Assembly (NCBI GenBank): GCA_030603215.1
Contig: JAUVYF010000004.1
Location: 1 to 42,801 of the forward strand
DNA length: 42,801 nucleotides
Source: Candidatus Bipolaricaulota bacterium
GTDB lineage: Bacteria > Bipolaricaulota > Bipolaricaulia > UBA7950 > UBA9294
Direction: 5' to 3'
The notes under the pieces were generated by a model. The model saw only the letters and a program-made list of their open reading frames with translations. It did no database searches and was not told the origin of the DNA. Positions 1-42,801 of this stretch are shown here, piece after piece; position 1 is the stretch's first letter; every line of letters begins with the position of its first letter. Both the position numbers and the translations under genes were made by a program.

Positions 1-12
1 GGACAGACCTCA

Positions 13-106
13 ACCACGGATGTACACGGATATACACGAATTAAGAAACCACAACAGACAATTAGAAGAGGGTTAAAATCAGCGTCCATCAGTGTTAATC
101 CGTGGT
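13..106. repeat. ~94-bp imperfect palindromic repeat, copy 1
   Basis: ACCACGGATGTACACGGATATACAC...AGCGTCCATCAGTGTTAATCCGTGGT. Confidence 0.85.
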
Positions 107-331
107 CGGAATGTGTATCAGTGTTCAGTTATTCACAACAATCTTTCAGCTTTCAGTTCCTCCCATTCAACCACTCAACCAATCAACTATTCAACTATCT
201 TATCGTTCTTAGCGGCTTGAGTGAGTGAAACGAACGAGCGAGGGAAAGGCTTTATGTCAGAAGAAGGAGGTTGTTATTACACCCCGTATCTTGTCTAGAA
301 CGTGAGGAGGCTGTCCAGTTTTGGCGGTGAT

Positions 332-1000
332 TTAGCGCTGCTCAGCTTGCTCGCCAAGTCCGGGAATCCTTACTCGCTGTTCCAACAAGCGCAATAGTTG
401 CGATATGATGAAGATCAGTGCCAGATAGAATAGGGCCACAACAATGAATACCTCGAAGTAGCGGAAGTTGCGCATGGCGATCCGTCTTCCAACACCCATC
501 AAGTCGAGCAATGTTATAGAGAAGACGATGGAAGAATATTTGACCATCAAGATCAGTTCATTCGACCATGATGGGATAACAATACGAAATGCCTGTGGTA
601 GCACGATGTAGCGAATAGCTTGTGGTAGGGTCATCCCAATTGCGCGCGCGGCCATGAGCTGGCCTGGGTTGACGGCTTGGATCGCCCCACGTAGGTACTC
701 TGCCTGATACGCTCCTGTGTTGAGCCCTAACGCGAGAATCCCGCTGATGAACGCGGAGGGGTAAATTCCCCAGCTTGGAAGACCGTAATAAACCATGAGC
801 AGTTGTACGAGTAGCGGTGTGCCGCGGAAGATCTGGATATAGATACTGCATGGAGTGGAGATCAATCGGTTTCCGTAAACACGTCCCAACGCGAGCAGGA
901 TTCCCAGCACAATTCCCATCGCGATACATGCTGTGGTAATTTGCAGGGTTAGAACAAGGCCCTGCGAGAGCTTCGGAAGCCACGCCAAGTCAAATACCAT
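332..1000 (-). CDS. Polar amino-acid ABC transporter permease (HisM/GlnP family)
   Basis: 222 aa; GIVLGILLALGRVYG, QIFRGTPLLVQL and RGAIQAVNPGQLMAARAIGMTLPQAIRYIVLPQAFRIVIP permease (EAA-loop) motifs; its start overlaps the stop of the ATPase gene. Confidence 0.95.
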   Translation of the reverse strand: MVFDLAWLPKLSQGLVLTLQITTACIAMGIVLGILLALGRVYGNRLISTPCSIYIQIFRGTPLLVQLLMVYYGLPSWGIYPSAFISGILALGLNTGAYQAEYLRGAIQAVNPGQLMAARAIGMTLPQAIRYIVLPQAFRIVIPSWSNELILMVKYSSIVFSITLLDLMGVGRRIAMRNFRYFEVFIVVALFYLALIFIISQLLRLLEQRVRIPGLGEQAEQR

Positions 1001-1749
1001 TACTCCGTCTCCCCGTACAGCTCTGTGATCTTGTTCAGAAATTCTCCTGTTCGCGGATGCTTTGGGGCGGAGAACATTTGTTGTGGGCTGCCCTGCTCAA
1101 CAATGACTCCGTGTTCCATAAACACGATTTCATCGGCAACTGCACGGGCAAAACCCATTTCATGTGTAACGACCAGCATTGTCATTCCATCCTTGGCTAG
1201 GTTGATCATCACCTCGAGAACCTCCCCAATCAGTTCCGGGTCAAGGGCTGAGGTTGGTTCATCAAACAGTATTAGCTTTGGCTCCATTGCCAGAGCTCTG
1301 GCAATGGATACACGTTGTTGCTGGCCGCCGGAGAGCTGAGCCGGATAGGAATCTATTTTGTCATCGAGCCCAACTCGTTCTAGCTCTTTCATTGCGAGCT
1401 TTCTTGCGTCTTCCTTTCTCATTCCCTTTACCTTAATAAGGCCGATGCTTACATTTCGCAGTGTGTTCAAGTGCGAAAACAGGTTAAAATCTTGAAAGAC
1501 GAAGCCCATTTGAGCGCGTAGTTTGTTGATACTGGATTTAGGATGTGTAACCTCAACCCCATCCAACCAGACCCGGCCTTTATCTGGTTGGGTCAACTGA
1601 TTGATGCAGCGAAGGAATGTACTTTTCCCAGTACCAGATGGGCCAATCACAACCATGGTTTCGCCGCGTTCAAGCTCCAGTGAGACCCCTTTTAAGACCT
1701 CTTCTTTCCCATACCTTTTGTGGATATTCTCAGCCTTTAGTAGACTCAT
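1000..1749 (-). CDS. Polar amino-acid ABC transporter ATP-binding protein (GlnQ-like)
   Basis: Walker A GPSGTGKST, signature LSGGQQQRVSIARAL, Walker B LILFDEPTSALDPE. Confidence 0.96.
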   Translation of the reverse strand: MSLLKAENIHKRYGKEEVLKGVSLELERGETMVVIGPSGTGKSTFLRCINQLTQPDKGRVWLDGVEVTHPKSSINKLRAQMGFVFQDFNLFSHLNTLRNVSIGLIKVKGMRKEDARKLAMKELERVGLDDKIDSYPAQLSGGQQQRVSIARALAMEPKLILFDEPTSALDPELIGEVLEVMINLAKDGMTMLVVTHEMGFARAVADEIVFMEHGVIVEQGSPQQMFSAPKHPRTGEFLNKITELYGETE

Positions 1750-2396
1750 GTGTTTTGGGTTCCTCCCTTCATCTGCAGGCCAGGTATTCGTAGCCGTCGT
1801 TCAAGCCAACTCAGGCTACGGTTACCGCTGTAGGTCAATACCAAAAAGATCACTGCTACAGCTAGGTAAGCAAGCATCGCCAGCTCATAGTGTCGATCCA
1901 TAATAATGCGTGCGTGACGCAAAACCTCATTCAGCCCTACCACATAGGCGAGTGTGGTGTCTTTTACAACAGATGAGAACTCGTTTGACCAGCCAGCAAG
2001 GGAAAGACGAATAGCCTGAGGCATGATGATTGTGATAATCGCTTGTAGTCGACTCATTCCCATCGAGCGCGCGGCCATCATTTGGCCCTGTGGAATGGCC
2101 TGGATAGCTCCGCGGAAGATCTGCGATTGATACGCGGAAGAACGAATTCCAAGGGCAAGGGTTGCGGCAACAAAAGGTGGGATATTTGCACCAAACTGTG
2201 ATGGCCCAAAGTAGAATAAGAATAACAGAACAAGGGCAGGAATACTGCGAAAAACCCAAGCATAACCTGCAGCAAGTGTACCGGCAAAGCGTCCTCCATA
2301 AACCTGCAGCAGGGCAACAACAGTTCCCAGGAGCAACCCTAGGAGCAACAAAGCAAGCAGCAGTTCGATATTGATCAACGTGGCCCGCAACAGCAT
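1746..2396 (-). CDS. Polar amino-acid ABC transporter permease, second copy
   Basis: QIFRGAIQAIPQGQMMAARSMGMSRLQAIITIIMPQAIRL motif; 4-nt overlap with the ATPase gene. Confidence 0.95.
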   Translation of the reverse strand: MLLRATLINIELLLALLLLGLLLGTVVALLQVYGGRFAGTLAAGYAWVFRSIPALVLLFLFYFGPSQFGANIPPFVAATLALGIRSSAYQSQIFRGAIQAIPQGQMMAARSMGMSRLQAIITIIMPQAIRLSLAGWSNEFSSVVKDTTLAYVVGLNEVLRHARIIMDRHYELAMLAYLAVAVIFLVLTYSGNRSLSWLERRLRIPGLQMKGGTQNT

Positions 2397-2459
2397 AGGA
2401 AAACTCTTTGCAATAGTGATAATGCCTTCTATGGGTGCCTCCTTTATTTACTACAAAGA

Positions 2460-2489
2460 GCCTCCCTCCAATCCTTACAGGAGGGAGGC
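2460..2489 (-). terminator. Intra-operon stem-loop between the substrate-binding protein gene and the permease gene
   Basis: Perfect 10-bp inverted repeat GCCTCCCTCC-N10-GGAGGGAGGC in the 117-bp gap; weak T-richness after it on the minus strand. Confidence 0.55.
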
Positions 2490-2513
2490 GTCAAACAATC
2501 GGATACTATGAAC

Positions 2514-3473
2514 TTAGTTGGCTACTTCGTCAGCCATTGCTTTTGCAAAGGCATCTACATCCTTGTCTACCAGGAGAAGATCCTTGCAAGAAAGCCAGGC
2601 TGCTTCGAGTTCGTCGTTCGTTGGACCAAAGTAAGCCTTGAGAAGATTATCCCAAGGGCTTCCGGGAGTAACGACTAGCATTTGTGCCCCTCCCGGTGCC
2701 TCAACAACCTTAAGCCCCAATTCACTTACCGCGTCATTGATTCTAGGGAGTAGCCCTTGCGGGTCTCCAGGTGCGACGAGGAACCCGAAATACTCGTAGG
2801 TATTAACTATTCCGGCGATCATAAGTAGGTCTGGATAGGCGGAGATGGAAGACTGTGAAGCGGGCTCATCCTGGAGCACTGCGTCGAGCCGGCCTCTAAC
2901 TAGATCAAGTATTGCTGTTGGGTAGAACTCGTACCCTTTCACTTCGATGTCAAGTCCCGCCCCTTGCAGTTCGTCTTCTAGGAAGTAAAAACCTGTCGTT
3001 CCATTTTGAGCTCCTATCGCCTGTCTCGGTCCAAGTCCAGCCATTGCGGTGATAATGTTCAGTCCGGAATCCTTGCGTATCACAACTGCCTGATTGGACA
3101 AGTAATATGGGTCAGAATAATCAATGGTCTTTGCACGCTCAGCGGTGATGCCAAACCCGGATACGCCTAGATCAGCCTTCCCTGTAATCACGTTTTGGAT
3201 AATCACGTCAAAGCCAGTGTTCAAGATCTCAACCTCGAAGCCAGCAACAATTGCAATCATACGTATTGCATCGAGGTCAAATCCAAAGAATTCGCCATTG
3301 CTAGTAACCATCTCAAATGGCGCCCACGGGATATCCGAAGCGACTATGTATTTGTCCTGTGCTAGAGTCAGTGCACCAGTAGCAACCAGTACCATCATTG
3401 TTAACACTACTATCCCAGTTATGGCTCTGTGAATTTTCATACTATACAGCACCTCCTGTGCAAAGTTATTCAA
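2514..3473 (-). CDS. Amino-acid ABC transporter substrate-binding protein (SBP_bac_3)
   Basis: Signal peptide; YIVASDIPWAPFEMVTSNGEFFGFDLDAIRMIA and GKADLGVSGFGITAERAKTIDYSDPYY; the real start is probably the internal Met of MKIHRAITG. Confidence 0.95.
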   Translation of the reverse strand: MNNFAQEVLYSMKIHRAITGIVVLTMMVLVATGALTLAQDKYIVASDIPWAPFEMVTSNGEFFGFDLDAIRMIAIVAGFEVEILNTGFDVIIQNVITGKADLGVSGFGITAERAKTIDYSDPYYLSNQAVVIRKDSGLNIITAMAGLGPRQAIGAQNGTTGFYFLEDELQGAGLDIEVKGYEFYPTAILDLVRGRLDAVLQDEPASQSSISAYPDLLMIAGIVNTYEYFGFLVAPGDPQGLLPRINDAVSELGLKVVEAPGGAQMLVVTPGSPWDNLLKAYFGPTNDELEAAWLSCKDLLLVDKDVDAFAKAMADEVAN

Positions 3474-3512
3474 TATAACATGAATGTAGACAGCAGGTCA
3501 AGCTGGCTAGAT

Positions 3513-3701
3513 TCAGTGAATGCGCAGAGTGAATAAACAGGCAAACAAGAAGCCCAATGCAAGGCCAGCGAGGATGCCAACCGATGGACTACCAAGTACC
3601 GCGCCAACTACTACCCCCACAAGAAGTCCTAGTGGAATAAGAGTCATGAAGTGTTTGGCGCGTGAATGAACGAATCTGCTCAACATTTTAGTGGCAAGCA
3701 T
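3513..3701 (-). CDS. Small glycine-rich two-TM membrane protein
   Basis: 62 aa; IPLGLLVGVVVGAVLGSPSVGILAGLALGFLFACLFTLRIH; pattern resembles the ORF at 9933-10127. Confidence 0.6.
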   Translation of the reverse strand: MLATKMLSRFVHSRAKHFMTLIPLGLLVGVVVGAVLGSPSVGILAGLALGFLFACLFTLRIH

Positions 3702-3820
3702 CTCTTAGCAATTATACGTAACGCGGCTTGAGATGTACATCACTTGTTATGAGCCGTCATTGTACCTGTCTGGTAGCGGTAAGACCCCTTTAGAGAAAGG
3801 CCGCTATCGTGCTATTTTCA

Positions 3821-3849
3821 TTGTGCTGGAAACGGAATCTCGGTACAAT
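3821..3849 (+). promoter_or_regulatory. Candidate sigma70-like promoter of nifJ
   Basis: TTGTGC-17 nt-TACAAT upstream of the ATG at 3906. Confidence 0.45.
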
Positions 3850-3890
3850 AATCTGACCGCGCAAATCTACTATGCGCTGTCTGCGTTTGA

Positions 3891-7460
<3,570 letters not shown>

Positions 7461-7541
7461 AGCAAAATCCAGCTCACGATACATGAACCGCGGATAAACA
7501 CGTACAAAGCGTCACCACGGATGGATACGGGATAAACCTGA

Positions 7542-7635
7542 ACCACGGATGGACACGGATATACACGGATGAAGAAATCACAAAAGGCAATTAAAAGAGG
7601 GTTAAAATCAGCGTTTATCTGTGTTAATCTGTGGT
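7542..7635. repeat. ~94-bp imperfect palindromic repeat, copy 2
   Basis: ACCACGGATGGACACGGATATACACGGAT...GAGGGTTAAAATCAGCG...GTGTTAATCTGTGGT. Confidence 0.88.
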
Positions 7636-7684
7636 TCATGATCTTCGAAGAACACTAACCACGGATAGACACACATAGACCTCT

Positions 7685-7778
7685 ACCACTGATGGACACG
7701 GATATACACAGATAAGATACTCAATAGACATTATTATGAAGGGGTTTCAATCTGCGTCCATCTGTGTTAATCCGTGGT
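7685..7778. repeat. ~94-bp imperfect palindromic repeat, copy 3
   Basis: ACCACTGATGGACACGGATATACACAG...GCGTCCATCTGTGTTAATCCGTGGT. Confidence 0.85.
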
Positions 7779-7832
7779 TCAAACTGTTCATCGGTGGTCC
7801 TTGTATCGATCAGCGTTGAGGAGCAGAATCCT

Positions 7833-8498
7833 ATGAAGATAGCGCTCTATCCGGTTCCTTTGTTGGTTGTTGCAGTTTTCCTCTTGATCCGGGCCGGTAT
7901 CTTGAGGAAACAGCGGCAGTTTTGCTTGTTCAAGCCGATTTCTACATTGCTGGTGATTGCGGTAGCGTTACTGTCGGTTCTAGAGCCGGAGCAAGAGCTA
8001 ACTTACACAGTAGGCGTGATGATAGGTTTGGTCCTCTCCCTTGGCGGGGATATTGCACTGCTGTTTGAGGACAAGCGTAACGCCTTCGCGCTTGGATTGG
8101 CATTATTCTTACTGGCTCATGTTTCCTACACCGTGACTTTTGCCATTCTGGGACAAGTGTCAGCATGGGATGCTCTCTCTATGGGGGTACTGACAGTAGC
8201 GGGGCTTGGGTTCTACGCGCTAATTCGACCCAACCTCGGCAAGATGCGAGTGCCGGTTATAGCATACATATTGGTCATCTCCGTGATGGTAAGTCGAGCC
8301 GGTTCAACGTTTTCTAGACCGCTCTTTACTAACGGGCAGGCTTCGATGGTGGTCGCCGGTGCGTTGCTGTTTTACCTCTCGGATTTGATTCTGGCAGCAC
8401 ACCGGTTTTGGAAGCCCTGGCGATACCGTCGCGTCAGCTTGGGCCTCTATTACAGCGGACAGCTTCTCATTGCGCTCGCTGCAAGTTACTTTGTCTGA
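7833..8498 (+). CDS. Lysoplasmalogenase / YhhN-TMEM86 family membrane protein
   Basis: Multi-TM ORF; KPISTLLVIA..., GGDIALLFEDKRNAFALGLALFLLAHVSYT and LFYLSDLILA motifs; start set at the RBS-preceded ATG rather than the ORF-track start 7764. Confidence 0.85.
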   Translation: MKIALYPVPLLVVAVFLLIRAGILRKQRQFCLFKPISTLLVIAVALLSVLEPEQELTYTVGVMIGLVLSLGGDIALLFEDKRNAFALGLALFLLAHVSYTVTFAILGQVSAWDALSMGVLTVAGLGFYALIRPNLGKMRVPVIAYILVISVMVSRAGSTFSRPLFTNGQASMVVAGALLFYLSDLILAAHRFWKPWRYRRVSLGLYYSGQLLIALAASYFV

Positions 8499-8559
8499 TT
8501 GGGAAAAACAGCATCAACAGAGAGATTCCCGCACCCACAGATGAAGACGCATAAAGTTT

Positions 8560-8655
8560 AACCACGGATGAACACGGATATACACAGATGAAGAGAGTTC
8601 ATAGAGTTTGTTGGGTTCGTTGAGTCTGTAGAGTTCATAGGGTTCAGTGAACAAA
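8560..8655. repeat. Half copy of the palindromic repeat fused to a 9-nt GAGTTCGTT-type tandem array
   Basis: ACCACGGATGAACACGGATATACACAGATGAAGAGAGTTCATAGAGTTTGTTGGGTTCGTTGAGTCTGTAGAGTTCATAGGGTTC. Confidence 0.75.
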
Positions 8656-9000
8656 AAGCGAGGCACATCAAACAATCTTCCGTTCCCACGAAGGAAGGCT
8701 AAAGATCACCACTTTTTTCCCTCCCCCGATCGAGGGAGGGAATTAAAGGGAGGGGGAGAAGGGCTAGCTAATCATGAGTCGAGAGACAATGACGAGTAAA
8801 GTGTGATGCGTAATGAGAGTCTCATGGCTAGTAGCTTGTAGCCAGTGGGTTGTAGTGGCCTATGATCTGGGAACCTACAGCACATGAAAGTGTTACTTCC
8901 CGTCGTTCTCCTTTAACCACTCACTACTTGCCACAAACTACACGCCTCATTTCCAGGGATCTCAAACAATCTTCCCTCTCCGACATCCCAACGTTCAACC

Positions 9001-9028
9001 GTCATTCCGGCGTAAGCCGGAATCCAGC
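9001..9028. repeat. GTCATTCCGGCGTAAGCCGGAATCCAG-type hairpin repeat
   Basis: Inverted repeat ATTCCGGC-GTAA-GCCGGAAT; resembles widespread REP-like sequences. Confidence 0.75.
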
Positions 9029-9173
9029 CAAATAATTGTTCTATACAAATTCTGCTAATTGGCTCAAGGCTGTTATTTATTGACTGATGCGCTTGCGTTG
9101 CCTTCACCATAATATTATTATGACGCGAAAGGTGGTATTTGTAAGTGGTTGAGGCTAGAGTCAGGAGTAAGAT

Positions 9174-9845
9174 ATGTTGTATGAGATTAGAACTATTAGA
9201 TTATCATTGCCATATAGATTAGGTAGTGTAAATTGCTACCTGATAAAAACAGATACCGGCTATATCCTAATCGATACGGGGTGTTCAAATAAACGAGCCA
9301 ATCTTGAGAAAGAACTTGAAAACGCGGGTTGTAAGCCTGGTAACCTCAACCTTATCATCTTGACACACGGCGATTTTGACCATACTGGCAATGCCGCTTA
9401 TATCAGTAGAAAGTTTAAGACGAAAATAGCAATACACTATGACGATTCAGGAATGGTCGAACACGGTAATATGTTCTGGAACAGAAAAAAAGGCAATATT
9501 ATTATCAGAATGATAGCACCGATACTCTTCAAATATGGTAAATCCGAAAGATTTGAACCTGATTTGTATATTGAGGGTGGATTTAGCTTTTCTCAATATG
9601 GATTCGATGCTAAAGCACTTCATATTCCCGGTCACTCAAAGGGTTCAATAGGAATCCTGACAGCTGACGGTGACCTGATTTGTGGCGATCTACTTGAAAA
9701 CACAGAACAGCCAGATATCAATTCTATTATGGATGACTTAGAGACAGCGAATAAAAGTATCGAAAAACTTCGAAGTTTGAAAGTGAATACTGTATATCCT
9801 GGTCATGGTAAACCGTTCTTGATGGAGCTACTCTTAAACAAATAA
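9174..9845 (+). CDS. MBL-fold metallo-hydrolase
   Basis: LTHGDFDHTGN (HxHxDH-like, first His replaced), HIPGHSKGSIG, YPGHGKP. Confidence 0.9.
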   Translation: MLYEIRTIRLSLPYRLGSVNCYLIKTDTGYILIDTGCSNKRANLEKELENAGCKPGNLNLIILTHGDFDHTGNAAYISRKFKTKIAIHYDDSGMVEHGNMFWNRKKGNIIIRMIAPILFKYGKSERFEPDLYIEGGFSFSQYGFDAKALHIPGHSKGSIGILTADGDLICGDLLENTEQPDINSIMDDLETANKSIEKLRSLKVNTVYPGHGKPFLMELLLNK

Positions 9846-9932
9846 ACTGAAATGAGCCGAGTTATATGAACATTAGTAAAGAAAGGCAGCCAAGAATGAG
9901 TAGAACCATATATATGGTTAATAGGAGGTATC

Positions 9933-10127
9933 ATGTCCCCACAGTCAGATGACCAAAAGAAGCAATGGAATATAACCGGGGTGGCCATACCCGCAGGACT
10001 CTTTATCGGCATGGGTGTTGGGTTTTTGGTGGATAACATTACTGCAGGCATCTTCCTTGGTCTTGGCGGTGGTTTTCTAGCCATGATGATCGGTATGTTG
10101 ATTCTGCGTATCAAATCCGGCGGATAG
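9933..10127 (+). CDS. Small glycine-zipper two-TM membrane protein
   Basis: 64 aa; IPAGLFIGMGVGFLVDNITAGIFLGLGGGFLAMMIGMLILRIKSGG; RBS taggagg upstream. Confidence 0.65.
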   Translation: MSPQSDDQKKQWNITGVAIPAGLFIGMGVGFLVDNITAGIFLGLGGGFLAMMIGMLILRIKSGG

Positions 10128-10238
10128 TAAAGATGAACGTTATGGCAGCGCCCACGCGCTAGATTGTAGATTCGAGTCCTACCCGGGAGCCAGCTCCCTA
10201 AATAAATTGTTGCCCCTGCTTATAGAGGCTTCATTTGG

Positions 10239-10368
10239 GTAAGATAGAAGCAGTCCAACGTCCAATGTCCAACGTTGAAAGACAGTAACCGGTAATGGGT
10301 GAAAAGACGGTCGGGAGTCGAGAGTCGGGAGTCGGGAGTCAAGGCCAGGAACTGAAAACTGATAACTG
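10239..10368. repeat. Long direct repeat, copy A, left of the DUF3800 locus
   Basis: GTAAGATAGAAGCAGTCCAACGTCCAA...GGTCGGGAGTCGAGAGTCGGGAGTCGGGAGTCAAGGCCAGGAACTGAAAACTGATAACTG; near identical to 12447-12569 apart from an 8-nt insertion. Confidence 0.92.
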
Positions 10369-10422
10369 ACGACCACTGAAGGAGTGACATAGAACCGCTA
10401 CTACCCTGCATTCCCGGGCCCT

Positions 10423-10566
10423 GCCCTGGACCCGATCCAGGGCATACCGTCATGCCGGACGTGATAAGCCTGCCCTGTGAAATCTTGTTGTGCCTTGTAT
10501 TTAACAGGGCCTGCCCCGTACTTGATACGGGGGCATCCAGATGTCGAGGAACGGTCTGACCGTTCC
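10423..10566. repeat. Cluster of four consecutive hairpins
   Basis: GCCCTGGACCCGATCCAGGGC; GCCCTGT...ACAGGGC; CCCCGTACTTGATACGGGG; GGAACGGTCTGACCGTTCC. Confidence 0.75.
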
Positions 10567-11081
10567 TGTTATGTTCTGTTTAACGTCGGACACAGGTTCC
10601 GACGCCACGCACGATCTGACGGCTGATAACTGCCTCTTCCTGAAAGCTGATCGCTGATTGCCAGCGGTTGCCTATCCTGAAAACTGATAACTGCCTTTCT
10701 TCCTGATACCTGCCTTCAACTTGCTTCCTCAAGCAGCAGCCTGAAGGGTTCATGGCCCTCGAATTCATAGAGGAAGTAAGATGGCGGGTCGTTCGTTTGA
10801 ATCACGATCTCGTGCTATCATAGGTCATGTATTATAGGAAGTTCACCAATGGACAAGGAGGAACTCTACAGCCTAGTTGGATAGCGCCCGCATCGTCGAG
10901 GAGACAAGTCAGTGAGTGTCAAGTCATGTGGGAAAGCAGAAAGGATGCTGGGACCGGGTTCTTGCGATCCAACAGCATGGAGGAGTTTTGTAACTAGAGC
11001 TCACCTTTCGATTCTTTCGTGGCCCTTTACTCGTTAACCGCGAGCGATCCGGCTGATGGTTGAGTAGTGGAGGTCAAAGCT

Positions 11082-11792
11082 ATGGCCCAAGTCTTTAACG
11101 TGTATTGCGACGAAAGCTGTCATCTTGAACATGACCGGCAAGAGGTCATGGTATTGGGTGCGGTCTGGAGTCCGATTGAGAAAACTAGAGAAATTGCCCG
11201 TTCCATCCGCGATATCAAAGAGGGACACGGGCTCGCTCGTCACTTCGAGATTAAGTGGACCAAGGTTTCTCCGGGAAAGATCGATTTCTATATCGACTTA
11301 ATCGATTACTTCTTCGAAGAGCCGGATCTCCACTTCCGTGCACTGATCGTTGCGGATAAGGCCGGGCTCCAGCACGAAGCATACGGGCAAAGCCATGATG
11401 AATGGTACTTTAAGATGTACTTTACCATGCTCAAAGCAATCCTTCGGCCCAACGCCTCCTATCGGATCTATCTGGATATCAAAGACACGCGTAGCTCTCC
11501 AAAGGTTAGGAAACTTCAAGATGTACTCTCTAATAACGCTTACGACTTCTCACGGGAGATCATTCAAAAGGTTCAGACCGTCCGCTCGCACGAAATTGAA
11601 CAAGTACAATTGACCGATCTGTTTATCGGAGCTATCGCTTATGTCAATCGCAACCTTTCCGGCAGCAGTGCCAAGCAGCAGTTAGTGGAACTCACCCGCG
11701 AACGTTCGGGATATACCTTGACTCGCTCCACACTTTACAGGGAAGATAAACTCAACCTATTCCGGTGGACTGCCCAGGAGCTGGATGAATGA
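11082..11792 (+). CDS. DUF3800 domain-containing protein
   Basis: FNVYCDESCHLEHDRQEVMVLGAVW (DUF3800 N-terminal YxDESG-like motif) and YRIYLDIKDTRSSPK; RBS ggagg 5' of the ATG. Confidence 0.85.
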   Translation: MAQVFNVYCDESCHLEHDRQEVMVLGAVWSPIEKTREIARSIRDIKEGHGLARHFEIKWTKVSPGKIDFYIDLIDYFFEEPDLHFRALIVADKAGLQHEAYGQSHDEWYFKMYFTMLKAILRPNASYRIYLDIKDTRSSPKVRKLQDVLSNNAYDFSREIIQKVQTVRSHEIEQVQLTDLFIGAIAYVNRNLSGSSAKQQLVELTRERSGYTLTRSTLYREDKLNLFRWTAQELDE

Positions 11793-12286
11793 CGGAAAAG
11801 CCTCGGTGGTTACCACCAATGCTGGATCTTACAGGTAGGTCAGAAAAGGAGTGCCTTTCTATTCTGTATAAGATATTCACGAAGGACTTCAAGAACGACC
11901 ACCCTTCGTTCCGTGGATTGCCGGTATGGTGGAATCGCAGAATTCTGCTAGAGCCACGCTACGAGGAAGGCTTCTGGCACCTTGTTAGTAGAGAAGAGCC
12001 TAGTACAGTTAGTCGCCATTTGGACCTTCCTAGGGCAGAGCGGTTACCTTGGTGTAAGCCGGTTCTCACCAACTCTGATCCACATCTGACAAAGGTCTGG
12101 AACTACCTTGAGCGCGGACACCGGTTGCGTACGTATGTTTGGCTCGAGCCTTGGGATTACTGCGTTGTCCTCGAGCGCCGTAGTCTATCGGGAAAGCAGA
12201 TTATCTGGCTTATCACGGCGTTCCACGTAGATGGCGCCTCAAGAAGGAGAAATGTACGGAGGAAGTTCGAGGAACGAGAAGAGTAA
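11789..12286 (+). CDS. Hypothetical protein translationally coupled to the DUF3800 gene
   Basis: ATGA start/stop overlap; 165 aa with no recognised domain. Confidence 0.7.
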   Translation: MTEKPRWLPPMLDLTGRSEKECLSILYKIFTKDFKNDHPSFRGLPVWWNRRILLEPRYEEGFWHLVSREEPSTVSRHLDLPRAERLPWCKPVLTNSDPHLTKVWNYLERGHRLRTYVWLEPWDYCVVLERRSLSGKQIIWLITAFHVDGASRRRNVRRKFEEREE

Positions 12287-12446
12287 AATGCATTCGCCGC
12301 CCGAATGGACGGCGAAAGATCTCCTTCTACACATGGCAGATGAGGCTAATACTATTATAGGAACTGAAAGCGTTAAGTCAAGCGGAAGAGTTGCCCGACC
12401 CACGGCCCAAGGAATTCCGGGGACGGATACCCCTAAATGGTGATGA

Positions 12447-12569
12447 GTAAGATAGAAGCAGTCCAACGTCCAAGGTTGAAAGACAGTAACCGGTAATGGG
12501 TGAAAAGACGGTCGGGAGTCGAGAGTCGGGAGTCGGGAGTCAAGGCCAGGAACTGAAAACTGATAACTG
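12447..12569. repeat. Long direct repeat, copy B, right of the DUF3800 locus
   Basis: Near identical to 10239-10368. Confidence 0.92.
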
Positions 12570-12646
12570 CCTTTCTTCCTGATACCTCCTTTAACTTGCT
12601 TCCTCAAGCAGCAGCCCGAGATGGAGCTTGTGTCCCCTGAATTGCA

Positions 12647-12740
12647 GCCACGGATCCACACGGATAGATACCGATCACATATCCAATAAACATTATTATG
12701 GAGAGGTTTTAATCTGTGTACATCTGTGTTAATCAGTGGT
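12647..12740. repeat. ~94-bp imperfect palindromic repeat, copy 4
   Basis: GCCACGGATCCACACGGATAG...TGTGTACATCTGTGTTAATCAGTGGT. Confidence 0.82.
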
Positions 12741-12884
12741 TCATGAAATAGGGTTTTGTGTCCCGCGAATTCCTACTCGGCCCAGCTAGTTGAGCATCGA
12801 CGAAGCAGCCACTGCTATTCACTTGCGCAAATAGTGGTAGATTCGTATTCTATGCGTACTTCATAAAGGGAGGAAACGAGATCA

Positions 12885-13967
12885 ATGATTGAACGTTGGT
12901 TGAGCTATCATGTGTTGGGGAGTGAGATCTGGCGTTACGGAGTCGTTCTGCTTCTGTTCTTAGGGGCGTTTGTTCTCTATCGACTTTTCCGAATTATTGC
13001 ACGTCGCCTTTCTCCGCCAGAGGCAAAGAACAAAGTACGTCAGGCAGTGCTCGACCTTATTCAGAGTCTTCTTCGTGGCGCCCTTCCATTTCTGCCAATT
13101 TGGCTGTCCATCTATGTCTTCCGGGTTCCAGAAAACATTCAGGAGATCATTGATCGGCTATTCTTGGCTATCCTAACCATCTTCATCCTCTACCTTGTAA
13201 CCAAATTAGTAGGCTTGATGACTGTCTTGCTTAGGGGACGAGCAGCAAGAACTGAATCGACTCTTGACGAGCACTTGGTCCCGCTATTGGGCAAGGTCCT
13301 CAAATGGTTCATCTGGGGAATCGGTTTTCTCCTCTTCCTTCAGAATGTCCTCCACTACAACATCTCAAGTCTCCTTGCCGGGCTGGGTATCGGTGGGTTG
13401 GCTGTTGCCTTCGCCGCTCAGGACACAATCGCTAACATCTTTGGAGCGGTGATGATCTTCATCGACCGACCGTTCAAGGTAGGCGACGCCGTCAGCATTG
13501 AGGCATTTGAAGGATCGATCGAGGCGATCGGACTGCGCTCGACACGGCTGCGCACCTGGGATGGAACCCTGGTAACGATCCCCAATCGCACGGTGGCCTC
13601 CGCTAACATTAACAACCTAGCCGCTCGGCGGACGCGCCGAACCAATTTCACCATCGGCCTTGTCTACGATACCCCTACTACTAAGTTGGAAGAGGCTCTT
13701 ATCATTGTGCGAGAGAGCTTGGAGAAACACCCCTCAACCGGGCAGTACCGTGCCTACTTCAACCGTTTCGGCGATTTCTCGCTGAATATTCTTGTGCAGT
13801 ACTGGTGTAACGTCATGGACTATGAAATCTACCTACGTTCACTCGAGGAGATCAACATGGAGATCAAGAGCCGCTTTGAGGCAAGCGGGATTGAATTCGC
13901 GTTCCCCACCCAGACCCTCTACCTGAAACCAGAACAGAGTCCCCAGCCAAGTGAGTCTCCGTCATAG
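12885..13967 (+). CDS. MscS-family mechanosensitive ion channel
   Basis: LLAGLGIGGLAVAFAAQDTIANIFGAVMIFIDRPFKVGDAVSIE, characteristic MscS TM3/beta domain. Confidence 0.96.
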   Translation: MIERWLSYHVLGSEIWRYGVVLLLFLGAFVLYRLFRIIARRLSPPEAKNKVRQAVLDLIQSLLRGALPFLPIWLSIYVFRVPENIQEIIDRLFLAILTIFILYLVTKLVGLMTVLLRGRAARTESTLDEHLVPLLGKVLKWFIWGIGFLLFLQNVLHYNISSLLAGLGIGGLAVAFAAQDTIANIFGAVMIFIDRPFKVGDAVSIEAFEGSIEAIGLRSTRLRTWDGTLVTIPNRTVASANINNLAARRTRRTNFTIGLVYDTPTTKLEEALIIVRESLEKHPSTGQYRAYFNRFGDFSLNILVQYWCNVMDYEIYLRSLEEINMEIKSRFEASGIEFAFPTQTLYLKPEQSPQPSESPS

Positions 13968-14091
13968 GATAAAGTCAGACGAATCCAATGAACTGCTGTT
14001 GCCGTTACACAGAGGACGAAGGCAGTCTGAGGTATGGCGTTAGATTCACTTGTTCACAGCTAATTGGCTGAGACGCTGTCTCGCTCCTACT

Positions 14092-15420
14092 TCACTTCAG
14101 CGTAAACGGCGGATACTCATCCGTTGTCAACAGAAGCATATAAGCCGCGACTCTCAGATGCCAGCGGAACACGCCAACCACGAAGTCGAACAGGTTCTTC
14201 GGATACCGCCCGCCAAACATAATCGCAAACCAAGCAATGATGATGATGATGACCGTGGCAGCGTCAAGGAACCCCAGAACGATGTAGTGGGGAATAGCTA
14301 GGAAATATTTTACTAACGGCATCCACTGGCTGAGCTCCGTCTTGGCGTTCGGATAGGGAATACTCAGCTCTACCACCTGTTCTTCATCTATCGACGGATA
14401 CGTGTCCGTAAGCAGCGCGAGGTAGGCGGCCACTCGGGTCACGAACTTGGCGAGTGCCAGGTTCCAGTCGAACCACCACCGGGGATACTTCCGCTGGAAG
14501 ATGATAAGTAGCGCCGTGGGTAGCACAACGAATGCCGCGCACCACGAACCTTTCTCCCACGCAAATGCTGGTCCGGCTAGGAGCGAGACAACGATCAGGA
14601 TGGGAATTGCTACAATGGGCCTGAAGAAAGTTGTCAACCTATCTAGCTCTCTGTTGGTGTAGCGGATGGATAGAGTTGCCGGATAGTCGTTAAACAACGG
14701 CAAGGAGCGATCGGGCCGTGGTACTTGGGGTGAAGACCTACGTGTGGCGATGAGAATCATAAACACAGCGACGAGCAGGAACACAATTCCGCCGACAAGC
14801 AAGCCGATAGCGATCGCCTTCACAAGAGGGATCTTTGCCGCCAGTCTGACTTCGGCGTCAATTCCGAAGGAGCTGTCTTCGTTCATAAGTACGAGGACGA
14901 AGCTTCCCTCTTCGACGGTCCACGTCAGTGTCTGAGTTTCAGGGCCATGAACGGAAGCCACCCAGAAGTCCTGAGAGACGGGATCGGCGGGAAGAACGAC
15001 TCCGGGGAAGCGACGGTAGTATAGCCGCTCTTTTTGCCGCCAGCTGAACTTGAGCTGGGTAATCTCATCGCGGGCAACGCCAGCCAGATAGCTGGCCGCG
15101 TCCTCCGTATCGGCAATGCCGATAAAGAGACCATTTCCCGGCCGATTGTTCGTGACTATTAACCGGATGTTCACCAACCGACTCCAGTCTAGCATCCACG
15201 CTACGCCAAGATCGATGTTGGCCGGTTGGGTAGTTATGGCTGCGGAGTCTCTGTCGATCTCGATGAGGCCGGATGTGTAGAACCCTTCGCCATCCTTGAG
15301 CGTGTTCTCGGCCCAGAACAGAACTCCACTCCCAGCGAGAAGAGCCAGTGCGATGAGCACAATCAACGACCCGAAAAACAGTAGCGCTACTTTTCCTGCC
15401 TTCACCGCCGCACCTCCCAA
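14092..15420 (-). CDS. DUF4389 domain-containing membrane protein
   Basis: YPATLSIRYTNRELDRLTTFFRPIVAIPILIVV...; two repeats including VKYFLAIPHYIVLGFL and PKNLFDFVVGVFRWHLRVAAYMLLLTTDEYPPF. Confidence 0.9.
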   Translation of the reverse strand: MGGAAVKAGKVALLFFGSLIVLIALALLAGSGVLFWAENTLKDGEGFYTSGLIEIDRDSAAITTQPANIDLGVAWMLDWSRLVNIRLIVTNNRPGNGLFIGIADTEDAASYLAGVARDEITQLKFSWRQKERLYYRRFPGVVLPADPVSQDFWVASVHGPETQTLTWTVEEGSFVLVLMNEDSSFGIDAEVRLAAKIPLVKAIAIGLLVGGIVFLLVAVFMILIATRRSSPQVPRPDRSLPLFNDYPATLSIRYTNRELDRLTTFFRPIVAIPILIVVSLLAGPAFAWEKGSWCAAFVVLPTALLIIFQRKYPRWWFDWNLALAKFVTRVAAYLALLTDTYPSIDEEQVVELSIPYPNAKTELSQWMPLVKYFLAIPHYIVLGFLDAATVIIIIIAWFAIMFGGRYPKNLFDFVVGVFRWHLRVAAYMLLLTTDEYPPFTLK

Positions 15421-15639
15421 CAGTGCTTGGTAATGTGACGTATTGTATCGAACGAAATCAGAGAAAGCAACGGAAAATTAGTCGTTGACGGTCACGCCTG
15501 TAAATGGGATCCGCTAGATGTAGCTGGCGGCAAAACGTTCCAAAGAGGGTTTGCTTCTTAAAGCAGAGACAACTCGCTCTAGTTCATCTCGCTTGTTGTA
15601 GGGCGGTATCCCGATGCGGACTAGCCCACCTGAGGCGGA

Positions 15640-16428
15640 CTACTCCTTTGTGGCGCGAGTAGCGATGAACGAGTCACAGTACTTGGAGATCAGCTCTCCA
15701 GGGAAGGTGTCCTCGTAGAATCCGGCAATGACGAACCCAGCGTCGATTTGACCACCTAGTTGATCGTGCAACGTGTGTCCGAACTCAACTGGAGCGTCCT
15801 TTCCATAGTATCGAGCCCGCTCCTTCTCGCTGATACTCGATAGCTCAGAATAGGGAAGAGAGAATCGCGCCTGCAGGATTCCTTCCTCCTCCTTTTTCGG
15901 GTCGAACAGATACAGGATAGGATTGTCGAAGCCAGAGAGAAGAGTACCACCATGGCGGAGGACGCGGTAGGCCTCGCGCCACACCGGCAGCACATCGGGA
16001 ACGAAGCAGTTGGATACCGGATGAACGATAAGATCGAACACCTCGTTGGCAAAGATGGAAAGATCACGCATATCTCCCTCAATCGTGCGGATTGGCAGAT
16101 TCTCGCGCTTGGCAACAGCTCGATCCTGCGCGAGCTGCTTTGGCGAGTTATCGTACACCGTTACGTTCGCCCCAGCAGCAGCGAGGATCGGCCCCTGCTG
16201 TCCGCCACCCGAGGCGAGGCAAAGAACATCACACCCGGAGGGATTCGGAAACCAGCTCTTGGGCACGGGTTTTGTGGGGGTGAGGATGATCTCCCACTCA
16301 CCTTGCCGAGCGGCAGCGATCACATCCGCGCTTACAGGAATGGTCCATGGATTACCGTTCTCCACATTCCTGTTCCACGCGTCTCTGTTGAACGTGCGGA
16401 TGTCGATCTTGTCTCTGTTGTTGCTCAT
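15640..16428 (-). CDS. Class I SAM-dependent methyltransferase
   Basis: [35 protein letters not shown] and [19 protein letters not shown]. Confidence 0.93.
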
Positions 16429-17123
16429 TTCGTCTTCTTTCCCACGTACAGACCGCGATTGGCAATCCCCCGCGGATCGTATGTAACAGATAGACCAGCA
16501 TCGGCGAACATCTGCTTCATTTCCTCAATCTCGAATAGCCCCAGCTCATGGTGCTCGACAAAGTGCGTTGTTCCCTCCGGGGTCCCTATTAGGTGATGCA
16601 GATCGAAGTAGGAGACGCGTCCTTTCATCAAACTCGTGCTGACTCGCGCGATCTTTAGATTGGGCTCATCAATAAGCAGCGCGTGCGCCGTTCCCGGATG
16701 CCATGCCCGGGGAGTGAACCACGGCTCGACGATCAGGAGGCCACCACGGATAATGTGCCTTCCCATGCAGGCAATTGCCTTGCTGGCGAGCTCCAACGTC
16801 TTCGCGTACCCAATCGCACTGAACAGGCAGGTGATCACATTGAACGTCCTACCTAAATCGAAGTCGGTCATGTTGTCTTGATGAAATGGCACGTTCGGGT
16901 TCCGCCTGCGCGCAATCGTGAGCATCTCCTGTGAGATATCGAGCCCTTCGACCTCGAATTGGTCCTTCAGATACTCGACATGTCTTCCCGTCCCACAGGC
17001 AATATCAAGGAGGTGTCTGCCCTCAGAGCAGAGACGTTGTTCAATGATCTGTGCAATCTTGCCCGCTTCCTGCTCGTAATCCTTAAATGAGTAGATCTTG
17101 TCGTAGTACTTGGTAACATCCAT
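16425..17123 (-). CDS. Class I SAM-dependent methyltransferase
   Basis: [39 protein letters not shown]; 4-nt overlap with the second methyltransferase. Confidence 0.94.
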
Positions 17124-17354
17124 ACCGCGCCTCCAAAACGAAGTCTATCCGAGAGACACATTACTGGCAACGGTAGTATAATACACATGATATCCTGATT
17201 CACCAGCCCGTCTCGTATGAATTCCTTCCCCCTTTGTCGGCCGTTTTCGCCATGAGAGAAAAGCTTGCCAACCGGACGAAATCTGAATTATACTATTCTA
17301 CCACTGCAGCGAGAATCAAAGGAACCTTAGATTGTTGCCGGATGGGGGATCACA

Positions 17355-18755
17355 ATGTTTAACAGAAAAATCAGTTCAGCCGCTCGTAGATACCTATTCC
17401 TTTCCACCGTGTTAATTGCCATTATAGCCGGATGCAGTAGCGGTAACGGTAGTCAACTGATTACTGTTGTGAGTTTTTCCGACATCCACTTTACTCCCTT
17501 CTACGACACAACTATCTTTACCCAACTTGTCGAGCTACCAGCGGAGGATTGGGAGGCGATATTTCAACAATCGACCGCAACCGACCCGTTGAACTGGGGC
17601 GAAGAAACCAACTACAACCTTATGAAACAAACCATACAAAAGGCATGTAATGAGGCAACAGAAGCTGCTTTTGTCATCTTCACGGGAGATATCCTGACAC
17701 ACCGGTTCAGCACCACGTTTTATGCTTTGTATGGTGCGAAAGACGAAACTGCAATGCGCGCATTTACATACAAGACACTCTCCTTTTTTGCGGCGCAGGT
17801 TCGTGAATATTGCGGAACTGTCCCCATTGCATTTGCCCTCGGTAATACCGATTCATATGAAGGTGACTATTTGAGTGCGCCTGGAAGCGAGTTTTTGGCA
17901 GATACATCCGAACTGTTCTATTCAACGCTACTTATGGAAAAAGCCGACCCCAGTACTTTCTCTTCGACATACACGGCTGGGGGGTATTATGCTACCGATC
18001 TACTCGGTTCAAATCTTACGTTGATGAGTCTCAATACAGTCTTTTTCTCGCCACACGCCGCCAGCGGAACCGAGGACGCCGCAGCGACACAGATCTCGTG
18101 GCTTGAAGATACATTATCTTCGGCACGTACGCATGGCAAAAGGGTCTGGATTCTGATGCATATTCCACCGGGTGTAGACATATACGGTTCCGTCAGGTCA
18201 TATATGGATGAAAGCGGCCACCTGTCTGATGCCTCCGTTATGTGGAAAGCTGATTTCCAGCAAAGCTTCAGCGAAATTCTTACAGAGTATTCCGACACTG
18301 TGGTTGCTATGCTTGCGGGGCATACCCATATGGACGAATACAGGCTCTCAGTGGAAAATAGTAGCTATTCCAGTGGATCCGTCGTCGTGACGCCGGGAAT
18401 TAGTCCAATCTTTGGGAACAATCCTGCGTTTAAAGTTATTAGCGTTTCTGCAGATAGCTGGGTGCCTGTTGATTATTATTCCCTGTATAACCCTCTTGAC
18501 GCAGAGACGCAAACATTCAGCACGTATTATACCTTTTCAAATGCATATGGATTAAGTGGCACTCTCGATTCGGCTCTCGCCCAGCTTGCTGATGAATTTG
18601 ACACAGAACAAACTCAGCGGGCAACATACACGACATATTACTACTCTGGCAATGACGATTCTAACCCAATCAATGATGTCAATTGGCCGGCATATAAATG
18701 CGGTATCACCAAGATGGATAAAGACGACTTTATCGAATGCGTAAATTCTGATTGA
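17355..18755 (+). CDS. Secreted metallophosphoesterase (acid sphingomyelinase-like), putative lipoprotein
   Basis: Lipobox-like IIAGCSS; SFSDIHFTPFYD, FTGDILTHR, FALGNTDSYEGDY, MLAGHTHMDEY metallophosphoesterase motifs. Confidence 0.92.
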   Translation: MFNRKISSAARRYLFLSTVLIAIIAGCSSGNGSQLITVVSFSDIHFTPFYDTTIFTQLVELPAEDWEAIFQQSTATDPLNWGEETNYNLMKQTIQKACNEATEAAFVIFTGDILTHRFSTTFYALYGAKDETAMRAFTYKTLSFFAAQVREYCGTVPIAFALGNTDSYEGDYLSAPGSEFLADTSELFYSTLLMEKADPSTFSSTYTAGGYYATDLLGSNLTLMSLNTVFFSPHAASGTEDAAATQISWLEDTLSSARTHGKRVWILMHIPPGVDIYGSVRSYMDESGHLSDASVMWKADFQQSFSEILTEYSDTVVAMLAGHTHMDEYRLSVENSSYSSGSVVVTPGISPIFGNNPAFKVISVSADSWVPVDYYSLYNPLDAETQTFSTYYTFSNAYGLSGTLDSALAQLADEFDTEQTQRATYTTYYYSGNDDSNPINDVNWPAYKCGITKMDKDDFIECVNSD

Positions 18756-19124
18756 GGCATTCATGCTGGCCGCCTAAATTGCCGTCCCCAACGCGCAAAC
18801 AGCCCGCCCCAACTCTCTCTCCAAGATGCGTAGCATCATCCACCAAAGACCAACCAAGCGTGGGACCTATGTCCCTCAAATTGCCAGGAAAACAGTTGAC
18901 ACCTGCCACTTTTCATCATAATGTATTGCAAAGTTGCACAGTAATCCTTCTTACGAGGACAAGGAGCTGGGTTCATGAGTTTGCCGTGGAAGAAGCGACA
19001 ACAGATTCCCGACGCGCGAGCGCGAAATGCTTGGGAAACCACTCACAATTCAGCCAATGGGTGTCTCGAATTCATTGAGATATTTCGCATCGCGTGTCTG
19101 CGCAGCCTTATTCGGAGGCAATAG

Positions 19125-21218
19125 ATGATGTGGCGTTCCACGCTAGTTAGCTCAGTGCTGATACTTGTATTCTCTGTAGTAGTTATCGCGTCGACGGGGA
19201 ATCTTGAATACGTGGACTCGATCCTCGATCTGACGACCTCATACTACCCGCAGGTGGCGCGGCTCTCCTATGATCCGATACCAGGATTGACCGAGCCGGC
19301 CTACAGCGGTACGCCAGCGTACGCCTCGGTCACACTTGCCGAGAGGAGCTTCGCGCTGGCCCTCGAACGGGACGGCGACAGCGGGAAGCTGTACGTAGAC
19401 GCTGATGGGAGCAAGGCTCTAGCGCGTGTCGATTGGATCCAGCAACTGTGGGACGGGAGCTATATGGGGAGCGTATCCTTCCAACTGCCGGCAAGTGATG
19501 GCAACAGCACGCGCGCGTATCGCCTCGCCCTTGTGTGGACCCCGGCGACGCCGATGGTGATCACCTACTTCCGCGACAACCGCCAGGAAGGGCAGATCGA
19601 GCTTGGAGGAGTGACGTATAGGATCGCGATCATTGATGAGAATAGCGATGGCATGTTCGACGATCTGGATCATGATCTACTCCTGATCGACATCGATCAG
19701 GACAGTGAACTCCTGACGAGCTCCGATTCTCACGAGCGGTACTGGCTTGATGCCCCGTTCAACATCGATGGCACAGTGTACGCGGCGACGAGCGTCTCCC
19801 GCAACGGCTCCAGGATTGTGATCGACAAATCGGATAGGTGGGTTGAGGCGAATGCCCCGCTTACTGTAGGTTCTCCCGCTCCACACTTCTCCGTTGTCGA
19901 TGCGGATGGAGAGAGACTTTCTCTCTCCTCTCTACAGGGGAAGATCGTTGTTCTAGATTTCTGGGCGAGTTGGTGCGCCCCGTGTCTTTATGAGCTTCCA
20001 TATGTGGAAGCGATCGCCAACGACTACGCGGATCGCGGGGTTGTAGTAATCGGGATTGACAGCGATCGCAGCGAGGGGGCATTCAGAAGCGCGGTCTCGT
20101 ATTTCGGCCTTACCTATCGGCAGGTGTTCGATGGGGCTGATGGAAAGATCTCCTCTCTGTACCGCGTTTCTGGAATACCAATGACGTATCTTATTGACCG
20201 TGACGGAATAATCCGCGGCAAGCGACTGCGCGGTGACGATCTCAAGCAGGCAGTCGTCTCCTCCCTCGCTTCGGTGGGTGCCGCAGATGCTGCATTGTCA
20301 CAGGAGGGGATCCTTTCTTTTGCCGTCTCTCCGGCGGAGATAGCGCTCTCTCCCGCTAGTACGACGCTGCTTCAGCTGTCGATGGACAATAGATCGATCC
20401 ATCCGGCAGATGACATCGCGGTGACCCTCGTCGAAGCGGAGGGGTTCTCTCTCGATCCCGCGGAAGCGGGCCTTGAGGTACTCCAACCGTTCAGCAAGGG
20501 GATGCTAGAGGTGAGACTTACTTCCTCACCCGATGTGCCTATAGGGACGGACGAGATCGCTCTACAGGTGATCTACACCTACTGTATCGACATTAGCTGC
20601 CTCCAGATCGTTGATGAGGTTCCAGTCACGGTTGTTGTCGGCAGGAGCGGGGGGACGACAACTACGAAGCGGGAACTCCCTGCGTGGCTTGTGATGAGCA
20701 TCGTGGGAGGGCTGGTTGGTGTAGGTGTCGCACTGTGGCGGCTAACTGGTGCGCACCTTCCTCTGTACATCGCCTTGTGTACGGTCATAGTTGCCGGTTT
20801 CGTGTATGGTGTTATCCTTGGTCAGCACGAGCAAGCGCAAGGAATCGCTGCTGTGCTGTGCACCTCATGTGTCGGGATCGATGAGGTGAGAGGGGAAGCG
20901 CCTCCCCTCTCCGACAGTGCGATCTCGGCTCTGGCTGGGCTTGAGAAGAGCATCGATCTGATCGTGTTCTACGCCCCATGGTGCCGCACTTGTCCGTATG
21001 CAGAGTCGATGGTGAGGGAGATGGCAGAGCGAACGGATCTCCTATCCTACAGTTTCGTGAACGTGGACACGAATCGCGAGCTGGCGGAGTCCAATGGAGT
21101 TATCCGCTCCAAGCGGACGATCGTACCGGCGATAGTGCGCGTGGATACCGGCGACATCATCTTTGGCATCGAGGACCTGGAAGCGCGCCTGCTCAAGGTC
21201 CTTGCGGGAGAATCATGA
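19125..21218 (+). CDS. Membrane-anchored protein with two thioredoxin-like domains (TlpA-like plus C-terminal CxxC domain)
   Basis: VLDFWASWCAPCLYELPYVEAI (TlpA/AhpC-TSA), IVFYAPWCRTCPYAESMVREMAE, extra CTSC motif after a TM segment; N-terminal signal anchor. Confidence 0.9.
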   Translation: MMWRSTLVSSVLILVFSVVVIASTGNLEYVDSILDLTTSYYPQVARLSYDPIPGLTEPAYSGTPAYASVTLAERSFALALERDGDSGKLYVDADGSKALARVDWIQQLWDGSYMGSVSFQLPASDGNSTRAYRLALVWTPATPMVITYFRDNRQEGQIELGGVTYRIAIIDENSDGMFDDLDHDLLLIDIDQDSELLTSSDSHERYWLDAPFNIDGTVYAATSVSRNGSRIVIDKSDRWVEANAPLTVGSPAPHFSVVDADGERLSLSSLQGKIVVLDFWASWCAPCLYELPYVEAIANDYADRGVVVIGIDSDRSEGAFRSAVSYFGLTYRQVFDGADGKISSLYRVSGIPMTYLIDRDGIIRGKRLRGDDLKQAVVSSLASVGAADAALSQEGILSFAVSPAEIALSPASTTLLQLSMDNRSIHPADDIAVTLVEAEGFSLDPAEAGLEVLQPFSKGMLEVRLTSSPDVPIGTDEIALQVIYTYCIDISCLQIVDEVPVTVVVGRSGGTTTTKRELPAWLVMSIVGGLVGVGVALWRLTGAHLPLYIALCTVIVAGFVYGVILGQHEQAQGIAAVLCTSCVGIDEVRGEAPPLSDSAISALAGLEKSIDLIVFYAPWCRTCPYAESMVREMAERTDLLSYSFVNVDTNRELAESNGVIRSKRTIVPAIVRVDTGDIIFGIEDLEARLLKVLAGES

Positions 21219-22027
21219 GGCTATCATTGATACGGCGGACAAGTCAAGGGTTTGGGCTGTTCCTTGCCCTGTTCGGGTTCACTGGGATTGGCATGACGCA
21301 CATCATCTTTCCTGGGCTGCACTGCTACGCGTGTCCCCTCTCGGTAACGATTTGCCCGATAGGGCTGATGCAGAATCTCGTGATTTTGGGTACCGTTCCT
21401 TACTTCTGGATTGGAGCGATTGTGGCCTATGGCCTTGCTGCCGGGCGTGGTTTCTGTGGCTGGTTTTGTCCTTTCGGGATGTTGAACGATCTTCTATCGT
21501 TCAACAAGACGCGCATCATCAGGAGTCTCTCCTACTCCAAGTATGCGGTACTCGTGGGGACACTTGTCTCCGCCTGGGCGTTCGCCGACACGATATTCTG
21601 CAAGCTTTGCCCAGCCGCATCGATCGAGGCGTCGATACCCTATTTCTTCATGGGGATAGCGCGCGTCAATCGACCGTTCATCATCCACATGATCTCCCTC
21701 GGGGTTGTGCTCGCAGGGATGGCGCTCATTGCGCGATTCTGGTGTCGTTACCTGTGCCCGATGGGGGGAATCCTGTCACTGTTCAACAGGGTCAGCTTTC
21801 TGCACTTGAAGCTTGATAGCAGTCGGTGTTCGAGCTGTGACGCGTGCACCGCAGCGTGCCCGATGGGCTTGAAACCGCACGAGGAGTACGATAGCCACAA
21901 CTGCATAAAGTGTGGTAAGTGTATTACCACGTGCTCGCTCGGCGCGCTTTCGCTGAGCCTGTTACCTCAGTTACCGCTCTTGCGACGGCACCAGAGGAAA
22001 GGTTGCGTTCCAGATGAGAGCGGGTAA
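21215..22027 (+). CDS. NapH/YccM-like membrane polyferredoxin (4Fe-4S)
   Basis: CYACPLSVTICPIG, GWFCPFG, CRYLCPMGG, CSSCDACTAACPMG, CIKCGKCITTCSLGAL; ATGA overlap with the upstream gene; the ORF-track start 20978 is a frame extension. Confidence 0.9.
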   Translation: MRLSLIRRTSQGFGLFLALFGFTGIGMTHIIFPGLHCYACPLSVTICPIGLMQNLVILGTVPYFWIGAIVAYGLAAGRGFCGWFCPFGMLNDLLSFNKTRIIRSLSYSKYAVLVGTLVSAWAFADTIFCKLCPAASIEASIPYFFMGIARVNRPFIIHMISLGVVLAGMALIARFWCRYLCPMGGILSLFNRVSFLHLKLDSSRCSSCDACTAACPMGLKPHEEYDSHNCIKCGKCITTCSLGALSLSLLPQLPLLRRHQRKGCVPDESG

Positions 22028-22219
22028 ACTGTTATCGTAGGTAGGTAACTATCGACTAACGAGTATCGCTAGGTCATGTACGCACGTTTCCCTGACGAAG
22101 AATGTATCACGGATGGATCATATTCCTTTTGCATGAGAGCGAAGGTAATTTGCTCTTGCTCCTGAAACACATCTTTGTAGAGCGGTGTGTGACGATGCTA
22201 ATGAGAGGAAAATGGAGGA

Positions 22220-24316
22220 ATGATGAGCAAGGCAAGGGATATTACTAAGATTCGCAACATTGGGATAATGGCTCATATCGATGCTGGTAAGACTACGGTG
22301 ACGGAGCGGATTCTCTTCTTCACCGGGAGGAGCCACAAGATTGGCGAGGTAGATGATGGTGAGGCTACCATGGACTGGATGATCCAGGAGCAAGAGAGGG
22401 GGATCACGATCACCTCTGCGGCAACGACAACCTATTGGAAGAACCATCGGGTGAACATCATCGATACGCCAGGACACGTCGATTTCACGGCGGAGGTGGA
22501 GCGATCCTTACGTGTACTCGATGGAGCGGTGGTCCTCTTTTGTGCCGTAGGAGGCGTGCAACCCCAGTCGGAGACTGTGTGGCGCCAGGCCGAGAAGTAC
22601 CGTGTTCCCCGCATCGCCTTTGTCAACAAAATGGACCGCACCGGCGCGGATTTCGAGGGTGTGGTGGAGGAGATCAAGAAGGAGCTTGGCGCTAACGCGG
22701 TTCCAGTCGTCATCCCAATCGGAGAAGAAGCTTGCTTTCAAGGGTTGATCGACCTCGTGGACATGAAAGCAGTCTACTACGACGATACGCCGAAGGGGGC
22801 TGTCATCCGCGAGGAGGATATCCCTGAGGAACTGCTACCGCGGGCACACCAGGCGAAAGAGGAGATGATCGAGCGGATCAGCGAGCAGGACGATCACCTG
22901 ATGGAGCAATTCCTTAATGGAGAGACGCCTGCTCGGGAGAATGTCGTACGCGCCATTCGGATGGCGACGATTGAGGGACGGTTCATCCCGGTTCTATGCG
23001 GAGCAGCGTTCAAGAACAAGGGAGTGCGCCGTCTGCTCGACGCGATTGTCGATTACCTCCCCTCGCCGGGTGATCTTCCCCCAGTGATTGGAGCATACCG
23101 AAAGGAGAACAAGGATATCGTTAGAAATCCGAGCGATGATGCGCCACTTGCTGCGCTCGCGTTCAAGGTTCAAACCGACAAACACATAGGAAAACTTACC
23201 TATGTTCGTGTCTACTCCGGGGTGTTGAAGGCAGGGGAGTTCGTGCTGAACTCTAGCGGGCAGAAGAAACAGCGCGTTGGCCGGCTATTCGAGATGCACG
23301 CCAACCATCGAGAGGCGGTCGAGGAGATGCACGCCGGCGAGGTTGGTGCAGTAGTAGGGCTTGCAGACACCCGCACCGGTGATACGCTCTGCACTTCAGA
23401 GCACCCTATCGTGTTGGAGTCGATCGAGTTTCCGTCACCGGTGATCGGCGTGTCCGTGGCGCCAACAAGTGGGGAGGATCGAGACAAACTGGCTAAGGCC
23501 CTTCACCGTCTCGCCGAAGAGGACCCAACCTTTGTGGTGCGTTCGAACGTTGAAACAGGTGAGGTGATCATCTCGGGGATGGGAGAGTTGCACTTGGAGA
23601 TCATCATCGATCGTCTGCACCGTGAGTTCAACGTGAAAGCCGCTGTTGGCACGCCTCAGGTAGCGTATCGGGAGACGATCATTGGGTCGATCGACCACGA
23701 GTACCGCCACGTCAAACAGACCGGAGGTCGAGGTCAGTACGCACATATGGTGTTCCGAGTCGAGCCCAGCAAGGCGGGCGCTGGGCTACAGTTCGACGAT
23801 GAGATCAAGGGAGGGAAGATCTCGCGTGAGTTCCTCCGCGCGATCGAACGGGGAATCATAGGCGCGATGGCCAAGGGGCCGTACGCGGGATTCCCGATGG
23901 TCGACATCAAGGTCGTAGTTTACGATGGGTCGATGCATGAAGTGGATTCTTCAGAGCAGGCGTTCCGCACCTGTGGGGCAAATGGATTTCGGGAGGCATG
24001 CAAGAAGGCCGGTCTTCAGCTTCTCGAACCAACGATGAGCGTCGAGGTGACCGCGCCTGAGGATTACACCGGAGCGGTTAGCGGAAGTGTGGCTGGGAAA
24101 CGCGGGAAGATCATCGCGATAGATACGAAGAGGAACGCAACGATCGTACGCGCGTTGGTCCCGCTAGGGGAGATGTTCGGTTACGCCTCCGAGCTGCGAA
24201 ACATCACCAGCGGCCGGGGGAACTTCACAATGCACTTTGAACACTACGAGGCGGTCCCATACGCCCTTTCCGAGGAGATCGTCGCCGCGCGACGAGAGGG
24301 AAAGGAGAAGCGATAA
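22220..24316 (+). CDS. fusA: Translation elongation factor G
   Basis: [69 protein letters not shown]; start may be ATG 22220 or 22223. Confidence 0.97.
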
Positions 24317-24416
24317 GACTAGCGGGATTGACGAACTATCCCAGAATCATCTACTCGCGACCAGCCCGGGTTGCAGTGTTGTGCACACCTTACGGGAGTA
24401 GTTCACAGAAGCCTTC

Positions 24417-25241
24417 TCACCCGCTTCGCTTCAGCCGACCGGTGCGTTTAGCGTACCGCTCCACGCGGCCGAAGATGAACAGACCCACCATAATCACTGC
24501 TGTACCTGCTGCGATCAGGATGAAGACAATGGAGAGAAGAGAGCGGGTCGACTGGCCGTGCAGGAGGCAGCCGCGCATTCCCTTAATAACGTAGGTTGCG
24601 GGTGAGGCGGAGGAGACCACCTGTAGCCATGCGGGTAGTGTCTCCACTGGGTAGTAGACCCCAGAGATGAGGAGGAGGATCGCTGCGGCGGCGTTCGTCA
24701 TCTGCGCGCCCCTCTCCGGATAGAGGAGAGGGAGGACCGCGGCGACGATGCCTAGGCCGACGAATGACACACTGCCCGCCAACAGAAGAAGGACCGCTCC
24801 GGGAAGGTTCGCCCCCGCAAGGTCGAGGTTAAAGAACGAGGCAACGATGATCAGGATTACGAGCGTGCGTAAGATCCCGTAGATGATGGCGAACAAGGTT
24901 GTGCCAACGAGATGAGTCGCTCGCGAGACCGGGGCCATGAATGTGTATTCGATCGTCCCCTCCCATCGCTCCCAGGCGATCATTTCGGAGATCGAGTAGA
25001 AGATCACCGAGAGGTACGACCAGATCAGGGTTCCCACCAACAAATAGGTGATAAGGTACTGCGTGTCGAGGGTTTGCCCAGTGATCTTTTCCATTCCCGC
25101 GCCGATGTAAGTGACGGCGAGGGAATTAACGAGTGAGTAGATCAGCCACACAACTTCCCAACCCCAGTAACGCTTGATCAGGTTGATGTTCCGCTCGATA
25201 AAGGCGTAAGCAACCCGCATCTCCTTCATAAATGGGTTCAC
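24417..25241 (-). CDS. ABC-2 type transporter permease
   Basis: Six-TM permease; EGTIEYTFMAPVSRATHLVGTTLF; ISGVYYPVETLPAWLQVVSSASPATYVIKGMRG. Confidence 0.92.
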   Translation of the reverse strand: MNPFMKEMRVAYAFIERNINLIKRYWGWEVVWLIYSLVNSLAVTYIGAGMEKITGQTLDTQYLITYLLVGTLIWSYLSVIFYSISEMIAWERWEGTIEYTFMAPVSRATHLVGTTLFAIIYGILRTLVILIIVASFFNLDLAGANLPGAVLLLLAGSVSFVGLGIVAAVLPLLYPERGAQMTNAAAAILLLISGVYYPVETLPAWLQVVSSASPATYVIKGMRGCLLHGQSTRSLLSIVFILIAAGTAVIMVGLFIFGRVERYAKRTGRLKRSG

Positions 25242-26056
25242 TTGTCTTGCTCCTTCTCCTCCATCTTCTTGCCCGTAAGCTCGATGAATACGTCCTCCAA
25301 TGTTGCGTCCTGCCCATTGCGTCGGCTTACCGATCGCTTCAGGCCCTGAGGAGTGTCAAGAGCAATGATCTTCCCCTCGTCGATGATTGCGATGCGGTCG
25401 CACAGCCGGTCGGCCTCCTCCATATCGTGTGTGGTGAGGAGGATCGTTGCACGATGTGCCTCACGTATCTCGCGTACGAAAGCCTGCACGTCACGCTTCG
25501 AGTAGGGGTCGAGGCCAGTCGTCGGCTCATCCAGAAGGAGGAGAGTAGGCGAGGTGAGGAAGCCTCGTGCTACTGCGACCTTCTGTTGCATCCCCCGCGA
25601 CATGTTCTCCATCGGGGAGGTGAACGTCTCCTCCTTTAGGCCGAGGCGGAGCATGATCTTTCGCATCTTCTCGCGCGCTTGCCGAATCGGCATCCCGTAG
25701 AGGCGAGCAGCGTAAGCCAGGTTCTCCAATGGAGAGAACTTCTTGAAGAAGGCGGCGTCGACCGAGACGCGGTTGATCAACCGCTTGACCGCGAACGGTT
25801 CCTTCTCGACATCATGACCAAAAATGTGGATTGTGCCAGAGTCGGGGAGGAGGAGCGTGGAGAGAAGCCTGATTAGGGTTGATTTTCCCGATCCATTAGG
25901 GCCAAGAACCCCGAAGATCTCTCGGCGAGAGACCGACATGCTTATCCCAGAGAGTGCGACTACTTTCTCTTTTTTCGTATTAAGGAAGCGTTTGGCACGT
26001 TCCTTCTTGATGAAAACCTTGGAAACCTGTTTGATTTCGAGTGCGGGGGTACTCAT
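25238..26056 (-). CDS. ABC transporter ATP-binding protein (ABC-2 exporter)
   Basis: LGPNGSGKSTLIRLLSTLL, MSRGMQQKVAVARGF, LLLLDEPTTGLDPYSKRDVQ. Confidence 0.95.
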   Translation of the reverse strand: MSTPALEIKQVSKVFIKKERAKRFLNTKKEKVVALSGISMSVSRREIFGVLGPNGSGKSTLIRLLSTLLLPDSGTIHIFGHDVEKEPFAVKRLINRVSVDAAFFKKFSPLENLAYAARLYGMPIRQAREKMRKIMLRLGLKEETFTSPMENMSRGMQQKVAVARGFLTSPTLLLLDEPTTGLDPYSKRDVQAFVREIREAHRATILLTTHDMEEADRLCDRIAIIDEGKIIALDTPQGLKRSVSRRNGQDATLEDVFIELTGKKMEEKEQDK

Positions 26057-26520
26057 AGTAACTCCTTGGAGAATTGAGAAGAGGGAAAACTAACCGGCAA
26101 AAAAGCGAATAAGACCACAAACGACACGTGGACCTATGCTAAAGCACTTTATTCCTCACCATTATCGTACCCCCCCAAGTAGGTCTTGTGGGACCGGTTG
26201 TTTTGAAAGAACTGAAAGCAGTATACAAACACGGAAAGGCGATGTCAAGGACCGAATTGATTCATCTAGAATGTACTCCAAACCGTATCGTTGCCTCACC
26301 TAAGAAATGTACTCAAAACAGGAGGTTTACCCTGCGGGATAAGTAAAGACCTGCCCTCACGGGAACTAGCCAGCCGGAAGAGCTACATCATACTAAGCCG
26401 GATGTCTCCGCGGCGACAAATGTTGGCTCCCACCCTTGACAAGGAGGGCACTCTCGTCAATTCTGCAGAGCCCATCTCCCAAGGTATAATCAGGGGGTTG
26501 TTATAAGGAGGCAGTAAGAG

Positions 26521-27558
26521 ATGCTTAACGTGATACAGGAGATCCTCTTGGCCTCCTGGCAGATGCTCGGACACATGGCTCTGTTTCTCCTGCTCGGGTT
26601 TCTCATCGCTGGAGCGCTGTCAGTCGGCATGTCGACAGAATGGCTGCAACGGCATCTGGGTCGAGGAGGGATCAAGCCGGTCATCAAGGCGACGCTCCTT
26701 GGTGTTCCTCTCCCCCTCTGCTCCTGTGGGGTGATACCTGTGTCGGCTTCGATGCGCCGCCATGGGGCAAGTCGCGCAGCTACGACGGCATTCCTTCTCT
26801 CCACCCCACAGACGGGGATCGATTCGATACTCGTCACCTACTCACTCCTTGGTGGCGCATTCGCGGTTTTCCGGCCGCTGGCCGCCCTTGTTACCGGTAT
26901 CATTGGCGGCATCATGGTGATGCTTATGGGTAAGGATCATGCGCAAGCGGACCCTCTCAAGAACCGGATAGTAACACCGCAAACAGGCGAACATACAAAT
27001 CGGTCGATTCCGATACAGATCCTGCGTTACGGATTTGCCACCCTTCCAGGAGAGATCGGCTTGACTTTGATTGTAGGGATAGTGATCGCCGGCGCGATAA
27101 GCGCTCTCGTACCCGTAGGAAGCGTTTCGGCGTATATCGGAGGAGGGATTGTATCGATCCTTATCATGATGGCCGCGGGAATTCCGATGTATGTCTGCGC
27201 TACCGCATCCATCCCAATTGCGGCGGGGCTGCTACAGGTTGGAGTATCATTTGGTGCGGTGTTTGCGTTTCTCATTGCAGGTCCGGCGACGAATGCCGCC
27301 ACGTTGACCACCCTGTGGAGGGTCCTTGGGCGACGGACGACGGTGATCTTCCTGGCAGCGATCGCCGCAAGCGCGATTGGATTCGGTCTACTGCTCAACG
27401 CTCTTGTTCCCGTAGCGAATCAGGTGCTCCCTCAGCTTGCCGCTGCTCCGTACGTAGAGGGCGGAGGAGTACTGAATAACGCGATGGGGGCACTATTGCT
27501 TGCCGTATTGATTGTGTCAAGATCGCTACGCACCAAGAACTTGGAGAAAAAACAGTAA
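26521..27558 (+). CDS. Permease of the SO_0444 / DUF318 family (putative Cu/Zn efflux)
   Basis: GVPLPLCSCGVIPVSASMRRHGASRAATTAFLLSTPQTGIDSILVTYSLLG and GIPMYVCATASIPIAAGLL. Confidence 0.92.
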   Translation: MLNVIQEILLASWQMLGHMALFLLLGFLIAGALSVGMSTEWLQRHLGRGGIKPVIKATLLGVPLPLCSCGVIPVSASMRRHGASRAATTAFLLSTPQTGIDSILVTYSLLGGAFAVFRPLAALVTGIIGGIMVMLMGKDHAQADPLKNRIVTPQTGEHTNRSIPIQILRYGFATLPGEIGLTLIVGIVIAGAISALVPVGSVSAYIGGGIVSILIMMAAGIPMYVCATASIPIAAGLLQVGVSFGAVFAFLIAGPATNAATLTTLWRVLGRRTTVIFLAAIAASAIGFGLLLNALVPVANQVLPQLAAAPYVEGGGVLNNAMGALLLAVLIVSRSLRTKNLEKKQ

Positions 27559-27584
27559 CAAGTAATGGGTGATGGGTAACGGGT

Positions 27585-27835
27585 GATGAGTTCGTTGGGT
27601 TCGTTGAGTTGAAAACATAGCTGGAAGCGGAGAAAGGCAGGTCAAGTAGTTGATTGGGTGAATGGTTGCGTCTAACAAACGGTCTACGTTTTCTTGTGTA
27701 GCGTCGTACTTCATGTGCGACGTTGTCTTTGACGTTGGACACCCCAGTGCAATAGAATTGCACGGGGCAAGCAGGTTCCAACGCTACCAACGGTCTGACG
27801 ACTGATAACTGCTTCTCTTTCTGACACCTGATCCC
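27585..27835. repeat. Composite short-unit repeat island
   Basis: GAGTTCGTTGGGTTCGTTGAGTTG, GTTGATTGGGTGAATGGTTG and GTCTGACGACTGATAACTGCTTCTCTTTCTGACACCTGATC modules. Confidence 0.65.
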
Positions 27836-27931
27836 ATGACCCTTGAGTTATGGGCTGGCATGTATCTGGTCCTTCATCGCGGAGATACACTTATGTTATA
27901 CTGGTAATCAGTTCAAGTAGTCAAGGAGGCA

Positions 27932-29170
27932 GTGATGACCCGCCGAATACTATTGCTTGTTATGTTAGCCATTATCCTCACCTCGGTGTTGACCCAAGGA
28001 ATCACGTCTAGCAGTATCACCCTAAACAATATAGATGAACTAGCAGCTGCAAATACGGCGTTTGCCGTTGGCCTGTATAGCGCTCTTCCCAAAGAAGGGA
28101 ATCTTTTCTTTTCCCCCTTATCGATCTACATGGCATTGGCGATGACTTCCGCCGGTGCTAACGGAGACACGTTGGCACAGATGGAGGAGGCCATGCACTT
28201 CCCGTTCAGCCAGGAACAACTCCATCCAGCATTTCATGCCCTCATGTCAGCGCTGGAGAACCGCCAGTACCTTCCTGATGACCGGGGAGAAGGGTTCACT
28301 CTGAACCTGGTTAACTCTATCTGGGCGCAGAAAGGATATGCGTTCCTTGCAGATTTCCTGGACGTACTAAAGGCGTCTTATGGCACCGGAGTGCGGCTTG
28401 CGGACTTTGCTGCCGACCCTGACGCTGTACGAGACGCGATAAACATGTGGGTCGAGGAGGCAACTCATGATCGGATCGTTGATCTAATCCCACAAGGCGC
28501 GATCACTAAGGAGACTCTGCTCGCATTGGTGAATGCCATTTACTTCAATGCCCCGTGGGCGTTCCCTTTCGATGAGCAGGACACGGAGCTAGAGCCGTTC
28601 ACACTTCTTGATGGAACAGAAGTAGAAGTGCCGCTGATGCACGAAACCGAGCTACTTGGCTACGCCGAAGGCGATCAGTACCAAGCAGTGGAACTTGATT
28701 ACAATGGAAATGACCTGTCCATGGTTGTGATTCTCCCCAGTTCGGGCGCTTTTGAGGCAGTGAATTCGCGCCTCTCGCCTGCGTTCATCAGCCAGCTGAT
28801 CGGTGATCTGTCACGGGAGAATGTTATTCTTACTCTGCCAAAGTTCACCGTTGAGTGGTCAGATGTCCTCAATGATACTCTTGCGGGCTTGGGTATGCCG
28901 GATGCATTTAACAGCTCCGTTGCCGATTTCTCGGGTATCGATGGACGACGCGTATTCTTCATTGGCGCGGTCATCCACAAGGCGTTTGTATCCGTAGACG
29001 AAGCGGGAACAGAAGCTGCCGCAGCAACAGCAGTAATCATGGTAGGATCGGCACCAGGTTATCAACCAACCTACTACGAGGTTAACGTAGATCGCCCGTT
29101 CCTGTTCTTCATCCGGGATAAGGAGACACAAGCGATCTTGTTCTTTGGCCGTGTGGTCCACCCAAAGTAG
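27932..29170 (+). CDS. Secreted serpin (serine protease inhibitor)
   Basis: NLFFSPLSIYMALAMTSAGANGDTLAQM; VNAIYFNAPWAFPF; hinge/RCL DEAGTEAAAATAVIMVGSAPGY; DRPFLFFIRDKETQAILFFGRVVHP; N-terminal signal peptide. Confidence 0.97.
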   Translation: MMTRRILLLVMLAIILTSVLTQGITSSSITLNNIDELAAANTAFAVGLYSALPKEGNLFFSPLSIYMALAMTSAGANGDTLAQMEEAMHFPFSQEQLHPAFHALMSALENRQYLPDDRGEGFTLNLVNSIWAQKGYAFLADFLDVLKASYGTGVRLADFAADPDAVRDAINMWVEEATHDRIVDLIPQGAITKETLLALVNAIYFNAPWAFPFDEQDTELEPFTLLDGTEVEVPLMHETELLGYAEGDQYQAVELDYNGNDLSMVVILPSSGAFEAVNSRLSPAFISQLIGDLSRENVILTLPKFTVEWSDVLNDTLAGLGMPDAFNSSVADFSGIDGRRVFFIGAVIHKAFVSVDEAGTEAAAATAVIMVGSAPGYQPTYYEVNVDRPFLFFIRDKETQAILFFGRVVHPK

Positions 29171-29191
29171 ATACTTCTCTCGAGACCGTAT

Positions 29192-29602
29192 TTACTCGGT
29201 GTCCGCTTTTTTGTCGATAAGCTTAAGGGCGGCGGAGTTGATGCAGTAACGCAACGAAGTCGGAGCAGGTCCGTCGTTGAATAGATGACCTAAGTGAGCA
29301 GCACATCGGGCGCAGAGTACCTCAGTACGGACCTTATCATCGCTCTCATCTCTCTGGGTTTGTGTGTTCTTCTCGTCAATAGGCTGCCAGAAGCTTGGCC
29401 ATCCTGTTCCTGAATCAAACTTGTGTTGGGAATCGAATAAGGGAAGCCCGCAACAAACGCATTCGTAGATGCCGGGCGTCTTCGTACTCCAATAAGCACC
29501 GGTGAACGCCGATTCGGTCCCCTTCCCGCGTGTAATGCGGTACTGTTCAGGCGTCAGAGACTTACGATACGTCTGGTTGCTCTCTACCATGTCTTTCATC
29601 AT
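29192..29602 (-). CDS. msrB: Peptide-methionine (R)-S-oxide reductase MsrB
   Basis: LTPEQYRITRGKGTESAFTGAYWSTKTPGIYECVCCGLPLFDSQHKFDSGTGWPSF and RYCINSAALKL. Confidence 0.97.
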   Translation of the reverse strand: MMKDMVESNQTYRKSLTPEQYRITRGKGTESAFTGAYWSTKTPGIYECVCCGLPLFDSQHKFDSGTGWPSFWQPIDEKNTQTQRDESDDKVRTEVLCARCAAHLGHLFNDGPAPTSLRYCINSAALKLIDKKADTE

Positions 29603-29734
29603 TTCTTTTCCTTCTCCTGTGTCTGCTTCCTCCCCAGACCGACAAGAATCATTGACAGGCCTTGTGCGTTCCGATAACAGCCGGTGGACATAGACTCCTT
29701 TACCTCCGTTGTTCCGGCTACCTCAAGCGCTGGT

Positions 29735-29962
29735 TCATTCACGCGCCATCTTTGCTCCACACTTTGGACAATCTATCTGATAGCAAGGGGACGCGACACG
29801 GTGGGCGATCTTCTTCCCGCAGTGTGGGCAGACGCAGTAGCCGGACGGTCCGGCGCCAGCGCTGTTTCCTCCCATTCGTCCGCGGCCTTGGCCGCCTTGG
29901 CCACGACCAAATCCTGTTCCTCGTCCGGCGCCGGCGGGTCCTGTTCCATCTCCTCTGGGCAT
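29735..29962 (-). CDS. Small Gly/Arg-rich zinc-ribbon protein
   Basis: PRGDGTGPAGAGRGTGFGRG...YCVCPHCGKKIAHRVASPCYQIDCPKCGAKMARE; two CxxC pairs. Confidence 0.75.
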   Translation of the reverse strand: MPRGDGTGPAGAGRGTGFGRGQGGQGRGRMGGNSAGAGPSGYCVCPHCGKKIAHRVASPCYQIDCPKCGAKMARE

Positions 29963-30149
29963 ATTCTCCTCCTTTACTCAATTGCACTCATACTTCTGAG
30001 AGCAGGTTCTTAGTCTTGATATTCTCTCCTCTGGGACCATTCTCCGATCAGCTAATAGCGGAGAGAATTCCTAGGAAGATGATACTCATTTCCTTCTCTG
30101 AGACAATCCCAGCCGCAAACGCGGCATATCGATAAGCCAGACCCCACAG

Positions 30150-30330
30150 TCGAGAGTCGGTTGAGTTCGTTGGGTTTGTTGAGTCTATAGAGTTCATTGG
30201 GTTGAAAACATAGTCGGGAGTCGAGAGTCGGGAGTCGAAAATGGAGAACTGAAAGCTGATCGCTGACAGCTGAGCGCTGATAGCTCTTTCCTGAAAGCCG
30301 ATCGCTGATTGCTGACAGCTGAAAGCTTCT
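30150..30330. repeat. Composite short-unit repeat island
   Basis: GTTGAGTTCGTTGGGTTTGTTGAG; GTCGGGAGTCGAGAGTCGGGAGTCG; GAAAGCTGATCGCTGACAGCTGAGCGCTGATAGCT. Confidence 0.75.
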
Positions 30331-30334
30331 TTTC

Positions 30335-30435
30335 CTGGGAGTAGTGGATAACTTTGGAACTTTTGAGTGCCCTAAGGCGAGCGATCTTGGGCAGCTTGTT
30401 GTCGGGAGCAGGGCATAACAGTGGGTACCGTACAG
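30335..30435. repeat. ~100-bp element, copy 1
   Basis: CTGGGAGTAGTGGATAACTTTGGAACTTTTGAGTG...GGCGAGCGATCTTGGGCAGCTTGTTGTCGGGAGCAGG; shared with 36101-36145 and 42581-42675. Confidence 0.75.
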
Positions 30436-30679
30436 TCGCCTGTGAGATAGATGTAGTCACTTGACTACCTCAAGACAGGCCACGAATATCATTTCGAGTA
30501 CTTTTTAAATGAGGCAACACAACTTCGCCAAACGGTTTTCTGGAGTCTACCATCGTATTCTTCAGTAACGGGGATTGGACTCACGTCCTGATTCTTGGTC
30601 TTTCTCCGACTTACCGGTGCGGTTGGCTATGAACCTGATGGTGGAGTATTCCAGCCACCGATGGACACTGACAGTCACT

Positions 30680-30774
30680 AACCACGGATGGACACGGATT
30701 TACACGGATTAAGAAATCATAATGGATAACTGAAAGAGGGTTGAGATCAGCGTACATCAGTGTTAATCCGTGGT
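30680..30774. repeat. ~94-bp imperfect palindromic repeat, copy 5
   Basis: ACCACGGATGGACACGGATTTACACGGAT...GCGTACATCAGTGTTAATCCGTGGT. Confidence 0.88.
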
Positions 30775-30924
30775 TCATGTTCTGATGTTTTCGTGTGCAT
30801 TGCCATGACTGGTGACATGGTGGATGGCAGCCTCGTATTCCAGTCGCAATGGCCCTGTCATGATATGCCAAGCCCAAGACAAAGAACAACAAGAATGAAG
30901 GTGTGACCCAGTCTCCGCATGACT

Positions 30925-32349
30925 TCACTTCCTTGTTGTTAGTTTTCTTTGAGCAAGTAGCTGTTTGGCTTTCTCAATCTGAGCACGGACCACTAACGGA
31001 GCGGTACCCCCCTGTGTATCCCTCGCTTCTACCGACCGCTGGAAATCGAGGGCCTCATACAGGTCTTCGCTAAAGGCCGAATGGATGGCCTGGTAATCGA
31101 CTAGAGGTAAGTCTTTCAGTGATACCGCCAACCTCTCGGATCGCCTCACGGCCAGACCTATCAAGTGATGACTCTGGCGGAATGGTAGGCCTTTACGCAC
31201 CAAGTAATCTGCAAGGTCTGTTGCGAGAAGGCTATCGTCCCACGCGGCGGCCATGTGTGCCGCATTCACCTGCATAGTGTGAATCACCCCAGCTGCGATA
31301 GGAAGCTCCTTTTTGAGCGTATCGATCACGTCGAAAACCGCCTCTTTGTCTTCCTGTAGGTCTTTGTTGTAGGTTGATGGGAGCCCCTTAAGCGTCGTCA
31401 GTAGCCCCACTAAGTGGCCCACTATTCGTCCGCTCTTACCTCGTATCAACTCCAGCGAGTCGGGATTCTTCTTTTGGGGCATGATACTGGAGCCAGTGCT
31501 GTAAGCATCAGCTATTTCCACGAAGCCAAACTCGCGTGTGGACCATATAATGAGAGTCTCCGCCAGGCAGCTGAGGTGCACCTGCACCAAGGCAGCCCAA
31601 GTCAAGAATTCGACAACGTAGTCTCGGTCGCTCACTGCATCCATACTGTTCTCGCTTACGCTAGCGAAGCCCAATTCGGCGGCCAGTGTCCTGCGGTCTA
31701 TGTTGAATGGATTCCCGGCCAGCGCCCCCGACCCCAGTGGACAGACTCGCAAGCGCCCTGTTAAATTGGTTAGTCGCTCGTGATCACGTTGAAACTTCCA
31801 AAAGAACGACATCAGCCAGTGGCTGAAAAGCACTGGTTGTGCTGGTTGTAGATGTGTGTAACCTGGCATGACAATGTCCGGGTGACTCTCAGCCTTCTCG
31901 ACAACGACCACCTGTAATTCGATCAAAGCCTGTCTCAAGACCGCTATTGTGTCCAACAAGTAGAGGCGGAGATCGGTAGTCACCTGATCGTTACGAGAAC
32001 GACCGGTATGCAGCTTGCCTGCTATCGGGCCCATCAGCTCCTCAAGTCGCCGCTCGACGGCAGTGTGAATATCCTCATCGCCCGGCTTGGTCTGAAAGGC
32101 GCCGGTGTCGAATTCGGTACGAACCTGCTCCAGGCCAGCGATAATTTGGTTACGTTCTTCTTTGGTAATGATGCCCGCGAGTGCCAAGGCACTGGCATAG
32201 GCGATACTCCCTCGAATATCGGCAGCGTACATGCGCCGATCGAATCCGATGGAGTCGCCAAAGTGTCTCATCAACTCATCGGTTGCTGATGTAAAACGCC
32301 CTCCCCAAAGTGTCACGTTTTCTCCTCCTTGCGGGCTGTAACCCAGCAT
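30925..32349 (-). CDS. argH: Argininosuccinate lyase
   Basis: LWGGRFTSATDELMRHFGDSIGFDRRMYAADI; GSSIMPQKKNPDSLELIRGKSGR. Confidence 0.98.
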   Translation of the reverse strand: MLGYSPQGGENVTLWGGRFTSATDELMRHFGDSIGFDRRMYAADIRGSIAYASALALAGIITKEERNQIIAGLEQVRTEFDTGAFQTKPGDEDIHTAVERRLEELMGPIAGKLHTGRSRNDQVTTDLRLYLLDTIAVLRQALIELQVVVVEKAESHPDIVMPGYTHLQPAQPVLFSHWLMSFFWKFQRDHERLTNLTGRLRVCPLGSGALAGNPFNIDRRTLAAELGFASVSENSMDAVSDRDYVVEFLTWAALVQVHLSCLAETLIIWSTREFGFVEIADAYSTGSSIMPQKKNPDSLELIRGKSGRIVGHLVGLLTTLKGLPSTYNKDLQEDKEAVFDVIDTLKKELPIAAGVIHTMQVNAAHMAAAWDDSLLATDLADYLVRKGLPFRQSHHLIGLAVRRSERLAVSLKDLPLVDYQAIHSAFSEDLYEALDFQRSVEARDTQGGTAPLVVRAQIEKAKQLLAQRKLTTRK

Positions 32350-33608
32350 TAGTCTCGTTTGAAGTGGCTGTAGTCGGGTGACTCTAGTTCTGACATTCCT
32401 CCGTTTTCCATGTCGATCAGCGCTCTAACCTTGAGAGGTAAACCAAACAGATTGATGAAGCCTTCTGCGTCACTCTGGTCATAGACGTCGTCCTGGCCAA
32501 AGGTGGCAAAATCCTCGCGGTAGAGACTAAAGGGTGATTTGCGGCCCACTACGGTGCAACTGCCCTTGTATAGCTTGACACGCACGGTCCCAGTCACCCG
32601 TTCCTGAGTCGTAGCGACGAAGGCATCTATGGCCTCACGCAGTGGCGTAAACCACTGACCGTTGTACACCAATTCAGCGTAGCGATGGCCGACTAGTTCC
32701 TTGTAATGTAGGGTTTCCCGATCCAGACAAATGCTCTCCAGCCCTTGGTGCGCGGTATAGAGGATGGTTCCTCCAGGGGTCTCGTACACGCCCCGCGATT
32801 TCATGCCCACCAGGCGGTTCTCCACCATGTCAGCAAGACCGACCCCATGGGCACCACCCAGTTCGTTGAGGTGGGTGAGGAGTTCCACTGGTCCCTGCGG
32901 ATCGCCATCAACAGCGATTGGCACACCCTTGTTAAAACCAATGGTCAAGTAATGGGGGTCATCAGGCGCACCCTCTGGCGGCGTGGTGAGGCAGTACATC
33001 TCTTTCTCTGCCTCGTTCCAAGGATCTTCCAAGATGCCGCCTTCATGACTCAGGTGCCAGATGTTGCGATCACGACTGTAGATGGATTTTTCTGTTGTTG
33101 CCACTGGAATGCTATGAGCACGGGCATAGGCTAGTGCATCCTCACGAGAGCGGATCTTCCACTCGCGCCACGGAGCGATCACCTGCAGTGTAGGGTTAAG
33201 GGCTTTAAAGGTGAGCTCGAAGCGTACCTGATCATTACCCTTGCCCGTGCAACCGTGTGCTACAGCGTCGGCCCCTTCCTCTTTGGCGGTCTTCACCATG
33301 TACTTAGCAATGAGGGGACGAGCAGTAGCTGTACCCAAAAGGTAAAGTCTTTCATAGATGGCACCCGCCTGCAGTGTGGGGAACGCGTATTCGGTGAGAA
33401 ACTCTTCACGCAAATCGGCAATGTAAACCTTGCTTGCGCCACTAGCAATGGCCTTTTCCTCCAACCCTACTAGTTCATCGCTCCCCTGTCCTACATCGGC
33501 AGTAAAGGCAATTACTTCACAGTCATAGTTTTCCTTTAACCATGGAACAATAACCGAGGTATCCAACCCTCCGGAGTAAGCTAACACCACTTTGTCGATT
33601 TTCTTCAT
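32349..33608 (-). CDS. argG: Argininosuccinate synthase
   Basis: [53 protein letters not shown] aaaggag upstream of the ATG. Confidence 0.98.
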
Positions 33609-33783
33609 TTCTTAGGCTCCTTTAAAGTGCTTCTATATGGTCTATGAGACTTCATCTTTATTTAAGGAAAGAGCCACTTGGTCGGACAAGATAACCTGAT
33701 GGCTGTGAAAAGAATCGGCGGGCCGGGCAACAACCTCAACCGTATACGTAAGAGTAAACCTAGAAAAAAAGGGGAAAAAGAAG

Positions 33784-33813
33784 CATACGGCTCGGGTGCT
33801 ACCCGACCGTACG
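33784..33813 (-). terminator. Putative attenuator/terminator hairpin in the argGH leader
   Basis: Minus strand CGTACGGTCGGGT-AGC-ACCCGAGCCGTATG (about 13 bp, one bulged G and one G-U pair) followed by CTTCTTTTTCCCCTTTTTTT down to ~33764; ~175 nt upstream of the argG start. Confidence 0.8.
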
Positions 33814-33855
33814 TCTACGCAAACAAGAGAAACATCTACGCTTATACCACTTCAT
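33799..33855 (-). CDS. Putative arginine-rich leader peptide MKWYKRRCFSCLRRRTVG
   Basis: 18-codon ORF ending TAG; 5 of 18 codons are Arg (CGT AGA ... CGT AGA CGT); overlaps the 5' arm of the hairpin; starts within a few nt of the predicted transcription start. Confidence 0.6.
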   Translation of the reverse strand: MKWYKRRCFSCLRRRTVG

Positions 33856-33864
33856 GACTGTTGT

Positions 33865-33893
33865 ACTATACACTTCCTCCCTAATTATGTCAA
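33865..33893 (-). promoter_or_regulatory. Strong sigma70-like promoter for the argGH leader
   Basis: Minus strand TTGACA-17 nt-TATAGT. Confidence 0.75.
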
Positions 33894-33919
33894 GGGACCG
33901 CATACATGGTTCGCTAGCA

Positions 33920-34076
33920 AGAGTTCATAGAGTTTGTCGGGTTCGTGGAGTTTGTAGAGTGAGTAGGAACCGCGAAGTGAGACCTGAAAACTGATAACTG
34001 CCTTTATTCCTGGCAACTGCCTTTCTTCCCGAAAGATTCCTTTCCTTTGCTGATTACTGAATACTGAAAGCCTTGA
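33920..34076. repeat. Composite short-unit repeat island
   Basis: GAGTTCATAGAGTTTGTCGGGTTCGTGGAGTTTGTAGAG and CCTGAAAACTGATAACTGCCTTTATTCC modules. Confidence 0.65.
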
Positions 34077-34091
34077 ATTGCATGGTACTTA

Positions 34092-34832
34092 TCAAAAGAG
34101 TACTCGGCAACTGATGCCACATTTCTCTAAGCCAGAGCAGAGCTCCTGGCTTTTCAAGAATAGGGACGGTCTCTCTAATTGGTATTCCCGATAAACCCAG
34201 TCGGCATGGTGATAATTCATTTTGTCAATCAAAGCGTAATCCACTTTCCCATCAAGAATATCAACCAATTCCTCCGCCTTGGGAAGCATTGGTGCAATCA
34301 TTGCGAAAGCCCTAATCCCAGCCGAATGTAGCTCTCCAAGCGCGCTTATTCTTTCCTTAATTGGGGGAGCGTATGGTTCAAACAGACGTCTTATCTTTTC
34401 ATCCCCTGTAGTCACGGTCATGCCAACCTCAACCGTGGAGGACCCTTTCAGTAATTCCAGATCCCGCAATACTAGTGCGGACCTTGTTTGGATTGTGATT
34501 GGCCAATCATGTTGAATCAATATCTCAACGCACATCTTGGTTAGCTCGTACTTTCTCTCTATTGGTTGATATGGGTCACATACTCCGCTTATCCAAACCC
34601 TGCCAGCCGGCTTTCTTTTTACTTCCTCCTGTAATAAGTCTGGAGCATTAATCTTCACATCAACGAACTGACCCCAGGGTTCCTTATGCCCACTGAACCT
34701 CTTCATAAAGCGAGCATAGCAATAAGTACAGGCATGCTGGCAACCTACATAGGGATTGATGGTGTACTCATATACCTTAGATCGGGATAAGATACTTCTG
34801 GCCCTTGTCTCTCGAATAATCATCGCTATCAT
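34092..34832 (-). CDS. SPL-family (spore photoproduct lyase-like) radical SAM protein
   Basis: INPYVGCQHACTYCYARFMKRFSGH (CxxxCxxC), ISGVCDPYQPIERKYELT; internal Met (MIIRET, 34823) may be the real start. Confidence 0.9.
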   Translation of the reverse strand: MIAMIIRETRARSILSRSKVYEYTINPYVGCQHACTYCYARFMKRFSGHKEPWGQFVDVKINAPDLLQEEVKRKPAGRVWISGVCDPYQPIERKYELTKMCVEILIQHDWPITIQTRSALVLRDLELLKGSSTVEVGMTVTTGDEKIRRLFEPYAPPIKERISALGELHSAGIRAFAMIAPMLPKAEELVDILDGKVDYALIDKMNYHHADWVYREYQLERPSLFLKSQELCSGLEKCGISCRVLF

Positions 34833-35029
34833 CTTTAATTATACAGTAGCCTGGATTGTTTAGTCTGTAAGCGGAGCGCACTGAACAATTGCCTGAATTG
34901 TCACCTTATTGTACAATCTGGCATATGCGTCGCTCCTTAATAAAGATGGAGTGTTGACAGCCAGGATGCAAGGGGTCTAGCATAGTCCTAATGAGAAGGC
35001 TAGGACATAGTTCCAACGGAGACAGTGCT

Positions 35030-35932
35030 ATGAAAGTATTTTCTATTCTGGTGGTAATATTGAGTTTAATCGTGACATCGATACTGGGAAGTTGTGCACA
35101 GAAGACCTCATTGAGCAAAGAGGCAATAGCAGAAATGGAATCAAAAACCGTGCAGGTGGGAGACATCGATGTTGGGTACAAAATGTTTGGTGAAGGGGAA
35201 CCAATTGTATTGATAACAGGCTACGGCGCCACAATGGATCTCTGGTGCCCAGAAGTGTTAGCAGGTCTTGCCTCACATTACAGGGTGATCATATTCGATA
35301 ATCGTGGAATGGGAAAAACAACCGCTTCAGATAAGGAATTTACCATCGAATTATTCGCAGAAGATACTGCCGATCTCATGAACACCCTCAATATAAATCA
35401 TGCCCACGTAGCTGGTTGGTCTATGGGTAGTTATATCGCCCAAGAGCTTGCACTTAAATATCCTGAAAAGGTTGGTAAACTTATCCTCTATGCTGCAGAT
35501 TGTGGAGGACAAGAAGCCATATACCCCGATCCGGAAGTACTAGCTGTACTTACTGATGTATCAGATACTACCGGCAACAGGGAGGAGCAACTTTTTAAGA
35601 TGCTTTTCCCCAAAAAGTGGCTGGAAGATCATCCTGATCCCAGTACATATTTCCCGATTCCGACTGAGACGAGTCCCGCTGAGAACATTGAGCGTCAGTA
35701 CGAAGCTTGGGAAAAGTGGAGCGGTACATATAGTCGATTGCCGAAGATCACTCAACCTACGTTGATTATAACAGGAACTGACGATGTGCTTACTCCTCCT
35801 GAAAATGCTCTTATGATTGCCAAACGTATTTCTGGATCTTGGGTTATCCAGTTAGAAGGGGGTGGACATGGCGTGATGTATCAATATCCAGAAAGATTCA
35901 CTCGAATATTGCTTACCTTTCTTGAAGATTAG
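35030..35932 (+). CDS. Alpha/beta-fold hydrolase, putative lipoprotein
   Basis: Lipobox-like SILGSCAQ; DNRGMGKTT, VAGWSMGSYIAQELAL (GxSxG), QLEGGGHGVMYQYPERF. Confidence 0.92.
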   Translation: MKVFSILVVILSLIVTSILGSCAQKTSLSKEAIAEMESKTVQVGDIDVGYKMFGEGEPIVLITGYGATMDLWCPEVLAGLASHYRVIIFDNRGMGKTTASDKEFTIELFAEDTADLMNTLNINHAHVAGWSMGSYIAQELALKYPEKVGKLILYAADCGGQEAIYPDPEVLAVLTDVSDTTGNREEQLFKMLFPKKWLEDHPDPSTYFPIPTETSPAENIERQYEAWEKWSGTYSRLPKITQPTLIITGTDDVLTPPENALMIAKRISGSWVIQLEGGGHGVMYQYPERFTRILLTFLED

Positions 35933-36100
35933 CACTTCTTCGATTTGTTTTTAGATTCCCCCACGCGTAGGCTGAAACAATTAGCTAACTTCTTGTACAT
36001 TATGACGAAAAGTTCAATGGGAATAGCTTTGCTCTTTTGATGTGCCCTAGCTTTGCTCTTTTGTGCTTCTCACCTTTGTCTTCTTCCCTTGAGCTAAAGA

Positions 36101-36145
36101 CTTGGGAGTAGTGGACAACCTTGGAACTTTTGAGTGGCCGAAGCC
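36101..36145. repeat. ~100-bp element, copy 2 (truncated)
   Basis: CTTGGGAGTAGTGGACAACCTTGGAACTTTTGAGTGGCCGAAGCC. Confidence 0.7.
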
Positions 36146-36364
36146 TAAAGTGTTAGAGCCACTCTATGCGCGCTGAGCAAACGGTCCAGAGCGAACACAG
36201 CCAAAAAGCTTAGAAATCCTGATAAAGTCTCCTATCGGAATGGGTCAAATGGTATGGTTCGGCAACAAAGGGAACCTTCGGTTACGAGGTCTCTGTCAAG
36301 TGTTGGAAGACATTTGTAGCTTTGACGGCGCTTTCCAAGACGTGAACCTTTAAATCCTCGTGGT

Positions 36365-37216
36365 TTAGGATGCCCCAACCTCCGCTCGCTCCAGGAGCGC
36401 GAGTGTGGTCTTCCACGCATCGAGGAAAGAGACTTCCTGGCCATGGGGAAGCAGGTAGAGCAGATTCCGCTTCCAATCTCGTTCAAACTCGGCACGTCGG
36501 GCACAAATTGCTGTTAAACTCAGCTGCCCTACATCAAGCCCTTTTGCAGCAAACTTCTCTTTGAGGAGGGGAAGAATAGCTGTGATGTTAACCCCTTTTT
36601 TCATGAGAATATGAATGTCGTAGATATCGCGCGAGATGGCGAATCGGCGTTGTCCACCAACAGCACGGATCTTTTCGGCAAGCATTTCAGCGAGTGAGTA
36701 ACATGGCAGAATGGCTTGACCTAGGGCGTGGGCGTCGGAATAAGGGTGAATCAACGAGCGCTTTTCAACAGGGAGGATGAGGCTTTCCTTTCCCGTGATA
36801 TCCAACCGAATCGCCTGGGGTGAACCGGCAAAGCGCAGTGGACCTCTGAAGTAGATCCTTGCCTGCAACGTCTCTACACCATACTCATCGGAGATTTCCT
36901 CGAAACGAGGTGTTCTAACAGAAAAATCAGGCCCTCCTCTTTCCTCACACCACTGTGCTGCTTGTTCTACCCGCGGCTTCAAGCTCTTTGTGTTCATGGT
37001 TGTGGTAGCGGTGAAGTCCAGATCCTCAGAGAAGCGGTGCTGGGAGAAATACGCCTTGCGCAGACACGTGCCACCCTTGAAACGAAGACGATCTTTCAGA
37101 TGATTAGCAGCATATAGAGCGGCTAAGAACCATCCTAAGGCATAATCCAGGTTCAAGATCATTGGATCAATCTCCTGGTTCGCAGCGCGTCGCCGGAGCT
37201 CCGCTTCACGAATCAT
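36365..37216 (-). CDS. abiEii: Nucleotidyltransferase AbiEii/AbiGii-type toxin
   Basis: LRFKGGTCLRKAYFSQHRFSEDLDFT (AbiEii NTase), SLAEMLAEKIRAVGGQRRFAISRDIYDI. Confidence 0.93.
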   Translation of the reverse strand: MIREAELRRRAANQEIDPMILNLDYALGWFLAALYAANHLKDRLRFKGGTCLRKAYFSQHRFSEDLDFTATTTMNTKSLKPRVEQAAQWCEERGGPDFSVRTPRFEEISDEYGVETLQARIYFRGPLRFAGSPQAIRLDITGKESLILPVEKRSLIHPYSDAHALGQAILPCYSLAEMLAEKIRAVGGQRRFAISRDIYDIHILMKKGVNITAILPLLKEKFAAKGLDVGQLSLTAICARRAEFERDWKRNLLYLLPHGQEVSFLDAWKTTLALLERAEVGAS

Positions 37217-38034
37217 TGGTTATCCCTAATGCCAGGGATATAGGAGTTTATTCGCAGCCGCCATTTGGAAACGATCTTTCCCTCTTTCCCGGATCCCGGC
37301 TCGAGCAGCGAGACGCCAGCAGAGAGATGGGATTGCCAGAGATCAAGGCGTTCCTTCAATTTGGGAATAGGAAGGTTCATTGTCTCCACTAGATAGCCCA
37401 AACGCTTAACAACCGCTCCCACGCGAAACTGCTCTAAGTAGGCATCAATCTGCTTCCAATCGATCTCGTTCCAGGATCCGCGCAGCGCCTCAGCAAGCTG
37501 TGCAATTCCACCGCTAAGGTCCAGACGATCCGCCGCGTCTATCAGGGTCTTTTCTCGGTTTGTGACTAGGACGCTTCGACCATCAACGCTACTAGTGGCA
37601 ATGCCGAAGAACTTGCGTTCTCTCACGGTCACAAAGCGGAAGGAGATCCCCAAACTCTTTCTCACGCGTTGGGAGGTACGTTCAGGTGTCTGTAAGAATA
37701 TCACCCGCGGCATCTGCTCAGTCATGTGCCAGTAATGAAGGGCAGACCAATATGCCACAGCAACACGTTTGGCAAGGTACGGTGCGATGACCAGCCCTTC
37801 CTCGGACCATTCCCGCCGTAAACCGGCCTCCAAGGGAATGACCATATATGTTCCACGTGTCAAGCGCTCAAGCCATCCCTTGTTTAGAAGACGGTGCAGC
37901 ACCTTGGTCGTGTAGGCACGGTTTTGCCAAAACGCGTGCGCTTCCTTGAACGTGAAGATCCCGCTCTTCTCAGCCGCCATACGAACGAGAAACTCCGCCT
38001 CTTTGGGTCCCAACTCAGCTATATTCCGTGCCAT
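37213..38034 (-). CDS. abiEi: AbiEi-type antitoxin / transcriptional regulator
   Basis: N-terminal winged HTH (FTFKEAHAFWQNRAYTTKVLHRLLNKGWLERLTRGTYMVIPLEAG), KTLIDAADRLDLSGGI; ATGA overlap with the toxin gene; start set to MARNIAEL, the ORF-track start 38250 runs into unrelated sequence. Confidence 0.9.
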   Translation of the reverse strand: MARNIAELGPKEAEFLVRMAAEKSGIFTFKEAHAFWQNRAYTTKVLHRLLNKGWLERLTRGTYMVIPLEAGLRREWSEEGLVIAPYLAKRVAVAYWSALHYWHMTEQMPRVIFLQTPERTSQRVRKSLGISFRFVTVRERKFFGIATSSVDGRSVLVTNREKTLIDAADRLDLSGGIAQLAEALRGSWNEIDWKQIDAYLEQFRVGAVVKRLGYLVETMNLPIPKLKERLDLWQSHLSAGVSLLEPGSGKEGKIVSKWRLRINSYIPGIRDNQ

Positions 38035-38089
38035 AAAAACCACCCCAGACAGGTATGTTTCTGTGCACAATATAACACGACTATTGGGA

Positions 38090-38385
38090 GATATCAATTT
38101 CTGGGTTCCTCGCTGTTTGGAGTGGGTAGTGCTGGGATTCTCATCTCGCTGCATGTGGCCACTGCGCAAGGCGGCTCTCAGGTGCAGATTGCCAGTTTCT
38201 TCATGACCGCGATGATCCTTTCCTTCGTCCTTCTTACGTTCGATGAGCAAGTCCAGCCTGTTCTCGACAGACTGAGTTTCACACAGACAGCGGGGACACG
38301 TCTGGGCATATTTGCTGTTGCAGGTGTCGTTCTGCTGAACGTTGTGATTAAACCCTTCCGTCCTTCAAAACTGATCGTTCGTTGA
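38090..38385 (+). pseudogene. C-terminal remnant of a multi-TM membrane protein
   Basis: FLGSSLFGVGSAGILISLHVATAQGGSQVQIASFFMTAMILSFVLLTFDEQVQPVLDRLSFTQTAGTRLGIFAVAGVVLLNVVIKPFRPSKLIVR is membrane-protein-like but its upstream frame is antisense to abiEi. Confidence 0.45.
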
Positions 38386-38495
38386 AAGCCCCTAGGCTGG
38401 AATCTGTTTTTCACTTGTGAAACTTAGTCCTCACGACTGAAGATCTCAATTAATTGCGCTACGAGAAGCTATTGCCTACAGTGCTGTAGCGCTAC

Positions 38496-38915
38496 ATGAA
38501 ACATAAGACAAATGCCCCACCTAAAGAAATACTCACACTAATCGAGCTATTCCAGCACAATCGGGACTCATGTTGTTCTATGCAGTACAACGAAACACAG
38601 CTGCGTCCTGAATTTGTCAATCCGTTCTTCAAAGCACTCGGTCGGGACGTTGATAACAAACAAGGCTACGTTGACGCATACACGCAGGCATTCAATCGGC
38701 ATCACATGCAAGTTGGTCACCTGTTTCAGGGTAGGTTCAAAGCAATCGTTCTGGAGAAGGAGGGATACCTGGTTGTTATCAACCGTACCGGGACTACGGA
38801 TACACCCAGAGGGAGATAGCACAGCATCTCGGCCTTCACTACGCAACCATCAGCTGGAGGATCAACAAATGGGAAAAGACGTGCAAAAGCCGTGCACGTT
38901 GAGTTGCAGGACGTG
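38496..38915 (+). pseudogene. Decayed REP-associated tyrosine transposase (RAYT, Y1_Tnp)
   Basis: NPFFKALGRDVDNKQGYVDAYTQAFNRHHMQVGHLFQGRFKAIVLEKEGYL, then in another frame GYTQREIAQHLGLHYATISWRINKWEK; N-terminus and middle missing. Confidence 0.8.
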
Positions 38916-38929
38916 ACCCTTCAAACACG

Positions 38930-39165
38930 GATGGACACTAACCACGGATATACACGGATCAAGAGAGTTCATAGAGTTCGTTGGGTGAAGCAGTTAAATA
39001 GTTGATTGGTTCAGTAAGGAATCGCGAGCTGAAAGCTGAGCGCTGATAGCTTTCTCCCCTGATAGCTGAAGGCTGAAAGCTTCCTTTCTTCCTGATACCT
39101 AATACCTGGTACCTAGTATCTGCTTCTAACTTGATTCCCCAAGAAGGACCCTGAGATGAGGTCTG
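38930..39165. repeat. Composite repeat island
   Basis: ACCACGGATATACACGGATCAAGAGAGTTCATAGAGTTCGTTGGG; GTTGATTGGTTCAG; AGCTGAAAGCTGAGCGCTGATAGCT; CTGATACCTAATACCTGGTACCTAGTATCTGCTTCTAACTTG. Confidence 0.75.
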
Positions 39166-39330
39166 TGACCATCGGCTCCGATCGCCTTCTGATGGCCTGT
39201 TCGACGTTCACCCGCTCGTACAGACGACTGACATGGGAATTCCGGGTCCTTGCTCTTGGATTGACAGCCGCTCCATTAGCAGTAGAATGTACTGCGTATG
39301 CAGTGAAAGACACTACAATTGGAGGGGCAG

Positions 39331-39903
39331 ATGCTTGAACAGCTACTAGGATCGAGATTGCGAGCACGGGTAATTGGCTGGCTCTTCACCCATCCGGACG
39401 AGCGCTTCTACATCCGGCAGTTGACAGGGCTACTTCACGAGGATTCAACAAATCTCAGCCGTCAGCTGGCCCAGCTGGAGTCGCTCGGTATTCTCCTCTT
39501 CGAGCGCGATGGGAGGCAAAAGTACTACCGCGCGAATCCCCGTTCGTCAATCTTCGAGGAACTTAAGAGCATAGCCGCCAAGACCACAGGTGCCGTTGAC
39601 GTACTGCAAAAGGCACTCGAAGAGCACCGGGACCACATTCAGGACGCGTTTGTGTTCGGCAGCTTCGCCCGGCAAGAGCAAACAGCGGACAGCGACATCG
39701 ACCTGATGATCATCGGGAGCTTGGACGCAGTTGCCCTCCACGCCTCCATCTCGCGTGCGGAAAGCGAGCTTTGTCGAACTGTCAACTACTCGCTGCTCTC
39801 GCGCGAAGAGTACCAAGATCGGCGAAACAGCAGAAATGGCTTCCTCTCCTCTGTTCTTGAGGGCCCGAAGCTGATGGTGATGGGAGCGGTCGATGAAACT
39901 TGA
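39331..39903 (+). CDS. HTH plus nucleotidyltransferase (MNT) domain protein, antitoxin candidate
   Basis: ArsR-like winged HTH (IRQLTGLLHEDSTNLSRQLAQLESLGILLFERDGRQKYYRAN) fused to GSFARQEQTADSDIDLMIIG. Confidence 0.88.
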   Translation: MLEQLLGSRLRARVIGWLFTHPDERFYIRQLTGLLHEDSTNLSRQLAQLESLGILLFERDGRQKYYRANPRSSIFEELKSIAAKTTGAVDVLQKALEEHRDHIQDAFVFGSFARQEQTADSDIDLMIIGSLDAVALHASISRAESELCRTVNYSLLSREEYQDRRNSRNGFLSSVLEGPKLMVMGAVDET

Positions 39904-40333
39904 CAGACTTCTGCAGGAGCGCAGGATCTATCGCCAGAAGATCGCCTCGGCAGACATCCTGGCGGTGATTGCCCGGGCAGAGAGCGATATCGACTCCGCT
40001 CAGTACATGCTGAAACGTGATCCTGATTGGGCGTTTTCCATTGCCTACAACAGCGTCTTGCAGGCTTCACGTGCGTTGATGTTCTCTCGTGGGTTTCGAC
40101 CGTCAAGCCATGAAGGGCACAAGAACACATTCGCCTTCCTCTGCGCGGTCGCCGAAGAGGATCGAAGAACGCTGGTTGATTTCTTCGATCGGATGCGGGT
40201 GAAACGCCACCAAGCCGTCTACGAGACTGCCGGACTCATCACCAGAATTGAGGCGGAAACACTCATTGAACAGGCCCAAAGCTTTATCACTTGGGTGAAG
40301 GGTGAACTCGACAAGCAGGCTCCCCTTCACTGA
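39893..40333 (+). CDS. HEPN domain protein, toxin candidate
   Basis: ARAESDIDSAQYMLKRDPDWAFSIAYNSVLQASRALMFSRGFRP; RMRVKRHQAVYE (Rx4-6H); 11-nt overlap with the MNT gene. Confidence 0.88.
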   Translation: MKLDRLLQERRIYRQKIASADILAVIARAESDIDSAQYMLKRDPDWAFSIAYNSVLQASRALMFSRGFRPSSHEGHKNTFAFLCAVAEEDRRTLVDFFDRMRVKRHQAVYETAGLITRIEAETLIEQAQSFITWVKGELDKQAPLH

Positions 40334-40419
40334 GTAGAGGTCGTGAAGACGATACTCTGCTCCCAGAGCCGTTCAGCCTGTACTATGTGATCAATCTAAG
40401 CGGTAGCAGCAGGCACGGG

Positions 40420-41110
40420 AATTCCGAGGACGCATAACCCTAAACCGTGATGAGTAAGATAGGACCAGTCCAAAGTCGGGAGTCAGCAGTCTGGAGTCGA
40501 TAATCGAAAACAACAGAAGACCAGGTGAGTAGTTGATTGGTTGAGTAGAGAAAAGAGTTCGTTGAGTTCGTTGAGTTCATTGGGTTGAAAACATGGTCGG
40601 GAGTCGAGAAAAGGCGAGTTAAATAGTCGATTGGTTTATTGGTTGAATGGGAAGCGTGAACTGACTACTGAGAACTGAGACCTCTGAAAAACCCTGTTTG
40701 CTGTGAATTCTACCAATCCTGCCTGTCAAGGCCGGCACCCGCCAATCCAGTACTAGTCTCTGCTTACGCATGTTGGCGAAACCCATCGCTCTTGCAGAAT
40801 CTGGGGACAGCAGGGGTTTTTCAGAGCTCTCAAAACTGATAACTGAAAACTGCCTTTCTTGCTAATACCTGCTTCTAGCTTGATTCATCTAGGAGCAGCG
40901 TGAAATAGGGGTTGTGTCCCTCGAGTTCCAACCGCAGATGTACACGGGCAAAGCTTAACCACGGATGGACACGGATATACACAGATGAAGAGAGTTTATA
41001 GAGTTCGTTGAGTAGGAAGCGCGAACAGAACACTGATACCTGATACCTGGTAACTGATACCTGCGATAATCTGTGGTTCAGGAAATAGGGTTTGCGTCCC
41101 TCGAATTCAA
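40420..41110. repeat. Largest composite repeat island, containing a MITE-like element
   Basis: Modules GATGAGTAAGATAG, GTCGGGAGTC, GTTGATTGGTTGAG, GAGTTCGTTGAGTTCGTT, ACCACGGATGGACACGGAT, CTGATACCTGATACCTGGTAACTGATACC, GAAATAGGGTTTGCGTCCCTCGAATTC in succession. Confidence 0.75.
40682..40826. mobile_element. MITE-like element, 145 bp with terminal inverted repeats
   Basis: Left end CTCTGAAAAACCCTG, right end CAGGGGTTTTTCAGAG (reverse complement CTCTGAAAAACCCCTG); no ORF. Confidence 0.7.
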
Positions 41111-41122
41111 GAGTTCAAATTC

Positions 41123-42343
41123 TTATAAGTCCGCGAAAGGCAGTGCTACTACTCCCTTTCCTAGTGGCAACCGGACATGGCCTGGGTGGACGACGTATCC
41201 GGGTAGCACACGTTTCCCGAGGTCGCTCCGGAGTCTCTTAATGCTTGCAGCCATACGAGGCCGTGGCGTTGCGGAGAGCTTGACTTCGATGGGAATAAGC
41301 TTTCTATTGGCCTCGATCAGGATATCCACTTCTACCCCCGAAGAAGTCCGCCAGAAATAGATCTTAGGATCCTCACCCCGGTGGAAATAAGATTTGACAA
41401 GCTCCGCTATCACCGCCGTTTCGAAAATCGCCCCTCCCATGGGGCCGGCCGCGGCGTGCTCAGGATCCCTAAGTCCAACAAGGCGGCACAGTGTGCCAAC
41501 ATCATTGAAGAAGATCTTCGGGGTCTTAACCATGCGCTTTCCTACATTGGCGAAGTACGGTCTGAGGACCGTTACCTGGAACGTTGCTTCCAATATCGAT
41601 AACCAAGCTTTTGCTGTGTTGACCGCTATGCCAAGGTCACGCGCGAGTTCAGTCAAGCTCAGCAACCCAGCGCTCCTTGCAGCGAGCGCTCGGATGAAGT
41701 TCTGAAACAAGGTGAGATCTCCCACCTGCCTGAGCGAACGGACATCGCGCTCCAAGTAAGTCTGAATATAGCTTGAGTGCCAGAGAAAGGGATCGCGGCT
41801 CGGATCTGCAACCAGCTCTGGATAGCCGCCCCGTAGAAAGCTCTTCCACAAATCGCGATAGGAGATCTCCCTGCGTGACAACGCTCGTTTGTCCGATTCC
41901 CAAGGGAACACCGCATGTGGATCACCAAGAGTCTCTCGCTGTGTAAGGGGCATCAGTCGCAATATCGCACTACGACCGGCAAGCGACTCCGTCACTTGCT
42001 CCATGAGGAGCAGGTTCTGCGATCCGGTGAGAAGGTACTGTCCGCTTTGAGCCCGTCGAGCGTCAACCCGCTCTTTAATATAGGGGAGGAGCGTTGGTGC
42101 GTACTGGATTTCATCAAAGATTACGGGCGGGGGGAACATTTCAATGAAAGCTCGAGGATCTGTCTGCGCTGCTGTACAAACATCCGGAGGCTCAAGAGAA
42201 ACGTAACCAAAATCCCCTTCGAAGAGGTGCTTAAGCAGTGTCGTTTTACCCGACTGACGCGGCCCGATTAACACCACGACCGGAAACTCCCGCGTGGCTT
42301 GCTCTATAACAGGTTCAAGCGATCGATTGATATATCTGGCCAA
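41123..42343 (-). CDS. AAA+ ATPase with DUF4143 domain
   Basis: VVVLIGPRQSGKTTLLKHLF (Walker A), PVIFDEIQYAPTLLPYIKERVD, YLLTGSQNLLLMEQVTESLAGR; C-terminal EVDILIEANRKLIPIEVKLS. Confidence 0.95.
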   Translation of the reverse strand: MARYINRSLEPVIEQATREFPVVVLIGPRQSGKTTLLKHLFEGDFGYVSLEPPDVCTAAQTDPRAFIEMFPPPVIFDEIQYAPTLLPYIKERVDARRAQSGQYLLTGSQNLLLMEQVTESLAGRSAILRLMPLTQRETLGDPHAVFPWESDKRALSRREISYRDLWKSFLRGGYPELVADPSRDPFLWHSSYIQTYLERDVRSLRQVGDLTLFQNFIRALAARSAGLLSLTELARDLGIAVNTAKAWLSILEATFQVTVLRPYFANVGKRMVKTPKIFFNDVGTLCRLVGLRDPEHAAAGPMGGAIFETAVIAELVKSYFHRGEDPKIYFWRTSSGVEVDILIEANRKLIPIEVKLSATPRPRMAASIKRLRSDLGKRVLPGYVVHPGHVRLPLGKGVVALPFADL

Positions 42344-42419
42344 TTTCTCTAAACCTCCTCAAACATACAATTATGCATTTCAAATGCAAAATTACAAGGA
42401 TGTACACGGACAAAGCTTG

Positions 42420-42504
42420 ACCACGGATGGACACGGATCAACTTAGGAGAAAACTATTCTTGTGAACAAGCATCAATCGGTGTACATCAGTGTTAATCAG
42501 TGGT
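42420..42504. repeat. Imperfect palindromic repeat, copy 6 (85 bp)
   Basis: ACCACGGATGGACACGGAT...GGTGTACATCAGTGTTAATCAGTGGT. Confidence 0.8.
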
Positions 42505-42580
42505 TCATGGAATAGCGTTGCATTCCTCGAATTCCTCAGGTTCCTATGGTTTCTCACCTGCCAGACCTGAGAGCAGCTGG

Positions 42581-42675
42581 TACCCCCTACTGGACGACTT
42601 TCGAACTTTTGAGTGGTCTAGGGCGAGCGATCTCGAGGAGGTTGTCGTGGGGAGCAGGAGATGACAGTAGGTACG
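42581..42675. repeat. ~100-bp element, copy 3
   Basis: CTACTGGACGACTTTCGAACTTTTGAGTGGTCTAGGGCGAGCGATCTCGAGGAGGTTGTCGTGGGGAGCAGG. Confidence 0.75.
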
Positions 42676-42801
42676 CCGCGTGCCGCAGGTCGGGTTGAGC
42701 GACTGGTTAGACAATGTTCTTGGCTATAAACAGTCCAATCAGCACAAACGGGGAAAAAATGTCGAAATACAAAACAGGTCCAGCATTAAAGATATTAATG
42801 T

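Follow-up and report, generated by a model that had tools for sequence, protein, structure and literature searches.

A putative arginine-sensing leader-peptide attenuator upstream of argGH in uncultured Bipolaricaulota

The argGH genes of an uncultured Candidatus Bipolaricaulota bacterium are preceded by a leader that is very probably a classical four-segment, ribosome-mediated transcription attenuator, predicted to control these genes by sensing charged tRNA-Arg through Arg codons in a small open reading frame (ORF). The leader lies in a contig stretch of 42,801 nucleotides, here called the window, and the same layout precedes argG in seven leaders of the window's family and in ten from a second family of the class (f4). 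Control of arginine genes in bacteria is attributed to ArgR or, in Firmicutes, to T-boxes, and the classical attenuators known are those for Trp, His, Thr, Leu, Ile/Val and Phe. An arginine attenuator in lineages that lack ArgR would fill a gap among the latter. It would place the attenuation mechanism outside the phyla where it has been studied, including cases with the start codon at the transcription start, and would be a likely regulator for an entire class of uncultured bacteria, with a cultured Chloroflexota species available as a test case.

Organisation of the leader

The features of the leader and of the genes behind it are listed in Table 1. The promoter (TTGACA-17-TATAGT, 11 of 12 matches) is the sole promoter-like site within 33000-34600. 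The leader ORF starts with the ATG at 33855, 9 nt past the -10 box, and stops with the TAG at 33801-33799; five of its 18 codons specify Arg, three of them consecutively. No Shine-Dalgarno sequence was seen before this ORF, and the same is true of most of the 17 leaders, in which ATG (or GTG in f4) follows the -10 box as start codon by about 6-10 nt. Because the start codon is so near the -10 box and a Shine-Dalgarno sequence is missing, the ORF probably occupies the extreme 5' end of the RNA and would be translated in leaderless fashion. From this spacing we infer that transcription starts about 7 nt past the -10 box, on the leader ATG or immediately ahead of it.

The end of the ORF runs into a hairpin of 13 bp with one bulged A (1:2; 33813-33801/33797-33784), which has part of the stop codon in its loop, a folding energy of -19.2 kcal/mol (z=-3.8 against shuffles) and CUUCUUUUUCCCCUUUUUUU behind it. 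A second self-complementary stretch, absent from the initial annotation, spans 33750-33716 and is followed by AUUCUUUU. Its first arm, segment 3, can pair with segment 2 (-19.0 kcal/mol, z=-3.6 against shuffles) or with segment 4, the latter in the window forming a weak, imperfect stem that is no stronger than shuffles (-9.4 kcal/mol, z 0.04). The argG gene starts at 33608, 175 nt further on, and its end overlaps argH by one base. The promoter, the 18-codon ORF with five Arg codons, the hairpin at its end, the U-tract and the spacing to argG had all been described in the initial annotation, and each was found in its place.

Table 1. Features of the argGH leader and downstream genes in the window.
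Feature	Position	Strand	Basis or remark
-35 box TTGACA	33888..33893	minus	read directly; same spacing conserved in family
-10 box TATAGT	33865..33870	minus	read directly; 17-nt spacer to -35; conserved in family
Leader peptide ORF MKWYKRRCFSCLRRRTVG	33799..33855	minus	18 codons; homologues in the 16 other argG leaders
Regulatory Arg codons CGT AGA CGT	33811..33819	minus	outer pair R-x-R kept in 17/17 leaders
Segment 1, 5' arm of hairpin 1:2	33801..33813	minus	overlaps ORF end
Segment 2, 3' arm of 1:2 and 5' arm of putative antiterminator 2:3	33784..33797	minus	folding
U/C-rich tract right after 1:2	33764..33783	minus	U-tract here seen in window's genome only
Segment 3, partner of 2 (putative antiterminator) or 4 (putative terminator)	33734..33750	minus	folding and arm swap
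Segment 4, 3' arm of terminator-like hairpin 3:4	33716..33728	minus	cleaner stems in relatives
AUUCUUUU tract after 3:4	33708..33715	minus	retained in most of family
argG Shine-Dalgarno AAAGGAG	33617..33623	minus	read directly
argG, argininosuccinate synthase	32349..33608	minus	NF001770, 623.7 bits (cut-off 334); TIGR00032
argH, argininosuccinate lyase	30925..32349	minus	TIGR00838, 611.1 bits (cut-off 279.5)

Conservation among related argG genes

The family set comprised the window and the genomes G005, G016, G021, G022, G023 and G024, chosen for readable argG starts (72-81% protein identity). Promoter, ORF and hairpins are present in all six further genomes, whose leader peptides are MTSKYIFDSCTRRRTVAG, MISEECILKACMRRRTVAG (or one Met longer), MILGQALHNCFRRRTVAG, MMCCRKPHLYPRKRTVVG, MQFQGTDHKHRARKTVG and MSDVFRVSTLGARAMFRSRTAG; their N-terminal parts are unrelated and their C-terminal ends are conserved. 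In f4, ten argG genes have the same order of parts, and the peptides end in PRVRTAG or HRYRRKAG directly before the stop codon.

A covariance model (R1) was built from nine f4 leaders alone and used to search 100 genomes of the class. It matched the window leader at 33713-33819 (E=4.9e-4, by a rough calibration), along with the leaders of G021 and G024 and eleven f4 leaders; the window, G021 and G024 were not in its training set. Every match was an argG leader, with one leader per genome, and three matches were opposite-strand shadows of the palindromic arms. The 16 carbamoyltransferase genes examined in the class have no such leader upstream. A DNA-level search with the whole leader over 40 relatives returned little beyond the argG start and intergenic matches, because the leader drifts too fast, and homologues emerge only once argG is located. 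A mobile repeat was considered and rejected, the element being present in one copy per genome and always at argG. The leader element is more than a chance arrangement of sequence, for other genera and a second family keep it in the equivalent position ahead of argG.

The initial annotation had proposed comparing related argG leaders for an Arg-rich ORF, and the ORF is kept in all 17, with none found to lack it. Each contains R-x-R near a conserved G-stop end, the final Arg codon preceding the stop by 4-5 codons (12-15 nt), and in each the stop codon lies in or at the 1:2 loop. The early part of the peptide drifts. At R-x-R the codons used include CGT, CGC, CGG and AGG, and from this synonymous exchange it follows that Arg itself is kept. 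In the window's family the first Arg codon of R-x-R is not part of the paired arm, and the conservation of Arg there cannot be put down to RNA pairing.

The argG gene itself is patchily distributed: 30 of the 100 class genomes have it, the three other genomes of the window's genus lack it, and carbamoyltransferase-family genes occur in all 100. The window argG resembles Chloroflexota argG (73%) and may have been acquired by transfer.

Alternative pairings

MAFFT alignments of the window's family misplace the arms, and pairing was therefore assessed by exchanging arms between genomes and not by column counts. The arms of 2:3 pair better with their own partners than with swapped ones, at -19.2 versus -15.2 kcal/mol in the window's family (permutation p=0.0024) and -28.4 versus -23.8 kcal/mol in f4 (permutation p=0.0001), p values that are not fully independent since the sequences are related. 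The mean loss on exchange is thus 4-5 kcal/mol, and compensation is seen in GCUGG/CCAGC in G071, G076 and G078 versus GCAGG/CCUGC in G048. Exchange of the 1:2 arms costs less (p=0.003 in the window's family, 0.02 in f4). The 3:4 hairpin can form in all leaders, and its own-arm advantage was not significant in the swap test (p=0.16 and 0.06, respectively). The leaders can therefore adopt the mutually exclusive pairings 1:2, 2:3 and 3:4, of which 1:2 and 2:3 are supported by the arm swaps.

Constrained folding with segment 1 masked yields 2:3 in G000, G024, G021 and the majority of the f4 leaders; masking of segment 2 keeps 3:4 available. In full-length folds of G016, G022 and G005 with segment 1 masked, other long-range pairings beat 2:3; these long-range pairs may not be allowed during co-transcriptional folding.

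The same promoter followed by a hairpin and a U-tract would yield an RNA of about 75-90 nt, as expected if the promoter served a small RNA or a leader terminator that acts constitutively, without response to arginine. We regard such an origin as scarcely probable, as it leaves unexplained the Arg codons with their synonymous exchange, the fixed position of the stop and the covarying 2:3 arms.

Proposed mechanism of control

In the proposed attenuator, plentiful arginine would let the ribosome pass the Arg codons to the TAG, where it would cover segment 1 and most of segment 2; segments 3 and 4 would then pair and transcription would stop before argG. If charged tRNA-Arg is scarce, the ribosome would stall at R13-R15, cover segment 1 and leave segment 2 free to pair with segment 3, and with no terminator formed argGH would be transcribed. 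In the absence of translation 1:2 would form, and the terminator would still be possible. A ribosome with the last Arg codon in its A site covers the RNA to about the stop codon, and one at the stop codon covers most of segment 2. At a distance of 12-15 nt between the last Arg codon and the stop, segment 1 would therefore lie under a stalled ribosome and segment 2 under one that has reached the stop. The initial annotation had cautioned that a ribosome paused at the TAG would mask the same hairpin arm as a stalled one; the four-segment layout removes this difficulty, since a ribosome at the stop would cover segment 2 and permit 3:4, and an Arg-stalled ribosome would cover segment 1 only and permit 2:3.

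An arginine-responsive leader-peptide attenuator of argGH had been the core of the initial annotation, and conservation in 17 of 17 leaders supports it well; the mechanism had to be corrected, and the terminator had probably been misplaced. In that annotation, the stop-codon hairpin 1:2 with its U-tract was the terminator, an Arg-stalled ribosome masked its 5' arm to give readthrough, and 3:4 had no role. In the window 1:2 is indeed the strong hairpin (-19.2 kcal/mol), with CUUCUUUUU behind it, and 3:4 the weak one (-9.4 kcal/mol). Such a version is nevertheless unlikely. A U-tract directly after 1:2 occurs in no other genome examined, all of the leaders retain segments 3 and 4, most of the family also has the AUU-YYUUUU tract, segment 1 would also be covered by a ribosome at the stop, and the 2:3 covariation would not be needed.

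In the relatives the stop-codon hairpin appears as 1:2 of four segments, and 3:4 has clean stems and U-rich tails in G016, G022, G005 and G024, a weak stem in the window and, in f4, mostly no good U-tract behind it. The ancestral terminator is thus likely to be 3:4 and not the hairpin at the stop codon. In the window's own genome, the only one with a U-tract after 1:2, a terminating role for that hairpin is possible, and 1:2, 3:4 or both may terminate. The versions with 1:2 and with 3:4 as terminator predict the same sign of control.

The conserved RxRTxxG at the C-terminus might instead point to nascent-peptide arrest, in which the leader peptide would stall the ribosome on binding of free arginine, as with ornithine and SpeFL, and not for lack of charged tRNA. 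This is very unlikely, as TxxG is dictated by segment 1 at the RNA level and the remaining peptide, unlike arrest peptides, varies freely in sequence and length. Arginine-induced arrest combined with 2:3 would, moreover, turn the genes on when arginine is present.

Comparison with known regulatory systems

ArgR and T-boxes are the customary regulators of arginine genes elsewhere (T-boxes, PMC1262725), and control by an ArgR-type DNA-binding repressor, a riboswitch or a T-box would make the small ORF incidental. Such control is strongly disfavoured here and can hardly be credited. The ArgR family is absent from 100 of 100 class genomes, including the window's own (87% complete), in a search whose control rang in 9 of 14. 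An Rfam cmscan of 33400-34400 at E<=5 gave no T-box or other match except a chance snoRNA, and 20 related loci likewise gave no T-box or other family of note.

The window leader is most like the trp/his-type attenuators of Proteobacteria (Trp, His, Thr, Leu, Phe) in its cognate codons by the stop, its 1:2 hairpin around the stop, its alternative 2:3 and 3:4 pairings and its position before an operon of the cognate amino acid. It differs from them in that it is predicted to sense arginine, is of a type whose start codon follows the -10 box by 6-10 nt with no Shine-Dalgarno sequence, carries a U-tract after 1:2 and matches no Rfam model. A trp/his-type arginine attenuator of bacteria was not found in the open-access literature, to which the search was limited. 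Leader-peptide attenuation outside Proteobacteria is represented by the trp, ilvB and cys leader peptides of Actinobacteria; the same survey found no RNA element ahead of arginine operons, and the RNA control it gives for arginine genes is by T-boxes (PMC1262725). No arginine gene appears in the main text of a survey of attenuators (PMC2965389).

Other leader peptides share single traits with that of the window. Salmonella speF orf34 has two consecutive Arg codons and senses arginine by ribosome pausing, but it controls putrescine synthesis via Rho, RBS masking and RNase G, has the core HIRRT..HIMM, and no intrinsic terminator was found (PMC6386406). By inspection this core is not in MKWYKRRCFSCLRRRTVG, and the genes downstream are argGH, not speF. 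In Staphylococcus aureus rbfL, Arg codons of a leader peptide also sense arginine, but the effect is to block translation initiation of a biofilm regulator and not to attenuate transcription (PMC13009471). A leader peptide also precedes carA, an arginine/pyrimidine synthesis gene of Pseudomonas aeruginosa; attenuation in that case is ascribed to pyrimidines, with arginine acting at the transcriptional level (cited in PMC4997734).

Arginine-rich leaders in other lineages

Other families of the class have a different type of argG (45-50% identity) that also lies behind Arg-rich small ORFs, several of them with a Shine-Dalgarno sequence. Examples are peptides that end before the stop codon in LSFPRRRRS, LPRTRRS, KCVRRRSR or ISAISPLRRGFSSL, and the peptide MAIYKSIKRRAPMFSRRLR. 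In Chloroflexota, an ORF with RR or RxR was found in 13 of 14 argG genes with a strong upstream terminator, examples being MILWPRRCT, MIFQRRRCS, MTVWLRRRLLAG and one containing ARRRPAGSG; the case is suggestive rather than shown because the ORF rule is loose. ArgR is absent from 13 Chloroflexota genomes whose argG leaders tend to bear Arg-rich ORFs. Terminator and Arg ORF co-occur among public argG loci of all phyla (Fisher p=0.012), and by the loose ORF rule an Arg ORF is also present in 20 of 52 such loci without a terminator. A coarse count of upstream ORFs against shuffles gave Arg in 12 of 26 versus 5.9 in the class and 13 of 25 versus 6.6 in Chloroflexota, a measure that is weak by itself because Phe and Ser are also enriched in the class.

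We lean towards the view that arginine leader-peptide attenuation is a widespread, undescribed control of argG in bacteria without ArgR. It would be homologous in the two families described above. Further families of the class and Chloroflexota, Bellilinea caldifistulae among them, would have evolved it independently with different sequences and terminators, and the leader ORFs would often be leaderless. In B. caldifistulae, a cultured species, the argG leader ORF encodes MISISSELRFRRPLTDPFFHGMVGAFGVIQ, and strain GOMI-1 (L038) has a promoter, the Arg-containing small ORF and a strong terminator upstream of argG, an arrangement suited to experiment.

Four Caldilineae loci upstream of argG (L044, L046, L048 and L050) share the leader motif RRxPAGSG, in sequence unrelated to the window leader. 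In a further family (f6; L129, L131 and L133) the leader ORFs end about 210-230 nt upstream of argG and share a long conserved FLISAISPLRRG(F/L/S)(S/T)S, with Arg codons AGG AGA within a hairpin. Because this peptide conservation is so extensive, the f6 leaders might act by nascent-chain arrest instead of codon sensing.

Other features of the window

Immediately upstream of the argGH promoter, at 33975-34065 on the minus strand, are short intergenic repeats of the type TCAGTATTCAGTAATCAGC, and similar wording recurs in translations of further intergenic ORFs in the window. An AbiEii toxin and AbiEi antitoxin pair is located at 36365-38250 on the minus strand. On the plus strand, genes for a nucleotidyltransferase and a HEPN protein at 39319-40333 overlap by 11 bases in a toxin-antitoxin-like arrangement.
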